NCBI RefSeq assembly: GCF_004087835.1
Contig: NZ_CP035119.1
Location: 930,001-994,000 of the forward strand
Length of the DNA: 64,000 nt
Origin: Halorussus pelagicus
GTDB lineage: Archaea; Halobacteriota; Halobacteria; Halobacteriales; Haladaptataceae
Reading direction: 5' to 3'
The notes under the pieces were generated by a model. The model worked only from the letters and a program-made list of their open reading frames with translations. It was not told the DNA's origin and did not search any database. A program made the position numbers and the translations under genes. Below, in pieces: positions 1-64,000 of this stretch (within the stretch, counting starts at the first letter, position 1; every line of letters begins with the position of its first letter).

Positions 1-1
1 C

Positions 2-1582
2 ACGGAGTGGGTTGTCGTCTGCGTCTACGGGTGGTACTTCCTCGTACTGGCAACGCTGCAGCGCCGATTCGTCGGAGAGTTCACACCCTTTGTCGCGATA
101 CTAGCCGGATACGCATTCGTCGTGCTCGGGGCGAAACTTAACATAGTCACGGGGCCGTCGTTCGCTCGCAGTAGAGCGAACAAACAGTCCCAGAGCGCCG
201 ACGGTGGCGTCGAATCGATCGGGTTGCCAGACCGAGGTACTATCGTCGCCCTCGCTGTGCTGTTCCTGTTCGTATCCAGCGCTGGCGCGGTCCAAACCGG
301 CGTCCGCAACGAACAAGTGAAAATAGACGACGATAAGGTCGATGCGGCGGTGTGGATGGGCAGTTACGCCGAAGATCGGGGTCTGGAGTACCCCGAGAAC
401 TACGTGTTGAGCAAGTGGGGGCGCAATCGGATGTACAACTACTTCGTGAACGATGAGGCGAAGTCATACACCTTCGCCGAGCGAAACTACGAAAAGTTTC
501 TCTCGTCTCACGACCCCGAGGCAGAGTACAATCGACTGAGCGACAGGGTCGGATTCCTCGTCACGAAGAACCTCGACCTCAACGGCGAAGCCCTGCCGGA
601 GTCGAACTATGCACGACTTCACAAACGGTTCGGAAGTGTCGGGCCGAACGGCGAACGCGGAGCAGGTCACTACCGGGCGGTGTACGCCAGCGAAGACGGG
701 TCAGTGAAGGTGTTTACACTGGTTCCTGGAGTCTCCATTACCGGAGAGGCTAAGCCTAATACGACGCTGACTATCGAGAAAAAAATAGACATCGAAGGCG
801 CTTCGTTTATGTACGAGAGGGCAATCTCGGTCAACGAGCTCGGCGTGTACGAGGTGACAGTTCCGTACCCAGGGACGTACGAAATCGGCGGTGAGACGGT
901 CGAAGTTTCGGAACGCGAGGTCCGAGCAGGTACGCAAATGAACTTACTCGGCGATTCGGGAGCGTACTGGCCGTTCGACGATCCTACCGACGATACGGCC
1001 TACGACGTTCGCTCCGGAAACCATCTAACCGCTGGTAGTGCGAAGTGGGTCGAGAGCCGTCACGGGAATGCCATCGTGCTCAACAAGACCCAGAAATTAC
1101 AGACGGATGACTCTCCGAGTCTCGACGCGAACGAGAGTGTGACGATGGCCATGTGGTTCCGGACCAACCAGAGTGTCGATTACCGAAACGACGTGAAGTA
1201 TCCCCGAATCGCGCTCAAAGGCGAAGTGACTCCCTTCAGAAAGACAGATGGGTATCAGATCGCCATGGCTCGCGGTCAGCTGATAGGTGTCGTTGGGAAC
1301 GGAACGAACGCGGCGAAGGTCCAAGGCCCACGCGTGGACGACGGTAAGTGGCACCACGCGACACTAATGTGGAACGGCACGGAAGCGACACTGTACGTGG
1401 ACGGACAAGCAGTAGACCGAGCAGACTGGACCGGAACTATTGGCAACGACGACTCGTTCGTCGTCGGCCACGGCTACCCCGGAACCATCGACGAGATGCG
1501 AGTTTGGAAACGAGGACTGTCGCCCGAGGAGATCCGTGAGTTCCGTTCCGATGAGTCCAGCGGAAGCGAGACCGGCCAGTAG
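2..1582 (+). CDS. membrane protein with C-terminal LamG domain (5' end outside window)
   Basis: The frame is open from the first bases, and two hydrophobic segments precede the first possible start (GTG at 122), so the true N-terminus lies upstream. After the last membrane helix (near base 270) comes a large domain containing a WGRNRMYNYFV motif. That motif resembles the start of the soluble domain in STT3/GT-C-type haloarchaeal membrane glycosyltransferases, but this is inference. The last ~190 residues form a LamG/concanavalin-A-like fold (AYWPFDD, then MAMWFRT, WHHATLMW, LYVDGQAV and IDEMRVWKRGLSPEEI). A GT-C enzyme or glycan-binding surface protein fits its place at the edge of the glycan cluster. 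The 5' truncation prevents firm naming. Confidence 0.7.
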   Translation, partial: TEWVVVCVYGWYFLVLATLQRRFVGEFTPFVAILAGYAFVVLGAKLNIVTGPSFARSRANKQSQSADGGVESIGLPDRGTIVALAVLFLFVSSAGAVQTGVRNEQVKIDDDKVDAAVWMGSYAEDRGLEYPENYVLSKWGRNRMYNYFVNDEAKSYTFAERNYEKFLSSHDPEAEYNRLSDRVGFLVTKNLDLNGEALPESNYARLHKRFGSVGPNGERGAGHYRAVYASEDGSVKVFTLVPGVSITGEAKPNTTLTIEKKIDIEGASFMYERAISVNELGVYEVTVPYPGTYEIGGETVEVSEREVRAGTQMNLLGDSGAYWPFDDPTDDTAYDVRSGNHLTAGSAKWVESRHGNAIVLNKTQKLQTDDSPSLDANESVTMAMWFRTNQSVDYRNDVKYPRIALKGEVTPFRKTDGYQIAMARGQLIGVVGNGTNAAKVQGPRVDDGKWHHATLMWNGTEATLYVDGQAVDRADWTGTIGNDDSFVVGHGYPGTIDEMRVWKRGLSPEEIREFRSDESSGSETGQ

Positions 1583-1673
1583 TTCAGCCCTCACTCTTCT
1601 CGATACCGCCAAAATCGCGGGAGACATCGAGAGTTCAAAGCCTTTAAGCTAACTGAACGAAGGAGATAGCCTG

Positions 1674-3068
1674 ATGGTTTCCGGATATCGGTATCGAGTT
1701 GTGAGTCTCGTCGGGACTCTTCTCTCTGCTCTCGGCGCGGTTCTTCTATCGAATCATCTCTCGGTGCAATCGCTGATAACGACCGTGCCGACACTTCGTC
1801 AGCTTCCGGTTGACGTGCTGGTTGGGGAAGAACTGATACTCGCGGTAGCGACGACCGTGGTCGTGGTCGTTGGGAGCTTTGCTCCGCTGTTCAAGCCCCA
1901 GCCCCGGCGGATACTCGACATGATTCTGCTCGTACAGAAGCGAGTTGTCCTCGCAGGACTCGTGCTAGCGGCTGTGGGATACTTCGACTATACTTATCGC
2001 CTTCCTCGAACTACGCTAATCGGGACTGCTGTCCTACTGGTAGTCGGCCTTCAGGCTCTGTTCATCGTTATCCGTCACCGACCGACCGAGAGCAAACGGG
2101 CTATCGTCGTCGGAGACAACCCCGAGGAGGTCCACGACGCGCTGGACGCGACTGACGTCCCAATCGTTGGCTACGTCTCGCCGCCAAGTCGGTATGCCTC
2201 TGACGGGAGCGAGCGCCGCGGCGTGCGAGCGCTCGCCGATGGAAGCGGCGAAGCCGATGGCAATGTTGAATATCTCGGAGGCCTATCGCGTTTCGACGAG
2301 GTACTCGTCGAACACGACGTGGACACTGCAATCCTGGCGTTTGAGCGTCCCGACAGAGCGGACTTTTTCGGGACGCTCCACACCTGCCACGAGTACGGGA
2401 TTCACGCGATGGCACCCCGAAAGCACTCCGAGACGGTGCTAACGTCGCCCGAAACAAACGATTCCATCATCAAGGTGGACCTCGAACCGTGGGACTGGCA
2501 GGAGCGAGCGTTCAAGCGATTGTTCGACGTGGCGTTCGCTGGAACGGCCCTGTTAGCGCTTTCGCCCGTCATTCTCACAATTGCGACCGCTATCAAAATC
2601 GAGGGACACGGTCCCATCTTCTTCACGCAGGATCGGACGGACCGCTTCGGCGGAATCTTCCAAATCTACAAGTTCCGGACGCTAAAACCCGAACCAGACG
2701 ACGAGGTGAGTCTGGACATCGAGGGCGACAGGCGGACTCCTCTCGGCGAGTTTCTACGTAAGACCCACTTGGACGAGATACCCCAGCTCTGGTCTATCCT
2801 CGTCGGGGACATGAGCGTCGTCGGACCGCGCCCGGCGATCACGGAACTCGAACCGGATTACGTCTCGGAAGTGAACATCTGGAAGCAACGGTGGTTCGTC
2901 AAGCCAGGCCTGACAGGACTGGCCCAAATCAACGAAGCCACCGGCAAGGAACCATCGAAGAAAATCGAGTACGACGTGGAGTACATCCGCAAGCAGTCGC
3001 TTCAATTCGACGTGGTAATCGTCATCCGCCAAATCTGGCAGGTCGTTGAGGAACTACTTGATCGCTGA
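1674..3068 (+). CDS. polyprenyl-phosphate sugar-1-phosphate transferase (initiating glycosyltransferase)
   Basis: This 464-residue protein has several N-terminal membrane helices, a CoA-binding-like central domain (AIVVGDNPEEVHDAL), and a C-terminal bacterial sugar-transferase domain of the WbaP/WcaJ type. The catalytic domain shows KRLFDVAFAG, the QDRTDRFGGIFQIYKFRT segment, RKTHLDEIPQLW and the VGPRPAITE signature. The family transfers a sugar phosphate from a nucleotide sugar to a polyprenyl phosphate and so starts the glycan repeat. The start is supported by AAGGAG at 1660-1665, eight bases before ATG. The gene converges on the dehydrogenase that follows. Confidence 0.9.
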   Translation: MVSGYRYRVVSLVGTLLSALGAVLLSNHLSVQSLITTVPTLRQLPVDVLVGEELILAVATTVVVVVGSFAPLFKPQPRRILDMILLVQKRVVLAGLVLAAVGYFDYTYRLPRTTLIGTAVLLVVGLQALFIVIRHRPTESKRAIVVGDNPEEVHDALDATDVPIVGYVSPPSRYASDGSERRGVRALADGSGEADGNVEYLGGLSRFDEVLVEHDVDTAILAFERPDRADFFGTLHTCHEYGIHAMAPRKHSETVLTSPETNDSIIKVDLEPWDWQERAFKRLFDVAFAGTALLALSPVILTIATAIKIEGHGPIFFTQDRTDRFGGIFQIYKFRTLKPEPDDEVSLDIEGDRRTPLGEFLRKTHLDEIPQLWSILVGDMSVVGPRPAITELEPDYVSEVNIWKQRWFVKPGLTGLAQINEATGKEPSKKIEYDVEYIRKQSLQFDVVIVIRQIWQVVEELLDR

Positions 3069-3118
3069 CTTCCCGAACCGCCCGACAACAAGACGAAGGA
3101 TTTTCACACGGGAACCTG

Positions 3119-4462
3119 CTATCGGTTCGACGCCGAGTTGACCGGCGAGTCGAATCGCTCGGTTGGGGACCGCGCTTCGGTTTCGTCGCCCAGTGTGACG
3201 ACCTCAGCGAGGTTGTCTCTCGGGACTGCGTTACGCGCGTCGAAGACCAGCGAGGCGCGATTTGAGATTTCGTCGAGGTCGAAGTCACTATGGTCCACGA
3301 GGAGCGCAACGATGTCAGCCTGTTCGAGAGGTACGTCGGCGACCGACGGGACGACCGCTAGCTCGTCAGTCACCTCAACGTGGGGATCTACTGCAATGAC
3401 GTCGGCCTCTTGGTTGAGCTTCCGCGAGATTTCGAGGGCCGGTGAATGGCGAACGTCGCCGACGTCTGGCTTGTAGGAGACGCCGAGAGTGACGATAGAG
3501 GCTTCGCTCATGTTGATGTTTCGCTCGGAGATAATGCGCTCGATGCGGTTCACTACGACAGAGGGCATCCACTCGTTGACTCGCTGGGCGTTCTTGATGA
3601 GCGAGAGTTCGGCTCCGAGTTCCGACGCCCGCCAGGTGAGGAACTGCGGATCAATGGGAATGCAATGGCCGCCGACACCGGGACCGGGATAGAACGCCTG
3701 AAAGCCGAAAGGCTTGGTCGAGGCGGCCTCGATGGCATCCCAGATGTCGGCGTCGAACCGCTCGACGAACGCCGTGAGTTCGTTGACGAGTGCGATGTTC
3801 ACCATCCGGTAGGTGTTCTCAAGTGTCTTCGCCAGTTCGGCAGTCGTGGCGGACTGGACTCGGTGAGTCCCGCCCACTATCGACTCGAACAGCGTCCCGG
3901 CAGCACGGCGTGCGACCTCGTCCTCTGCTCCGACGATAAGCGGGATCTCATCAATCTGATAGTCGCCGCCGGGATTCACCCGTTCCGGAACCATTGCGAC
4001 GTAGGTCCGGTCGGGGTCGCGGTGGTCGTGGAGGAGCGGCGTGACCATGTCGTTGGTTGCACCCGGATAGACGGTGCTGCTGACGACGACCAGCGTGTCT
4101 TGGTCGCCAGATTGGGCCGCAATCGTCTGAGTGGCTTTCCGGACGGCGTCCATCTCGGGTTCCCCATTCGAGACACCCGTCGGGACCGCAATGACGTAGG
4201 CGTCGCAGTCGGCGATGACGGTCGGGTCGGTATCAGGCGTGAATCCCGCTTCAAGAGCGTTCGTGAGTTGCTCATCAGTCACGTCATCGACGTAGCTCTG
4301 GCCGTCTTCAAGGAGCGCGACTCGCTCGCTGTCGATGTCGAACCCGGCGACCGAGAAGCCCGCTTCCGCGAACTCTAGACTCAGGGGCAAGCCGACGTAG
4401 CCGAGGCCGACGACGCCGATTCGGGCGCGGTTCTCGGCGAGTCGCGTCCGGAGGTCGGTCAT
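3119..4462 (-). CDS. UDP-sugar 6-dehydrogenase (WecC/WbpA type)
   Basis: This 447-residue nucleotide-sugar dehydrogenase oxidises the C6 hydroxyl of a UDP-hexose(NAc) to a uronic acid using NAD. The Rossmann motif GVVGLGYVGLP is at 16-26, VPERVNPG is at 158-165 and the catalytic cysteine is C267 in GPGVGGHCIPIDP. VPERVNPG and the AFYPGPG context favour the UDP-N-acetylhexosamine dehydrogenase branch over plain UDP-glucose dehydrogenase, but substrate cannot be fixed. It overlaps the upstream epimerase gene by four bases (ATGA), so the two are probably translated together. A second paralogue lies at 7997-9247. Confidence 0.9.
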   Translation of the reverse strand: MTDLRTRLAENRARIGVVGLGYVGLPLSLEFAEAGFSVAGFDIDSERVALLEDGQSYVDDVTDEQLTNALEAGFTPDTDPTVIADCDAYVIAVPTGVSNGEPEMDAVRKATQTIAAQSGDQDTLVVVSSTVYPGATNDMVTPLLHDHRDPDRTYVAMVPERVNPGGDYQIDEIPLIVGAEDEVARRAAGTLFESIVGGTHRVQSATTAELAKTLENTYRMVNIALVNELTAFVERFDADIWDAIEAASTKPFGFQAFYPGPGVGGHCIPIDPQFLTWRASELGAELSLIKNAQRVNEWMPSVVVNRIERIISERNINMSEASIVTLGVSYKPDVGDVRHSPALEISRKLNQEADVIAVDPHVEVTDELAVVPSVADVPLEQADIVALLVDHSDFDLDEISNRASLVFDARNAVPRDNLAEVVTLGDETEARSPTERFDSPVNSASNR

Positions 4463-5439
4463 CTGGCAGGCACCTCTCTGTCGGTTCGCTCCTCGATCAC
4501 GTCAGAGAGGATCCGGTCGAGGTCCGGTTCCGGTGCCCACCCCAGCGTCTCTCGGAGTTTCGTCACGTCGGGTTCGCGCTGGTCGGGTTCCTCAAAGTCC
4601 TCGTCGTAGGCCTCCTCGAAGGAGATGTGAGTAATTTCCGAGCCCGAATCGGTGAGATCAATGACGCGCTCGGCGAGTTCGTTGATAGACGTTGGGTTGG
4701 GAGCACCGACGTTGAACACCTCGCCGTGGGCGCTCTCGGTTTCGAGCAGTTCGTGCGTGATTTCGACCGCGTCGGCGACGTGTGTGAAACTCCGGGTTTG
4801 GGTCCCGTCACCGTAGACGGTTAGGTCCTCGCCCGCGAGTGCCTGATCTACGAACGTCGGAATTACCATCCCGTACTGGCCGGTCTGGCGCGGGCCGACG
4901 ATGTTGAAGTAGCGCCCGACGACGACCGGAAGGTCGCGCTCGTCGTGGTACGCGAGCGCGAGGAACTCGTCGGTCGCCTTCGCGGTCGCGTACCCCCACC
5001 GGGGTGCCGTCGTCCGACCGTAGACAACGTCGTCGGTTTCGCTGAACGGGACGTTCTCGGACTTGCCGTACACCTCGGACGAGGACGCGAGGAAGGTCGG
5101 CGTTCCGTCTTCGGCGGCGGCTTCGAGGACGTTTTCTGTTCCTTCGAGATTCGTCTGGAGGGACGCCAGTGGGTTCTCGACGATTCGCTGGACGCCGACT
5201 GCGGCGGCGAGATGGTACACCAAGTCGGCCCGTCCGACGGCATCAAAGACGGCGTTTCTGTCACGGACATCGGCGCGGAGAACTTCGACGCGAGAATGAT
5301 CCCGCAGGTGTTCGATGTTGGTTTCCGCCCCCGTAGAGAAATCGTCGAGAAGGAGAACGTCGTTGTCAGTGTCCGCAAGTAGGTGGTCGGCGAGGTGGGA
5401 ACCAATAAATCCACCGCCACCCGTGATTAGGTGTGTCAT
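4459..5439 (-). CDS. NAD-dependent epimerase/dehydratase (extended SDR)
   Basis: This 326-residue extended SDR has the N-terminal GGGGFIGSHL nucleotide-binding motif, the SSSEVYG catalytic serine region and YATAK (Tyr-x-x-x-Lys). Family members are UDP-glucose/GlcNAc 4-epimerases, UDP-glucuronate decarboxylases or dTDP-sugar dehydratases. The uronic-acid dehydrogenase in the same transcript makes epimerisation or decarboxylation of a UDP-sugar or uronate plausible. It is the first gene of a two-gene minus-strand unit and is divergent from the GT4 gene at 5540. Confidence 0.85.
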   Translation of the reverse strand: MTHLITGGGGFIGSHLADHLLADTDNDVLLLDDFSTGAETNIEHLRDHSRVEVLRADVRDRNAVFDAVGRADLVYHLAAAVGVQRIVENPLASLQTNLEGTENVLEAAAEDGTPTFLASSSEVYGKSENVPFSETDDVVYGRTTAPRWGYATAKATDEFLALAYHDERDLPVVVGRYFNIVGPRQTGQYGMVIPTFVDQALAGEDLTVYGDGTQTRSFTHVADAVEITHELLETESAHGEVFNVGAPNPTSINELAERVIDLTDSGSEITHISFEEAYDEDFEEPDQREPDVTKLRETLGWAPEPDLDRILSDVIEERTDREVPAR

Positions 5440-5539
5440 TATTCGCTCTCAGTCACTACCTCGTTATAATTGTGGCGAACATCGACGGCGTAGTTAAGAG
5501 AAGGTAAGACTCATTAAGCCGACCTAAACACTACTCTGT
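5440..5539. promoter_or_regulatory. divergent promoter region
   Basis: This spacer separates two divergent genes. ATTATAAC on the minus strand (5463-5470) lies about 27 bases before the start at 5439. CATTAAG on the plus strand (5512-5518) lies about 25 bases before the ATG at 5540. Both spacings fit leaderless haloarchaeal transcripts. Confidence 0.5.
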
Positions 5540-6799
5540 ATGGCGGACTCTGAGGACGCCGCTTCGTTGTTAATCGTTACCCAGTACTTTCCCCCAGAGA
5601 CCGGAGCTCCCGCGACTCGATTCGACGAGCTCACGAAGCGATGGGCTGAACGGGGTGCCGACGTGACGGTCCTCACGTCGGCACCGGACTATCCGGAAGG
5701 CGAAGTGTACGACGGCTATCGGAACGAGTGGGTTCAACGTGAGCAACGAAACGGCGTCGAAGTCGTGATGACCAAGACGCTACCCGCGTCGAACGTCGGT
5801 CTCTTTCGGCGTGCACTCAAGTTCGTCTGGTTCATGATCGTCTCGATCCTTATCGGGGTTCGTCTTGAGAAACCGGACGTGGTGCTCGCAACGTCGCCAC
5901 AGCTTTTCACTGGCGTATCAGGATGGGTAATTGCTCGAACGAGGCGCGTCAAGTTCGTCTTCGAGGTTAGAGACCTTTGGCCGGAGTCGATTGCGGCGGT
6001 AGGTGATGGGGATAACAGAATACTGTACTCGTCACTCGAAGTGGTATCGTCGTTCCTGTACCGACACGCTGACCGAGTCGTCGTCGTGTCGCAGAAGTTC
6101 GAAGAGTCGATAGTAGCAGCCGGAGCATCTCCGGAGGACGTCCTCTACCATCCGAACGGCGTAGACGTGTCGTTCTTCGAGGACACCGGCGACCCCGAGT
6201 TCTCCGACCAATCGCTCTCCGAGCACTTCGTCGTGTCGTACATCGGGACCATTGGACGGGCGCATGGGTTGTCCGTCATTCTCGACGCGGCGGCGGAGTT
6301 ACGAGAAGAATCGAAGTACGACGACGTTCTCTTCCTGTTCGTCGGTTATGGCGCAGAAGCCGAGACGCTACAGGCGCAGGTTTCCGAGAGAGAGCTCAAC
6401 AACGTGGTCTTTGCGGGCAGACGACCGAAGAAGGAGGTCCCGGGATTCCTGTCGGTCTCGGACCTCTCTCTGGTACATCTCAAGGATCGAGAACTGTTCA
6501 AGACAGTAATTCCCTCAAAGATGTTCGAGTCGATGGCCGCGGGGGTGCCGATAGTACTTGGAGTAAAGGGTGAGGCCAGACGCATCCTCACCGACGCGGA
6601 CGCAGGGGTAACGATGGAGCCAGAAAATTCGCAGGACCTCGCCGATGCAGTACGGGACCTTTACGACGATGCCGACCGGCGAACCACGTTTGGCTTGAAC
6701 GGAATCGACTTCGTCGGGGAAAACTTCGCCTGGGACGCCATTGCCGCGGAGTACGAACGGGACCTGAAAGCGCTCGTGTCACGACATGGTGTGACGTAG
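5540..6799 (+). CDS. glycosyltransferase family 4 (WbuB-like)
   Basis: This 419-residue GT-B enzyme starts with VTQYFPPETGAPATRFDEL and has ADVTVLTSAPDYP, the typical acceptor-side start of WbuB-like GT4 transferases. The donor half contains GTIGRAHGLSVILDAA, FAGRRPKKEVPGFL and the ExMAAGVPIV region (KMFESMAAGVPIVLG). It should add a sugar from a nucleotide donor to the lipid-linked glycan at the inner membrane face. A short hydrophobic stretch near residues 90-110 may peripherally attach it. It is the first plus-strand gene after the divergent promoter. Donor and acceptor are unknown. Confidence 0.9.
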   Translation: MADSEDAASLLIVTQYFPPETGAPATRFDELTKRWAERGADVTVLTSAPDYPEGEVYDGYRNEWVQREQRNGVEVVMTKTLPASNVGLFRRALKFVWFMIVSILIGVRLEKPDVVLATSPQLFTGVSGWVIARTRRVKFVFEVRDLWPESIAAVGDGDNRILYSSLEVVSSFLYRHADRVVVVSQKFEESIVAAGASPEDVLYHPNGVDVSFFEDTGDPEFSDQSLSEHFVVSYIGTIGRAHGLSVILDAAAELREESKYDDVLFLFVGYGAEAETLQAQVSERELNNVVFAGRRPKKEVPGFLSVSDLSLVHLKDRELFKTVIPSKMFESMAAGVPIVLGVKGEARRILTDADAGVTMEPENSQDLADAVRDLYDDADRRTTFGLNGIDFVGENFAWDAIAAEYERDLKALVSRHGVT

Positions 6800-6834
6800 C
6801 AGTTGAAGTGCCGGGAGGGAGCCAAATAACACCG

Positions 6835-6842
6835 TTTAAGTA
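6835..6842 (+). promoter_or_regulatory. TATA-like box for wecB
   Basis: TTTAAGTA lies about 34 bases before the ATG at 6873. This would give a transcript with a leader of roughly eight bases and start a new unit within the cluster. Confidence 0.4.
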
Positions 6843-6872
6843 TTCGTAGTAGACACTGGGTGCGTAGTAGCA

Positions 6873-8000
6873 ATGTCCAGCAGCCAACCCGTAGTCACAT
6901 TCGTTCTGGGCACCCGTCCGGAGATTATCAAACTTAGCCCACTTATCCGCGAATGTGAGCGTCGAAGCCTTCCATTTAGCATCATCCACACGGGACAGCA
7001 CTATTCCGACTCGCTCGACGAAGTCTTCTTCGACCGTCTCGACCTTCCAGACCCGGACCACAACCTCGAAGTCGGTTCTCAGTCGCAGGGCAGACAGACA
7101 GGTGAGATGATCATCGGATTAGACCGAGTCCTAGCGTCGGAACAGCCTGAAGTCGTCCTGGTTCAAGGGGACACGAACTCGGTTCTAGCAGGTGGGATCG
7201 CCACCAGCAAACTCGACATTGCGCTTGGCCACGTCGAGGCTGGACTGCGGAGCTTCGACAAGCAGATGCCCGAAGAGATAAATCGAGTCGTCACCGACCA
7301 CGTTGCGGACTATCTTTTCGCTCCGACCGAAAACTCACGGGAATACCTACAGTCAGAGAACGTCCCGAACAATCAAATATACGTTACCGGGAACACGATT
7401 GTAGACGCAGTACGGGAACACACTGAGCTTGCCGATGAAAAAAGTGCGGTGCTCTCTGATTTGGACCTGACCGCTGGTGAGTTCGTCCTCCTTACGGCAC
7501 ATCGCGCCGAGAACGTGGACGACCAAACCCGGTTCGCCAATCTTCTAGAAGGTGTCGCGCGGTTCGCCGAACAACGCGATTTGCCAGTGGTGTATCCGAT
7601 TCATCCGAGGGCGAAAAAGCGGCTCAAGGAGTTCGAATTGACCGTCTCTGACCAGATTCAGTGCGTCAATCCGCAGGGTTTCCTCGACTTCTTGAAACTG
7701 GAGCAGTCGGCCAGCTTGATACTCACCGACTCGGGCGGCGTTCAGGAGGAAGCATGTATCCTGGGGACACCGTGTGTAACGCTCCGGGACAACACGGAAC
7801 GCCCGGAGACCATAGAAGTCAAAGCGAACCGACTTGCCGGAACCGACCCCGACAGTATCGTAGTCCATGCCTCGGCGATGTCTGGGCGAAGAGGTAATTG
7901 GGAGAACCCGTTCGGTGATGGAAGCGCCTCTGGGCAGATTTTAGAGACGCTGGACTTGGAACTCGGCCTGCAGACGCCGCGAGAGGTGGACCACCCGTGA
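6873..8000 (+). CDS. wecB: UDP-N-acetylglucosamine 2-epimerase (non-hydrolysing)
   Basis: This 375-residue enzyme interconverts UDP-GlcNAc and UDP-ManNAc in the cytoplasm. Family signatures are GTRPEIIKLSPLI at the start, HTGQHYS, QGDTNSVLAG, HVEAGLRSFD, MPEEINRVVTDH and the C-terminal LTDSGGVQEEA with the active-site glutamate. Length is normal for the family. Its TGA overlaps the GTG start of the next gene (GTGA), so it is coupled to a dehydrogenase that would act on its product. Confidence 0.95.
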   Translation: MSSSQPVVTFVLGTRPEIIKLSPLIRECERRSLPFSIIHTGQHYSDSLDEVFFDRLDLPDPDHNLEVGSQSQGRQTGEMIIGLDRVLASEQPEVVLVQGDTNSVLAGGIATSKLDIALGHVEAGLRSFDKQMPEEINRVVTDHVADYLFAPTENSREYLQSENVPNNQIYVTGNTIVDAVREHTELADEKSAVLSDLDLTAGEFVLLTAHRAENVDDQTRFANLLEGVARFAEQRDLPVVYPIHPRAKKRLKEFELTVSDQIQCVNPQGFLDFLKLEQSASLILTDSGGVQEEACILGTPCVTLRDNTERPETIEVKANRLAGTDPDSIVVHASAMSGRRGNWENPFGDGSASGQILETLDLELGLQTPREVDHP

Positions 8001-9247
8001 CTGTTTGTGTCCACGGACTCGGGTACATCGGCCTTCCGACCGCGGCGGTGTTGGCCGACGCCGGAGAAGCGGTTCTGGGATATGATGCGTCACAATCAGT
8101 TCGGGAGTCGCTCATAGACGGGACCGTACACGTAGACGAACCAGGATTGACCGACCTGGTCAAGCGTCAAATCGAGACGGGGGATCTCACTATCGTCCCA
8201 GAGCCTGCCCCTGCGAACGTGCACGTCGTCTGCGTACCGACGCCGTTCGACGAAGACCGCAAGGAACCCGACCTTGAGTACGTCAAGCAGTGCGCCAGGT
8301 CCATCGCAGAGATTCTTCGTCCTGGTGACGCCGTCGTCCTCGAATCGACGGTTCCACCGGGAACGACGACCAACGTGTTTCGACCGCTACTCGAATCCTC
8401 GGGTCTCCTCGCAGGCGAGGACTTCGCGCTCGCTCACTGCCCGGAGACGGTGCTCCCCGGAAACATTCTCACCGAACTGAAGCAAAACGACCGGGTAATC
8501 GGTGGCGTCGATGCAGCGTCGTGTGACGCCGCGATAGCACTGTACGAGACGTTCGTCGCTGGCGACCTGCGGACAACCGACGCCACGACTGCGGAGTTCG
8601 TGAAGTTGATCCAGAACACCTTCCGCGACACGAACATCGCGTTCGCGAATGAGGTGGCAAAGATAGCCGCCGAGCACGAGATAGACTCGCGCACTGCCAT
8701 CGAACTCGCGAACGAGCATCCTCGCGTCGATATTCTCGATCCAGGGCCGGGCGTCGGCGGGCACTGCCTTCCCGTCGATCCGTGGTTCCTGGTCCAGCAA
8801 TCGACCAGGACGGAGCTGATCGAGACGGCGCGGCAGGTGAACGATTCGATGGTCGATTACGTCATCGACGAACTCGACGAGTGCCTTGGCGGACTCGCCG
8901 GACGACAGATCGCTATTCTCGGCGTCGCATACAAGGGTGACGTAGACGACGCTCGTCGAAGTCCGGGACTCGACCTCAGTCGGAAACTACAGCGACGAAC
9001 CGACGGTCGAATCGACGTTCGCCTCCACGACCCGCACGTTGTCGATCAGGTTCTCAACCTGCAACCGCTAGACAACGCGCTCGACGGCGCGGACGTAACC
9101 GTCCTCGTGACCGACCACAGTGACTTCGCGGAACTCCGCCCGGTAGAGATCGCCGAGAGAATGGACGGACACGTCGTGTTCGACACGAAAGCGATGCTCA
9201 ATGCCGCCGAATGGGAGTCGGCGGGCCTCGAAGTAATCAAAATTTGA
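7997..9247 (+). CDS. wecC: UDP-N-acetyl-D-mannosamine dehydrogenase
   Basis: This 416-residue nucleotide-sugar dehydrogenase starts at GTG 7997, inside the wecB stop. The Rossmann motif VHGLGYIGLPTAA lies near residue 5-17, AHCPETVLPG at 146-155 and the catalytic cysteine at C257 in GPGVGGHCLPVDPW. Coupling to WecB strongly suggests oxidation of UDP-ManNAc to UDP-ManNAcA. It is only distantly like the dehydrogenase at 3119, so the two probably make different uronic acids. The sulfatase-like gene starts one base after its stop. Confidence 0.9.
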   Translation: MTVCVHGLGYIGLPTAAVLADAGEAVLGYDASQSVRESLIDGTVHVDEPGLTDLVKRQIETGDLTIVPEPAPANVHVVCVPTPFDEDRKEPDLEYVKQCARSIAEILRPGDAVVLESTVPPGTTTNVFRPLLESSGLLAGEDFALAHCPETVLPGNILTELKQNDRVIGGVDAASCDAAIALYETFVAGDLRTTDATTAEFVKLIQNTFRDTNIAFANEVAKIAAEHEIDSRTAIELANEHPRVDILDPGPGVGGHCLPVDPWFLVQQSTRTELIETARQVNDSMVDYVIDELDECLGGLAGRQIAILGVAYKGDVDDARRSPGLDLSRKLQRRTDGRIDVRLHDPHVVDQVLNLQPLDNALDGADVTVLVTDHSDFAELRPVEIAERMDGHVVFDTKAMLNAAEWESAGLEVIKI

Positions 9248-9248
9248 C

Positions 9249-10661
9249 ATGAAACGGAACATCGTCTACGTCACCGTCGATTCGATTCGAGCTGACCACA
9301 TCGGGTACGCCGGGTACGACGAACCGACGACACCGAACATCGACGAGTTAGCCGCCGAAGGGACGACGTACTCCCGAACCATCGCCAATGGGATACCGAC
9401 GTACTACTCGTTCAAGTCGTTACTTGGTGGGGTCCGGTCGTTGAGTCACGGCCGGGACATCGGACTACCGAGAGACGCGACGTCCCTCGCCGAGACGTTC
9501 GACAGAGCAGGGTACGAAACGGCTGGTTTCAACGCCGGAAATCCGTGGTTGACGCGGAACTACGGGTATCACCGGGGGTTCGACACGTTCCGGGACTTCA
9601 TGACCGACGAGTCGGACGAACCCGGAGTGAGCGGAGACACATTCGAGCAACTGAAGCAGTTCTGCAAGAATGCAGTCGACGGAAGCGACTGGTTGACCGA
9701 CAAACTCGGGTTCGCCGGGCGACTGTTCTGCGCGATCAACGGCCACATCCCACTCGAAACGGCGGAGACGGTCACGGAGCGTGCGACCGATTGGCTCGCC
9801 CGGACCGACACCGACCAACCGTTCTTCCTCTGGATACACTACATGGACCCACACTACCCATGGGTTCCGCCGTCGGAGTATCTGACCCCGTTCGGCGACG
9901 ACGACATCTCTACCTACGACATCGGGCGGCTCTGGCACCTCGTCGCCCATCTCCACGAGGACGACGCGACGGACGTCGCGGATCGGGACCTCGAGAAGAT
10001 ACGCACCCTGTACGACGCCGAGATCCGACGTACCGACACGGCCATCGGACGGGTAGTGAATGAACTGAAGCGACAGGGCGTGTACGACGAGACCGTCATC
10101 AGCATCGTCGGCGACCACGGGACGGAGCTGTACGACCACGGCGGCTTCAGCCACGGTCCACGGACGTTGTTCGACGAAATAGTCGACGTGCCGTTGGTCT
10201 TCAAGGGACCGGAGATTCCGGCGACCGAGTACGACGCGGCCCAACTCGTCGACGTGCCGCCGACCCTGGCGAGTAAGGCTGGTCTCTCTCAGGAAGCCGT
10301 CGCGGCGTTCGAAGGGGACGATCTCTTCGAGCGGCGACCCAACGGCGTGACGACGGAAGTGGTGTACGATTACGACCCTGCGCTCGAAAAGAACCGAGAT
10401 AACGGTCTCCTGCAAGCCCGAACGCGGTGGCCGTGGAAACTCGTTAGGAACCTCGAGACCGACGAAACCCAGCTCTATCACCTCGAATCGGATCCCCGCG
10501 AGCACGACGAGGTGAGCGAGGCCCATCCCGAGACCGTACGAGAACTAGATGCCGAACTCGACGAGTCCCGGCGGGCGGTGGCGCGCCGGAACGAAACGCT
10601 GGCCGAAAAGCGGTGGGTCAGAGAGCGACTCGCCACCCTTCGGGACGAGAGCGTGGTGTGA
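9249..10661 (+). CDS. sulfatase-like alkaline-phosphatase-superfamily protein lacking formylglycine site
   Basis: This 470-residue cytoplasmic-looking protein has no signal peptide. It carries a metal-site aspartate in YVTVDSIRADH (D11), a GDHGTELYDHGGFSHG metal motif, and FFLWIHYMDPHYPW, all typical of the sulfatase/phosphodiesterase fold. The C-x-P-S-R motif that yields formylglycine is replaced: the aligned segment near residues 46-55 reads ANGIPTYYSF, with glycine at the expected cysteine position. T51 or S54 could act as nucleophile, as Thr does in LtaS-like transferases. It may therefore transfer or hydrolyse phospho groups rather than sulfate esters. It is embedded in a tight operon with glycan-lyase-like genes. 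Confidence 0.8.
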   Translation: MKRNIVYVTVDSIRADHIGYAGYDEPTTPNIDELAAEGTTYSRTIANGIPTYYSFKSLLGGVRSLSHGRDIGLPRDATSLAETFDRAGYETAGFNAGNPWLTRNYGYHRGFDTFRDFMTDESDEPGVSGDTFEQLKQFCKNAVDGSDWLTDKLGFAGRLFCAINGHIPLETAETVTERATDWLARTDTDQPFFLWIHYMDPHYPWVPPSEYLTPFGDDDISTYDIGRLWHLVAHLHEDDATDVADRDLEKIRTLYDAEIRRTDTAIGRVVNELKRQGVYDETVISIVGDHGTELYDHGGFSHGPRTLFDEIVDVPLVFKGPEIPATEYDAAQLVDVPPTLASKAGLSQEAVAAFEGDDLFERRPNGVTTEVVYDYDPALEKNRDNGLLQARTRWPWKLVRNLETDETQLYHLESDPREHDEVSEAHPETVRELDAELDESRRAVARRNETLAEKRWVRERLATLRDESVV

Positions 10662-10662
10662 G

Positions 10663-12486
10663 ATGACCGGTTCCGAACGGACCAAGAAGTTGGTTTTCAA
10701 GACCGCTATCAACAAGCGCCCGGTACAGTTAGCGGGTGTCGTCAAGCGAAAACTCCGGAACGCGGTCCTCCCACAGTTACCGTTTGATTTTGACGCCCGG
10801 TACGAACGACGCGTACCTGCAACGCTACGACCGACTCCGGGCCCGATTCGGGCGAACAGCACTACCCTCCGTAGGGCACTGTCGAACGGCGAGCAACGGG
10901 AACGCGGACGAAAAGCGACAAACTTCGCGAATGGAGAAGTCACGTTCCTCAATCGGACGCTATCGTTTGAGGATCCCAGCGACGTTGACGCTGACGACGA
11001 ACGGGCGGGGTCGTTCCCGCGGTTATGGAAGCTGAAGCTTGACGCCTTCGAACCGACGTCGTGGGTCACCTTGGGTTTGCCCGACTCCGAAGAGGCCGCC
11101 GAGGCCCTCGACATGTGGATCGACTCGTGGCTCGCGAGCAATCGAATCGGAGACCGGGAGGGATATCTTCGGCGCGCGTGGGCGCCATACGCGGTGTCAC
11201 TCCGGATCGTGAACTGGTGTCGGTACTGCGCGTGGAAGGGGACGGAGGCCGTGGACGAGGCCCTCGTTCGCGCCACGTACAAGAACGCGCTGTTCCTCTC
11301 GAACCACGTCGAGTGGGACGTGGACGGAAACCACCTCGTCGAGAACGGGGCCGCGTTGGTCGTGGCGGGAATCTTCTTCGAAGAACACGACCAGAACTGG
11401 CTCGAAGCGGGGCTGGACGTGCTAGAGACCGTCGCCCAAACGCAGTTCTGCGAGGACGGCTGCCACTTCGAGCGAAGCCCAATGTACCACATTCTGGTAC
11501 TCACGCGTCTGCTGACTGTCCTCGATCTGCTGTCCGAGACCGGACACTCGTGGCCGACAGAGCTCGAAGAAATCGCCAGTGCCGCGACCGGATTTCTCTC
11601 GACCATCCGACCGCCCGACGGTCGGATACCCCTGCTCAACGATTCGGTGTTCGGCGAGGCGCTCAAACTGGACTCCTGCCTCCGCTACGCCGAGAGCGTC
11701 GGGGTAACCGGTGAGGAGCCTCGCTCGACGCTCGACGGGTCCGGCTACTGCTGGCTCGGGGCGGGCAAGAATCGACTTTTGCTCGACTGCGGCGCGCCTG
11801 GACCGTCTCATCTCCTCGCACACGCGCACAACGACGCCCTCTCGGTGCTAGCGTGGGTCGACGGCGACCGAGTGCTGACGGACACTGGGTGTTTCGACTA
11901 CAAACCCGGAAAACGTAGAACTGCGGCCCGAAGCGTCGAGGGACACAACACGGTACAAGTCGGCGAGAAGGAACCGGCGGACATCGGTCACCGGTTCCTG
12001 ATGGCTCACCGGGTCGAACCCGAATCCACGTACGTCGACGGGAGCGTAGCGGCCGTCGACGGTCGCTATCGAGCTGAAAGCGGATACCGTCACCGTCGGC
12101 GGGTGTATTACGCCGACAGCTGGTGGCTCGTCGAGGACGAAGTCACCGGGACAGACGACCCAATGGTAAGTCGGCTTCACATTCATCCAGCCGTCGAATC
12201 GACCGGCATGGACCCCATCGAGCTATCCCAGGACGGGGCCCCGAAGGGCCAAATATGGCCGCTCGACGTCGGAGACGTCGGTCGGACGACGAGCGAGTAC
12301 TATCCCCGGTTCGGGGTCGCAGAGACGCGACCTGTACTCAAGTTCACCACTGGCGACGGCGTTTCTCGATACCTGTTCAGCGCGAAGCGACGTTCTGATG
12401 TGGGTCTCGAAACTGACAGGGATGGGACGAGGACGGTGTCTATCGACGGCGTAAAGTACGAACTCCCGAGAAAGGAATCGATATGA
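10663..12486 (+). CDS. heparinase II/III family protein
   Basis: The chosen ATG at 10663 is one base after the previous stop and gives 607 residues. A longer frame from 10549 would overlap the sulfatase-like gene for over 100 bases and is unlikely. The N-terminal half is an alpha/alpha toroid (segments such as WIDSWLASN and NHVEWDVDGNHLVENGAAL). The C-terminal half is a beta-sandwich with HLLAHAHNDALS, TDTGCFDY and EGHNTVQVG, the hallmark of heparinase II/III-like polysaccharide lyases. Such enzymes cleave uronic-acid polysaccharides by beta-elimination. In biosynthetic clusters, related proteins may edit or trim polymer. No signal peptide is visible. Confidence 0.85.
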   Translation: MTGSERTKKLVFKTAINKRPVQLAGVVKRKLRNAVLPQLPFDFDARYERRVPATLRPTPGPIRANSTTLRRALSNGEQRERGRKATNFANGEVTFLNRTLSFEDPSDVDADDERAGSFPRLWKLKLDAFEPTSWVTLGLPDSEEAAEALDMWIDSWLASNRIGDREGYLRRAWAPYAVSLRIVNWCRYCAWKGTEAVDEALVRATYKNALFLSNHVEWDVDGNHLVENGAALVVAGIFFEEHDQNWLEAGLDVLETVAQTQFCEDGCHFERSPMYHILVLTRLLTVLDLLSETGHSWPTELEEIASAATGFLSTIRPPDGRIPLLNDSVFGEALKLDSCLRYAESVGVTGEEPRSTLDGSGYCWLGAGKNRLLLDCGAPGPSHLLAHAHNDALSVLAWVDGDRVLTDTGCFDYKPGKRRTAARSVEGHNTVQVGEKEPADIGHRFLMAHRVEPESTYVDGSVAAVDGRYRAESGYRHRRRVYYADSWWLVEDEVTGTDDPMVSRLHIHPAVESTGMDPIELSQDGAPKGQIWPLDVGDVGRTTSEYYPRFGVAETRPVLKFTTGDGVSRYLFSAKRRSDVGLETDRDGTRTVSIDGVKYELPRKESI

Positions 12487-13592
12487 ACGCGCCACCGCTG
12501 TTCACCGAAACAATACGGGACGTTCGCGGCATCGAGACGACACCGCGAACTGATAGCGAACACCTCCGATTGACCATGGAGTGGCTGTATCGAACCCAGG
12601 ATGTGACCGACTGCGGTGGCTCTACTGCGGGATACAATTTGGTTTTCGGCTGGTCCGGTCCGTATCCCGAGACGACTGGGTACGTCGTCCCGACCCTCTA
12701 CGATTACGGGGAAGCGACAGACGCGATGGAGGCGCGCAACCGGGCGAATCGGATGGCGTCGTGGCTCACTACCCTCCAGCTCGACTCTGGTGGCTTTCCC
12801 GCGGGCGTCGATCCCGGCCCTGATCCGGAGCCGAGCGTCTTCAACACCGGTCAGATTATACTCGGACTCGTCCGCGCGTACCACGAGACGGGTGAGGAGC
12901 GGTACCGGGAGGCGGCACGACGGGCGAGCGAATGGCTCGTCAACGTTCAGCACGAGAACGGGTACTGGGACAGGTACGATTACCGTGACGAGATACACGC
13001 CTACTGCTCTCGCGTGGCATGGGCCCTCCTCGAAGTCCACGACGTCACGGGCGCGTCGGCGTTCCGCGACGCCGCAGTCGACCACCTCTCGTGGGTCGTG
13101 AGCCAACAACGGTCGAACGGCTGGTTCGACCATTGCGGGTTCAGTCCCGACGAGACTCCGTTCCTCCACACCATCGCGTACACTATCCGAGGGTTGTTGG
13201 AAGGCGGTGCCCTCCTCGACGACGAGGCGTTCGTCAGTGCCGCCCGAATCGCCGCTGAGAAGCTTCGCACGATCCAGCGACAGCGCGGTCCACTCACCGG
13301 GGCGTATGATTCCGATTGGTCGGGGGCGTCCTACTACTGCCTCACGGGGAACGCCCAGATGGCGGTCGTCTGGTCGCGGCTGTCCGAACTTTGGGGCGAC
13401 GATGCGTACGCGAGCGCGGCTACTGAAGCCGTTCGGTTCCTCAAGACGAAACACCGGATGGACGGCCCGGATGAAGTACGAGGTGGGATGAAAGGGTCAC
13501 ATCCGGTCTGGGGACCGTACATGCGCCTCCGTTATCCGAACTGGGCCGCGAAGTTCTTCGCGGACGCACTGCTGGCACAAATGCAAAAGTAA
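12483..13592 (+). CDS. alpha/alpha-toroid (squalene-cyclase/lyase-fold) protein
   Basis: Start and previous stop overlap as ATGA. The 369-residue protein is built of helical-hairpin repeats with aromatic-glycine turns: ASWLTTLQLDSGGFPAG, SEWLVNVQHENGYWD, LSWVVSQQRSNGWFDHCG and FLHTIAYTIRGLLEG. That pattern is the alpha/alpha toroid shared by prenyltransferase/squalene-cyclase repeats, glycoside hydrolases and some polysaccharide lyases. Its place beside a heparinase-like gene favours action on a carbohydrate, but no catalytic motif identifies the family. A glucuronyl epimerase-like role is possible but unproven. Confidence 0.7.
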   Translation: MNAPPLFTETIRDVRGIETTPRTDSEHLRLTMEWLYRTQDVTDCGGSTAGYNLVFGWSGPYPETTGYVVPTLYDYGEATDAMEARNRANRMASWLTTLQLDSGGFPAGVDPGPDPEPSVFNTGQIILGLVRAYHETGEERYREAARRASEWLVNVQHENGYWDRYDYRDEIHAYCSRVAWALLEVHDVTGASAFRDAAVDHLSWVVSQQRSNGWFDHCGFSPDETPFLHTIAYTIRGLLEGGALLDDEAFVSAARIAAEKLRTIQRQRGPLTGAYDSDWSGASYYCLTGNAQMAVVWSRLSELWGDDAYASAATEAVRFLKTKHRMDGPDEVRGGMKGSHPVWGPYMRLRYPNWAAKFFADALLAQMQK

Positions 13593-13620
13593 ATCCATCC
13601 GCAAGAGAATTTCCCGTACG

Positions 13621-13833
13621 ATGGAATCCGACCGCCCGTCGATCGAACTCCCACCGGAGATACACCAGCAGTGTGCCTCCCGTATCGAAGGCACGGAGTT
13701 CGAAAGCGTCGACGAGTACGTGACGTTCGTGCTGGAGGTACTCTTTGAGCAGGAAGACGACAGCAGAACCGTCGAACAACACGCCAACGACGAAGCGATG
13801 AAAGAACGGCTCGAATCGCTCGGGTATATGTGA
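13621..13833 (+). CDS. small acidic RHH-like protein with sulfatase-tail motif
   Basis: This 70-residue protein has SIELPPEIHQQCASRIEG followed by TEFESVDEYVTFVLEVLF, a short strand plus two helices like a ribbon-helix-helix fold. It ends in KERLESLGYM, which resembles the last residues of many sulfatase-like proteins. Similar small proteins are familiar beside sulfatases and nucleotide phosphodiesterases in haloarchaea and cyanobacteria. It sits 29 bases after the toroid gene and 7 bases before a glycosyltransferase, so it is part of the operon. Function is unknown. Confidence 0.7.
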   Translation: MESDRPSIELPPEIHQQCASRIEGTEFESVDEYVTFVLEVLFEQEDDSRTVEQHANDEAMKERLESLGYM

Positions 13834-13840
13834 GAATCCG

Positions 13841-14884
13841 ATGACGAAGAAAACAATCCAATTTTATGCCCAAGTAGACGACGAGTCCCTTCTCGAACAG
13901 ACATCCTACTACAAGTTCGACATAGAAGTTCTGGAAGAGATAGCAGGCGAACACGACTGCGAGCTACGAATCGGAACATCGCCAAGTGACCTACTTCCAA
14001 ATGCAGATTTGTACTTTGCGTGGTGGGGAACGACCGGCATTAGTCCCGTCGTCCGATCCAAACTCGCGAGAACACCTAGTATCGTCGTCGCTGGTGGATC
14101 CGAGGTCGTCAGCTCAATCCCCGAAGACCTCTCCATCATGTATTCAGCGAGGCCGATGTGGCAGAGGCTCGTGATCCGACTGTGTATCAATGGCGCGAGC
14201 GTTACCGTCACGCCCTCTCAACACATGGCCGAAGAGGCTCGTTATCTCGGTGCGACGGACCCACAGGTCATCCCGAACTGCATCGATACTGAAGTGTATA
14301 CGCCCGCAGAGTCGGACTCGACGCAACTCCCGTACGCGCCCGACGAGTACTACCTCACGATAGCGAAGTATGCACCGAGCAGTCTCAGTCGGAAGGAGTT
14401 GTTCACACTGCTCGACGGCCTCAAACAGGCTGAGACGAACCGGCCGCTAGTACTCGCGGGTGGACTAGTCTCCCGAGAAATCTACGAACGTATCACCCAG
14501 TACGCCAAGCAGATCGGCGTCGCCGACCAGATTACGTTCTTGACCGATATCTCCAAAGAGCAGAAAGTCGAGTTGTTGCGTGGTGCTCGCCTCTACCTCC
14601 AGCCGACCCTCCACGAAGCGTTCGGCGTAGCGCTTACCGAAGCGATGGCGTGCGAAACGCCCGTCGTGAGTACGCGCCGGGGTGCTGTCCCGGAAGTCGT
14701 CGGCGACACCGGTTACTACGCCGAAGCAGGCGACTCGGAAGACCTCGCCTCGACCATCGAAACGGCCGATACCGATCCGCAAAGAGTTTCGAATGGCATC
14801 GCTGCTCGTGAACGCGTCGTCGAACGGTTCTCGCTCCCCGTCCGAAAAGAGGGGCTGTCCAACCTCGTCACGTCACTCTTGTAA
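13841..14884 (+). CDS. glycosyltransferase family 4
   Basis: This 347-residue GT-B enzyme is without membrane helices. The N-terminal half has ADLYFAWWGTTG and VTVTPSQHMAEEARYLG. VIPNCIDTEVYTP links the domains. The donor-binding half has YLQPTLHEAFGVALTEAMAC followed by ETPVVSTRRGAVPEVVGD, the E-x7-E motif of GT4 enzymes. It likely adds one residue of the glycan repeat. The C-terminus is followed closely by the polymerase gene. Confidence 0.9.
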   Translation: MTKKTIQFYAQVDDESLLEQTSYYKFDIEVLEEIAGEHDCELRIGTSPSDLLPNADLYFAWWGTTGISPVVRSKLARTPSIVVAGGSEVVSSIPEDLSIMYSARPMWQRLVIRLCINGASVTVTPSQHMAEEARYLGATDPQVIPNCIDTEVYTPAESDSTQLPYAPDEYYLTIAKYAPSSLSRKELFTLLDGLKQAETNRPLVLAGGLVSREIYERITQYAKQIGVADQITFLTDISKEQKVELLRGARLYLQPTLHEAFGVALTEAMACETPVVSTRRGAVPEVVGDTGYYAEAGDSEDLASTIETADTDPQRVSNGIAARERVVERFSLPVRKEGLSNLVTSLL

Positions 14885-14924
14885 TCGACACCCGCCACGA
14901 AGAAAATTGAGAAGATTTAATCGG

Positions 14925-16634
14925 ATGGTCAGAAACAACCACCCAATGGATTCGGACGCGAATCGTGACCACAAAAGGCAGGGTGAACGGCGAAGTGCCC
15001 AGTACTATCGCATCCTGCTTCTCAGCGTCGTACTCGTTGGAGAGTTTCTCGCAGGCTTGCTATTCGTACTCGGTGTTCCGTTCGAAAGCCCCTACTTCAT
15101 CAGTCTGAATCTCGGCCTTCTCACGATCTTGACAGTGCTTCCAGTCGTGATTCGGTTGAGGACACGAAGCTTAAACGTCGCCGAGCTAGGCCTCTGGTTT
15201 AGTGCATTCTACTTCGCCCACATGGTTCTCGGCGGTCTTCACATACTGGTGTTCAATGGCCCGCCACTCGACTATCTACCATCAGATATAGCATTCTTCT
15301 ATCTTAGCGCAGGGCTCTCCGTCGCTACGCTCGGACTTATCTGTTTCTGGCTAGGGTACAGTCTTCCCATTGGGTATAGGATTACCAACCGACTTCCACC
15401 CTTCTCAAGTACGTGGGAACGCCACCGCCTCCCTGCAATTCTTCTCGGTTGTCTCGTCATCGCGTGGACAGCTCGGTTTGCGATTGTCTACCTATCATCT
15501 GGCAGTCTCAATGCATGGCTGGCAGCCCCCGCGAACGAGCGGTTTCTCGGCGTCCCCGGGATTACATATTTAAAGCTCGTCGGAGAACTTTCCGCCCTCG
15601 TTGGGTTTATCACACTCTCCATAGCTTACATTGACCGCGACTGGCGACTATATCTTGCTACCACCGCAATTCTCCTTCCCGAAATCGGATTCCGTCTATT
15701 GACAGGCATGCGACGGGCGGTCCCATTTCTTGTGCTCGGTTTAGTTATTACCGTCTACCTTCTCTCAAATCGGTCATTCCAAAAGTCCCTCAAGTACGGA
15801 GTCGCTGGAGCATCAAATATCCTACTCCTCGTCGTGATGTACCCATTCGTGTCCGTATATCGTCATACAGGCTCGCTCTCACTGACCGCCGTTGCAACGG
15901 AACTTACATCACTTGGATTACTCGACAGTCTTGGCCACCGACTGATTGGTGCAAACACACTCTCATTTTTACTCTATCGCGTCCCAAATCCTGTCCCCCA
16001 CTTCTACGGAAAAGACCTTTTACTAATTCCACAGTCCGTCGTTCCACGGCTGTTATGGCCAGGAAAACCCCAAACTAGTATGGGTCGTTTGTACGCAGAG
16101 ATCATCGTCGTTCCGGGCTCGTTCCCTGCAGCAAAAGCTGTCCCACCAACGATTCCGGGGCAACTATATTGGAGTGGAAGCTTTGCAGGCCTTATTATAG
16201 GAATGCTTACTATTGGTGTCCTGTGGAGGATTCTTAATAATTATCTCGTACGGCCACAAAATCACGTTGTAATCGCAGCGTTCGTCGGAATCATGTTTCC
16301 CTCGTTCTTTTATGTAATGGAACAGGATCTCATCGCGTTATTTACGAAGCACCTTTTCCGATTTGTATTGATGGGTAGTGTGGTGCTCCTTGCATCTGCT
16401 GACTTCCGTGGCGCTACGACTCGGCTGCCAGTAGAGAAATCAATTGTTTTGCGAGTGGGGACCAGACTGTGCGCCGTATTTACGAATTCTCAGCTCTACA
16501 AGAGTATATTTCGGTTACATGACTACACTGTCGCTGTTGGGCGAACGATGACGGCTACGTGGGAAAACTCGCTGCTACGTATGTCTCTACAAAGGTCGAA
16601 AGTATACTCTCTCACCCAGCAACTACGCCCGTAG
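14925..16634 (+). CDS. Wzy-like oligosaccharide repeat-unit polymerase
   Basis: The start at ATG 14925 gives 569 residues, and ATG 14946 is an alternative. The long frame upstream of it is arginine/proline-rich and overlaps the glycosyltransferase, so it is rejected. About twelve hydrophobic helices are visible, with a large extracytoplasmic loop around TGMRRAVPFLVLG to VPRLLWPGKPQTSMG. This topology and the WPGKP-type loop are typical of O-antigen/EPS polymerases, whose sequences diverge widely. It would join lipid-linked repeats outside the membrane. Codon usage is clearly AT-richer than its neighbours, suggesting transfer. Confidence 0.75.
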   Translation: MVRNNHPMDSDANRDHKRQGERRSAQYYRILLLSVVLVGEFLAGLLFVLGVPFESPYFISLNLGLLTILTVLPVVIRLRTRSLNVAELGLWFSAFYFAHMVLGGLHILVFNGPPLDYLPSDIAFFYLSAGLSVATLGLICFWLGYSLPIGYRITNRLPPFSSTWERHRLPAILLGCLVIAWTARFAIVYLSSGSLNAWLAAPANERFLGVPGITYLKLVGELSALVGFITLSIAYIDRDWRLYLATTAILLPEIGFRLLTGMRRAVPFLVLGLVITVYLLSNRSFQKSLKYGVAGASNILLLVVMYPFVSVYRHTGSLSLTAVATELTSLGLLDSLGHRLIGANTLSFLLYRVPNPVPHFYGKDLLLIPQSVVPRLLWPGKPQTSMGRLYAEIIVVPGSFPAAKAVPPTIPGQLYWSGSFAGLIIGMLTIGVLWRILNNYLVRPQNHVVIAAFVGIMFPSFFYVMEQDLIALFTKHLFRFVLMGSVVLLASADFRGATTRLPVEKSIVLRVGTRLCAVFTNSQLYKSIFRLHDYTVAVGRTMTATWENSLLRMSLQRSKVYSLTQQLRP

Positions 16635-16760
16635 CTACGAGAGTACTTCCGGAAACTAACTTCCAATGAGTAACGCCTGATAAAGATACATTATACAGGT
16701 TTAAAATCTAGCTAGTATAAAACTACGCACATTATAAGGGGCTATAGAGATACTAAAATG

Positions 16761-17420
16761 CTAGACTTTTTTACCAGTCACAAAATACCGTCGCATTCGG
16801 AACGGTAATGCTCCAAGTCGCCTCACAGTGGGATTTTGTAGAAATTCGAATCGGTTCATAAGACGCTCGCTGGCTACTTCGTACCCGTTTTCAGTAATCA
16901 ACAACTCCACATTTTTCGAAGAGAAGTGATGTGGATGCTCGTCGTCAAGAGCATCAATTATCGAGTTCCGCACAATTTCCGGGACTTCGTACGTGTTCAC
17001 CTCTAGCAATAGTTCGCCACCAGGACGTGTGACCCTTGAAATCTCACTTAGCACCTCTGCGGGGTCTATACAGTGGTCTAGTACGTTATAAGAGAGAACA
17101 ACATCAAAGGAGTTCGACTCAAAGGGTAACTTTTCACCGATTCCAGTTGTAAGTTCTGCGTGGCTCTCGGAGAGTTTGTATTTGTTGTGTAAAGTTAGCG
17201 GATCGATGGCGACAGCCTCACAGTTGAAATCTAAACTGTGAATCATACCCATTCCCGAGCCAACCTCGAGAACCCGAGCACCCTTCAGGTCCTCGAAACT
17301 TTTCCCGAAGAACTTCAGCGTCTCTCGCACCGTTTCCTTCGGCCAAGGTTGTTCTCTGTCAGCGTATACCTGTTTGTCATGACTTTGCCCTCTTTTCCAC
17401 GCCGACACTCGCGCTTTCAC
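16761..17420 (-). CDS. class I SAM-dependent methyltransferase
   Basis: This 219-residue protein starts at GTG 17420. It contains motif I VLEVGSGMGMIHSLDF, an acidic AIDPLTLH after strand 2, EKLPFESNSFDVVLSYNVLDH (motifs II-III) and LSEISRVTRPGGELLLEV. It is of the Methyltransf_11 type and may methylate a glycan residue or precursor. A minus-strand TATA at 17443-17448 fits a leaderless transcript. The 3' end converges with the polymerase across an AT-rich 126-base spacer that holds no other feature. Base composition is lower in GC than surrounding genes. Confidence 0.85.
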   Translation of the reverse strand: MKARVSAWKRGQSHDKQVYADREQPWPKETVRETLKFFGKSFEDLKGARVLEVGSGMGMIHSLDFNCEAVAIDPLTLHNKYKLSESHAELTTGIGEKLPFESNSFDVVLSYNVLDHCIDPAEVLSEISRVTRPGGELLLEVNTYEVPEIVRNSIIDALDDEHPHHFSSKNVELLITENGYEVASERLMNRFEFLQNPTVRRLGALPFRMRRYFVTGKKV

Positions 17421-17442
17421 GAAGCCGATTTCGGACGGCCGG

Positions 17443-17448
17443 TTTAAA
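17443..17448 (-). promoter_or_regulatory. TATA box for methyltransferase gene
   Basis: TTTAAA centred about 25 bases upstream of the GTG start at 17420 suits a leaderless haloarchaeal promoter. Confidence 0.5.
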
Positions 17449-17532
17449 AGTCTGATTCTCCTCCGTGGTTGATTCGGAACCTCGTCAATTACCCGTCAAG
17501 TAGTCTCGTCGTCGCGTTCAACGCTACAGAAC

Positions 17533-18984
17533 TCACTCGATAGATTCGAGAAGGATACGATCTGCATCGTCGAACCCGAGAACCGAAACGATAGCGAAGA
17601 AGACGATGAGCGACAGGCCACCGATAGCGAAGACGCGAACGACACCGGGGAGGAGTAGTTGCTTTCCGAACCACATCACCAGTGTCGCGCAACCGACCGC
17701 AAAGAATTCACGGACGTATCTCGGCGAGTAGGGTTGGATTCCGAGTAAGTACCAAACTTCCAGAAGTCGGAGCAAGTTGACCAGAGCCAGTGACATCGAA
17801 GTGGCGATTGCAGCACCGAGGAGGCCGAGTTGCTGGATGAGGACAAAGTTGAGAGCCACGTTCAGGACGGCAACTATCGACGTGTTGACCGCCTCGAGAC
17901 GCTCGTACTCAGACATGATGAGGAAGTACCCGCTGACGCCAGTACTCGCCGTGATCATCTGTCCAGCCCCCAGAACGACGAGTGCGACCTGCGTTTCCTT
18001 CGTTACGGTTCCAAACATGTTGAGAACGTCCTTTGAGAAGATACAGAGAAAAAGGAATCCGAGCACAGTGAGCATGGTAACCCACTTGGTCACCGACGTG
18101 TATACGCGAGCCAGACGCTCGTCCCGGTCGTTGTGCGTAAAGTCTGAGACCAACGAGGGGAGTATCGTGTTCGCGGACTTTAGTACCAGAGTTAGCAGTA
18201 CCGACGTTTGGAACACAGCCTGATACCAACCAGTTTCTGTCGCAGAGGTCAGAATCCCGAGAAAAAAGATGTCCGTCCACGATACGAGATACTGCATCGC
18301 GGCCGAGAGCAAGAGAGGAAGTGAAAACACCAATAGTTCGCGGGTGTTGAACGACGGGTGACTCTGTGGGGTAAGTACTCCCTCGGCGTAGAGATAGTAG
18401 ACGACGAGAACGATACCCAATACCAGCGACAGTAGATAGCCCCCAATCACATATTGGAGGTCGTCCAAAACGTATACTCCAACGGCGATCAAAAGTATGG
18501 CGAACCCGGACTGTCCGAGGTCCCTTGAATACACCGCATACTTTGTCTCTTTAAGTCCTCGGGTTATCGCCAACCCAACCATCAGCATTGCAAACAGCGG
18601 AATACCGAGATAGAACAACTTCACTTGGGACCGCATCGCCACGTCTACGACTGCGAAGATGACGTCTTGACCGACGTAGAGTATAGCAGCCACTACGCCC
18701 CCGGCGAAAAGAGGTATCCCAAGGCATAGAACCGCTGTTCCCGTAACTTTCGCGTCGTCTCCATCGGAGCGATATATTGGGATGAACTTCTGTGCTCCAC
18801 TCCCCAACCCGAAGCGAGCGAGGACGCTTCCGGCCTTCATCAGGACGAGCCCGAATGCGAAGACCCCCAGAGCGTCGGTTCCGAGCCCGCGAGCGATAAC
18901 GACGTTGAGTGCGTATCGAAGCCCCCGACCGATTAACCCTCCGAGAAACGCTATCGAGACGAGCTTCGTAATACTACGGCCCAT
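17533..18984 (-). CDS. oligosaccharide flippase (Wzx / polysaccharide-transport MOP family)
   Basis: This 483-residue protein has about 14 predicted helices. It begins with KLVSIAFLGGLIGRGLRYALNVVIARGLG, and the FGLGSGAQKFIP segment is typical of MOP-superfamily flippases. LSAAMQYLVSWTDIFFLG in the middle and YFLIMSEYERLEAVNTS in the second half match the repeated six-helix architecture. It should move lipid-linked glycan units across the membrane, supplying the Wzy-like polymerase. It is on the opposite strand to the polymerase, in a small minus-strand unit. Confidence 0.88.
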   Translation of the reverse strand: MGRSITKLVSIAFLGGLIGRGLRYALNVVIARGLGTDALGVFAFGLVLMKAGSVLARFGLGSGAQKFIPIYRSDGDDAKVTGTAVLCLGIPLFAGGVVAAILYVGQDVIFAVVDVAMRSQVKLFYLGIPLFAMLMVGLAITRGLKETKYAVYSRDLGQSGFAILLIAVGVYVLDDLQYVIGGYLLSLVLGIVLVVYYLYAEGVLTPQSHPSFNTRELLVFSLPLLLSAAMQYLVSWTDIFFLGILTSATETGWYQAVFQTSVLLTLVLKSANTILPSLVSDFTHNDRDERLARVYTSVTKWVTMLTVLGFLFLCIFSKDVLNMFGTVTKETQVALVVLGAGQMITASTGVSGYFLIMSEYERLEAVNTSIVAVLNVALNFVLIQQLGLLGAAIATSMSLALVNLLRLLEVWYLLGIQPYSPRYVREFFAVGCATLVMWFGKQLLLPGVVRVFAIGGLSLIVFFAIVSVLGFDDADRILLESIE

Positions 18985-19030
18985 CGATTAATTACACCGG
19001 ATAGCACAGAAAGAGGCCTCATAATTCTAC

Positions 19031-21526
19031 CTAATTTTCGTCCTCATGCCCCGACGGTGGTATGTCGGACGGGTTGCTCCCCCAACTCTTGTTCGGTTCC
19101 GAGCCAAGTTCTAATTCGAGTGTCCCACCCGCCGCAAACATCTCGTGTCGGAACCAGGGTCGGTCAAGTGACTTGCCATTAAGACTAGCGGCCTGTATGT
19201 ACTGATTATTCTGGCTGTTGTTCGTCGTCCGAATCGTGAACGTCTCGCCGTCGTAGTAGTCCCCGTTGAGGTGAATCGTCACCTCGTCGAAGATAGGGGA
19301 CGTCACTTCGTACACTGGAACAGCTGCTGCGCCGCCGCGAACTGAGAAGAGGCCGAGGGCCATAAGAACGCCCAGCGCACCCATCTGTCCTTGGTCCTCA
19401 TCACCATTATAACCAGCGTCGGGTGACACGTCGCCGTAGGCTTCTCGTTTGACCTGTCGGACCCACTTCTGAGCTGCCCATGGTCGCCCAAGATAGTTGA
19501 ACAGATGAGCCATGTGCAACCCCGGCTGATTTCCGAAGTCAACGCGACAGTCCGCTCGCTCGTCGCGTTCCGGGACGAAATCGTATTCCATGCCATCCTT
19601 GAATGCTGTTTCGAGCCAATCGGCGTACTCGTCGCGACCCCCGAAAAGATCAGCCAAACCTGCAACGTCGTGCGGCACGAAGTTAGTGTAGATAGCGGCG
19701 TTTGCCTCGGTGAAGTCCTCGGTGGTATTTCCTTCCCCTAATGGATGGAACGGCGTGAGCCAGGATCCATCTGTGCTCTTCGGTCGCATGTATCCGCGAT
19801 CGTCATCCCAGATGTGCCGATAGTTCTGCGCTCGCTCCCGAAACATCGATGCGTCCTCGACACGACCTAGCGAGGCGGCAAGTTCTGCCAGGCACCAATC
19901 TTGATACGCGTATTCAAGGGTCATTGACGCACCTTCGAGGTGATAACCGTTAGCCTCGATATCGGCTGGGACGTATCCTTGTTCCACGTAGTGTCTCATT
20001 CCGCCGCCGTGGGCGTTGTTAGCGTGTTCGTAGCCAGCATGATCGCGAATGCCGCCAGGGAAGGCGTTTTTTCGCAGACCCTCGTAGGCAGTTTGTATAT
20101 CGAAGTCGCGGATGCCCTTGTGCCATGCCGCGGAGATGAACGGAACTGCCTGATCACCGATCATGACGTATGTGTAATTACCACCAGAAGGACCGCGGGG
20201 GAGTAGATCTCCGTCTTCGTACATACGAATCATCGAGTTACAGAAGCTCGCCATTACCCGTGGATACGCCATCGACCAAAGGATGTTCAAATTCCACTGA
20301 CTTCCCCACCATGCATCGTGCTGGTGGTGGGGATAGCGAGGTTCACCCTCCTCGTCGGTTTCTACTCGGCGAACCGTTCTGAAGTCGTTAGTGTAGTCGC
20401 TGTACTGGCCGTCAACGTCACTTACAATACGCCGACCCAGTAGTGCATGCCACAGGTCCGTATAGAATTTTGTCTTTTGTCTATCAGAACCGCCCGACAA
20501 TTCGATACGTCCTAACCACTGATTCCACTCTGCCACAGCGTCCGCCCGAACCTCGTCGAAGTTCGAGTCCTGAAACTCAGCGTTGAGATTGCGCCGCGCC
20601 CCCTCGACACTCGTATAGGAGACGCCGACCCTGACTATAATGCGATCGCCATCAGACGTATTGTATCGAACGGCAGCGCCAGCATCACTGCCTGCTACTG
20701 AATCGACTCCTTTGTCACACTGTTCTCCACCTTCCCACCCCTCAAAGGCTTCGAACGGCTTACTAAACTGAGCGACGAAGAACACGGGTGTCTTGTTCGG
20801 CCGTCGAATGGTGCTGTCAAGTAGTGAGTATCCTTCTATTTCACTGTCGCTGACACGTCGAACCTCGGTATGAGATACCTCACTTTGGCCGATGTCGGCA
20901 CCAGTGTCGAAGAGAATTCGGCTTTCATCGTCGTCAGGAAAAGTATAGCGATGGACGCCGACTCGAGTGCTGGCCGTCAGTTCGGCAGTAATATCGTAGG
21001 CTTCCAGTTCAACTTGATGGTAGCCAGGAATGATTGTTTCGCGGTCGTGGCTAAACCGCGACTCGTAAGCGTCCATTCCGCGATGCCCCTTGAACTCGCC
21101 GGTCGTCGGCATTACTGGAATTCCAGCCAATTGCCACGCGTGGATATGACTGAAACACCGGATGTACTCACGGTCATATACGTAGCCAGCGTCCCACGCC
21201 CCGTCGGTAATCGTATCCGGACTGAGATTTACTAACCCGAATGGTCTGCAGGCCGAGGAGAAATAAAACCAACGTGTATCAGTGGTGTCGATACATGGTG
21301 CCACCCACTCAGTAGGTTTCTTCCCATCTATCGCTGGTTTGGGGGCATCGTCGTCAGGTGCGAGTTGTGATCTATTCGAACCTTCGTACTTCGTGGTTTC
21401 CGGTCTATCCTCTCCGGAACGGCTACAGCCAGCAAATCCCGCCATGATACTTGTGCCAGTTCCTAGCAACGCACGGCGCGTCCAGTTGACCCCCGTTTGC
21501 CATGTATCTGAATGACGATTCGTCAT
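19031..21526 (-). CDS. GH92 family glycosidase, Tat lipoprotein (probable alpha-mannosidase)
   Basis: This 831-residue protein has an N-terminal twin-arginine motif (NWTRRALLG) and a lipobox AGFAGC with cysteine near residue 34, so it is probably exported folded and lipid-anchored. GH92 features include the early WVAPCIDTTDTRWFYFSSAC region, FSHIHAWQLAGIPVMP, DAWWGSQWNLNILWS, SGGNYTYVMIGDQ and GDEDQGQMGALG. In the last, the acidic pair near residue 709-711 corresponds to the catalytic base region. GH92 enzymes are calcium-dependent exo-alpha-mannosidases. Its place in a glycan biosynthesis cluster suggests trimming or recycling of a mannose-containing surface glycan. TTATATA at 21543-21549 is a possible promoter. 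Confidence 0.9.
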   Translation of the reverse strand: MTNRHSDTWQTGVNWTRRALLGTGTSIMAGFAGCSRSGEDRPETTKYEGSNRSQLAPDDDAPKPAIDGKKPTEWVAPCIDTTDTRWFYFSSACRPFGLVNLSPDTITDGAWDAGYVYDREYIRCFSHIHAWQLAGIPVMPTTGEFKGHRGMDAYESRFSHDRETIIPGYHQVELEAYDITAELTASTRVGVHRYTFPDDDESRILFDTGADIGQSEVSHTEVRRVSDSEIEGYSLLDSTIRRPNKTPVFFVAQFSKPFEAFEGWEGGEQCDKGVDSVAGSDAGAAVRYNTSDGDRIIVRVGVSYTSVEGARRNLNAEFQDSNFDEVRADAVAEWNQWLGRIELSGGSDRQKTKFYTDLWHALLGRRIVSDVDGQYSDYTNDFRTVRRVETDEEGEPRYPHHQHDAWWGSQWNLNILWSMAYPRVMASFCNSMIRMYEDGDLLPRGPSGGNYTYVMIGDQAVPFISAAWHKGIRDFDIQTAYEGLRKNAFPGGIRDHAGYEHANNAHGGGMRHYVEQGYVPADIEANGYHLEGASMTLEYAYQDWCLAELAASLGRVEDASMFRERAQNYRHIWDDDRGYMRPKSTDGSWLTPFHPLGEGNTTEDFTEANAAIYTNFVPHDVAGLADLFGGRDEYADWLETAFKDGMEYDFVPERDERADCRVDFGNQPGLHMAHLFNYLGRPWAAQKWVRQVKREAYGDVSPDAGYNGDEDQGQMGALGVLMALGLFSVRGGAAAVPVYEVTSPIFDEVTIHLNGDYYDGETFTIRTTNNSQNNQYIQAASLNGKSLDRPWFRHEMFAAGGTLELELGSEPNKSWGSNPSDIPPSGHEDEN

Positions 21527-21819
21527 AGCGACCCGTAGAACGTTATATACATAAGTTGTTCGTTGTAGGTTAGACTGTGGTAGGAGTATCAGAGGCCTCC
21601 CGCATTTCAGTTCCGGGCAATATTAACCCATATAATAATTTTTGGTAAATTAAAACTTGGTCGCGTGGTCAGTAACGTGTTGACTATATGCATCATTTAT
21701 ATGTTTTTCGTCTGCAGACAATTGGCGTTACGGGGTTCCTCAGCTAAATACAGTGCATTTAGAAAAGCAATCCTTTTATTACGGCGGAGACCTCCTACAC
21801 AAGTGAACGAGGTACCACG
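21527..21819. other. AT-rich intergenic region with divergent promoters
   Basis: This 293-base spacer lies between divergent genes. It contains TATA-like TTATATA (21543-21549) for the GH92 gene and long AT-rich runs near 21625-21660 and 21765-21780. No open frame or RNA gene was seen. The low GC suggests promoter/regulatory DNA or the scar of an insertion. Confidence 0.4.
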
Positions 21820-22308
21820 TTGATACCGATCGACGAGGACGGAAATCTATTCGGAAAAGTGAACATCATCGATGCTCTCATTGTCGTATTCATTGTAATT
21901 GGAGCTTTAGGTGTCGCTGGACTTCTCTTGAACGATGACTCGGGTCGAGAGGACGAAGTCAAGGCGACCATTGAAGTCCAAGTCAACGGTGTGCATCCAT
22001 ATGTTGCAGACGCGATATCCGAGGGGCCGGTAGACGAGTCTGTCGTCGTCGCCGTCGTGAACAAGACGGTCGAACCGACGAGGACGGTCGTCAAGTCGGA
22101 AAACGGGACGTTACGCGAGCAGTCCCATCCGCAGAAGAGGACGATTCAGCTACAACTCACGGTGAACGCTACGAGTAGTCAGGACGAACTTCTACTTCAG
22201 GGTGAGCCGTTGGAAATAGGACGGTCGGTCCACTTCGACCTCGGAAAAACGACCGTCAACGGTACGATCACACGACTCGACGTAGACGGTAATCGTTCGT
22301 CACGATAG
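21820..22308 (+). CDS. DUF4330-like membrane-anchored protein
   Basis: This 162-residue protein starts at TTG 21820 and begins IDEDGNLFGKVNIIDALIVV. It has one membrane helix (IVVFIVIGALGVAGLLL) and then an extracytoplasmic beta-rich domain with VQVNGVHPYVADAI. The N-terminal D-x-DGNLFGKxNxIDA motif is characteristic of DUF4330 proteins, often found near haloarchaeal glycosylation genes. No enzymatic motif is visible. No in-frame ATG is present at the start, so TTG is chosen from the family motif. Confidence 0.7.
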   Translation: MIPIDEDGNLFGKVNIIDALIVVFIVIGALGVAGLLLNDDSGREDEVKATIEVQVNGVHPYVADAISEGPVDESVVVAVVNKTVEPTRTVVKSENGTLREQSHPQKRTIQLQLTVNATSSQDELLLQGEPLEIGRSVHFDLGKTTVNGTITRLDVDGNRSSR

Positions 22309-22328
22309 CGAGGGTTCGTTCGACAGTC

Positions 22329-24085
22329 GTCACTCCAACGTCACGCTCTTCGCTAGATTCCGCGGTTTATCGATACTCCGACCCAACTTATTCGCTACGT
22401 AATACGCCACCAACTGCAACTGAACATTAGCCAACACCGGAGCCACGCGAGAGTGTGTCTTGAGAATCTCCAACACGGTCTCAGCGTAGCGCCCCACGTC
22501 CGCCACCCATCCGCCACCACCGAGGCATCCCTCGCCTCCACTTCCTTGGCGTTTCCGACCGTCTTTGTCGCTATCTCGCTACTCTCCGTGACCACTGCGA
22601 ACACCGGCGTCTTCTCGGTCACCGGCGCCAGCGGTCCGTGCTTCAGTTTGCCCGCCGAGAACCCCTCAGCGTGCTTGTAGCTGATTTCCTTGAGCTTCAG
22701 CGCGCCCTCTAGTGCAACCAGATGGTGATAGCCCCGTCAAACGAAGAAGTAGCCCTCGCTGTCCACGAACTGGTCGGCCACTCGTGTCGCTCGGGAGAAG
22801 TCGAGCAGTTCCTGCACCTGTCCCGGCAGGTCGCGCGGTGCTTCGACCACCTCGCGGCCGTCGTCCTGCAGGGCCAGCGCGGCTGACAGCAGGTTGCAGG
22901 CCACGACTTGTTAGGAGAAGGTCTGGGTCGCGGCTACGCTGATTTCGAGGCCCGTGCGAATCATCAGCGCCTAGTCGCACTCGCGGGCCGCGGTCGAACC
23001 CACGACGTTGGTCATCGCCAGCGTCCGCGCGCCGCGGCGCTTCGCCTCGCGGAGCACAGACATGGTGTCGGCGGTCTCGCCGCTTTGGGTGATGCCGACT
23101 ACGAGCGTGTCGTCGGGGACCTCGGGGGCACGACGGCGTACTCACTAGCTAAGAAGGCCTGTGCGTGGACACCCGCCTCGCACAGCACCTGCTCTCCGAA
23201 CAGCGCGGCGTAATAGCTCATCCCGCAGGCGGCGAACTGCACAGAGCCAGGATTCACCCTGTCCAAAGCCTCGACGTCCACCGATTCCGCGAGTTCGTCC
23301 ACCCGGCCCCGGAGGCACTTCCGGAGCGCACGGGGTTGTTCGTGGATCTCCTTGAGTATGTAATGGTCGTAGCCGCTCTTGGCGATCTCCTCGGCGTCCC
23401 ACTCGACGCAGGTGACCGACTTCTCGAGTAGGCGGCCCTCCTCGTCGGTCACAGTCCACGACCCTGACTCCAAGCGGGCGAACTCGCCGTCCTCCAGGTA
23501 TACCACGCGGTCGGTGTAGTCGAGGAAGGCGGGCACGTCGGTGGCGAGGTACGCCGAGCACGAGCGGCGAGTTGTTGCGGGTCGCCAGTATCTGCTCGGA
23601 CCCGGAGACCACGGCGGCCAGCGCGTAACTGCCTTCGAGCCGGGCGGCCGCCGCGCGGAAAGCTTCCTCCAGACTCACACCCCCGCCAGTTTGTCCTCGA
23701 TGAGATGTGGAACGACTTCCGAATCAGTGTTGCTGTCGAACTCGTGGCCCCGCTCGACTAGTTCGGACTTGAGGTCGCTGTAGTTCTCGATGATGCCGTG
23801 GTGAACGACTGCGACTTCGTCCGAGCATCCGGTGTGCGAGTGGGCGTTCTCGTCGGTCGGTGGCCGGTGGGTGCTCCAGCGGGTGGGGCCGACGCCGCCC
23901 GGCCCGTGGAGTCCCGCACTCACCACCTGTTGAAGCTGTTGGATTTCGCCTTCCCGCTTGCAGACTTCCAGCGAACCGTTGGCGAGGGCCACGCCTGCAG
24001 AGTCGTACCCGCGGTACTCTAGACCCGTGAGCAACACATCGAGAGTCTCGTCGTCTTGCCCCGCGTACCCGCTAATCCCGCACAT
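22329..24085 (-). pseudogene. decayed second copy of glmS
   Basis: Conceptual translation matches the intact glmS at 24417-26207 from the Cys2 start (MCGISGYAG) to the last residues (NLAKSVTLE), but the frame is broken. The N-terminal piece reads in one frame to ~23675. GVSLEEAFRAAAARLEGSYA continues in a second frame to ~23545, and VPAFLDYTDRVVYLEDG onward is in another frame to ~23130. [15 protein letters not shown] then continues in another. In-frame stops occur at 22971-22973 (after REC-D), 22911-22913 and 22737-22739, with a further shift near 22500-22540. It cannot make a working enzyme. It is clearly diverged from the intact copy rather than a recent duplicate. Confidence 0.93.
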
Positions 24086-24086
24086 A

Positions 24087-24179
24087 CTACCGGAACACCT
24101 CGGCGTGTTCGCTTATATTTTCGAAAACTGTCACGCCGGTCCGGAGGCGGGCGCTCGGCCCGACAAGCCAGGGCGCCAT
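24087..24179 (-). pseudogene. 3' remnant of a second glmU
   Basis: Reading antisense to the TAG at 24087-24089 gives LVGPSARLRTGVTV then ENISEHAEVFR. This matches the last residues of the intact GlmU (26270-27472) with few changes. The fragment lies one base upstream of the glmS pseudogene, whereas the intact pair is 62 bases apart. The order glmU-glmS is therefore repeated, with most of the second glmU deleted. Confidence 0.88.
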
Positions 24180-24291
24180 CACGACCGACCGCACCGAGGA
24201 GTTCGTCGCTGACCTCGACGCTGAAATCGACGACAGCACCGAGTCTCTCGACGGAATGCGAATCAGCGAATCGGAAGTGATCGAGGAGTAG
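24178..24291 (+). pseudogene. 3' remnant of an unidentified small gene
   Basis: The plus-strand frame from the junction reads TTDRTEEFVADLDAEIDD then STESLDGMRISESEVIEE and stops at TAG 24289-24291. The acidic, codon-biased sequence looks like a true haloarchaeal C-terminus, perhaps of a small antitoxin-like or RHH protein. The reading frame has ATC where a start could be expected. It abuts the glmU remnant, so it is probably a truncated gene left by the same rearrangement. The rest of the spacer to 24416 shows no gene. Confidence 0.4.
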
Positions 24292-24416
24292 CGTTTCGGT
24301 ACAGTCGAACGCGAAACAGTCTTCTCAGCAGTCTCAGTACCGTTACTTCTTCCCGAGCGTACGACGTTGACCCTGTTGTCCGCAGATAGAACGTCAGGTT
24401 CTACTCCGGAACCGGT

Positions 24417-26207
24417 TCACTCCACCGTAACGCTCTTCGCCAGATTCCGCGGTTTGTCTATCGACCGCCCCAACTGCTTCGCCACGTGGTAGGCCACCAA
24501 CTGTAACTGGACGTTCGCCAGCACCGGGGCAACGCGCGGATGGGTCTCCGGAACCTCCAGCACCGCGTCGGCGTACCGACCCACGTCCGAGGAGCCATCC
24601 GTCACCGCAACCACGGGCGCATCCCGAGCCTCGACCTCCTTGACGTTCCCGACCATCTTCGTCGCCTGCTCCCCGCCACCGGTCACGACCGCGAACACCG
24701 GCGTCTCCTCGGTCACCAGCGCGAGCGGTCCGTGTTTCAACTCGCCCGCGGGGAACCCTTCGGCGTGCTTGTAGCTGATTTCCTTGAGCTTCAGCGCTCC
24801 CTCCAGCGCGACCGGATGGTGGTATCCCCGGCCGACGAAGAAGTAGCCCTCGCTGTCCACGAACCGGTCGGCGACCCGCTCGGCGCGCGAGGAGTCCAAC
24901 AGTTCCTGCACTTGCCCCGGCAGGTCCCGAAGCGCCTCGACGACTTCGCGGGCGTCGTCGCTGTCGGCGAGCGCGGCCGCCAACAGGTTGCAGGCGACCA
25001 CTTGCGAGGAGAAGGTCTTGCTCGCCGCGACGCCGATTTCCGGCCCGGCCCTGATGAACAGCGCGCGGTCGCACTCGCGGGCCGCGGTCGAACCCACGAC
25101 GTTGGTCATCGCCAGCGTCTCGACATTCCGTCGCTCGGCTTCCCGAAGCGCAGACAGGGTATCGGCGGTCTCGCCGCTCTGGGTGATGCCGACGACCAGC
25201 GTGTCGTCGTCCACCGGCGCGGGCGCGGTGGCGTACTCGCTGGCGAGGAACGCTTGAGCGTGGATTCCGGCCTCGCGGAGCGTCTGTGCGCCGTAGAGCG
25301 CGGCGTGGTAGCTGGTGCCGCAGGCGACGAACTGGACCGACGAGGGATTCAGGCCCTCCAGCGACTCGACGGAGACGGAGCCAGTCCGTTCGTCCACGCG
25401 GCCCCGCAGACACTTCCGGAGCGCGCGCGGTTGCTCGTGAATCTCCTTGAGCATGTAGTGGTCGTAGCCGCTCTTGGCGGTCTCCTCGGCGTCCCACTCG
25501 ACGCGGGAAATCGACTTGTCGAGCAGGCGACCGTCGCCGTCCGAGACGGTCCATGACCCGGATTCGAGGCGGGCGAACTCCCCGTCTTCCAGATAGACGA
25601 CGCGGTCGGTGTAGTCGAGGAAGGCGGGCACGTCGCTGGCTAGATACGCCGCGTCGTCGGCGACACCGACGACCAGCGGCGAGTCGTGGCGGGTGGCGAG
25701 GATAGCCTCGGAGTCTTTCGAGACGGCCGCCAGTGCGTAACTCCCCTCCAGTCGGGCGACCGCCGCGCGGAACGCGTCCTCGAAACTCGCGCCATCCGCG
25801 AGTTCCTCCTCGATGAGGTGGGGAATGACCTCGGTGTCTGTGTCGCTGTCGAACTCGTGGCCGCGGTCGGCCAGTTCCGCCCGGAGGTCGGCGTAGTTCT
25901 CGACGATGCCGTTGTGGACCACCGCCACGCCGCCCTCGCAGTCGGTGTGAGGGTGGGCGTTCGCGTCGCTCGGCGGGCCGTGAGTGCTCCAGCGCGTGTG
26001 GCCGATGCCGACCGGTCCGTCGAGGTCGGAGCCGACCGCCTGCTGGAGGCGCTGAATCTCGCCCTCGCGCTTGCAGACTGAGAGGTCGCCGTCCGAGAGC
26101 GCGACGCCCGCCGAGTCGTACCCCCGGTATTCGAGACCTTCGAGACCCGACAGCAAAACGTCCAGAGTCTCGTCGCGCCGACCGACACAGCCGATGATGC
26201 CGCACAT
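24417..26207 (-). CDS. glmS: glutamine-fructose-6-phosphate aminotransferase (isomerising)
   Basis: This 596-residue enzyme makes glucosamine-6-phosphate from fructose-6-phosphate and glutamine, the first step to UDP-GlcNAc. It has the N-terminal Ntn glutaminase domain with catalytic Cys2 (MCGIIGCVG) and GIGHTRWSTHG. Two SIS domains follow ([32 protein letters not shown]). The C-terminal loop HAEGFPAGELKHGPLALV and end NLAKSVTVE are standard. It lies 62 bases downstream of glmU on the same strand. It is intact, unlike the copy at 22329-24085. Confidence 0.95.
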   Translation of the reverse strand: MCGIIGCVGRRDETLDVLLSGLEGLEYRGYDSAGVALSDGDLSVCKREGEIQRLQQAVGSDLDGPVGIGHTRWSTHGPPSDANAHPHTDCEGGVAVVHNGIVENYADLRAELADRGHEFDSDTDTEVIPHLIEEELADGASFEDAFRAAVARLEGSYALAAVSKDSEAILATRHDSPLVVGVADDAAYLASDVPAFLDYTDRVVYLEDGEFARLESGSWTVSDGDGRLLDKSISRVEWDAEETAKSGYDHYMLKEIHEQPRALRKCLRGRVDERTGSVSVESLEGLNPSSVQFVACGTSYHAALYGAQTLREAGIHAQAFLASEYATAPAPVDDDTLVVGITQSGETADTLSALREAERRNVETLAMTNVVGSTAARECDRALFIRAGPEIGVAASKTFSSQVVACNLLAAALADSDDAREVVEALRDLPGQVQELLDSSRAERVADRFVDSEGYFFVGRGYHHPVALEGALKLKEISYKHAEGFPAGELKHGPLALVTEETPVFAVVTGGGEQATKMVGNVKEVEARDAPVVAVTDGSSDVGRYADAVLEVPETHPRVAPVLANVQLQLVAYHVAKQLGRSIDKPRNLAKSVTVE

Positions 26208-26269
26208 CAGTCGGCCACCTCGCTTGCACCGGTCGAGAGGAACGCATCAGACGGCGAGATACCAATCAT

Positions 26270-27472
26270 TCAGCGGAACACCTCGGCGTGTTCGCTTATA
26301 TTTTCGGAAACCGTCACGCCCGTTCGGAGATGGGCGCTCGGTCCGACGAGCGTGCCGGGCGCGAAACTCACGTCGCCGTCGGCGCGCACTCGGTCGGCGA
26401 GTACCGCGCCGAGACGCTGCCCCTCGAAGACCGTGTCGCCGACCCGCACGTCGCCCTGTCCGCCCGGAACCGTGGCGTTCGCACCGAGCGCGACGCCCTG
26501 TCCGGTCACGCAGTCGAGCAGGGTGGCGTTCGGCCCGACGCGCGTGTCGGTGTCCAGCACCGACCGGGCGACGACGGCGTTCGCGCCGACAGTGGCGTTC
26601 CGGCCGAGCGCGGTGTCGGGACCGACGACCGCGCCGGGACGGACCTCGGTGTCGGGACCGACGACGACCGGAGCCTGTAGGGTGGCGTCGTCGTGGACCG
26701 TCGCGCTGTCGGCGACCCAGACCGACTCCTCGCGCTCGGGTTCCGTGACGCGCCCGCCGAGTAGGAGGTCTTGGGACACGTCAAGCAGGTCCCACGGGTA
26801 GGTCGCGTCCTCCCAGAGTTCCTCGGTGACGACCCCGCGGACGACCGCCTCCTCGTCGATAAGATCGACCAGCGTGTCGGTCAGCGCGAGTTCCCCCTGC
26901 ACTCGCGGGGTCTCCTCGATGGCCTCGAAGATGGCTGGCGAGAAGGCGTACACCCCGGCGTTGAGCAGGCGGTAGTCGTCGGTCTCGGGTTTCTCGACCA
27001 ACTCGACCACTCGGTCGCCGTCCATCACGACCGCGCCGTAGTGGGACACGTCGGCCTGCTCGGTGACAGCGAGCGTGGCGTTGCCGTCGTCAGTCTCGAA
27101 GGCGTCCAGCACGTCCGCGACCATCTGGCGCTCGATGACCTGGTCGCCGTTGACGACGAGGAAGCCGTCCTCGCCCGCAACGGCCTCGCGGGCCTGAAGG
27201 AGTGCGTGGCCGCTCCCCAACTGCTTGTCCTGTGCGACGTAGTTGATGGGCACGTTACGGTAGGTCGGCCCGAAGTGGTCCTGCACGCGGTCGCGCTTGT
27301 AGCCGACGACGACGTGCAACCGCTCGATACCGGTCCCGATGAGCGCGTCGAAGACGTGTTCGAGAATCGGTCTGTCAGCGGCCGGGAGCATCGGTTTCGG
27401 GCGATTTCGGGTCAGCGGTCGCAGGCGGGTCCCCTCGCCCGCGGCCAGCACGACGGCAGCGCGAATTGTCAT
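26270..27472 (-). CDS. glmU: bifunctional sugar-1-phosphate nucleotidylyltransferase/acetyltransferase
   Basis: The start MTIRAAVVLAAGEGTRLRPL at 27472 is chosen because a longer frame upstream is a shadow of uppP. The N-terminal nucleotidyltransferase domain has GEGTRLRPLTRNRPKPMLP and VNGDQVIE. The C-terminal left-handed beta-helix shows hexapeptide repeats (VVVGPDTEVRPGAVVGPDTAL). In archaea such proteins acetylate glucosamine-1-phosphate and form UDP-GlcNAc. It is adjacent to glmS and upstream of WecB/WecC chemistry. Specificity for glucose versus GlcNAc is not proved by sequence alone. It has 400 residues. Confidence 0.9.
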   Translation of the reverse strand: MTIRAAVVLAAGEGTRLRPLTRNRPKPMLPAADRPILEHVFDALIGTGIERLHVVVGYKRDRVQDHFGPTYRNVPINYVAQDKQLGSGHALLQAREAVAGEDGFLVVNGDQVIERQMVADVLDAFETDDGNATLAVTEQADVSHYGAVVMDGDRVVELVEKPETDDYRLLNAGVYAFSPAIFEAIEETPRVQGELALTDTLVDLIDEEAVVRGVVTEELWEDATYPWDLLDVSQDLLLGGRVTEPEREESVWVADSATVHDDATLQAPVVVGPDTEVRPGAVVGPDTALGRNATVGANAVVARSVLDTDTRVGPNATLLDCVTGQGVALGANATVPGGQGDVRVGDTVFEGQRLGAVLADRVRADGDVSFAPGTLVGPSAHLRTGVTVSENISEHAEVFR

Positions 27473-27555
27473 GGGTAACGCATCGGTCAGTGGCCGTATC
27501 AACTTTCGGCTTATCGCGGCGTCGCGTTCGGCCGAGCGACTACGCGACGCTTGGT

Positions 27556-28374
27556 TCAGACCGCCAGCGCCGCACCGCCGAGAATCGCCAGCGCGCCCAG
27601 TCCGAGACAGACGCCCCAGAAGGGCACGCGCTTGACGACGCGCATCAGCGCGCCGATGGTCAGATAGCCGACGACCGCGGCAGTCCCGAGCGCGAGGGCG
27701 GCCTCGACGGGCGCGACCGACGGAATCCCCGTGTCGAGCAAGACGAGGATGCCAGCGCCGAGCGCGGCCGGAATCGACAGCAGAAAGGAGAGTCTGAACG
27801 ACGAGGGACCGTCGTGGCCCCGGAACAGGAGGGCCGACGCCGTGGTACCCGAGCGCGAGACGCCCGGCAGGATTGCGAGTCCCTGAAGCGCGCCGACCAG
27901 CACGGCGTCGGTGAGGTCCGGCGACGCTCGGCCGCCGAACTCGAACCCGTCGGCGACGCGCTGGAGGACCCCCGTCGCTACGAGTAAAACGCCGATCAGC
28001 GCGACGAGCGCGCCGCCGGTCAGCGCCGAGACGACCGTCTCTAGCGTGGCGTAGGCCGCGAGACCGACGACGCCGGAGGCCAGCGTGGCGACGGCGAGAA
28101 ACGAGAGGGTGGCCGTCTCGCCGCCGTCGAAGGCCTCGCCCGGCCGCCAGCGCGGGAGCGTGCTCAGCACGTCGGTCAACTCTCCGCGGTAGTACACCGT
28201 CGCCGAGAGCGCGGTCCCGACGTGGAGGAACAGCGAGAACTGGACCGCCGCCTCGGGTGAGGACCCGAGCGCGGTCAAGAAGACGGTGATGTTGCCCTCG
28301 CTCGAAATCGGCAACCACTCGAAGACGCCCTGTAACGCTCCGGCGACGACGGCGACCAACGCGGCCCGGTTCAT
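27556..28374 (-). CDS. uppP: undecaprenyl-diphosphatase-like protein (UppP/BacA family)
   Basis: The ATG at 28374 gives 272 residues with about eight membrane helices. The family motifs are GVFEWLPISSEGN (E-x-x-P-x-S-S) and LPGVSRSGTTASAL. Bacterial homologues dephosphorylate undecaprenyl diphosphate to recycle the lipid carrier. In haloarchaea the likely substrate is dolichyl or polyprenyl diphosphate released by glycan transfer. It lies 83 bases upstream of glmU on the same strand, linking carrier recycling to sugar-nucleotide supply. Confidence 0.92.
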   Translation of the reverse strand: MNRAALVAVVAGALQGVFEWLPISSEGNITVFLTALGSSPEAAVQFSLFLHVGTALSATVYYRGELTDVLSTLPRWRPGEAFDGGETATLSFLAVATLASGVVGLAAYATLETVVSALTGGALVALIGVLLVATGVLQRVADGFEFGGRASPDLTDAVLVGALQGLAILPGVSRSGTTASALLFRGHDGPSSFRLSFLLSIPAALGAGILVLLDTGIPSVAPVEAALALGTAAVVGYLTIGALMRVVKRVPFWGVCLGLGALAILGGAALAV

Positions 28375-28489
28375 ACTCGGTGGGCGAACGTCGGAGGTAA
28401 AAACTGTACGGAACTCCGTCGGCGCAGGCAACGGTTGGTCCGTCGGGGCGAACGACTACTCCTCGACACCGACTACCTTCGAACCGAAC

Positions 28490-29083
28490 TCACCGATTCT
28501 CGGCCAGCCAGTCTGCGAACTTCGCCAGCGCGCGCCCGCGGTGGGAAATCGCGTTCTTGCGCTCGGTGTTCATCTCGGCCATCGTCTCGCCCTCGTGTTC
28601 GAAGATGGGGTCGTAGCCGAATCCGCCGTCGCCCCGCGGCGCGACGATGCGCCCCGGCACGGAACCGTCGAAGGTCTTGGACTCCTCGCCGTCGTAGTAG
28701 GCGACAACACACCGGAAGCGCGCTCGGCGGTTCGCGTCTCGCGGTTCGTCACCGCTCGACTGTTCCGAGGCGGTCGCCTCGCTATCCTCCATCTCCACGA
28801 GGTTCCAGACGCGCTCGACGCCGACGGTGTCTTCGACGTACGACGAGTATGGGCCGGGGAACCCGCCGAGGGCGTCCACGAACAGGCCCGCGTCGTCTAC
28901 GACGACGGGGTCGTCGCCGCCGGTCTCGGCGAAGGCCTCCTTGGCTCCCGCCGTGGCGATTTCCGCGAGGTCGTCGCTCTGGATTTCGGTGTAGTCGTAG
29001 TTGATCTGCTCCACGTCGTCGGTGAGGTACTCGCGGGCCTCTCGGACCTTGCCCGCGTTGCTCGTCACGAATCTGATGGTCAC
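28490..29083 (-). CDS. rdgB: XTP/dITP diphosphatase (Ham1/RdgB family)
   Basis: This 197-residue enzyme hydrolyses non-canonical purine nucleotides (XTP, dITP). Motifs are FVTSNAGKVREAREYL at the start, VVVDDAGLFVDALGGFPGPYS, DGGFGYDPIFEHEG and ISHRGRALAKFADWL. The start and length are standard. It is upstream of uppP on the same strand, with no evident functional link to glycan synthesis. Confidence 0.95.
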   Translation of the reverse strand: MTIRFVTSNAGKVREAREYLTDDVEQINYDYTEIQSDDLAEIATAGAKEAFAETGGDDPVVVDDAGLFVDALGGFPGPYSSYVEDTVGVERVWNLVEMEDSEATASEQSSGDEPRDANRRARFRCVVAYYDGEESKTFDGSVPGRIVAPRGDGGFGYDPIFEHEGETMAEMNTERKNAISHRGRALAKFADWLAENR

Positions 29084-29213
29084 GTATGGTCTCTCCGGTT
29101 AGTTCCCGGTCGGAGCGGGGCGAGGTTATGGGTGTTGGTTCGCCCGGCACGCTTCGGAGACGCCGCTCTCGTCGTTCCAGAAAACTGATTATGTCGCGCT
29201 AGCAACTAATTCT

Positions 29214-29612
29214 ATGCTCTCCCGAGACACTACGGTCCACATCGCTACCGTCGCCTTGGCGTACGTCCTGCTGGTACTGGTAAACTCTTTAAGTGGAGGC
29301 TCGGACGGAACTGCCGTCGAAGTCCTCGCGTATCTACTGCTCAACGGACTCGTCCTCGGGGGTGCCCACCTCTATCTCGCGGTCCGCGGCGAGGACGGTC
29401 TCGTCCCGACCGCGGCGCGCTGGCGGTACGTGGCCGCAATCGCCGTCCTGCTCAGTGTCGGTGCGACGACGCTGTACGCGGGCGATTACGTCGTCGCCAG
29501 CGTGGAACTTCGGACGGTGGCGTCGGCGCTCACTGTCCTTGCAGTCGTCGGCTACTTCGTCGCCGAAGGAGTCGCGGGCTACCGGGCCACGCTCTCGGAC
29601 GGACGACCCTGA
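29214..29612 (+). CDS. hypothetical four-helix membrane protein
   Basis: This 132-residue protein has four hydrophobic segments (IATVALAYVLLVLVN, VLAYLLLNGLVLGGAHLYL, YVAAIAVLLSVGATTLY and VASALTVLAVVGYFVAEGV). No catalytic motif or family signature is visible. It is divergent from rdgB and followed by the arginine decarboxylase gene. It has typical haloarchaeal codon usage. Confidence 0.75.
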   Translation: MLSRDTTVHIATVALAYVLLVLVNSLSGGSDGTAVEVLAYLLLNGLVLGGAHLYLAVRGEDGLVPTAARWRYVAAIAVLLSVGATTLYAGDYVVASVELRTVASALTVLAVVGYFVAEGVAGYRATLSDGRP

Positions 29613-29671
29613 ACCCGGTCCGCGGTCCGAAAATCGCAACCCCTTACCTCGCCCGGCGACTGCCATCGAGT

Positions 29672-30166
29672 ATGAGTACGATTCGGGTCGCGTGGGGCAC
29701 CGCGACCGGACCCACCGAGATGTCGTCCTACGACGCCGCCTTGGCGGACGCCAACCTCCACAACTACAACCTCGTGGCGGTCTCGTCGATGATTCCCGCC
29801 GACGCCGACGTTGAGGCCGTCGGCACGGTTCCGGACCTCGGTCCCGCTGGCGAGCGCCTGACGGTCGTGGAGGCGCGCGCGACCCGCGTCGGTCCCGGCC
29901 GCGCCTCGGCCGCGCTCGGGTGGACGACGAGCGAGGGCGACGACGGCGATAGCTCCGGTCCCGGCCTGTTCTACGAGGCCGCGGGCGAGACCGACCCCGA
30001 GGACGTGGCCGAGCGCGTCCGCTCGGGTCTCGCGGCGGGCCGCGAGTTGCGCGAGTGGGAGTTCGGCGACGAGCGAATCGAGACCGCCGACGTTCGCGCC
30101 GAGTCGGACAGCTACGCAACCGCAGTCGTCGTCGCGGTCTACGGCGAGAGCGACCCCATCTGTTGA
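29672..30166 (+). CDS. pdaD: pyruvoyl-dependent arginine decarboxylase
   Basis: This 164-residue protein has the family N-terminal segment WGTATGPTEMSSYDAALADA and the self-cleavage region NLVAVSSMIPADA. S39 would form the pyruvoyl group after autocatalytic cleavage. Later residues include ATRVGPGRASAALGW. The enzyme converts arginine to agmatine, used for polyamines and for agmatidine in the archaeal tRNA-Ile anticodon. The annotation rests on strong motif recognition, and length is normal. Confidence 0.9.
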   Translation: MSTIRVAWGTATGPTEMSSYDAALADANLHNYNLVAVSSMIPADADVEAVGTVPDLGPAGERLTVVEARATRVGPGRASAALGWTTSEGDDGDSSGPGLFYEAAGETDPEDVAERVRSGLAAGRELREWEFGDERIETADVRAESDSYATAVVVAVYGESDPIC

Positions 30167-30251
30167 GTCGGTGAGTCCCGAAATCGGCCGTTTGATGGAT
30201 TCTACAGAGCCATCTCCTCCGACCGTGTCACAGACTGCCGAAGTCGAGGGC

Positions 30252-30258
30252 TTTTAAA
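30252..30258 (+). promoter_or_regulatory. TATA box upstream of DUF5811-like gene
   Basis: TTTTAAA lies about 36 bases before the ATG at 30291, predicting a leader of about ten bases. Confidence 0.45.
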
Positions 30259-30290
30259 GCGTAGGGTCCTAACGTCTCTTCAGCAGACCG

Positions 30291-30683
30291 ATGAACGGAA
30301 ACACCCCCTACGCGGGCGTCCCCGGCAAGACGCAGGCGGGCCACCGCGCCCAGACCGACGTGCCCGAACTCTCCAACGAGCAGAAGGAGTCGCTCCGCGA
30401 CAGCATCACCGCTATCGCCAGTCAGACCCGCGAGTTCCTTCCCGACGAGTACGTCGTCGGCTCGAAAGTCGCCGACGACGGCAGCGGACCGCAGGCGCAG
30501 GTTTCGGTCCAACCGCCGGTCGGCCACCCCGTGAGTGCCGGGTTCCAACCCGACCTCGACGACTTCGACGGTGAAGACCTCGTGACCCACGAGGAAGCCG
30601 AGGTCGCCCGCGGTCTCGCGGCCAGCGCGGCCATGCAGGTCAAGCAGATGATGGGTGACAACATCACGCCGACCGCGAGATAA
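30291..30683 (+). CDS. DUF5811-like conserved haloarchaeal protein
   Basis: This 130-residue soluble protein begins NGNTPYAGVPGKTQAGHRAQ. It has an acidic helical middle (LSNEQKESLRDSITAIASQ) and a conserved PPVGHPVSAGFQPD segment. It recalls the DUF5811 family of haloarchaea, recognised from its opening motif. No enzymatic residues or DNA-binding motif can be argued. It is monocistronic, with its own TATA box. Confidence 0.7.
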   Translation: MNGNTPYAGVPGKTQAGHRAQTDVPELSNEQKESLRDSITAIASQTREFLPDEYVVGSKVADDGSGPQAQVSVQPPVGHPVSAGFQPDLDDFDGEDLVTHEEAEVARGLAASAAMQVKQMMGDNITPTAR

Positions 30684-30728
30684 GTAGCTCCCGCTTCACG
30701 GTCGGTCGTATTCGACCGACGACGGCTC

Positions 30729-31076
30729 TCAGGACGACGATTCGCTGACAGTTTTAGTTCCAACGTTTCCGTTTCCGACGCTTCCGCCGCTGACGCTACT
30801 GCTTCCGGCGCTACTTCCTTCGACGCTACTCTCCCCAGCGCGCTCGCTCCCGCGGGGTCCGCGCCGCGTCGGCGGGTCTCCGAAGAGCAGGTGGCCGACG
30901 ACGAGTGCGGACACGACGCCGCCCGCCATCGTAGCGGTCTGGTTCGGAACCGCCAGCACCGCGTCGGCGAAAAAGCCGACCAACAGCGGGAGCGGCACGA
31001 CGGCGAGAACGAGGTCGTAGTAGGAGACGTTCGGTACCCCGGCGTTACCACTGCGTAGTAGGTTTCGCCCGAGCAT
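30729..31076 (-). CDS. hypothetical membrane protein with Ser/Gly-rich tail
   Basis: This 115-residue protein has two hydrophobic helices (VLAVVPLPLLVGFFADAVLAV and TMAGGVVSALVVGHLLFG). About 40 low-complexity residues rich in Ser, Gly and Val follow (EGSSAGSSSVSGG and similar). The membrane part resembles small conserved haloarchaeal proteins of unknown role. The tail appears disordered. It converges with the gene at 30291. Confidence 0.7.
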   Translation of the reverse strand: MLGRNLLRSGNAGVPNVSYYDLVLAVVPLPLLVGFFADAVLAVPNQTATMAGGVVSALVVGHLLFGDPPTRRGPRGSERAGESSVEGSSAGSSSVSGGSVGNGNVGTKTVSESSS

Positions 31077-31169
31077 GAAATCACCCTTGGATGAGGCAGT
31101 ACGACCGCAGGCGACTAAAAATTATTGGTCGGTGGTAAAATCCGTGTGCGAGCGGCGTGAGCGGACGGT

Positions 31170-32168
31170 CTACTTCTCGACGATGGTGCCACCTGCGCCG
31201 ACCGCGACGTTTGTGTCGCCACGGACGACCGCCTTCAGGTTCTGGCCGGTCGGCGTCGCGCTCTGTGCCCACTTCCGGTCGGTCAGGTCGAAGACCTTGC
31301 CGCCGCCGCCGACGGTGAAGCCGTCTCGGTCGTCGTCGGTGACTTCGATGTCGCGCAGTCCGGCGTCGCCGAGGTCCGTCGGTGTCCAGTTCGCGCCGTC
31401 CCAGTGGAACACCATGCCGCCGCCGCCAGAGACCCACACGTCGTCGGTGGCGTCGCTATCGACGCCGTAGAAGTTGACGTTGGCGTTGGCGATGCCGATA
31501 TTCTGGTACGAGACGCCGTCGGTCGTCTGGAACACCTTCTGGTTGGTGTCTACGACGTGGCCCGAGCGAACGCCGTGGAAGTCGATGGCCGAGATGCCTG
31601 ACCCGCTTCCGGGCGTGACGTAGTTCCACGTCTGGGACGCGCCGTTCTCGAAACTGTAGTAGATTTTGCCAGAGTCGCCCGCGACGTAGACGTTGGCCTC
31701 GCCCGCGGTGCCCGTCACGGACACGTCGTTGAAGTTGTTCGTGCTCCCGACGGGCTTCGAATGGTTGTAAAGGGTGCCCGTCGTCACGTCGTACTCGCCG
31801 ACCGCGCCTGAGGACCCGACGAACCAGAGGCGCTCGCCGTCGTCGGTCACGTCCGCGCCGTACAGCGAGTTGCCGTTGCCGGTGACGCCGCCGTCGAAGA
31901 TTTTGCGCCACCCCTCGCTCGTCCGTTCGAGTCCGACGCCGCCCGCGCCGAACGCGTACGCGCCGTCGCTGGCGTACTCCACGTCGTAGAGGGTGTTTCC
32001 GGTGGGGGTCTTGGCAGTCTGCCAAGGCTCGTCGGACGTGTCCGACGGTGTCTCGGCGACCGTCCACGGCGATTCGGCGGCGGTCGCGCTTGCGGGGAGG
32101 GCGGCGGTTGCGACCGTCGCGGCCGATGCCTTCAGGAACCGTCGTCGCGTCGTATCGTGTTCGGTCAT
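31170..32168 (-). CDS. Tat-exported beta-propeller protein (BNR/Ycf48-like)
   Basis: This 332-residue protein starts with a Tat signal, TTRRRFLKASAATVATAAL, followed by a cleavable-looking ALPASATAAE. The mature part has repeated blades such as LYDVEYASDGAYAFGAGG, LYGADVTDDGERLWFVGSSG, FNDVSVTGTAGEANVYVAG, FYGVDSDATDDVWVSGGG and LRDIEVTDDDRDGFTVGGGG. The repeats recall BNR/Ycf48-like propellers used as assembly scaffolds. There is no lipobox, so it is probably secreted. The ligand is unknown. Confidence 0.75.
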   Translation of the reverse strand: MTEHDTTRRRFLKASAATVATAALPASATAAESPWTVAETPSDTSDEPWQTAKTPTGNTLYDVEYASDGAYAFGAGGVGLERTSEGWRKIFDGGVTGNGNSLYGADVTDDGERLWFVGSSGAVGEYDVTTGTLYNHSKPVGSTNNFNDVSVTGTAGEANVYVAGDSGKIYYSFENGASQTWNYVTPGSGSGISAIDFHGVRSGHVVDTNQKVFQTTDGVSYQNIGIANANVNFYGVDSDATDDVWVSGGGGMVFHWDGANWTPTDLGDAGLRDIEVTDDDRDGFTVGGGGKVFDLTDRKWAQSATPTGQNLKAVVRGDTNVAVGAGGTIVEK

Positions 32169-32485
32169 TGCTCCACTCGGCGGTGAGCGACGGACGGCAC
32201 TTCAAGGGTGGTAGCCGTTTGGGGAATTTGTATCGTTTAAAACCGCATTAGAGACCGTGAGTAGCCGAATATTCCGACAAAGCAGGTTTATTTTAATCCA
32301 AGACGTGAACGGACACGAGCGATGAATAAACAATGATAGATAACCGTCTCTGTTAAAAACAGGTTCCAATACAGTAGAATAACAAGGTATTCCGGAGAGT
32401 CGTCGGGTTTGTCACGTCGCTCGCGCTTCGAAGTCGAAACGTCGCCAGTCGGGTCGAGCGCCGGGCAAAAATCGAACTCGGCCGC
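32169..32485. other. intergenic region without recognised gene
   Basis: This 317-base spacer lies between two minus-strand genes. It holds AT-rich stretches near 32235-32245 and 32286-32300 and at 32330-32385 that could act as promoter or terminator DNA. No open frame with haloarchaeal codon bias and no RNA gene was seen. Confidence 0.4.
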
Positions 32486-34288
32486 TCACTTCCCCCAGAA
32501 GGGGTCGCGCTTGCGCTGTTTGTCGAGGTACATCGTGAGCGCCTCCAGTTCGTCCACGGGGATGTCGTCGGCCAGTTCCTGTTCGAGAATCTTGGCGTGC
32601 TTCTCGGGGACCTCCATCCAGAGTTCGTCGCCTTCCTCTATCTGGCGGCCGACCGTCGGGCCGTCGATGGCGACGCTGACGCGGTTGCCGCTCCGGGCCT
32701 CGTCCACGTCGTCGCCCTGCTCCTGAATTCCCTTGAGGTGGCCGACCCGCGTGGGGTCGTTGCCCTCGAACTTCACGACGTTGCTGTTCTTCTTGATGGT
32801 GCCAGAGAGGACTTCGACGCCGACCACCGCGGGGTCGTTCTGCCGGAAGGTGTGGTCCTGGAGAATCTGGAACCGGGCGGGCCGGGTGATGTTGTCCATC
32901 ACCGTCTCCTGCTGGGCGCGTTCGAGTTCCTCGACGTACTCCTCGTACTCCTCGATGAGCCGGTAGATGACGCCGCTCTCGAACAGTTTCACGTCGCTCT
33001 CCTCGGCCTCTCGCTCGGCGTCGGCCAGCACGTCCACGTTGAACGCGAGGATGGTCTTGTGCTTGTCCTCGCCCGCGGTCGAGGCGACGCTGATGTCCCG
33101 CGGTGCCACGTCGCCGACTTCGGCGCGCATGATGGGAATCTCGGCCTCGGCCATGGCGTTGGCGATGGCCTCCAGACTCCCGAGGGTGTCGGCCTTCACG
33201 ACGACGCCCTGCTCCTGCGTTTCGACCTCGATTTCGGAGAGTTCGGCCCGAACCTCGGTGATGACCTCATCGATGTCGCGGTCACGGACGACCCGGACTG
33301 GCGCGCCCGCCATCGCGTTCCCGAGGTCCGGCGCGGCGATTTTCACCCCGGAGGCGGCCGCGATTTCCTCGACCTTCTCGAAGCGGTCTTCGGTCCGAAT
33401 CTCGGCGAGCGGTCGGGGCTTCAGGATGGCGCGCACGTCGGTCACGATGGGGTCGTCGAGACCCCCGACCACGATGGTCTCGTCCTCGCGGATGGTCCCG
33501 TCGTACAGCACCACGTCGAGGGTCGTCCCGAAGCCCTTCTCCTCTTTGACTTCGAGGACGGTCCCCGCGCCCGGTCCCGACACGTCGATGGCCATGTCTT
33601 CTTTCATGTACCGCTGGGCCAGTCCCATCAGGACGGTCAGCAGGTCCGGGACGCCCTCGCCGGTCTCTGCGCTGACGGGGACGACGCCGATGTTCCCCCG
33701 GAAGTCCTGCACGCGCCAGTACATGTCCGCCGAGAACCCCTCGTCGCTCAACTCCCCGATTATCTCGTAGAGTTTCTCGTCGAGCATCGAACTCGCCCGG
33801 TCGCTCTGGGCCTCCTTGGTCTGCTGGACCGGCGCGTCCTCGTTGGGCTTCCACCCCGGCACGGTGTCTATCTTGTTCGCCGCGACGACGAACGGCGTCT
33901 GGGACTGCTTGAGGATGTTGATGGCTTCGAGGGTCTGTGGCTGGAAGCCGTCGTTCACGTCCACCACGAGGATGGCGATGTCCGCGAGCGCGCCGCCCCG
34001 CGAGCGCAGCGTCGTGAACGAGTGGTGGCCCGGCGTGTCGATGAATAGCAGGCCGGGCAGGTCGAAGTCGCTCGGGTCGATGAGGCTTCCGGCGACCTTC
34101 GAAACCACGTCGAGAGGAATCGCCGTCGCGCCGATGTGCTGGGTGATTGCGCCCGCCTCGCCTTCGATGACGGTCGAGCCGCGAATCTTGTCCAGTAGAC
34201 TGGTCTTGCCGTGGTCTACGTGTCCCAATACTGCCACGATTGGGGTTCGCAAACCTTGTTCGTCATTGCGTGCATCAGTGTCAGGCAT
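32486..34288 (-). CDS. infB: translation initiation factor IF-2/aIF5B
   Basis: This 600-residue GTPase delivers or stabilises initiator tRNA during subunit joining. The G1 motif [16 protein letters not shown] lies near residues 22-37. [17 protein letters not shown] (G3) and NKIDTVPGW (G4) follow, then archaeal IF-2 domains II-IV ending in [18 protein letters not shown]. It has no long bacterial-type N-terminal extension, as expected for aIF5B. Confidence 0.97.
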
Positions 34289-34450
34289 AGGCTACCACCG
34301 GGAAAGAAGGTTTCTTACTCAAGAGGTACTTCGCGCGGCATTTAACTTTTGCGAGGACGAGTCCCTTCCCATCGACGGGAGTCCCCCGCGAAAATCCACC
34401 GTACGCGTCGAAGGGTCGTCCTCGATGGCCCGCCACGCTTCCCCCCACCC

Positions 34451-34458
34451 TTTATATG
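34451..34458 (+). promoter_or_regulatory. TATA box for PRC-barrel/nob1 operon
   Basis: TTTATATG is centred about 27 bases before the ATG at 34481 and fits a leaderless promoter for the two genes that follow. Confidence 0.6.
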
Positions 34459-34480
34459 GGAGCGCTCAGTAACTCACCCT

Positions 34481-34726
34481 ATGTCGGAAATCCTCGCCGA
34501 AAACCTCTCGGGGAAAGCCGTCATGGGGTCGGACGGGACGGAACTCGGCATGTTGTACAATATCACCATGGACCTCAAGACGGGCGAACTCGCCGACTTG
34601 CTCATCGAACCGGACGAACAGTTGGACAGTACCACGGTGGCGTTCGACTCGGACGAAGAGGGTCGGTTTCAGGTCCCCGTGAAACGAGTGCAGGCGGTAA
34701 AAGACTACATCGTCGTTCAGCGGTAA
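34481..34726 (+). CDS. PRC-barrel domain protein
   Basis: The ATG at 34481 gives 81 residues. It lies one TATA spacing below a strong promoter, so longer upstream frames are rejected. EILAENLSGKAVMGSDGTEL and LYNITMDLKTGELADLLIEP are the two halves of a PRC barrel, and VPVKRVQAVKDYIVVQ closes it. Archaeal single-domain PRC proteins are linked to RNA metabolism and possibly cell division. Its TAA is followed immediately by the nob1 ATG, suggesting coupled expression. Confidence 0.85.
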   Translation: MSEILAENLSGKAVMGSDGTELGMLYNITMDLKTGELADLLIEPDEQLDSTTVAFDSDEEGRFQVPVKRVQAVKDYIVVQR

Positions 34727-35191
34727 ATGTACGTTTTAGACTCCTCAGCCTTCATCAACGAGTATCACACGACAAACGACACCGCGACCATCCCCATGGT
34801 CCGGGAGGAACTCGAAGACGAGAGCGCCTATCGCTTCGACGCGATGGAAGGGTCGGGGATGCACATCCACATCCCGCAGGACGGCGCGGTCGAGCGCGTC
34901 CGTCGGGCCGCCGAGGAGACCGGTGACCTCGAAGAACTATCGGACACCGACGTTCGCCTCATCGCGGCCGCCTTCGAACTCGACGCCAGACTCGTCACCG
35001 ACGACTACGCGATGCAGAACGTCGCCGAACACATGGACGTGAGCGTCGAGGTCATCGCCCAAGACGGCATCGCCGAACAGCGCGACTGGAAGTTCCAGTG
35101 TCAGGGTTGCGGCCGGGAGTTCGACGAGAACAAGGACAGATGTCCCATCTGCGGGAGCGAACTCACGCGCAAGAACCCCTCGAACGCCTGA
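34727..35191 (+). CDS. nob1: rRNA maturation endonuclease Nob1
   Basis: This 154-residue protein has an N-terminal PIN nuclease domain (YVLDSSAFINEY with an active-site Asp; ELSDTDVRLIAAAFELDARLVTDD with further acids). A C-terminal zinc ribbon follows (CQGCGREF and CPICGSEL). Nob1 cleaves the 3' end of pre-16S rRNA during small-subunit maturation. It starts directly after the PRC-barrel gene with no spacer. Confidence 0.93.
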   Translation: MYVLDSSAFINEYHTTNDTATIPMVREELEDESAYRFDAMEGSGMHIHIPQDGAVERVRRAAEETGDLEELSDTDVRLIAAAFELDARLVTDDYAMQNVAEHMDVSVEVIAQDGIAEQRDWKFQCQGCGREFDENKDRCPICGSELTRKNPSNA

Positions 35192-35315
35192 GCGGCGCTC
35201 TCGGGCGACTGTCGGAATTTCGACGCGACAGAATCCTGTGGCATCTGCGGCGTGACTGAGAGACCTGCAAACGACCGAGACACCTGCGACACAACTGACG
35301 CGCGAACGATTTTTG

Positions 35316-35459
35316 TTACTCGTCGGTCTCTATCTCTTCGAGACCGACCTCGATGAGTTGCTGGAGCACTTCCTGCGTCGTGAGATCGTACTCTCGGGCC
35401 AGCGTCTCGATGCGCTTGGCGCGGTCGCGCTCGAAAGTTATCGAATACCGACTCTCCAT
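35316..35459 (-). CDS. small ribbon-helix-helix protein
   Basis: This 47-residue frame begins MESRYSITFERDRAKRIETL, continues AREYDLTTQEVLQQLIEVG and ends LEEIETDE. A strand followed by two helices fits an RHH (CopG/Arc) fold with haloarchaeal acidic codon usage. It may be a DNA-binding regulator. It lies between nob1 and the CPBP gene on the minus strand. No toxin gene is adjacent. Confidence 0.65.
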   Translation of the reverse strand: MESRYSITFERDRAKRIETLAREYDLTTQEVLQQLIEVGLEEIETDE

Positions 35460-35573
35460 ACGGTTTTCAAAAGTGATTGGACTTGTTAAATCTACGTCAG
35501 ACGGAGAGCGGACGCGAGACCGACATCTGACACACTTGCCGATTTTCGCCAGTCCAACTGCCTCCTGTGTCCG

Positions 35574-36686
35574 TCAGACGCCGCCGCTCAGTTGAAGGTA
35601 CATCGCGCCGAAGACGACGGCGTCGTACGTGCCGTGAATCAGTGCCGGGACGGTGACGTTGTCCGTCTTCAGATACGTCGCACCGAGCACGAACGAGAGA
35701 CAGAAGATGACCGCGAGCGTGCTGGCGAGCGACGCGAAGTCCGACGCCCCGGCGGAGTAGGCCGGGATGTGGGCCAGCGAGAACGCTACGCTACCGACGA
35801 CCACTGCACCCCACCCGCCGAAGGTGTCATAGAGTTCATTCTGGATGATGTTTCGGTAGAGCAACTCCTCGCCGGGACCGATGATGAGCCACGCCGCCGG
35901 AATCATCAACAGCAGGACGCTCGCGTTGCCCGCTGCTGTCTGCTGGATGTTGTGGTTCGCGGTACCCACGCCGAGTTCCGTGAGGACGACGGAGATGACC
36001 GACTGGAGAGCGAATATCGCAACGACGCCGCCGACCGTGTATCCCACGTCTCGAACGGAAGGAATCCGAAAGTCGAGGTGCGCGAGCGTCTTGTCGCTCC
36101 ACTGGAAGTAGACGAGCGCGACGGTTCCGGTTCCCAGTCCAAGCGCGACCGAACTGAGCGCGAGTCGGACCGCAGTGCCGGGTTCGCCGGGGACGACTCC
36201 GGCGGCGACGGTCACGAGCAGACTTCCCCACATGGCGATGGCGAACAGTCCCGCGTAGCCGACCGCGAGGCTCCAGCTGGCCGCTTTGGCGGCCTGTCGG
36301 AGCGAGTCGGGGTATCCTCGGCCGTCACCGTAGGCCGCGATGACCCCACCGACGCCGCCGAGGAACGCGAGTCCGACGCCCCACGGCGAGAGCGTCGAGG
36401 GGAATTCGACGACGAGCGCGCTTTCACCGGCGAGCGCGCCCGCAGTTGCGACAGCCGCGTAGCCGACGATACCGAAACTGGCGACGCCAGCGGTCAGCGA
36501 CCCCGAGGCCCGGCCGAGCAGGTCGTGGCGTCGGAGCGAGAACGCCCCGAACGCGGTCCCCGCGAGAACCGCGAGGACGACGTTCTCGACGGGTCCGACG
36601 CCGGTCGTACCCCACGGGAACGCGGCGGCCGCAAGCGCGAGGGCTGCCACCGCGACGCCGACGGTCGCAGCAGAACGGTCTTCCAT
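35574..36686 (-). CDS. CPBP-family intramembrane glutamic protease
   Basis: This 370-residue protein has many membrane helices. The Rce1/CPBP signature is GPGEELLYRNIIQNELY (catalytic Glu pair and Arg), then VAFSLAHIPAYSAG (His) and LIHGTYDAVVFG (second His). Family members cleave prenylated proteins in eukaryotes. Prokaryotic ones are tied to peptide processing, including some bacteriocin maturation or immunity. The extended N-terminal hydrophobic half is longer than the minimal domain. The substrate is unknown. Confidence 0.9.
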   Translation of the reverse strand: MEDRSAATVGVAVAALALAAAAFPWGTTGVGPVENVVLAVLAGTAFGAFSLRRHDLLGRASGSLTAGVASFGIVGYAAVATAGALAGESALVVEFPSTLSPWGVGLAFLGGVGGVIAAYGDGRGYPDSLRQAAKAASWSLAVGYAGLFAIAMWGSLLVTVAAGVVPGEPGTAVRLALSSVALGLGTGTVALVYFQWSDKTLAHLDFRIPSVRDVGYTVGGVVAIFALQSVISVVLTELGVGTANHNIQQTAAGNASVLLLMIPAAWLIIGPGEELLYRNIIQNELYDTFGGWGAVVVGSVAFSLAHIPAYSAGASDFASLASTLAVIFCLSFVLGATYLKTDNVTVPALIHGTYDAVVFGAMYLQLSGGV

Positions 36687-36779
36687 GCCTGCAAGAACGG
36701 ACGGCCGGGCTAAAGTCCCTGTGTTTGCGCGCTACAAAGAACGGCCGTCGAAGAACAGCTACTCAGCTCCGAAGAGGGA

Positions 36780-38072
36780 TTACTCCACCGTCAGCGTCGT
36801 CTTTTCGGCCACGGCGTCGGCCTCCTCGAAGTCGCCGCCGCCGAGCAGTCCGCGGGCCGCCTTCTTGCCCCACTCGACCGCTGGCTGAGTGAACGTCGAA
36901 ACGTCGGCGAGTTCCCCGTAGAGGACGCAGGCGGTCTCCATGCCGTAGAGGAGTTCGCCGAGGCTTCGCTCGTCCACGCGGTCGATTTCGACCCGGACGT
37001 TCGGTTGTCCCGCTTCCGCGAGGCTTGCTTCGGTAGCCTCGAACTCGGCGTCGAGCAGGTCGCCGAGCGACGACCCGCCGAGATACGAGAGACCGTCGAG
37101 GTCGGTCTCGGGGATGTCGCGGTCGGCCCGGTTCTCCGGGCGGACGAGCGTGACGAGTTTGTCGCGGGGACCCGCACGGTAGAGTTGGAGTTGGGAGTGC
37201 TGATCGGTCGCGCCGAGCGCGCGGGCAGGGGTCTGTCCCCGGCCGTCCTTCCCGAGACTCTCGGCCCACAACTGGGCGAACCACTCGGCGAACGTCTCCA
37301 GCGACTCGGCGTAGGGCATCATCGCGTTGACCGCCGCGCCGCGCTCTTCGAGGGCGTAGGAGACCGCGCCGTAGGCGTAGGCCGGGGAGTCGTACAGCGA
37401 CCCCGCGAGGCGGTCGGCCTCGTCGCTCGCGCCCGCCAGAATCGCGTCGAGGTCGTGGCCCTGTATCGCGGCGCAGGCCAGTCCGACCGTCGAGAGGACC
37501 GAAAACCGGCCGGGCACGCCGTCGGGCACGTCGAGCGCAGGCAGGTCCTCCTTCTCGGCGAGTCGCCGGAGATTGCCCGCTTGACCGGTCGTGACGAAGG
37601 TCCGGTCGGTCCAATCGACGCCCGCATCGGCCATCGCCTCGCGGACGACGAGGAAGTTGGCCAGCGTCTCGGCGGTGGTGCCCGAGCGCGAGACAACGTT
37701 GACTGCGGTGGAGTCGAGCGGGAGCGAATCCAGCAGGCGAGAGACGTGTTCGGAGTCCACGTTGTCGAGGAAGTAGGCGTCCGTCTCGGAGGGCAGGCCG
37801 CGGGCGAGGGTGGCCGCGCCGAGTGCCGACCCCCCGATGCCGACGGTCAGGACCGCCTCGGCGTCTGCGAAGGGTTCGACCGCGGCCCGAATCGCGTCGG
37901 GGTCGGCGGTCTCGGGCAGGTTCAGCGCGGCGTAGCCGTGTTCGGCGTTCGCCATGCCGTGCTCGATTCGGTCGTGAGCGTCGGCGACTCGCTCGTCTAA
38001 CTCGTCGAGTTCGGTGCGGGAGAGGCCGGGGTCGGCGACCTCCGAGAGTGCGTTACCGAGGTCTACGCGCAT
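36780..38072 (-). CDS. pgi: glucose-6-phosphate isomerase
   Basis: This 430-residue enzyme of the SIS-domain PGI family interconverts glucose-6-phosphate and fructose-6-phosphate. The motifs TVGIGGSALGAATLA and VVSRSGTTAETLANFLV mark the phosphosugar sites. Further residues such as DQHSQLQLYRAGP supply the catalytic His region. Its product is the GlmS substrate, though it lies 10 kb from glmS and is a normal core gene. Confidence 0.95.
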   Translation of the reverse strand: MRVDLGNALSEVADPGLSRTELDELDERVADAHDRIEHGMANAEHGYAALNLPETADPDAIRAAVEPFADAEAVLTVGIGGSALGAATLARGLPSETDAYFLDNVDSEHVSRLLDSLPLDSTAVNVVSRSGTTAETLANFLVVREAMADAGVDWTDRTFVTTGQAGNLRRLAEKEDLPALDVPDGVPGRFSVLSTVGLACAAIQGHDLDAILAGASDEADRLAGSLYDSPAYAYGAVSYALEERGAAVNAMMPYAESLETFAEWFAQLWAESLGKDGRGQTPARALGATDQHSQLQLYRAGPRDKLVTLVRPENRADRDIPETDLDGLSYLGGSSLGDLLDAEFEATEASLAEAGQPNVRVEIDRVDERSLGELLYGMETACVLYGELADVSTFTQPAVEWGKKAARGLLGGGDFEEADAVAEKTTLTVE

Positions 38073-38172
38073 ACGTCAGACCGAGACGGGACGAACCAAA
38101 AATGGGCCGGTCCCGCGAACGTCGCCGTCGGCATCGCACGGCTTATTGGCGGCCCTTCCCAAGAGCAGACCG

Positions 38173-38691
38173 ATGCCGGATTCGACTGCCGACGGGTCTC
38201 GAAGCCTCGTCGTCGGCGCGTTCCGCCGGACGTTCGCCCACACCGAGTCTCGACTCCTCAAGACGTACGTCCTGGTCAGCGCGCTCCTCGGCGGGTTGCT
38301 CACGCTCTTGCTCCTGCTCGCGCTCCCAGTCTGGGTGCTCGAAACCGCTGGCGGGTCGGTGCTCGCCACTTTTTCGCGGGCGTTCCTCATCGTCGGGGGC
38401 GTCCTGTTGCTGGTCGCGCTGGTCGCGCCGGTCGTCTTGGCCGGGCGGCGACACGCCCGCGGCACCGCGAGCGCCCGCGCCGACGTGTCGCTCGCGCTCG
38501 CTGGCTACCTGTTCGTGCTGTCGCTGTACGCCTCGCTTCTCATCTCCGCGCCGCCGGACCAGCGCGGTGCCCCGCCCGCGCTTCTCGCGCCCGCGGTGGA
38601 GTTCCTCTACTCGTTGCCCACCACGTTCGCGGTCGCGCCGCCGCTCGTCGCGGCGGCGCTCATCGGCGTCGTGTATCGAGTCGCGCGGTAG
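38173..38691 (+). CDS. hypothetical membrane protein
   Basis: The ATG at 38173 gives 172 residues. The longer frame starting at 38014 overlaps pgi and is rejected. Four hydrophobic segments are visible (VLVSALLGGLLTLLLLLALPV, FLIVGGVLLLVALVAPVVLAG, LALAGYLFVLSLYASLLI and VAPPLVAAALIGVVY). An N-terminal amphipathic RTFAHTESRLLK precedes them. No family was recognised. It is divergent from pgi. Confidence 0.75.
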   Translation: MPDSTADGSRSLVVGAFRRTFAHTESRLLKTYVLVSALLGGLLTLLLLLALPVWVLETAGGSVLATFSRAFLIVGGVLLLVALVAPVVLAGRRHARGTASARADVSLALAGYLFVLSLYASLLISAPPDQRGAPPALLAPAVEFLYSLPTTFAVAPPLVAAALIGVVYRVAR

Positions 38692-38795
38692 CGACGTAGA
38701 AATCGAAGGGAGCGCCGGGCCGAACGACCTCCGTTCTCGCGGCCGTCGGAACCGCAAACGCAACCGGGAAAAGCGGGGCGTCCGTACGCCGACCC

Positions 38796-39275
38796 ATGAG
38801 CGACACCGACACCGAGGAAAAGACCAGCACCTTCCTCGTCACGCACGCCGAGGGCGATTCGGCGATTCTCAAGGACGTACATGACGGGCAGGTCCACACC
38901 CTCTCGTCGAACCCCGGCGTCGAGGAGACCGACGCCGTCGAAGCGACCGTCGCGCCCGACCCCCCGATGAACGTGACGTGGTCGGTCGTGGAAGTGGCCG
39001 AGCGCCGTGACCTCTCGACCGAACGAAGCGACGAACCGCCGACTGTCCACGAGCGCGACATCGCCGACGAGCAGGCGGTCGGCGAGATTACCCGGACCGA
39101 GCGCGCTGGCGACGGCGAGATTCACGTCCTCACGGTGCCTCCGGAGGACACCGAGGACGCCGTGGACGACGTGTTAGACGACGCGAGTACGCTCTCGCGG
39201 GCGGCTAGACTCGGCGTTTCGCGCGTCGAAGTCCGGGCCGAGGACGGCGTCGTCAGCGTCCGCTACATGCCATAG
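38796..39275 (+). CDS. DUF5812-like conserved haloarchaeal protein
   Basis: This 159-residue soluble protein begins with an acidic tail followed by TSTFLVTHAEGDSAILKDV and HDGQVHTLSSNPG. It ends LSRAARLGVSRVEVRAEDG. The order of these segments recalls the haloarchaeal DUF5812 family. No catalytic motif is visible. It converges closely (five bases) with the gene that follows on the other strand. Confidence 0.7.
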   Translation: MSDTDTEEKTSTFLVTHAEGDSAILKDVHDGQVHTLSSNPGVEETDAVEATVAPDPPMNVTWSVVEVAERRDLSTERSDEPPTVHERDIADEQAVGEITRTERAGDGEIHVLTVPPEDTEDAVDDVLDDASTLSRAARLGVSRVEVRAEDGVVSVRYMP

Positions 39276-39280
39276 TCCGT

Positions 39281-39640
39281 CTACACCTCGTTCGGTCCGC
39301 CTTCGCTCTGGACCTGCCACCCGCCCTGAATCCCGCAGGCCCCCCGGACCTCCCACTCCACTTCGGTCTCGGGACCGAACGTCTCGCCGCCCTCGATTCG
39401 CTCGACTCGGAGGGGCACGTCCAGCGTACTGCCACAGCAGCCGACGCCGACGAACTCCTCCCACGAGTCGCCCTGCCGGATGCGGTGGGTCTTCGTCTTT
39501 CGGAGGTACGCGACGAACGCGCTCTTCTCGACCTGAAACCGGCCCCAGTCGCTCAAGTCTGCCGGATACGAGAGCACCACGCGCTCCGCGGGCGCGAGAT
39601 TGTCGTGTCGCTCGCTCAGGTCGTCGGTGTGAGTACCCAT
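39281..39640 (-). CDS. conserved hypothetical protein
   Basis: The ATG at 39640 gives 119 residues starting MGTHTDDLSERHDNLAPAER. Upstream codons in a longer frame look non-coding. Conserved features are FVGVGCCGSTLDVPLRVER and WEVRGACGIQGGWQVQSEGG, with paired cysteines that could bind metal. It is soluble and about the size of small haloarchaeal conserved proteins. Function is unknown. Confidence 0.7.
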   Translation of the reverse strand: MGTHTDDLSERHDNLAPAERVVLSYPADLSDWGRFQVEKSAFVAYLRKTKTHRIRQGDSWEEFVGVGCCGSTLDVPLRVERIEGGETFGPETEVEWEVRGACGIQGGWQVQSEGGPNEV

Positions 39641-39738
39641 GCGGGCGACTACGTGCCCGATACGTTTGGGTCTTCTTCCCACGAAATCGAGGCTTCGTCG
39701 CGGAAACGGGACCGTTCGCGGGACACTGGATAAGAACA

Positions 39739-39745
39739 CTTATTC
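39739..39745 (+). promoter_or_regulatory. TATA-like box for secFD
   Basis: CTTATTC lies about 30 bases before the secF ATG at 39772 and predicts a very short leader. Confidence 0.4.
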
Positions 39746-39771
39746 ACGGGCGTGCCACATTCCACACCCAT

Positions 39772-40653
39772 ATGGTAGCGTTCGAAGTGCCGGAGGTGGA
39801 CTACACCCAGTACACGAACCGGCAGTTGGCGGCGATTCCGCTCGCAATTCTCGCCGTCGCACTGCTGGTTGTCATCGGGTGGTACGTCGTTACCGGCGCA
39901 CCGGTACGGCTCGGAATGGAGTTTACTGGTGGCACGGAGCTACGGGTCCAGACTTCGACACCGCCCTCCGAAATCTCCGCGGCGTTCGGGACGGAAGCGT
40001 CCGTCACGCCCGTCCAGACCTCCGACAACACCTACATCGTGACGTTCCCGCCGGAGGCCGAGAACATCGGCCAGCAGGCGCGCAACAACTTACAACCGGT
40101 CCAAGGACAGTCAACGGCGGACATGGTAAAGTCCGTCCAAGGCACCTCCGCGAGCTTCGGCAGGGAGACCCAAGACCTCGCGCTGATGGGCATCGGCATC
40201 GCGTTCGTCGGGATGAGCGTCCTCGTATTCTTGATGTTCCGCACGTTCGTCCCCTCCATCGCGGTGGTCATCTCGGCGTTCAGCGACATCGTGATTCCGC
40301 TCGCGCTGATGAACCTGCTCGGCATCCCGCTGTCGCTGGGCACGGTCGCGGCCCTGCTGATGCTCATCGGGTACTCGGTTGACTCCGACATCCTGCTGAA
40401 CAACCACATCCTGCGCCGGTCGGGTGGCTTCTACGAATCGACCTACCGCGCGATGCGGACCGGCGTGACGATGACCGTCACCTCGCTATCGGCGATGGCC
40501 GTCATGGCGCTCGTCGCGTCGATATTCGGCATTGACCTCCTGCGCGACATCGGCATCGTCCTTGTCCTCGGACTGGCGACCGACCTCATGAACACCTACA
40601 TGCTCAACCTCAGCCTGCTTCGCTGGTACAAGTACGAGGGGGTGGCTCGATAA
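39772..40653 (+). CDS. secF: protein-export membrane protein SecF
   Basis: This 293-residue SecF subunit has six membrane helices and a periplasm-like loop between helices 1 and 2. The start region has LGMEFTGGTELRVQTS. The second half has LIGYSVDSDILLNNHILRR and TVTSLSAMAVMALVAS, typical of SecF. With SecD it uses the membrane gradient to complete Sec export. As is usual in haloarchaea, secF comes first. Its TAA shares one base with the secD ATG. Confidence 0.95.
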   Translation: MVAFEVPEVDYTQYTNRQLAAIPLAILAVALLVVIGWYVVTGAPVRLGMEFTGGTELRVQTSTPPSEISAAFGTEASVTPVQTSDNTYIVTFPPEAENIGQQARNNLQPVQGQSTADMVKSVQGTSASFGRETQDLALMGIGIAFVGMSVLVFLMFRTFVPSIAVVISAFSDIVIPLALMNLLGIPLSLGTVAALLMLIGYSVDSDILLNNHILRRSGGFYESTYRAMRTGVTMTVTSLSAMAVMALVASIFGIDLLRDIGIVLVLGLATDLMNTYMLNLSLLRWYKYEGVAR

Positions 40654-42236
40654 TGGATATCCGTGACAACTGGCGAGTCATCCTGCTCGCAGTGTTCCTC
40701 GTCGTCAGCGGGTTCGCACTCTTCGCGCCCGGCACCGGCGGTAGCGGCGGCGACACCGCCGCGAACGGCTCGGTCGTCGATCAGGCCAGCGACGGCCCGA
40801 GCAACCTCCAGTTCGGTCTCGAACTCTCGGGCGGCACCCGAATCCGCGCGCCCGTCAACGGTCTAACTGCCGAGGGCGTGGACGTGCCGCGCGCCACCGA
40901 CCCCGGAACCGTCGAGAAGCAGGTCGCCGGTAACCTCTCGAACGTCGCCGCCGCCGACGTGACTCTCCGACTCGCGCAGGCCTCCAACGAGACCACGACC
41001 GTCGAGGTACTCAGCGACAACGCGACGACCGGGGAGTTCGAGCAGGCGCTCGAACAGTCGGGCTACGACTACGAGAGCGTCCGGCAGGGCGTCACCGAAG
41101 AGACGCGTGGCACGGTCGTTCGCATCCTCCGTGACAAAATTTCGGAGGCGGGCCTCTCGGGCGGTCGCGTCCAGCAGGTCACGACCGCGAGCAACAAACA
41201 CTTCGTGGTCATCGAGATGCCCAACACCAACCGGACCGAGGTCGAGAACCTCGTGACCGAACGCGGTCAGGTGCAGGTCGTCGCTGGCTACCCGGTCCAG
41301 ACCGACAACGGGACCGAGCACCGCCGGACGCCACTGCTCACGCAGGGCGACTTCAGCAGTATCGGGACCGCACAGGAGAGTCGCCAGCTCGGCCCGAACG
41401 TCCCAGTCGTCCTGAACGGCGAGACCGCGCAGAACTTCTCTGATGCGATGCGGACGTTCGGCTTCACCAACGAGGGCGTCAACAACTGTCGCTATCGGCA
41501 GACGCCCGACGACCCCGGCCACTGCCTGTACACCGTCGTGGACGGCGAAACCGTCTACGCGGCCCACATGAGTCCGGACCTCGCTCAGACGTTCCGCCAA
41601 GAGAAGTTCACCCAGAGTCCGAACTTCGTCATGAGTACGACCAATATGTCCGAGGCGCGCGCGCTCCAGATTCACCTGAACGCCGGTTCGCTCCCGGCCT
41701 CGCTGAACATGGACGAGGGCACGTCGTACTTCCTCGCGCCGAGTCTGGCCGAGGAGTTCAAGCTCTACTCGTTCATCACGGGTCTCGTCGCGGTCGCCGC
41801 GGTCAGCCTCGTCGTCTTCCTCCGGTACGGTGACCCGAAGGTCGCCGCCCCGATGCTGGTGACGGCGCTCTCGGAGGTCGTCATCCTCCTTGGGTTCGCC
41901 GCGGCCATTCAACTGCCGCTTGACCTCAGCCACATCGCCGGGTTCATCGCGGTCATCGGGACCGGGGTGGACGACCTCATCATCATCGCCGACGAGGTGA
42001 TGTCCGAGGGCGATGTCAACTCCTCGCGGGTCTTCCAGAATCGCTTCCGGAAGGCGTTCTGGGTCATCGGCGCGGCCGCCGCGACGACCATCATCGCCAT
42101 GAGTCCGCTGGCCGTCCTCTCGCTGGGCGACCTGCAGGGCTTCGCCATCATCACCATCCTCGGCGTCCTCATCGGCGTGCTGGTGACGCGTCCGGCGTAC
42201 GGTGACATCCTGCGGAGCCTGCTGACGGATAAATAG
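40653..42236 (+). CDS. secD: protein-export membrane protein SecD
   Basis: This 527-residue SecD partner of SecF starts within the secF stop (TAATG). Features are the first helix (ILLAVFLVVSGFALF), LQFGLELSGGTRIRAPVNG in the extracytoplasmic P1 domain, LPASLNMDEGTSYFLAPSL, and IAGFIAVIGTGVDDLIIIADE in the transmembrane core. That last segment includes the acidic residues needed for proton-linked function. Confidence 0.95.
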   Translation: MDIRDNWRVILLAVFLVVSGFALFAPGTGGSGGDTAANGSVVDQASDGPSNLQFGLELSGGTRIRAPVNGLTAEGVDVPRATDPGTVEKQVAGNLSNVAAADVTLRLAQASNETTTVEVLSDNATTGEFEQALEQSGYDYESVRQGVTEETRGTVVRILRDKISEAGLSGGRVQQVTTASNKHFVVIEMPNTNRTEVENLVTERGQVQVVAGYPVQTDNGTEHRRTPLLTQGDFSSIGTAQESRQLGPNVPVVLNGETAQNFSDAMRTFGFTNEGVNNCRYRQTPDDPGHCLYTVVDGETVYAAHMSPDLAQTFRQEKFTQSPNFVMSTTNMSEARALQIHLNAGSLPASLNMDEGTSYFLAPSLAEEFKLYSFITGLVAVAAVSLVVFLRYGDPKVAAPMLVTALSEVVILLGFAAAIQLPLDLSHIAGFIAVIGTGVDDLIIIADEVMSEGDVNSSRVFQNRFRKAFWVIGAAAATTIIAMSPLAVLSLGDLQGFAIITILGVLIGVLVTRPAYGDILRSLLTDK

Positions 42237-42271
42237 CGAACTGTTTCGTCTTCCGACTTTCTCGACTATTC

Positions 42272-42415
42272 ATGACTATGAACGAACCGAAACGGAACGA
42301 CGATTTGGAGGAGGGATACCGCCGTCGGACGGACCGTGACCGCTGGATTACGGCTCTATTCGATACAGTTGCCCGAAAGGCGGACGAGGAACTCGGTGGC
42401 GTACCGAACTGGTAA
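42272..42415 (+). CDS. small hypothetical protein
   Basis: This 47-residue frame begins MTMNEPKRNDDLEEGY, continues RRRTDRDRWITALFDTVARK and ends ADEELGGVPNW. A second ATG two codons in is an alternative start. Codon usage is haloarchaeal, and the frame starts 35 bases after secD on the same strand. The protein is probably helical and soluble. No family was recognised. Confidence 0.5.
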   Translation: MTMNEPKRNDDLEEGYRRRTDRDRWITALFDTVARKADEELGGVPNW

Positions 42416-42502
42416 TCCCGCCGCTCCGAGACGATAGACGCTCCTCCTCGCGTTCTTCGACGGACTGCTTTCCCGCCCGGTACTCTCTCAGCAAGTGCCA
42501 CG

Positions 42503-42660
42503 ATGAGACATCTCCGACAGGGAGCTAGAACGCGCCGTCCAGCGTGCGGTCCGCGCCGAAATCGACAGTCTCATCGGCGGATTCTTCTGCACTGTCGTCT
42601 CGTTCGTCGGTATCTACGCAGGGTTCGGTCTCGTTGCGATGAGGTTCAACGCGACGAGGT
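42503..42660 (+). pseudogene. remnant of a small membrane-protein gene
   Basis: After a TGA at 42504-42506 the frame reads DISDRELERAVQRAVRAEID then SLIGGFFCTVVSFVGIYAG and FGLVAM. An amphipathic helix precedes a clear membrane helix, with good codon bias. No usable start is in frame. An ATG at 42503 lies in another frame, and the sequence then runs into the 3' end of rnhB. It looks like a 5'-frameshifted and 3'-truncated small membrane-protein gene. Confidence 0.4.
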
Positions 42661-42707
42661 GGAACGTCGTCGCAGTCACCGTCCGGTCCCGACGAACTCG
42701 ACACCGC

Positions 42708-43373
42708 TTAAAAGTCCCCCAACCCCGACTGCTCGGCGGCGGCCAGCACGTCCTCGCAGGTAGACCAACTCCGGCGCGCACAGTCGGGGAGTTCGCCCCG
42801 CTCGGCGACGAACGTCTCCAGAAACTCGCGGGTGGTCGAGTCGCCCGGATAGCCTGACCCCAACTCGCCGAGTTCCGGGCCGTACTCGTCGGCGTACGCC
42901 TCCGCGAGCGCCGCGACGTGGGCGTCGCGTTCGACCTTCGCCACGATGCTGGCCGCGCCAACCACGGGGTAGGTCTCGTCGGCACCGTGTTCCGCGGTCA
43001 ACTCGACGCTCTCAGAGACTCCGTCGGCGACGCGACGGGCGAATCGCTGTTCGCTGGTGTCGCCAGCGTCTGCGATGCCCTCTGCGCCGTCGTCGCCCTC
43101 GACCACCTGCGTTACTGCCTCGGCGTGGGCCGCCACGGTGAGCGTGTTCATGTCGGTCTCGCCGTCGATGCGCTCGACCGGAATCTCGGCGACGCCGACG
43201 CCGACGCGGTCGTCAGCGCGCAGTTCGGCCGCGATTTCCTCCCGGCGCGCGGGCGCGACGTTCTTCGAGTCGTCGATTCCCGCGGGGAGGTCGGCCGGGT
43301 CGGCGACACGGACCGCGGCGGCGAACATCGACCCCAGCACCGGTCCCTTCCCGGCCTCGTCTACTCCGAACAC
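42708..43373 (-). CDS. rnhB: ribonuclease HII
   Basis: This 221-residue enzyme removes ribonucleotides and RNA primers from RNA-DNA hybrids. The catalytic acids lie in FGVDEAGKGPVLGSMFAA, in GIDDSKNVAPARRE, and in the later YPVVGAASIVAKVERDAHVA region. The C-terminal ELGSGYPGDSTTREFLETF is typical of archaeal RNase HII. The start and length are standard. Confidence 0.95.
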   Translation of the reverse strand: MFGVDEAGKGPVLGSMFAAAVRVADPADLPAGIDDSKNVAPARREEIAAELRADDRVGVGVAEIPVERIDGETDMNTLTVAAHAEAVTQVVEGDDGAEGIADAGDTSEQRFARRVADGVSESVELTAEHGADETYPVVGAASIVAKVERDAHVAALAEAYADEYGPELGELGSGYPGDSTTREFLETFVAERGELPDCARRSWSTCEDVLAAAEQSGLGDF

Positions 43374-43496
43374 GCTCTCGAAATCCGCGTCGGAGTAATT
43401 GGCTCTTTCGATGGACTCGAACCGGCGTGGAAGCTCGCTCGCCAGTCGCCACAGATGAAAACTACTTTACTTTCGATTCGAAATAGGTCAACCAAC

Positions 43497-44939
43497 GTGC
43501 GACGCTTCCCGAACCCCGTGCGACTGCTCATCCTCGCGGTCGGCCACGCGCTCGCGCGCGTCGGTCTCGTCTCTTCGGAGCGAGTTCGCCGGACGACCGA
43601 CCTCGCGTGGCCCCGCATCGTCACCGGTCTCGCGCGCATGTCGAAAAACGCCGTGGACGTGGCGATGGTCGGACTGGCGGTCGGACCCGTCGCCATCGCC
43701 GGAATCGGCTTCGCCAGTCCCTACTGGGGCGTCGCGTTCTCGCTGGGCGGCGGTCTCGCTGGCGGGACCATCGCGCTGGTCTCCCAGCGGTTCGGCGCGG
43801 AGGCCTACGACGACCTCGCGCTCGCGGTCCGGGCCAGCGCGCTCGTTGTCCTCGCTGTCTCGCTCCCAGTCGCGGCGGCCTTCTTGCTCGCTCCCGTCCG
43901 ACTCATCTCGGTCATGACCGACGACCCGCGAGCCATCGAACTCGGTGCGACCTACCTCCGAATTCTCTCGGTCGGCGTCCCCTTCGCGGCGCTCAATCTC
44001 GTGGGAAGCCGCATCTACATCGGCGCGGATGACTCGTGGACGCCGATGATAGTCCGCGGCGGCGGCGCGCTCGCCAATATCGTCCTGAGCGGGGTTCTCA
44101 TCTTCGGGTTCGGCATGGGCGTCACCGGGGCCGCGGTGGGAACCGTGCTGTCGAACGTCCTCGTCACGGGGACGTTCCTCGCAGGTCTCGTCGCTGGACG
44201 ACTCCCCGGTCTCGGCGACCTCCCCGTGCAGGTGAGTCCGGCGGGCACCTACTACGACCGCGAGACTGTCGCGGACTTGGTGCGCATCGGTCTCCCGGTC
44301 GTCGGTCGAAACGGCGTCTGGACGGTCGCCAAGTTCCCCATGCTGGCCATCGTCGGCCTGTTCGGCCCGAGCGTCGTCGCCGCCTACGTCATCGCACGGC
44401 GCATCTGGGGGCTGATGAACACGCCCGGTTGGGGCTTCGGACTCGCCTCCAGCAGTCTCGTCGGGCAGGAACTCGGCGAGGGCAACGAACTGGAAGCGGA
44501 GGCCTACGCCCGCGACATCGTTGCCTTCTCGGTCGCAACCTACGTCGTCGCGGCGATTCTCGTTGGTCTCTTCGCCGAACCCATCGTCGGCCTGTTCGTC
44601 GGTGAGAGCGGCGACGCGACGATTCCGGTCGCCGTCGCGCTGGTGTACGCGGCCTGCGTCGCCGCCGTCGCACAGGGTGTCAAGTCTGCCACCGCAGGAC
44701 CGCTCGACGCCAGCGGCGACACGCGCTGGACGTTCTACAGTCAACTCCTCGGGATGTTCGGCGTCGCCATCCCCGTCGCGTATCTCGGTGCGACCACGTC
44801 GCTCGGACTGGTGGGTCTCTACCTCTCGTTCGTCGCCGAGACGACGATCCCGGCGCTCATCAACTATCACCGATTCGCCACCGGCAAGTGGAAGGCCATC
44901 AGTCGGGAGTTCCGGCCGGGTGCGTCGGCCGACGACTGA
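43497..44939 (+). CDS. MATE-family efflux transporter
   Basis: The GTG at 43497 (VRRFPNPVRLLILAVGH) gives 480 residues, close to the family norm. ATG at 43455 is an alternative, and the longer frame over rnhB is rejected. About twelve helices are seen, with MATE features VAMVGLAVGPVAIAGIGFASP, ALVSQRFGAEAYDDLA, SRIYIGADDSWTPMIV and SLVGQELGEGNELEA. Such transporters exchange cations for drugs or metabolites. A hairpin terminator follows at 44968-44996. Confidence 0.9.
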   Translation: MRRFPNPVRLLILAVGHALARVGLVSSERVRRTTDLAWPRIVTGLARMSKNAVDVAMVGLAVGPVAIAGIGFASPYWGVAFSLGGGLAGGTIALVSQRFGAEAYDDLALAVRASALVVLAVSLPVAAAFLLAPVRLISVMTDDPRAIELGATYLRILSVGVPFAALNLVGSRIYIGADDSWTPMIVRGGGALANIVLSGVLIFGFGMGVTGAAVGTVLSNVLVTGTFLAGLVAGRLPGLGDLPVQVSPAGTYYDRETVADLVRIGLPVVGRNGVWTVAKFPMLAIVGLFGPSVVAAYVIARRIWGLMNTPGWGFGLASSSLVGQELGEGNELEAEAYARDIVAFSVATYVVAAILVGLFAEPIVGLFVGESGDATIPVAVALVYAACVAAVAQGVKSATAGPLDASGDTRWTFYSQLLGMFGVAIPVAYLGATTSLGLVGLYLSFVAETTIPALINYHRFATGKWKAISREFRPGASADD

Positions 44940-44967
44940 TCGAATCGGTGCGACCGACGCGAGAGCG

Positions 44968-44996
44968 TCGCCGCGTTCGCGCGGCGAACGCGGCGA
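44968..44996 (+). terminator. hairpin terminator after MATE gene
   Basis: A perfect 13-base stem (TCGCCGCGTTCGC with GCGAACGCGGCGA) has a three-base loop. It is followed by TTTCATTTC, 28 bases after the MATE stop. Confidence 0.6.
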
Positions 44997-45080
44997 TTTC
45001 ATTTCGACGCCGATGGCACAAGACGCGCGTCTGACGGTCGTCTGCCGGTGTTTGATACGGTTGACAATCGTACAGAAACT

Positions 45081-45374
45081 ATGGCAATCGCAACGACCTC
45101 CTCCGACGCGGACGCCCCGACGCTCTACCGAACGCGACACGAACCCGACGGTTCCGAGCCGATAAGCCGGTCAATTTACACCGCACTCGCCGCGGTCGAG
45201 GGAGTCGCGCCGTCCGACCTCGACGTTCGACTCTACGACTGCGTGGACGTAGAGGCGATAGAGGACCTGTACCGGACGAGCGCCGACAGCGAGTGGGAGT
45301 TCGCGTTCACGGTCGAACGATACGCGGTTCGCGTCCGCGCCGACGGTACCATCGCGGTTTCGTCCGCCGAGTGA
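45081..45374 (+). CDS. HalOD1 output-domain protein
   Basis: The ATG at 45081 gives 97 residues, with GTG 45048 as a possible earlier start. The conserved body ISRSIYTALAAVEGVAPSD, VRLYDCVDVEAIEDLY, and EFAFTVERYAVRVRADG match the HalOD1 domain. That domain is common in haloarchaea as a single-domain protein and as an output module of signalling proteins. Exact role is unknown. Confidence 0.8.
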   Translation: MAIATTSSDADAPTLYRTRHEPDGSEPISRSIYTALAAVEGVAPSDLDVRLYDCVDVEAIEDLYRTSADSEWEFAFTVERYAVRVRADGTIAVSSAE

Positions 45375-45445
45375 CTGCCGGGAGAATATGGTGTCTGTCT
45401 GTCACCTCTTCCACGAGTCGGCGTCTCCCGGCCGACACCCGCGAG

Positions 45446-46783
45446 TTACGGCGAGTCGGGCGGCGCTTCCTTCAGATACTCGGGGTCAGCGAACGGTTCG
45501 TCCTCGCCCTCGACGACAACTACGTCGAGCGCCGTGACCACGGCATCGACGCCGAGCAGTCCCGCGAGACTCGGCGTCGTCCGGCCTTCGTCGCCCGAGA
45601 CGAGTTCCTTGACGTAAAGGCCGCCTTCGCCGTGGACTTCGAGTTCCGCGTGGCGCTCGTCTTTGAGGTGGCCCTCGATGTCGTACACGGTTCGGGTCCG
45701 CGTGATGCTCGCCCGGCGGTGGTCCACGCGCTGGGGCGTGTCCTGTTCAATCGTGGTTCCACGGAGTTCCGTGACGGCCTCGTCGAGGTCGGCAGCGGTC
45801 ACGTCGCTCTCGAACTCCACGTCCATCCGGTAGGTCTTGCTCGCGTCGAGTTCCTTGACGCGCTCGACCATCTCGTGGGTCGCCAGCGTCAGGTCGGTGA
45901 CTTCGGCCTTCCCGTCGGCGAACTCGTTGATTTCGGTTTCGAGCGCGTCGGTGTCCACGTCGCGCTTCCGCGGGCGCTTGACCTCGATGACGAACGGGCG
46001 GCCCGTGTCGAGCATCAGGGCGTCCACGTCCTCGCGGCCCGCGCCGTGGAACAGCGCCTCGCCCCCGTCCATCGCCTCCAAGACCGGCGGCGTCGTCAAC
46101 TGCTCGACGCTCTCGTCGTAGAGATAGCCCGACCCGCCGCAGTGGTCACAGGCTTCCTCGCCGCCGCCCTCCGCGAGTTGCTTGCCGGTGCCGCCACACT
46201 CCCGGCAGGGCCACTCGGTTTGGGGGATGTCGCGCTCCAGTTTCCGGTAGCGGCCGTAGACGAACGCCGAGTTGACCTGCACCTCGACGGCGTGGTCCGA
46301 GAGTTCATTGCGCTCTGGGTCCACGTTGAGGAGGGCCAGCACGTCGGGCCGCCCGAAGTCCACCTCGGCGTCGGTCATCCGGCCGACGCGCTTGCCGACC
46401 TCGCGGTTGAACTCCGATTTGAACGACTCGCCCGCGTCCTCGGGCAGGTCCGCCGACTCGCGGAGCAGCGCCTCGTTCTCTTCGAACAGCGGCGGAGTGC
46501 GCGTCCCGACCTGATAGGTGGCGAAGTTCCAGCCTTCGAGGCTCTCGGCGACCTTCTCGGCGTACTCGTCGAAGCGCTGGCTCTCGCCCTCGCAGACCCA
46601 GCAGGTCTCGGGGTCAGTGGGTTCGTAAGGGTCGTCGTCTTCGAGTGCGGCCGTGATGCGGAGCGAGCGGCCGCGCTCGGCGTTGGTCAGCCCGAAACTC
46701 CGGTCGGCGAAACACCGGCCCAGACAGGCATCGCAGACGGGACCGTTCGCCGCGACGCGGCGGGCGTCTTTGAGGATGGTCAT
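45446..46783 (-). CDS. pus10: tRNA pseudouridine(54/55) synthase Pus10
   Basis: This 445-residue enzyme modifies U54 and U55 of the tRNA T-loop. The N-terminal zinc cysteines are CDACLGRC (17-24) and CWVC (61-64). The catalytic region is GAGREDVDALMLDTGRPFVI, with the likely catalytic Asp near residue 254. Between the THUMP-like part and the catalytic domain lies an extra CRECGGTG (193-200) and CDHCGGSGY (212-220) pair resembling a DnaJ zinc-finger half. Length is normal for archaea. Confidence 0.95.
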   Translation of the reverse strand: MTILKDARRVAANGPVCDACLGRCFADRSFGLTNAERGRSLRITAALEDDDPYEPTDPETCWVCEGESQRFDEYAEKVAESLEGWNFATYQVGTRTPPLFEENEALLRESADLPEDAGESFKSEFNREVGKRVGRMTDAEVDFGRPDVLALLNVDPERNELSDHAVEVQVNSAFVYGRYRKLERDIPQTEWPCRECGGTGKQLAEGGGEEACDHCGGSGYLYDESVEQLTTPPVLEAMDGGEALFHGAGREDVDALMLDTGRPFVIEVKRPRKRDVDTDALETEINEFADGKAEVTDLTLATHEMVERVKELDASKTYRMDVEFESDVTAADLDEAVTELRGTTIEQDTPQRVDHRRASITRTRTVYDIEGHLKDERHAELEVHGEGGLYVKELVSGDEGRTTPSLAGLLGVDAVVTALDVVVVEGEDEPFADPEYLKEAPPDSP

Positions 46784-46910
46784 GTTGGAAAGATGGGGGT
46801 CGGGACCTAAACGGGTTTCTCATTTGCGTTGATCCAAACTAAATGCTGTGACTGCTACTGTTGTGCACTATCAGAGACGACTTATGTGAATAAAATAACA
46901 TTATTGGCCA

Positions 46911-46918
46911 TATTTATT
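46911..46918 (+). promoter_or_regulatory. TATA-like box before cysteine-rich peptide
   Basis: TATTTATT is centred about 22-26 bases upstream of ATG 46936, in an AT-rich stretch unlike the surrounding DNA. The spacing fits transcription starting at or just after that ATG. Confidence 0.5.
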
Positions 46919-46935
46919 TGTAATAGTAAGCTTTA

Positions 46936-47227
46936 ATGACCTTCAGTAATTAATACACCAACCGTCACCCCTACCGGTAACGGCGGATTCACCTGCTGGG
47001 GATGTGCGACCGTTGTCGGTATCGCCTGTGCTGGCGCAGCCACTCTCTCGTACTCAACATGCGTTTCAGCAGCATTTGCATCGTCCGTGTTCAGCCCCAC
47101 CGCCGGGGCTGCAGTGGCGGCGTTCTGTACGTATATTGTTGCAAACGCCGGAACGTTGTCCTGTGCTGCCGGAACTGCAGCTATCTGCGCTGGCGTCACG
47201 AACGACTGCCAGTTCCTAGAGGACTAA
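46936..47227 (+). CDS. halocin C8-like cysteine-rich peptide, reading frame broken at its start
   Basis: From 46940 to the TAA at 47225 an open frame encodes a Gly/Ala-rich hydrophobic peptide with eight cysteines: GGFTCWGCATVVGIACAG, YSTCVSAAF, AAVAAFCTYIV, LSCAAGTAAIC and VTNDCQFLED. A C-x-x-C near the front and hydrophobic blocks between cysteines recall the mature halocin C8 peptide. No ATG/GTG/TTG precedes the first cysteine in this frame. The well-placed ATG at 46936 is one base out of phase: without A46939 it would read MPSVINTPTVTPTGNGG and continue as one ~96-residue protein. No Tat or Sec leader is visible. Thus it is a recent pseudogene, a sequencing indel, or a gene with unusual initiation. 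Confidence 0.55.
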
Positions 47228-47254
47228 ATCCAACCGTAGCTAAAGAGCTACCGT

Positions 47255-47749
47255 ATGTCCGTGCCCAATGAAGACGAGAAAACAACGTGGAATGGCGTCG
47301 CGCTCGGGAGAGTCCTCGGTCGCGTAACCGCGGTCACCCTAGCGTTGTACGTCGTTAGCCTAATTTATCGGTCTGACAACGAGTTTATATCGGTAGTATT
47401 AGTTGTATTCATCATACTGTATGCACTTACATCGAGTGCTCGAGATATTCAGTACGGGTACTTCCCATGGGAACCCGTCGAGTGGACGCCGGTGCATCTC
47501 GACGAACTTGACGCTGAGGAGGGTAAACGTGCGCTCCGCTGGACAATAGCGCTAAAATCTCTATTGGTTGTCGGGGCTATTGGCTGCCTCGCCGCTAGTT
47601 TCGCGGCCGGTCTCGAAACACTGGGATACGTACTACTGATTGGTGGAACTCCAACATTGGTCGTCAAGATGTATCAACACTATTCAAACGGAACGAGACC
47701 GTGGTATCCGGTAGTTCCGTCTCGCTTAGACGGATCGCAGGCAGAATAG
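47255..47749 (+). CDS. hypothetical four-helix membrane protein, candidate immunity partner
   Basis: This 164-residue protein has four hydrophobic segments (VTAVTLALYVVSLIY, VVLVVFIILYALTSSA, IALKSLLVVGAIGCLAASF and TLGYVLLIGGTPTLVV). A conserved-looking YGYFPWEPVEWTPVHLDEL lies between helices 2 and 3. It starts 27 bases after the cysteine-rich peptide on the same strand, in similarly AT-rich DNA. An immunity or export role is inference from position and topology only. No family was recognised. Confidence 0.7.
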   Translation: MSVPNEDEKTTWNGVALGRVLGRVTAVTLALYVVSLIYRSDNEFISVVLVVFIILYALTSSARDIQYGYFPWEPVEWTPVHLDELDAEEGKRALRWTIALKSLLVVGAIGCLAASFAAGLETLGYVLLIGGTPTLVVKMYQHYSNGTRPWYPVVPSRLDGSQAE

Positions 47750-47801
47750 TAATCGAATCGATATCACGTACGAATTTGGGGGCGCGCGTCGTGGGGCACC
47801 C

Positions 47802-48191
47802 ATGCCCTATCGCGCCAACTACGCGCTGGTGAACGTGAGCGCCGCCCTCGGACCGGACGAAGGCGTGCTGGACGTGCCGTGGGCGGAGTACGTCGGCGAC
47901 GCGACGGCGGAGGCGGAGTTCACGGTGCCGACCGACCGCGCCGCCGAACCCTACGTCGGCTTGCAGGCGTTCCGCGTGGGCGAATACGGCCACGAACTGC
48001 GAATCAACGGCGACTCGCTCGGCGGGTTCGACGTGCCGCCAGCGGACGGGTGGCAGTACTGGGAGGACGCGATTATCGAGACCGAACTGGTCGAGGGCGC
48101 GAATAGCCTGCGAGTCGTCCGCGACGACGACACCGACGACAGTTTCGCGGTGAACAACGTCACGATTCACTGGCGCGAACCCGTGGAGTAG
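47802..48191 (+). CDS. hypothetical beta-sandwich protein
   Basis: This 129-residue soluble protein with alternating strands begins YRANYALVNVSAALGPDEG. It has VGLQAFRVGEYGHELRINGD and ends FAVNNVTIHWREPVE. The arrangement suggests a galactose-binding-like or jelly-roll fold, often seen in haloarchaeal hypotheticals. No signal peptide or catalytic motif is visible. Confidence 0.7.
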   Translation: MPYRANYALVNVSAALGPDEGVLDVPWAEYVGDATAEAEFTVPTDRAAEPYVGLQAFRVGEYGHELRINGDSLGGFDVPPADGWQYWEDAIIETELVEGANSLRVVRDDDTDDSFAVNNVTIHWREPVE

Positions 48192-48283
48192 GGCGGCTCT
48201 GGTCGGTGCGGCCGAACCGCCGCTAGCAGTCGTTCGCCGGTTCGCCGCCAGAGACCAATCTCCACGTTGCTCAGACGAGTAGG

Positions 48284-48290
48284 TATATAC
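48284..48290 (+). promoter_or_regulatory. TATA box for winged-helix gene
   Basis: TATATAC lies about 32 bases before ATG 48319 and about 20 before an alternative GTG at 48307. Confidence 0.45.
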
Positions 48291-48318
48291 GCCTCGGCAC
48301 GGAACAGTGGGTTCGACT

Positions 48319-48594
48319 ATGCGCAAGCACGCTAACTGGCTCACGCAGGCCGACGAGCGAATCCTCGAATTTCTGCGCGAGAACGGTAACTTCCCGCCGT
48401 CGGCTATCCGCGACCGACTGGCCGACATCGGCGACGACCTCGGCTACTCGACCAATCACCTCGGGATGCGCTGTCGCGCGCTCGACGACCACGGCTTGCT
48501 GGAGAACGTCGGTGGCGGCACCTACACTATCACCGACCTCGGCGAGCGGTACCTCGACGGCGAGTTCGACGCTGGCAGTCTGGAAGACGGGTAG
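48319..48594 (+). CDS. winged-helix protein (PhiH1-repressor-like)
   Basis: The ATG at 48319 gives 91 residues, with GTG 48307 as the alternative. The body is a winged helix: WLTQADERILEFLRENGN, FPPSAIRDRLADIGDDLGYS then TNHLGMRCRALDDHGLLENV and GGGTYTITDLGERYLDGE. This matches small haloarchaeal regulators related to the phiH1 phage repressor. It may regulate nearby genes, but no operator is obvious. It is not itself evidence of a prophage. Confidence 0.8.
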   Translation: MRKHANWLTQADERILEFLRENGNFPPSAIRDRLADIGDDLGYSTNHLGMRCRALDDHGLLENVGGGTYTITDLGERYLDGEFDAGSLEDG

Positions 48595-48642
48595 CGGCGT
48601 CGAACCACGGTTTCTCGGAGGTATCCGGTAGCGGGTGGTCGT

Positions 48643-49572
48643 TCAGTCCGAAATCGCCTGCGGGCCGTCGGCGGACGCGCGACACGACCGGTTGAGTCCG
48701 ATGACGTTCAACTCGCCATCGAGGGTCACCGACAGCACTTCCTCGTCTAGCGGAATCTCGACCAGAATCTCCCACGGCTCCTCCGAGAGAATGGTCGTCT
48801 GCTCGTCGGTGACACACCACGCGAGGTCCCAGTACGGCGTCGTACAGAGGTCCACGCCGTGTTCGCGGTGGAACGTCACCACGTCCGACTGGTCGAGGAG
48901 GGAGAGTCCCACCGCCGAGTAGAGCTGGTGGCGACACTGCTCGCACTCGTGGTCCACGCGGACCGCCAGTCCGAGGTAGTCCTCCGCGTCGCGCGTGACG
49001 GTGGTTGTCATCCGGCCGTTGCACTCCGGGCAGACGCCGTCGGCGGCGAGGCAGTGGAGATGGCGCACGCGCTGGTTGAACGCGTCCATAATCTCTTCGC
49101 GGGTGCGGTCGTTCAGCCCGCCCGGCGGGAAGGGGTACTGGCCGTGGTTCTTCCCGCAGTCGGCGCACTCGATGGCCAACATCTCGTCGCGGTAGTGCGC
49201 CCGCAAGCCCTCGCCGCACTTCGCGCAGGTGCTGTCGATTTCGAACGGTCCCATCTCGGGATGTTCGTTGAACGACCCGGCCAGAATCGCGCGGACGACT
49301 TTCTTTCCGGCCTGCCGGAAGTCGTAGCCGTCGTCGGTCTGGACCACGAAGTGGTCGGTGAGTTGCTTGAGGTGGTAGTTGAACTGCGCGCTGTCGGACA
49401 TTCCAACGTCGCGTCGGAGTTCGGTGAAGCTTACCGGTCGGTCGGATGCCTGCCAGAGCGCCTCCAGAATCGACAGTCGCGTCTCGTTGGCGATGACCGA
49501 GAACGCCTCGGCCGGGGCCACGCAGTCCTCGCAGTCTCCCAGCGTCGCGTTCGGCCCGCTCGTCTCGCTCAT
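48643..49572 (-). CDS. ArsR-type winged-helix regulator with zinc-ribbon-like C-terminus
   Basis: The ATG at 49572 gives 309 residues, since longer upstream frames lack support. An N-terminal ArsR-like helix-turn-helix is clear (AFSVIANETRLSILEALWQ, VSFTELRRDVGMSDSAQFNY, HLKQLTDHF). Three cysteine pairs follow (CAKCGEG, CADCGKN, CPECNGR) and a further CEQC, which suggest metal-binding ribbons. The C-terminal half is beta-rich and lacks a named motif. The architecture is common for haloarchaeal regulators of unknown target. Confidence 0.8.
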   Translation of the reverse strand: MSETSGPNATLGDCEDCVAPAEAFSVIANETRLSILEALWQASDRPVSFTELRRDVGMSDSAQFNYHLKQLTDHFVVQTDDGYDFRQAGKKVVRAILAGSFNEHPEMGPFEIDSTCAKCGEGLRAHYRDEMLAIECADCGKNHGQYPFPPGGLNDRTREEIMDAFNQRVRHLHCLAADGVCPECNGRMTTTVTRDAEDYLGLAVRVDHECEQCRHQLYSAVGLSLLDQSDVVTFHREHGVDLCTTPYWDLAWCVTDEQTTILSEEPWEILVEIPLDEEVLSVTLDGELNVIGLNRSCRASADGPQAISD

Positions 49573-49699
49573 GGGAACACGTTGGGGCGGCATCCGGCTA
49601 AAGTGTTGCCGTGACCGTATTTTTGTTCCGCCTCTATTCGCACCTCGCGGCCGAAATCCGTATGCTGGCGCGCGTCGTCGTCGTCTCTCGGAGTACAAC

Positions 49700-49867
49700 A
49701 TGGCCCTCAACGACCGAATGCGTCGGCCAGCGGAGACCGCCATATCGGAGCCGACCGGCCCGTTCGACAGCCGGGAGGACATACTCATCGTGGCCGCCGG
49801 GAGCGTCATCACGGTGGGCGTCCTTTACGACGTGTACCGCCGACAGACGCGGAGTACGACTCCGTGA
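49700..49867 (+). CDS. small single-helix membrane protein
   Basis: This 55-residue frame begins MALNDRMRRPAETAISEPTG. It has SREDILIVAAGSVITVGVLY as a membrane helix and ends YRRQTRSTTP. Codon bias and hydropathy support coding. It has no recognised family. Confidence 0.6.
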   Translation: MALNDRMRRPAETAISEPTGPFDSREDILIVAAGSVITVGVLYDVYRRQTRSTTP

Positions 49868-49957
49868 GACACGCACTCCGAGGTAGCGCCGAGGAGAGCG
49901 CATGTGAACCGACGCCACGGGTCTCAGCGGCGCGCTCACCCCGGACCGAGAACAGTA

Positions 49958-50007
49958 GGTTTATCACTCGCTCGGGGCGAATCTTCCAGTAGAATTACTT
50001 CAGGAGG
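49958..50007 (+). promoter_or_regulatory. promoter and Shine-Dalgarno of aIF2 gamma
   Basis: GGTTTATC (49958-49965) is the likely TATA. AGGAGG at 50002-50007 lies six bases before TTG 50014. The strong ribosome-binding site and GTPase start region support TTG as the initiation codon. Confidence 0.55.
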
Positions 50008-50013
50008 TCAACT

Positions 50014-51246
50014 TTGACAGGAAATTACGCCCAACCGGAGGTGAACATCGGACTGGTCGGTCACGTAGACCACGGAAAGACGACGCTCGTGCAGGCGCTT
50101 TCCGGCGAATGGACCGACCAACACTCCGAGGAGATGAAGCGTGGCATCTCCATCCGGCTCGGGTACGCAGACGCCACGTTCCGGCAGTGTCCGGACCTCG
50201 ACGAGCCAGAGCGATACACGGTAGACGAGACGTGCCCCGACGGCAGCGAGAGCGAGCCGCTCCGGACTGTCTCGTTCGTGGACGCACCGGGCCACGAGAC
50301 GCTAATGGCGACGATGCTTTCGGGCGCGGCCATCATGGACGGCGCGGTGTTGGTCGTTTCTGCGACCGACCCCGTCCCGCAGGCCCAGACCGAAGAGCAC
50401 CTGATGGCGCTGGACATCATCGGCATCGAGAACATCGTCATCGCACAGAACAAGGTCGATCTCGTTGACCGCGAGCAGGCCGAGCGCAACTACGAGGAGA
50501 TTCAGGAGTTCGTGGAGGGAACCGTCGCCGAAGACGCGCCGGTCGTCCCCATCTCGGCCCAGCAGGAGGTCAACATCGACCTCCTGATTCAGGCGGTCGA
50601 AGACGAGATTCCCACGCCCGAGCGCGACCCGGACGCGGACCCGCGGATGCACGTCGCCCGAAGCTTCGACATCAACCGCCCCGGCACGGAGTGGGACGGT
50701 CTCGTCGGCGGCGTCCTCGGCGGCAGTCTGGTCGAAGGCAAACTGACCGACGGCGACGAAATCGAGCTTCGCCCCGGCCGCGAGGTCGAAGAGGGCGGAG
50801 AAACGCGCTGGGAGTCCATCGAGACCGACGTGCGCTCGCTTCAGGCGGGCAGCGACACGGTCGAAGAGGTGACGCCCGGCGGTCTGCTCGGCGTCGGCAC
50901 GGGTCTCGACCCGAGTCTGACGAAGGGCGACGCGCTGGCGGGACAGGTCGCCGGAACGCCCGGCACGCTCCCACCGACGTGGGAGAAGTTCACGATGGAA
51001 GTGGACCTGCTCGAACGCCTCGTCGGACTTGACGATCAGGACATCGACGACATCTCGACCGGCGAACCGCTGATGCTCACCATCGGCACCGCGACGACGG
51101 TCGGCTCCGTGACCAGCGCCCGCGAAGGCGAGTGCGAGGTCGCGCTCAAGCGCCCCGTCTGTGCGCCCGAAGGTGCCCAGATCGCCATCAACCGCCGCAT
51201 CGGCGCTCGCTGGCGGCTCATCGGGGTCGGCACCCTCACCGGATAG
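50014..51246 (+). CDS. eif2g: translation initiation factor aIF2 gamma
   Basis: The TTG start gives 410 residues. The G1 motif is [20 protein letters not shown], switch/G3 is [18 protein letters not shown] and G4 is [12 protein letters not shown]. The gamma-specific CPDG insertion region is present near residue 70, and domain II has [16 protein letters not shown]. The gamma subunit of aIF2 binds initiator Met-tRNA with GTP. It is followed directly by the PIN gene. Confidence 0.95.
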
Positions 51247-51627
51247 ATGGTCGATACGGTCGCCATGGACACCAGCGCGCTCATGATGCCCGTCGAAGCC
51301 GACGTACGGGTTTTCGAGGAGCTAGAGCGCCTGCTGGGCGAGTTCGAGTGCGCGGTTCCGCGCGCGGTCTGCGAGGAACTGTCGAAGCTCTCGGACGGCG
51401 CGAGCGCGGAGGCCGTCGCGGCCAGCGTCGGCGCGGACTTGGCGACCGAGCGGTGTCGAGTCGTCGAACACGAAGCATCGTACGCAGACGACGTACTCGT
51501 CGAACTCGCCCCCGAGTTCGACTACGTCGTCACGAACGACGGTCCCCTCAAGAAGCGTCTGCTCGACGCGGGCGCACCGGTAATTCATATAAGGGGCCGG
51601 AACAAACTCGCAATTAGCAAACCTTAG
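51247..51627 (+). CDS. PIN-domain protein
   Basis: This 126-residue protein starts in direct contact with the aIF2 gamma stop. It has DTVAMDTSALMMPVEADVRV at the front with the catalytic Asp, VPRAVCEELSKLSDG, and YVVTNDGPLKKRLLDAGAPV with later acids. The length and order match the single-domain archaeal PIN proteins found beside aIF2 gamma and Rpo7. These resemble Fcf1/VapC9-like nucleases. Its RNA target is unknown. Confidence 0.88.
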   Translation: MVDTVAMDTSALMMPVEADVRVFEELERLLGEFECAVPRAVCEELSKLSDGASAEAVAASVGADLATERCRVVEHEASYADDVLVELAPEFDYVVTNDGPLKKRLLDAGAPVIHIRGRNKLAISKP

Positions 51628-51628
51628 C

Positions 51629-52201
51629 ATGTACAAACGGGTCAGACTCAAGGATACGGTCGAGGTCCCCCCAGAACACCTCGCGGACGTGACGCCGAAT
51701 CTAGTGAAGAAGCTGCTGCAGGACAAGTTAGAGGGTCGAATGGACGAAGACGTTGGAAGCGTCGTCAGTGTCGTGAACGTCAACGACATCGGCGACGGCG
51801 CGGTGCTTCCGAACCGGCCGGGCGTCTACTACGAAGCGGAGTTCGACGCGGTCACCTTCGACCCCAAGATGCAGGAAGTCGTGGACGGAGAGATCGTGGA
51901 AGTGGTCAGCTTCGGTGCCTTCGTCGGTATCGGACCGGTTGACGGCCTGCTCCACGTCTCCCAGATTTCCGACGAGTACCTCGCCTACGACGAAGAGGGC
52001 CAGATGCTCGCCTCCCGCGAGTCGAACCGCACGCTCGGCGTCGGCGACTCGGTGCGGGCGCGCATCGTCACGAAGAGTATCGACGAACGGAATCCGCGCG
52101 AGAGCAAAATCGGGCTTACCGCAAAGCAGGTCGGTCTCGGCAAGCACGGTTGGCTCAAAGAGGAGCGCGAGAAGCGACAAGCGACCACAGAGAGTGAGTA
52201 A
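51629..52201 (+). CDS. rpo7: RNA polymerase subunit Rpo7 (E')
   Basis: This 190-residue protein begins YKRVRLKDTVEVPPEHLAD. The N-terminal RNP-like domain contains GAVLPNRPGVYYEAEFDAVT. The S1 domain is marked by VVSFGAFVGIGPVDGLLHVS. This stalk subunit pairs with Rpo4 and assists open-complex formation and termination. It is followed after two bases by the Spt4 gene, the normal archaeal order. Confidence 0.95.
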   Translation: MYKRVRLKDTVEVPPEHLADVTPNLVKKLLQDKLEGRMDEDVGSVVSVVNVNDIGDGAVLPNRPGVYYEAEFDAVTFDPKMQEVVDGEIVEVVSFGAFVGIGPVDGLLHVSQISDEYLAYDEEGQMLASRESNRTLGVGDSVRARIVTKSIDERNPRESKIGLTAKQVGLGKHGWLKEEREKRQATTESE

Positions 52202-52203
52202 CG

Positions 52204-52401
52204 ATGGCCAGTGACCGTCTCGCCTGCCGCGAATGTCACGCCGTGGCCGACCCCGACGAGGACACCTGTCCCATCTGTGGCTCGACCAGTCTCACCGAGG
52301 ACTGGGCCGGGTACGTCATTATCGCCCATCCCGACGAGAGCGAAATCGCCGAGGAGATGGAAGTGACGAAAGCCGGAAAGTACGCGCTGAAGGTCCGATA
52401 A
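52204..52401 (+). CDS. spt4: transcription elongation factor Spt4 (RpoE2)
   Basis: This 65-residue zinc-ribbon protein has CRECH near residue 8 and CPICG near residue 22 as metal ligands. SLTEDWAGYVIIAHPDESEI is the core Spt4 sequence, ending MEVTKAGKYALKVR. It partners Spt5 on RNA polymerase. It lies between rpo7 and the dephospho-CoA kinase gene. Confidence 0.94.
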   Translation: MASDRLACRECHAVADPDEDTCPICGSTSLTEDWAGYVIIAHPDESEIAEEMEVTKAGKYALKVR

Positions 52402-52407
52402 GCTCCC

Positions 52408-52959
52408 GTGGACGTTCTCGTCACGCTCCCCGCGGAGATGCGCGGAGAACTCAAGGAACCGATGGGTCCGATTTTCACCGACGCCGAGCGCCTGCTGGAC
52501 GAGGCAGGCGACGGACCGCTCGTCGCCGTCGGCGACGTGGTGACCTACCACCTCGAACGTGCCGGAGTCGCCCCGGACGTGGCCGTCGTGGACGGCCTGA
52601 CTAAGCGTGAGGAAGTCGAAGACAGCGTGGCCGAGGGCGTCGCGCGCCTCGGCCGCGAGGCGCGCGAGGTCCGCGTCGAGAACCCCGCCGGAGCCGTCTC
52701 CCGCGAGATGGTCGAAACCCTCGGGGAAGCCATCGTGGACCCCGAACCCACGGTCATCGTCGTGGACGGCGAGGAGGACCTCGTGACCCTCCCGGCAATC
52801 GCGGCCGCGCCGCTCGGCACGAGCGTCGTCTACGGCCAACCCGACGAGGGAATGGTCCTCGCGGAAGTCACCGACGAGGCGAAGGCCGAGATGCGCGATC
52901 TCTTGGGCCGGATGGACGGCGATTCGACGGCGCTGTTCGAGATATTGGACGCGACGTAG
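52408..52959 (+). CDS. GTP-dependent dephospho-CoA kinase
   Basis: This 183-residue archaeal enzyme of the DUF359 family starts at GTG. It phosphorylates dephospho-CoA with GTP, the last step of CoA synthesis. Recognised segments are GPLVAVGDVVTYHLERAGV, PDVAVVDGLTKREEV, VRVENPAGAVSREMVETLG, VVDGEEDLVTLPAIAAAPL and VVYGQPDEGMVLAEV. It usually follows Spt4 in haloarchaea. Confidence 0.93.
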   Translation: MDVLVTLPAEMRGELKEPMGPIFTDAERLLDEAGDGPLVAVGDVVTYHLERAGVAPDVAVVDGLTKREEVEDSVAEGVARLGREAREVRVENPAGAVSREMVETLGEAIVDPEPTVIVVDGEEDLVTLPAIAAAPLGTSVVYGQPDEGMVLAEVTDEAKAEMRDLLGRMDGDSTALFEILDAT

Positions 52960-53032
52960 CGGCCGTTTTTCGAGTCCAGCAGTTCTACCGCGAGCGAACG
53001 AACGTGAGCGAGCGGACCGAGGAACCCTCGAA

Positions 53033-53051
53033 GGAGCGCCGACAGCGCTCC
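53033..53051 (+). repeat. short hairpin in intergenic region
   Basis: GGAGCGC and GCGCTCC form a seven-base perfect stem with a five-base loop, 73 bases after the dephospho-CoA kinase gene. It could aid termination, but no T-run follows. Confidence 0.3.
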
Positions 53052-53094
53052 TGAGGGGGTGACGACGTGTTTTTGGTCGAGCGTTTGTAAGGAA

Positions 53095-53119
53095 GGAAAT
53101 TCGCCAAAGGCGAATTTCC
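53095..53119 (+). terminator. 11-base perfect hairpin upstream of rps24e
   Basis: GGAAATTCGCC, the loop AAA and GGCGAATTTCC form a perfect stem in the spacer. It lies about 36 bases upstream of the rps24e TATA-like box. It may end the upstream operon or serve as a regulatory structure. Confidence 0.35.
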
Positions 53120-53154
53120 GACCGCTGGAAAAGGTCGTAGCGTCGTTCGTAATC

Positions 53155-53160
53155 CTTTTA
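53155..53160 (+). promoter_or_regulatory. TATA-like box for rps24e operon
   Basis: CTTTTA lies about 43 bases upstream of the rps24e ATG at 53201, giving a leader of about 17 bases. Confidence 0.4.
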
Positions 53161-53200
53161 CAGGCTACGTGGCCAAGTAGTGAGTAACTGAGCGATACAC

Positions 53201-53518
53201 ATGGAAGTCGAAATCCTCTCCGAGGAGCAGAATCCGATGCTCCACCGGTCCGAAGTGCGGTTCCAGATAGTTCACGACGAATCGACCCCTTCGCGCTTGT
53301 CGGTCCGCGACAGCCTCGCGGCCAAGCTCGACAAGGACTCCAGCGAGGTCGTCGTCCACGAAATGAACACCAAGTTCGGAATGCGAAAGACCGTCGGCTA
53401 CGCGAAGGTCTACGACAGCCCCGAACACGCCCGCGATGTCGAGCAGGAGTACATGCTCGAACGCAACAAGATTGCCGCGGACACCGACGCCGAAGCCGAG
53501 GCGGAGGAGGCTGAATAA
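53201..53518 (+). CDS. rps24e: 30S ribosomal protein S24e
   Basis: This 105-residue protein has [60 protein letters not shown] and an acidic C-terminus. These are characteristic of archaeal S24e. Its TAA shares one base with the ATG of S27ae, so the two ribosomal proteins are coupled. Confidence 0.95.
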
Positions 53519-53652
53519 TGGCGCGCAACGAGTTCTACAACGACGACGGCACCACCGACAAAGAGCAGTGTACCCGGTGTGGCGACGCGTTCCTCGCCGA
53601 CCACGGCGACCGCCTCCACTGCGGCCGGTGTGGCTACACCGAGTGGAAGTAG
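53518..53652 (+). CDS. rps27ae: 30S ribosomal protein S27ae
   Basis: This 44-residue zinc-ribbon protein begins [13 protein letters not shown] and has [19 protein letters not shown] then RCGYTEWK. The four cysteines bind zinc, as in all archaeal S27ae. It overlaps the S24e stop (TAATG). Confidence 0.95.
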
Positions 53653-53748
53653 GGCGATGCACCGACCGAAGGTGAGGTGCATCGTGAAAAAGCGAACGGC
53701 GACAGCGAGCGGGCCTCGTTCCCGCGAGCAGGAGCCGTGAGCAAGCGA

Positions 53749-55338
53749 ATGCGCGTCCTCGGCATCGAGGGCACAGCGTGGGCGGCCAGTGCGGCGGTGT
53801 ACGACGACGAAACGGCCGCAACTGACCCCGACGGTATTTTTATCGAGACCGACGCCTACCAACCCGAGAGCGGCGGCATTCACCCGCGCGAGGCCGCTGA
53901 ACACATGAGCGACGCCGTCCCCGAGGTCGTCGAGACGGCCTTGGAGGCGGCCGACGGTCCGATAGACGCCGTCGCGTTCTCGCGCGGTCCCGGTCTCGGT
54001 CCCTGCCTACGGACGGTCGGTACCGCCGCGCGCGCGCTGGCCCAGACGTTGGACGTGCCCCTCGTCGGCGTCAACCACATGGTCGCGCACCTCGAAATCG
54101 GCCGCCAGCAGTCGGGCTTCGACTCGCCGGTCTGTCTGAACGCCTCGGGCGCGAACGCCCACGTACTGGGCTACCGGAACGGTCGGTATCGCGTCCTCGG
54201 CGAGACGATGGACACCGGCGTCGGCAACGCCATCGACAAGTTCACTCGTCACGTCGGGTGGTCCCACCCCGGCGGGCCGAAGGTCGAGGAGGCCGCGGCC
54301 GACGGCGAGTACACCGAACTGCCCTACGTCGTCAAGGGGATGGACTTCTCGTTCTCGGGCATCATGAGCGCCGCGAAAGACGCCTACGACGACGGCGTTC
54401 CGGTCGAAGACGTGTGTTACTCCCTTCAGGAGACCGTCTTCGCCATGCTCACGGAGGTCGCGGAGCGCGCGCTCTCGCTGACCGGGAGCGACGAACTCGT
54501 CCTCGGCGGCGGCGTCGGACAGAACGCCCGCCTCCGGGAGATGTTGCGGGAGATGTGCGACCAGCGCGGCGCGGACTTCTACGCGCCGGACCCGCGCTTC
54601 CTCCGGGACAACGCCGGGATGATTGCGGTGCTGGGCGCAGAGATGGCCCGCACGGGCGACACCCTCGAAATCGGGGCCTCGGCCGTGGACCCGAACTTCC
54701 GGCCGGACCAAGTGCCGGTCAGTTGGCGCGCAGACGACGAATCCGTCGCGGTCCGGCGCGACGAGGGGACCGAAGTGCAGGGCGCGGAGGCGACGGTCGA
54801 AATCGGTGACGAGCGTGTCACGAAGCGCCGCCTGCCCAAGAGCTACCGCCACCCGGAACTCGACGCGCGACTCCGGCGCGACCGGACGGTCCTCGAAGCG
54901 CGCCTCACCAGCGAGGCCCGCAGGCACGGCGTGCCGACGCCGGTGGTTTACGACGTGGACCCCGAGGAGGGCGTGATAGTCTTCGAGTGCGTTGGCGAGG
55001 CTGACCTACGGGACGGACTCACGACCGAGCGCGTGCGCGACGTGGCGCGACACCTCGCCGCGATTCACCGCGCGGGGTTCGTCCACGGCGACCCCACCAC
55101 GCGAAACGTCCGGGTCGGACCAAAGCGGACCTTCCTCATCGACTTCGGACTGGGATACAACACCGACGACGACGAGGACTACGCGATGGACCTCCACGTC
55201 TTCGGCCAGAGTCTCGCGGGAACGTCGGACAACGCCGACTCGCTCCGCCAGACCTTCGAGGACGCCTACGCCGAGGTCGGCGACGAGGCGGTCCTCGACC
55301 GCCTCCGGGAAGTCGAAGGGCGCGGTCGGTACCAGTAG
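53749..55338 (+). CDS. bifunctional tRNA t6A synthase Kae1 / kinase Bud32
   Basis: The chosen ATG at 53749 starts MRVLGIEGTAWAASAAVYDD, as in other archaeal Kae1, and gives 529 residues. The Kae1 half (to ~325) has HMVAHLE metal histidines, NASGANAHVLGYRNG, and GGGVGQNARLREMLREM. The Bud32 half has YRHPELDARLRRDRTVLEAR, FVHGDPTTRNVRVG and FLIDFGLGYNTDDDEDYAMD. The protein makes threonylcarbamoyladenosine in ANN-decoding tRNAs. The fused form is usual in haloarchaea. Confidence 0.95.
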   Translation: MRVLGIEGTAWAASAAVYDDETAATDPDGIFIETDAYQPESGGIHPREAAEHMSDAVPEVVETALEAADGPIDAVAFSRGPGLGPCLRTVGTAARALAQTLDVPLVGVNHMVAHLEIGRQQSGFDSPVCLNASGANAHVLGYRNGRYRVLGETMDTGVGNAIDKFTRHVGWSHPGGPKVEEAAADGEYTELPYVVKGMDFSFSGIMSAAKDAYDDGVPVEDVCYSLQETVFAMLTEVAERALSLTGSDELVLGGGVGQNARLREMLREMCDQRGADFYAPDPRFLRDNAGMIAVLGAEMARTGDTLEIGASAVDPNFRPDQVPVSWRADDESVAVRRDEGTEVQGAEATVEIGDERVTKRRLPKSYRHPELDARLRRDRTVLEARLTSEARRHGVPTPVVYDVDPEEGVIVFECVGEADLRDGLTTERVRDVARHLAAIHRAGFVHGDPTTRNVRVGPKRTFLIDFGLGYNTDDDEDYAMDLHVFGQSLAGTSDNADSLRQTFEDAYAEVGDEAVLDRLREVEGRGRYQ

Positions 55339-55388
55339 TTCGCGCTCGGCGATTCGGACGTTTTAGCAGTATGAGAAGCGACGGCGAG

Positions 55389-56345
55389 TCAAACCAGCAG
55401 TCCGGACTGTAGCAGGGCTATCAGTCCCGTCAGCGTCACCACGCTGGCCACGGTGCTGGTGAAGATGGCCGTGCTCACGTACTCCGGCCCGGTCAGTCTG
55501 CCGTCGCCGCCCGAATCGTACTCGATGGACAGAATCAGCGGCGTGACCGCCGCGGGCATCCCACACTCCAAGATGAACACGCGGGCGACCGCCGGGTTCG
55601 ACCCGAGACCCAGCAGGAGGGCGACGCCGACGCCCACCAGCGGCGCGACGACGAGTTTGAGACCGTTCGAGACGCCGACCCGCGAAACGGCCGCGCCGTG
55701 TTTCGTGTTGGCCAGTTGGATGCCGAGCATCAGCAACATCACCGGAATAGCCGAGTCGCCGACCAGTTTCAGCGTCTCCATCGCCGCGGTATCGCTGGCG
55801 GGGACGACGCCGAACCAGCGCGCCAGCCACGCCGCGACGACGGCGTAGACCAGCGGCAGGCGAAACACCTCGACCGCGGCCGAGCGCAGGTCGGTCCCCT
55901 CGCCGCGCGAGGCGAGGTAGACGCCGACTGTGTACATCAACAGCGACTGGCCCGCGATGTAGAGGACCGCCGTCGAGCGTCCGACCGCGCCGAACGCGAA
56001 CGCCGACAGCGGGATGCCGTAGTTGCCCGCGTTCGGAAACGACGACGAGAGGACTAGCGCGCCCAGTACGGGTTCGGTCTCGCCGAGCAGTCGGCCGACG
56101 ACTTCCGCGAGCAGGACCATCACCACTGTGAACAGCGCGACCCCGAAGACGAGTTTCGCCGCCAGTCCGCCCGAGATTTCGGACGTGGCGAGGCTGTGGA
56201 AGATGAGCGCGGGCGTCAGCACGTAGATGGTGATAGTTCCGAGCGAGTCCACGTTCACGTCGCGGGTCTTCCCGAGCAGGAAGCCGACCGCCGCGACCGA
56301 CAGGACCGGCAGGATAGCGGACCCGAGCGCGGAGACGAGTGACAC
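55389..56345 (-). CDS. AEC-family (auxin efflux carrier-like) transporter
   Basis: This 318-residue protein has about ten helices. The first half has SVAAVGFLLGKTRDVNVDSL, ITIYVLTPALIFHSLATSEI and SSSFPNAGNYGIPLSAFAFG. The second has KLVGDSAIPVMLLMLGIQLA and LECGMPAAVTPLILSIEY. The N-terminal N-x-G-NYG loop region is typical of AEC transporters of organic acids. Substrate unknown. Confidence 0.9.
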   Translation of the reverse strand: MSLVSALGSAILPVLSVAAVGFLLGKTRDVNVDSLGTITIYVLTPALIFHSLATSEISGGLAAKLVFGVALFTVVMVLLAEVVGRLLGETEPVLGALVLSSSFPNAGNYGIPLSAFAFGAVGRSTAVLYIAGQSLLMYTVGVYLASRGEGTDLRSAAVEVFRLPLVYAVVAAWLARWFGVVPASDTAAMETLKLVGDSAIPVMLLMLGIQLANTKHGAAVSRVGVSNGLKLVVAPLVGVGVALLLGLGSNPAVARVFILECGMPAAVTPLILSIEYDSGGDGRLTGPEYVSTAIFTSTVASVVTLTGLIALLQSGLLV

Positions 56346-56403
56346 GTCTGGTAGGGTGGCGGGTAGCCGTTACAAAAGTGTCGGAGGCGGCGAGACGGGT
56401 CGG

Positions 56404-58128
56404 TCACGCGGACCGTGTCTGTTTGCGCTCGACGGCGACGCCGGAGACGACGAGGCGGACGCCCTCGCGGTACTCGGTGTCGATAGTGACCTCCCAGCCG
56501 TGGACGCGCGCGAGCGTCCTGACGTTCGGCAGCGCCATGCCAACTTCCGGGTCGGGTGCCGAGACGCCGTACTCGAAGAACGGCTCCGTGTCGTCCGGTG
56601 GCGGTTCGCCGTCGTCAGCGACAACGAAGCCGTCGTCGCGGAGGCAAACGGTCACCTCGGAAGCACCGTTGTGGGCCACAAAGGAGAAGGCGCTCTCGAA
56701 GAGGTCTTCGAGCCGGGATTCCTCGGCCCGTAGCGTGCCGCGGCCCTCAACGGAGAGCGCGATGTCGTCCGGGGCGGCCGCGCTCCACCCGGAGTTCACG
56801 ACCGTCGAGAAGTCGAGGCGGCTGGTCTCCTCTAGCGTTTGGCCGTGTCTTGCGAGGTCCGAGAGGTCGCCGACGATAGTCGTCATGCGGTCGGCCGCGT
56901 GCGAGGCGGTCTGTAACGACTCCCGCGCACCCTGTAGATTACCGTCCTCTAACGCACGACCGGCCAGTCCCACTCGACCGCCGACGATTTGGAGCGTGTT
57001 GAGCAGTTCGTGTCTGATGGCCGCGGCGAAGCCTTCGAGCTGGTCGTTCTGGCGCTCCAACTCCCGGCGGCGGCGTTCGGTCTCGGTCACGTCGCTGACA
57101 ACGACCATCCGCCCGATGTCGGCCTGCCCGAGCGTGAACGCGGTGTCGCTGACGAGGTAATACTGCGACTCACCGTCTCCTCGCCGCTCCAAGACGGGGT
57201 CGGCATCGGTTTCTGCGTCAGTGTTGGTGTCCGTGTCACTGTCGGCGGCTCCGACCCGCGCGGCGAGGTCCGGGAGGACGGCGGCCAGCGGTTTGCCGGT
57301 CGCGCCCTCAAGCGCCGGGAACAGGGTGCGAGCGCCTCCGTTGTAGTCCCGAATACGGTCCTCGCTGTCGAGATACACGACCGGTGCGTCAACGCCGTCC
57401 GTGAGTTGAACCGCGAGGAACTTGTCCTCGAAGACGTACAGCACGCCGAGCGCGAAGATGGCGACCCCGAGGGGTTCGTAGTTGATATCGACGAGAGCCG
57501 GACTCGCAAATCCCACAATGTCGAACGCCACGGGGAGACCGGTCGCGGCGACGACGGCACCGAGCGACCGCGTGTCGTAGTCGGCTTCGAGGAACAGTTC
57601 GTAGAGCATGAAGAACCCGACCGCGACGAGGGCGTAGGAAAGCCCCGAGACGACCCAGTGAAACGTCTGGTGGTGAATCGACAGGTGCGGGAACGGTGTC
57701 GTCGCAATCTCGGTAGTGAAGTAGAGTCCGTGCAGCGGGTTCGTGACCTTTACCGCGACGATGAACGCGTACACCGCCACGGCCGCCCGACGGTAGCCGA
57801 CGCTCCTGTGAAACGACCGTCCGGTGTACGCCGAACAGAAGTACAGCCACGCCCCGACAGTGGTTAGCCCGACGACGAGGCTGAGGAGGTACGCGACGTA
57901 CTGAGCCAGTCGGGTCGAAGCCAGTAGAAAGGCGAGTTCCAGTCCGGCCCAGCCGCCGCTACTGACGAGAAGCGCCAGAAGCCCTCGTCGCGTGTCGGCG
58001 TCCGTCACGTACCGGGCTCGCAAGACGGCGACCCCGCAGCCGAGCGTGGCGAACCCGTACGCGAGTACGTATCCGAGATACTGCCATCCGACGCCGAATA
58101 GCGCCATTTGTTGCCACCTAACTACCAT
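56404..58128 (-). CDS. 7TM-sensor histidine kinase with degenerate ATP-site motifs
   Basis: This 574-residue protein has about seven N-terminal membrane helices (residues 10-230, a histidine-kinase N-terminal 7TM domain). A PAS-like domain follows (VYLDSEDRIRDYNGGARTLF, ~250-345) and a DHp helix with GFAAAIRHELLNTLQIV, phosphoacceptor H373. The ATPase domain is unusual. The N-box segment LFESAFSFVAHNG lacks the usual asparagines. VADDGEPPPDDTEPFFEYG is near normal, but the G2 glycine box reads EVGMALPNVRT. ATP binding may be impaired. The gene ends 58 bases before the AEC gene start, on the same strand. Confidence 0.85.
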   Translation of the reverse strand: MVVRWQQMALFGVGWQYLGYVLAYGFATLGCGVAVLRARYVTDADTRRGLLALLVSSGGWAGLELAFLLASTRLAQYVAYLLSLVVGLTTVGAWLYFCSAYTGRSFHRSVGYRRAAVAVYAFIVAVKVTNPLHGLYFTTEIATTPFPHLSIHHQTFHWVVSGLSYALVAVGFFMLYELFLEADYDTRSLGAVVAATGLPVAFDIVGFASPALVDINYEPLGVAIFALGVLYVFEDKFLAVQLTDGVDAPVVYLDSEDRIRDYNGGARTLFPALEGATGKPLAAVLPDLAARVGAADSDTDTNTDAETDADPVLERRGDGESQYYLVSDTAFTLGQADIGRMVVVSDVTETERRRRELERQNDQLEGFAAAIRHELLNTLQIVGGRVGLAGRALEDGNLQGARESLQTASHAADRMTTIVGDLSDLARHGQTLEETSRLDFSTVVNSGWSAAAPDDIALSVEGRGTLRAEESRLEDLFESAFSFVAHNGASEVTVCLRDDGFVVADDGEPPPDDTEPFFEYGVSAPDPEVGMALPNVRTLARVHGWEVTIDTEYREGVRLVVSGVAVERKQTRSA

Positions 58129-58211
58129 TTCATCTTAAACATGCGGTTGCCTTTCGAGGACGAAACCTCGAAAATCTACGGTCACGGAGAACCGCCGTTC
58201 GGACGAGGAGG

Positions 58212-59117
58212 CTACTCCTCGCCCGGCGGATTCAGGTCGCGCTGAAACTCGTCGAAGACCTCCAAGTCGTCGGGAATCTCGTACTCGATGTGGCGACTCT
58301 CCTTGTCGGTCTCCGCGTCGGTGTCCAGCGGTTCGGCCACCTCCTCCCAACCGGGCTTGATTTTCACGCTCTTGGCCGGTTGACCGACCGCGATGTGGTG
58401 GTCGGGCACGTCGCGCTGGACGATGGACTTCGCGCCGACGATGGCGTTTTCCCCGACGCGGACGCCCGCCCGGACCATCGAGTCGTAGGTGATGCGGGCG
58501 TCGTCACCGATGACGGTGCGGTAGTTCTCAACTTGGGTCTGGTCAACCACGTCGTGGTCGTGGGTGTAGACGTGCGCCGAGTCAGAGACGGAGACGCGGT
58601 CGCCGAGGACCAACTCGCCGCGGTCGTCCAGATGCACGTCGTCGTGGACGACGACGTTGTCGCCCATCGTGATGTTGTGGCCGTAGGTGAACGTGATGCC
58701 CTTGAAGAACCGACAGTTGTCACCGCAGTCGGCAAAGAGGTGGTCGGCGAGCATCGCGCGGAACCGGAGCGCGAACTCCACGTTGTCGGCCATCGGCGTG
58801 GCGTCGAACTGCCGCCAGAGCCACTGGATATGCTTGGACTGTTTGAACTTCGCTTCGTTTTTCTCGGCGTAGTATTCGCTTTCGAGCGTCGCGTTACACG
58901 GGTCATAGCTCTGTAGACGCGCCGTCTCGGCAGGCGAGACCTCCTCGCCGTCCTGCCACCGGTCGTAGGCCTCCCGGTCGCCGTGGAGATCGACCAACAC
59001 CTCCTCGACTACCGCGCAGGTATCCTCGTCGCTGGCGAGTCGCCGGTCTACCTCCGCGATGAACGCTTCGAGCGAGGCCTCCATCTCGTCCGGGAGGGTC
59101 ACGTATCGTTTAGTCAT
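58212..59117 (-). CDS. left-handed beta-helix acyltransferase (MaaT-like)
   Basis: The ATG at 59117 is preceded by GGAGGA seven bases upstream and gives 301 residues starting MTKRYVTLPDEMEASLEAF. The C-terminal half has hexapeptide repeats (TYGHNITMGDNVVVHDDVHL, VIGDDARITYDSMVRAGVRV) and a conserved NxxVGAKSIVQRDVPDHH end with VGQPAKSVK. These features fit maltose/galactoside O-acetyltransferase relatives. The N-terminal acidic half is longer than the minimal enzyme. The acceptor is unknown. Confidence 0.85.
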   Translation of the reverse strand: MTKRYVTLPDEMEASLEAFIAEVDRRLASDEDTCAVVEEVLVDLHGDREAYDRWQDGEEVSPAETARLQSYDPCNATLESEYYAEKNEAKFKQSKHIQWLWRQFDATPMADNVEFALRFRAMLADHLFADCGDNCRFFKGITFTYGHNITMGDNVVVHDDVHLDDRGELVLGDRVSVSDSAHVYTHDHDVVDQTQVENYRTVIGDDARITYDSMVRAGVRVGENAIVGAKSIVQRDVPDHHIAVGQPAKSVKIKPGWEEVAEPLDTDAETDKESRHIEYEIPDDLEVFDEFQRDLNPPGEE

Positions 59118-59207
59118 ACAGGGTCCTCCGTGGTCACTTACCGCCACTTGTCATCGTAACGTGATGGGGGTTTTGGTTGCGGCGGGGAGTGCAGAAACCG
59201 CCGTGCG

Positions 59208-59235
59208 TCGGTCGCTCCGCGCGCGGAGCGACCGA
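59208..59235 (-). terminator. 28-base perfect palindrome 3' of hemQ-like gene
   Basis: TCGGTCGCTCCGCG and its mirror CGCGGAGCGACCGA make a perfect palindrome 31 bases downstream of the chlorite-dismutase-like gene on the minus strand. It could end that transcript. No strong T-run follows in that direction. Confidence 0.4.
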
Positions 59236-59266
59236 TAAGAACGACAAAACGAGTTTCGACGTGCAG

Positions 59267-60808
59267 TCAGGCCAAGAAGACGTGTCGCGGCCGGTCGGCC
59301 AGCACGTCGCGGCCCCAATCGACGGTGTCGGCAAAGTCGTCGCTCCGGAAGAACGTCATGGCGTCCTCCTTGGACTCCCACTGGCTGGCGATGAACATGT
59401 CGTTTTCGTCTTCACAGTTGGCCAATAGGTCCGTTTCGAGGTGGCCGTCCATCCCTTCGAGGACGCCACCCACGGTGTCGAACTTCTCCACGAAGTCTTC
59501 GCGGTGTTCGGGCTTGACGGTGTAGAACATTCCCATCGTGCCAAAGCCACTCTCTTCTCCGGCGCGAGCGACGATTCCCGGCAGGTCCGCGAGGAATCCG
59601 CCCGCGGTGTCGGCCGCGCTCTGGGTCTCCCAGATGCTCACGACCGCCGAGCGGTCCCGGTCGGACGCTTCCTTCGTCTGGTACACTGCAGTCTTGACGT
59701 GCGTGTCGTAGTGTTCGAAGTTGCCCCGCAGGCCGTCTACCTCCTCGAAGAGTTCGTCGGTGTCGGCCTCCGAGTAGAGGACCATCGCGTACACGTCTTC
59801 GCCGTGGGGTTGACCCGCGTAGATGTCGAGGTCTTCGAGTTCGCCGCGGATGTTCCCGGAGTCATCGGCGTCGTCGGAGTCGTGGTCGTGGCCGCCGTCG
59901 TCGCCGTGATGGTGGCCGTCGCCGTGTCCTTCGCTGTCACCGTGGCCGTGATGGCCGCCGTCGTCGCCGTGATGGCCGCCTTCACCGTGCGGGTGACCCG
60001 ACGAGTCGGCGTCCGCGCTCTCGTCTGCCGGAACCGCTTCTCCGGCCATGAACGCCGGTAGGTCCTCCGGTTCGAACTGGCGACCGAAGTAGAACGGGCC
60101 GAACTCGGCGTACTTGGAACTGCTCTCGTCGAACCGGAGTTCGTAGAGCAGGTCCTTGATGTGGGTCGGGTCGTTGCTGAACAGGTCAACGCCCCACTCG
60201 TAGTCGTCGAAGCCGATAGAGCCGGAGATGACCTGCGAGACCTGTCCGGCGTAGGTCTTGCCGATTTCGCCGTGGGCGTCCATCATCTCGGCGCGCTCGT
60301 CGAACGGCAGGTCGTACCAGTTCTCTCCGGGTTCGCGGCGCTTGTCCATCGGGTAGAAGCAGACGAACTCGCTGTCGGGAATTTCGGGGTAGAGCTTGCT
60401 CTCGGCGTAGCGCGCGAGACCGGTGTCCTCGATTTCGGATGGCTCTTTGGTCATCTCCTCGCTGGTGTAGCCGCCGACTTCCGTCACCGAAACGTAGGAG
60501 TTGGTCTGGTCGGTGTACTCGGCGAACGCGGTGTCCTCGAACGCGCGCTCCGCGGTGTCGAGGTCGGCCATCGTCGGCCGGAAGTGAATCACGAGCAGGT
60601 CGGCCTTGTGGCCGAGCATCGAGAACACCGCCGAGGAGCCGTCCTCGGCGTCGGTCACGTCCACGCGCTCGCGCAGGAACGAGACGCCAGCGTCGAGGGC
60701 GGCGTCGCGCTCTCGTTGCGGGGCGTCGCGCCACGCGTCCCAATCGACGGTTCGGAAATCGTGAAGCGCGTACCAGCCCTCGTTGGTCGCCGGGGGTTCT
60801 CTCGTCAT
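59267..60808 (-). CDS. chlorite-dismutase-family/ABM fusion protein with His-rich linker (PitA-like)
   Basis: This 513-residue protein has an N-terminal Cld/HemQ-like domain (EGWYALHDFRTVDWDAW; FVCFYPMDKRREPGENWYDL, DYEWGVDLFSNDPTHIKDL). A central His/Asp/Gly-rich linker follows near residues 270-320 (HHGDDGGHHGHGD and related runs). A C-terminal antibiotic-biosynthesis-monooxygenase-like ABM domain ends it (FGTMGMFYTVKPEHREDFVEK, MFIASQWESKEDAMTFFRSD). The Cld-ABM fusion with a metal-binding linker is the haloarchaeal PitA/HemQ-type architecture, linked to haem metabolism. It is divergent from a PadR regulator. Confidence 0.9.
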   Translation of the reverse strand: MTREPPATNEGWYALHDFRTVDWDAWRDAPQRERDAALDAGVSFLRERVDVTDAEDGSSAVFSMLGHKADLLVIHFRPTMADLDTAERAFEDTAFAEYTDQTNSYVSVTEVGGYTSEEMTKEPSEIEDTGLARYAESKLYPEIPDSEFVCFYPMDKRREPGENWYDLPFDERAEMMDAHGEIGKTYAGQVSQVISGSIGFDDYEWGVDLFSNDPTHIKDLLYELRFDESSSKYAEFGPFYFGRQFEPEDLPAFMAGEAVPADESADADSSGHPHGEGGHHGDDGGHHGHGDSEGHGDGHHHGDDGGHDHDSDDADDSGNIRGELEDLDIYAGQPHGEDVYAMVLYSEADTDELFEEVDGLRGNFEHYDTHVKTAVYQTKEASDRDRSAVVSIWETQSAADTAGGFLADLPGIVARAGEESGFGTMGMFYTVKPEHREDFVEKFDTVGGVLEGMDGHLETDLLANCEDENDMFIASQWESKEDAMTFFRSDDFADTVDWGRDVLADRPRHVFLA

Positions 60809-60881
60809 GGCTCATACTCGGTTCCGAGGCGGTAATAGGTTTTTGAGTCCTGCTCGACACCGACCGGGAGACGCTCGTTTC

Positions 60882-60914
60882 TCCGACCGAAAGCCTTTCA
60901 AAAATACGGTCGGA
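60882..60914 (+). promoter_or_regulatory. inverted repeat around PadR-gene TATA box
   Basis: TCCGACCG (60882-60889) and CGGTCGGA (60907-60914) form perfect arms flanking the AT-rich TTTCAAAAATA that should be the TATA region for the PadR gene. This is a good candidate operator for its own product and perhaps for the divergent gene. Confidence 0.5.
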
Positions 60915-60925
60915 ACTTTCCCACA

Positions 60926-61447
60926 ATGCGGAAAAGCGGCCCGCCGAAAGGCCTCATCGCGTATCTCGTGCTCGAACTGCTGGACGAAAAACCTCGATAC
61001 GGCTACGAGATACTCAAAGAGATTCGGTCCATCAGCGGCGGCCACTGGGAACCCTCCTACGGGTCGGTCTACCCCATCCTCTACAAGTTCGAGGAGAAAG
61101 GGTGGGCCGAGCGCATCGAGCGCGAGGACGAACCCGACCGCAAGTATTTCGAGATCACCGACTCGGGCCGCGAGGAACTCGCGGAGAAGCGCGAGGAGAC
61201 CGGCGGCAAGGCCCGCGATTTCGCGGACGTAATCTTGGGCTTCTACCACGTCTTCGCGGCGTTCGCCACCGACGACCGTTTCGAGGTCGAGGACCGCTCC
61301 GACGAGTGGCGCTTCGACGAGCAGTTCAACGCGTGGATAATCGAGCAACTCATCCGCCACTACGAGCGGGACTTCGGCGACTTCGAGCGGATTCCGGACA
61401 CGCCCGAGGAGTTCGCCGAGCGGATGGGACTCGACGCCGAGGAGTAG
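60926..61447 (+). CDS. PadR-family transcriptional regulator
   Basis: This 173-residue regulator has the PadR winged helix KGLIAYLVLELLDEKPRYGYE, IRSISGGHWEPSYGSVYPIL and YKFEEKGWAERIEREDEPDR. A helical C-terminal dimerisation part follows (ARDFADVILGFYHVFAAF). PadR proteins repress stress or transport genes. It is divergent from the PitA-like gene. An inverted repeat flanks its predicted TATA box. Confidence 0.92.
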   Translation: MRKSGPPKGLIAYLVLELLDEKPRYGYEILKEIRSISGGHWEPSYGSVYPILYKFEEKGWAERIEREDEPDRKYFEITDSGREELAEKREETGGKARDFADVILGFYHVFAAFATDDRFEVEDRSDEWRFDEQFNAWIIEQLIRHYERDFGDFERIPDTPEEFAERMGLDAEE

Positions 61448-61558
61448 TGCGGCAGAGTAAGACAGCGTGTGAGTCGTCGGCGATTCTCTACGTTCTCACG
61501 GGTCCGTCCCACTGATTAGCGGACGACGTGCGAAAAAATAGTCAGGGGGACAGTCGAG

Positions 61559-62062
61559 TCAGTTGGTGACGTCCAGACTGCCGGAGATGTCGCGGCTGCT
61601 GTCGGAGGGGTTACCGACAGCGACGGCAGCACTGTCCTCCGGGATGCTCACCGTGGCCTTAACGTTGTGCGTATCGCTGTCACTGACCGACGCGTAGTGG
61701 AACTTTTCGGTCGCCGTATCGACAAAGCCGATGTCAACGGAGTGTTGCGGCGAGTACTGGAGGTCGAACTCGTAGTACGCGCCCTCGACGATGGCCGGAG
61801 ACTCCACGCCGTCGAAAGCGCCAGGCGGCATGCCATCGAAATCGGTTCCGACTGGCCACGACGCCTCTGTCGTCACGTCGTCGCTGACCTGCTCGATGGT
61901 AGCGGAGTCGAGCTTCTCTGTTTCGATCTCGCTTGCGGGGATTTTCTCGGCGTCGCTCTCGGCCGCGGTCCCGACACCGCTGGCCAGCGCACCGACACCA
62001 ACCGTGGTTATCGCACTCTTCCGCACGAACGACCGCCGTGTCTGTTTTGACATGGCATTCAT
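61559..62062 (-). CDS. Tat-exported hypothetical protein
   Basis: This 167-residue protein has TRRSFVRKSAITTVGVGALA and a cleavable ASGVGTAAE end of signal. ATG 62053 (MSKQTRRSF) is an equally likely start. The mature part is acidic and beta-rich (YYEFDLQYSPQHSVDIGFVD, FHYASVSDSDTHNVKATVSI). No lipobox, so it is probably secreted. No family was recognised. Confidence 0.75.
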   Translation of the reverse strand: MNAMSKQTRRSFVRKSAITTVGVGALASGVGTAAESDAEKIPASEIETEKLDSATIEQVSDDVTTEASWPVGTDFDGMPPGAFDGVESPAIVEGAYYEFDLQYSPQHSVDIGFVDTATEKFHYASVSDSDTHNVKATVSIPEDSAAVAVGNPSDSSRDISGSLDVTN

Positions 62063-62161
62063 TTTGTTAGCAGACTAACTATTAAAATTTTCTACTAGAG
62101 AAATAACAAAATTTAATAAAAATATTTCTAGATTAATTTAATCGGGGCGAGTTACCCGTCG

Positions 62162-62611
62162 CTACTCGCCGTCGTCAACCTCGGTGACGTTCCACTCGTC
62201 TCCGACGGTATCGGTGTTAGTGGCCTCAACGAGGACGACGGACTCGATTTCGACGGTTTCGTCGTACAGGTCGACGACGGCTGCGGTATCGGGGTTCTCG
62301 CCCGGTGCCGAAGCGTCCAAGTGAACCCGTCCGTCGGGGGTAACGCCGTGGACTTCGAGCGCGAGTTCGTCGGCGTCACCGAATCTGGAACGGAGTTCGT
62401 CTATCGCCTCCCCGTCGTTCGAGACGAGCGTGCGAACCGTCTCGCGCTCGTCGGGGGTCAGCTTACCGTCTTCATCGACTATCTCGACGCCGTCGTGCTG
62501 TACTTTCGCGTCTGTCCGAGCGTCTGTCCCCACGTCCGCGGCGACGACGGACCCGGCAACGAGGGCCATCGTGACCGCAAACACGGAGAGCATCAGGGCA
62601 TTGCGTTGCAT
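62162..62611 (-). CDS. secreted hypothetical protein with Sec signal
   Basis: This 149-residue protein has signal MQRNALMLSVFAVTMALVAG, probably cleaved near SVVAAD. The mature part is acidic with EDGKLTPDERETVRTLVSND and LALEVHGVTPDGRVHLDASA. The first of these resembles an EF-hand-like or Asp-rich loop, but the Asp spacing is insufficient to call calcium binding. It sits in a local group with a membrane-anchored regulator and the partial gene at the window end. Confidence 0.7.
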   Translation of the reverse strand: MQRNALMLSVFAVTMALVAGSVVAADVGTDARTDAKVQHDGVEIVDEDGKLTPDERETVRTLVSNDGEAIDELRSRFGDADELALEVHGVTPDGRVHLDASAPGENPDTAAVVDLYDETVEIESVVLVEATNTDTVGDEWNVTEVDDGE

Positions 62612-62730
62612 GTGTAATCACTCGACGACGGTCCGAGCGAGACGACCGCGGCTTCCACCGGGGCCTCACCGGACCGCGACGGGTATACGTTGGGTGAAAG
62701 ACCACATAGATTCCCGTTGGAAAAGAGCGC

Positions 62731-62746
62731 GAAACCGGTTCGAAAC
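62731..62746 (+). repeat. 16-base operator-like repeat, copy 1
   Basis: GAAACCGGTTCGAAAC lies just 3' of the winged-helix gene and about 120 bases upstream of the secreted-protein gene. An exact inverted copy is at 63434-63449. Confidence 0.55.
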
Positions 62747-62767
62747 CCGCGTTTAGCGGTGTTTCAC

Positions 62768-63355
62768 CTACAGAAGGACGATAACGTTCCCCATACCGCG
62801 TCGCTTCCGCTCGACGAGATTCTTACTCTCTAAGTTGTCCAGTGTCCGACTGACCGTCGCCTTCGAGAACTCGGTCTGCTCGACAATTTCGCTCTGCGGA
62901 CGGACGCCCTCGGCTTCTAACACCGCCTCGTACACCTCGCGCTCGTTGTTTGCGAGTCGTTCGGCAGTCGCTTCCCACTCGTCGAGGCGGGCCTCCGCTG
63001 GTTCAGCGTCCGCGCGCGACATCACTGCTGCACCGCCCGCGGTAAAGGTAGAAGTCGGCCGCGTCGGCGGGGACCGCGATTCGGTGTCCACCTCCTCGTC
63101 AGTGGTCTCGGTCACCGTCCGGCGTTCCACGACTAAGTACGTCCCGCTGATACCGAGAAGAAACGCCGCACCTGCGAGGACGAGAACATCTTGATACGTG
63201 AACACGCCCGCTATCTCGGATATCTCGGTCGTGTTTCCGTCGATAGAGACCATCACCGGAGACGGATTGACGAGTTGAGTCGTGAGAACAAACGACGAGA
63301 CGACGGCGACGACTGCCGCAAGTAGGCGTCGCCTTCGGAACGTTCGCAAGTCCAT
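62768..63355 (-). CDS. membrane-anchored winged-helix transcriptional regulator
   Basis: This 195-residue protein has two hydrophobic segments (LLAAVVAVVSSFVLTTQLV and YQDVLVLAGAAFLLGISGTYL), then an acidic linker and a C-terminal winged helix. The last is AERLANNEREVYEAVLEAEG, QSEIVEQTEFSKATVSRTLD and NLESKNLVERKRRGMGNVIV. It resembles haloarchaeal MarR/IclR-like membrane regulators. TTATAATA at 63379-63386 supplies a leaderless promoter. It lies between two copies of a 16-base repeat that may be its binding site. Confidence 0.88.
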   Translation of the reverse strand: MDLRTFRRRRLLAAVVAVVSSFVLTTQLVNPSPVMVSIDGNTTEISEIAGVFTYQDVLVLAGAAFLLGISGTYLVVERRTVTETTDEEVDTESRSPPTRPTSTFTAGGAAVMSRADAEPAEARLDEWEATAERLANNEREVYEAVLEAEGVRPQSEIVEQTEFSKATVSRTLDNLESKNLVERKRRGMGNVIVLL

Positions 63356-63378
63356 ATCGAACCGTCAGTCGTTAAACG

Positions 63379-63386
63379 TTATAATA
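63379..63386 (-). promoter_or_regulatory. TATA box for membrane-anchored regulator gene
   Basis: TTATAATA is centred about 27 bases before the ATG at 63355, matching a leaderless promoter. Confidence 0.5.
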
Positions 63387-63433
63387 TCCGCTATCCTTTA
63401 GAGTGAAAAAGAAACGAAACGCGTTGCAAACCC

Positions 63434-63466
63434 GTTTCGAACCGGTTTCACCGGAAACGCATATCT
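63434..63466 (+). promoter_or_regulatory. operator-like repeat copy 2 and promoter of the terminal gene
   Basis: GTTTCGAACCGGTTTC (63434-63449) is the exact inverted copy of 62731-62746. It overlaps an imperfect palindrome, GTTTC-ACCG-GAAAC (63445-63458). CATATCT (63460-63466) lies 27 bases before ATG 63490, so a protein bound here would sit over the promoter of the gene that follows. Confidence 0.5.
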
Positions 63467-63489
63467 GGCCTTTCACACAATGTAGAGCT

Positions 63490-64000
63490 ATGATTGATAC
63501 AAGCCAACTCCCGGTCGTCGTGGGGTTGGCAGTTCTCGGCGTCGGACTCGCGGGACTCGGAACCGCAATCGGCGTTCCCAGTCCGACCGCGGACGGTCCC
63601 GCCTCCGAGTTCGCGTTCGAGGGTCAAAACCTCACCTACTCCGACGGTGAGACGGAGGTGGAGATAGTCAACGGTACGTCTCGGGTCGAGACCGTCGAGT
63701 TCGAGTATACCACGGACGGGGTCGAGGTGGCAGTAGACGAGCAGCGTCCGCTCTCGGAGTCCGAGCGCAATCGGGCGCGGGAGATCGCACTCGAAAACGA
63801 AACCGTCCGGCAACGCCTCGACGACCTCGGTGACGGCGAGTACGTGACCACTGTTGACCCGGTTCGGAAGGTGAGCGCGACTGCGAGCGTGAGCGTCAAC
63901 GACGCGACGCCCGCCAACGAAACGGTCAAAACCGACGGGAACGTGACGGCCTTCACTGTCAGCTACGACGAGAAAAGCGACGCCGTGGTCGCCGACCGGG
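63490..64000 (+). CDS. secreted or membrane-anchored hypothetical protein (3' end outside window)
   Basis: The frame begins MIDTSQLPVVVGLAVLGVGL and stays open to the last base (about 170 residues visible). The first 30 residues form one hydrophobic helix usable as a signal or anchor. The rest is acidic, with VEIVNGTSRVETVEFEYTTD, LSESERNRAREIALENETVR and VSATASVSVNDATPANETV. Several N-x-S/T sites (NGT, NLT, NVT, NET) could be N-glycosylated. The function is unknown. Confidence 0.7.
   Translation, partial: MIDTSQLPVVVGLAVLGVGLAGLGTAIGVPSPTADGPASEFAFEGQNLTYSDGETEVEIVNGTSRVETVEFEYTTDGVEVAVDEQRPLSESERNRAREIALENETVRQRLDDLGDGEYVTTVDPVRKVSATASVSVNDATPANETVKTDGNVTAFTVSYDEKSDAVVADR

Follow-up and report, generated by a model that had tools for sequence, protein, structure and literature searches.

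A truncated halocin-C8-type gene and its intact downstream companion, a candidate orphan immunity gene, in Halorussus pelagicus

We analysed a stretch of 64,000 nucleotides from the genome of Halorussus pelagicus (the window) and found the last third of a halocin-C8-type gene directly upstream of an intact gene for a small membrane protein. The most likely explanation is that the halocin gene was beheaded and left behind a companion that acts as an orphan immunity protein. The association of the two genes in relatives and their unequal decay both point to this function, while a mode of action at the membrane and expression of the companion in this organism are presumed.

A truncated peptide gene

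An open frame at 46940-47224 on the forward strand, closed by TAA at 47225-47227, translates into 95 residues, eight of which are cysteines, two of them in TCWGC. A preliminary description had noted this frame and its lack of a start of its own, and we confirmed both from the sequence and its translation: there is no ATG, GTG or TTG in register, and a TGA at 46937-46939 lies in register just before it. That the ATG at 46936 is out of register also proved correct; one base off the peptide frame, it yields only the five codons of MTFSN before TAA (46936-46953, forward strand). The DNA just upstream is AT-rich, with a GC content of 32% over 46830-46939. It contains TATTTATT at 46911-46918 on the same strand, about 25 bases upstream of this ATG, which, judged from sequence only, could serve as TATA box for a leaderless transcript that begins close to this ATG.

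By its length alone, the frame is within chance expectation. Its descent identifies it as protein-coding, because it shares 74% identity with a coding sequence of Natrinema zhouii (NZ_CP059154.1; residues 5-94, tblastn E 2e-33), the sole relative from a search of genome contigs, at a dN/dS of about 0.15. In N. zhouii, the homologous protein is a precursor of 302 residues. It opens with a twin-arginine-type leader starting MMFDDKLRRRDILKKTAIASALPMATGVASA, continues through a pro-region and ends in a C-terminal eight-cysteine domain, whose cysteines are all kept in the window. Translation in all forward frames revealed no leader or pro-region before 46952, where homology begins, so the twin-arginine leader and pro-region that precede a functional halocin C8-type domain in frame are absent. 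By this comparison, the feature at 46940-47227 (forward strand) is a beheaded remnant that lacks leader, pro-region and start codon, with approximately 640 bp of coding sequence missing.

The decay suggested in the preliminary description is therefore borne out, but two of its other proposals are not. The peptide does not represent a leaderless kind of halocin, given its homologue's leader and pro-region. Nor is it one indel (A46939) or a sequencing error away from an intact gene; no single-base change supplies the missing 640 bp, which rules out such a change as the sole cause. Overlooked were the absence of the 5' two thirds of a larger gene and the intact partner directly downstream. Taken by itself, the peptide remnant is a truncated gene of an ordinary sort. 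Although MTFSN is similar to the MMFDD of N. zhouii, the upstream DNA does not allow the ATG at 46936 to be identified as the original start, since it aligned with the N. zhouii promoter and leader no better than shuffles did (fraction 0.61).

The dN/dS of 0.15, together with the eight cysteines kept in five relatives, indicates that strand and frame are right and that the divergence accumulated mostly under constraint. In simulated drift without constraint, an open frame with all eight cysteines survived in only 2.9% of runs once 0.15 substitutions per site had accumulated. Half of the synonymous distance from N. zhouii comes to approximately 0.6. Thus, either the truncation is recent relative to the split from N. 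zhouii or some constraint remains. One rival reading is that the peptide is still made in leaderless form, with translation beginning at a non-standard start codon or shifting by +1 past the ATG at 46936. This possibility draws on the preserved frame and cysteines, a combination that neutral drift would seldom leave in place past 0.15 substitutions per site, and on the TATA-like stretch 25 bases upstream of the ATG. We nevertheless consider it very improbable, as all intact relatives have long precursors, a leaderless peptide would not leave the cytoplasm, the window has threonine in place of a conserved tryptophan, and a recent truncation accounts for the same data. The structure model of the peptide was weak (mean pLDDT 65).

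Relationship to halocin C8

The preliminary description had also proposed kinship with halocin C8, which holds through relatives rather than through the window's own score. The NCBIfam model TIGR04449 (halocin_C8_dom) matches residues 19-86 of the peptide with 18.2 bits (E 0.0039), short of the curated 24-bit threshold, and the intact N. zhouii protein scores similarly (17.9 bits). However, the peptide matches homologues in genomes G339 (E 2e-27) and G157 (E 7e-14), both of which exceed the cut-off (26.2 and 39.3 bits, respectively). A profile built from five relatives retrieved other halocin-C8-like loci with a best E of 2.4e-7 outside its own members, while none of ten column-shuffled control profiles gave a value below 0.01. 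When the profile of the subfamily was compared directly with that of canonical C8 domains, no significant similarity emerged. A match in G017 was set aside, having no cysteine pattern beyond FTCW.

Like halocin C8 (ProC8/HalI), the subfamily has a cysteine-rich C-terminal domain that opens with C-x-x-C and shows hydrophobic spacing, and the intact relatives of the window copy carry a twin-arginine-type leader and a pro-region. It differs in having eight cysteines, common to all five aligned members, against the ten shared by canonical halocin C8 domains, a set of ten that the window peptide also lacks. On this basis, the subfamily is distinct, and by homology the window peptide is a distant member of it. 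The window copy differs further in scoring below the curated cut-off, in lacking leader and pro-region, and in having a separate membrane protein gene downstream.

The genome of the window (G000:C1) additionally holds three full-length halocin-C8-like genes above the family cut-off, at 417137-417343, 1557201-1557410 and 2303422-2303631. Elsewhere, a halocin C8 copy (L016, G118:C52) has a pro-region broken by a stop, with no leader in frame.

The companion gene

Directly downstream of the remnant, at 47255-47749 on the forward strand, lies an intact gene for a 164-residue membrane protein, the candidate orphan immunity protein. In a structure model that drew on four sequences and reached a mean pLDDT of 72, the protein is predicted to form four helices, grouped into two tandem units of two helices with a PWxP motif after each unit. 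The N. zhouii locus resembles that of the window in the peptide (74% identity), in a companion homologue of approximately 60% identity directly downstream of the halocin, and in gene order; it differs in having the complete 302-residue precursor. Searches with the companion returned nothing significant from Pfam, NCBIfam or PDB sequences, and its best match in a fold search of the PDB had an uninformative E of 4.5. No companion was found in viral contigs, phages or plasmids, nor was the window peptide found in plasmids.

Few loci carry a companion of this type. Among 391 genomes of the class, relatives were found in G292, G199 and, weakly, G157, to which further searches added G339 and G421; the coordinates of the G421 match are nearly those of N. 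zhouii, and the two are probably the same genome.

Unequal decay of halocins and companions

We compared the fate of the two genes across these loci. In G292, the sequence of the halocin domain is interrupted by two in-frame stops, shifts frame close to its end and has lost cysteines. The leader is missing too, but the companion is open. The companion is also open in G199 (L047:3841-4356, G199:C1, reverse strand), where no halocin was found; its start reads MMCEHGYRRRDVLKKSAIAATIGRIAGR, resembling a twin-arginine leader joined straight to the companion, as would follow from deletion of the halocin. In G339, leader and mature domain lie in different frames beside an open companion, with the break in an A-run, so this frameshift could be a sequencing error. 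G157 presents the reverse case, with an open halocin and a companion carrying a TGA. Counting the window, the companion survives in four of the five damaged loci. In the window it is intact, has halocin-adjacent homologues in relatives and stands beside a broken cognate toxin gene, the arrangement of an orphan immunity gene.

The companion might instead be functionless and yet to decay, having arrived together with a halocin that was cut recently. Consistent with this, the divergence from N. zhouii, with its dN/dS of 0.15 for both genes, mostly predates the truncation, such that an open companion is no proof of present selection. In neutral runs, an open frame persists at 0.1 substitutions per site in approximately 20% of cases, so survival at low divergence is not rare, and in G157 a stop has broken the companion, with the halocin retained. 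In the window, perhaps too little time has passed since the truncation for selection on the companion by itself to be measurable. Against this reading, which we consider unlikely while granting it more weight than the other alternatives, the pattern of a companion kept and a halocin lost recurs in G292, G199 and G339, and in an unrelated family in G213.

That family belongs to another halocin subgroup (L005, L006, L012 and L022), whose companion is a different protein, 120-125 residues long, predicted to have four helices and unrelated to that of the window. In G213, the companion of this second type is open (L054:3018-3377, G213:C2, reverse strand), and the adjoining halocin-type gene has lost its leader frame and one conserved cysteine. 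Searching the 391 genomes gave five clear matches to the second family, all adjoining a halocin-type gene, that of G213 being the decayed one, and one weak match (G142, E 2e-4) with no halocin-type gene adjoining. More generally, a small gene with at least two predicted helices, starting within 150 bases, follows 14 of 35 halocin loci as against 2 of 49 control genes, a difference that is indicative only, some of the 35 loci being close relatives.

A role in halocin secretion, processing or regulation rather than immunity appears improbable. Such a role would fit the canonical C8 loci L007-L010 and L017, which have no such neighbour, and the immunity to halocin C8 reported to lie within the precursor (PMC11509114). 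However, an accessory protein would be useless after halocin loss, yet the companion is open in G199, G292 and the window.

A possible second route to immunity

On the preferred reading, that of an orphan immunity protein, the ancestral unit would have comprised a twin-arginine leader, a pro-region and a C-terminal eight-cysteine peptide, followed by the four-helix membrane protein. This unit would now occupy the variable gap that separates pus10 from a DUF7383 gene, its leader and pro-region having been lost or never having arrived; with neither of these, no halocin export would be possible. Provided that it is transcribed from the AT-rich, promoter-like stretch upstream, the companion would lie in the membrane as a four-helix protein and there block the same halocin subtype released by neighbouring strains, giving the cell protection without production.

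Immunity to halocin C8 is reported to come from HalI, which lies within the precursor itself (PMC11509114), and this means that no separate immunity protein need exist. The companion would be a second route to immunity besides HalI. A search confined to the open-access literature found no description of a separate halocin companion immunity protein. We regard as evenly balanced the broader proposal that halocins with eight cysteines differ from halocin C8 in having their membrane immunity protein encoded by a gene of its own, and that haloarchaea retain this gene as an orphan shield after toxin loss, in at least two unrelated companion families.

Orphan bacteriocin immunity genes have been documented on Escherichia coli plasmids (PMC12546727). 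As in the window, these encode small proteins retained without a working cognate toxin, sometimes adjoining a truncated toxin gene; in contrast, the present case is archaeal and chromosomal, shows no sequence relation to them, and has a putative immunity function. The stand-alone cassettes of polymorphic toxin systems (PMC3482391) similarly place a leaderless toxin domain beside a candidate immunity gene, but no matching full-length partner of the window subtype was found in the genome. If our interpretation is correct, a small membrane protein that recurrently outlasts its halocin would offer a directly testable second immunity route in archaea, and halocin attack in nature would seem frequent enough to select for protection without production.

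The insertion site

The pus10 and DUF7383 genes are neighbours across the genus, and the gap between them spans 1018 bp in the window (GC 0.52), as against 144 and 122 bp in two congeners (L057 and L058, respectively), where the site is nearly empty. Alignment of both junctions with congeners placed the inserted segment at approximately 46828-47768, an AT-richer insert of about 940 bp. We found no mobile-element repeats flanking the insert, and the segment upstream has no other copy in the genome.

In four other congeners (L060, L062, L064 and L068), the gap is filled by differing small genes, several of which, judged by eye, resemble PIN-type toxin/antitoxin pairs. As different congeners hold different genes there, the gap is a variable site. 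Elsewhere in the window, GC content falls to 46-55% over approximately 7 kb at 15001-22000, compared with 60-70% in most of the later window, and this region is possibly mobile.
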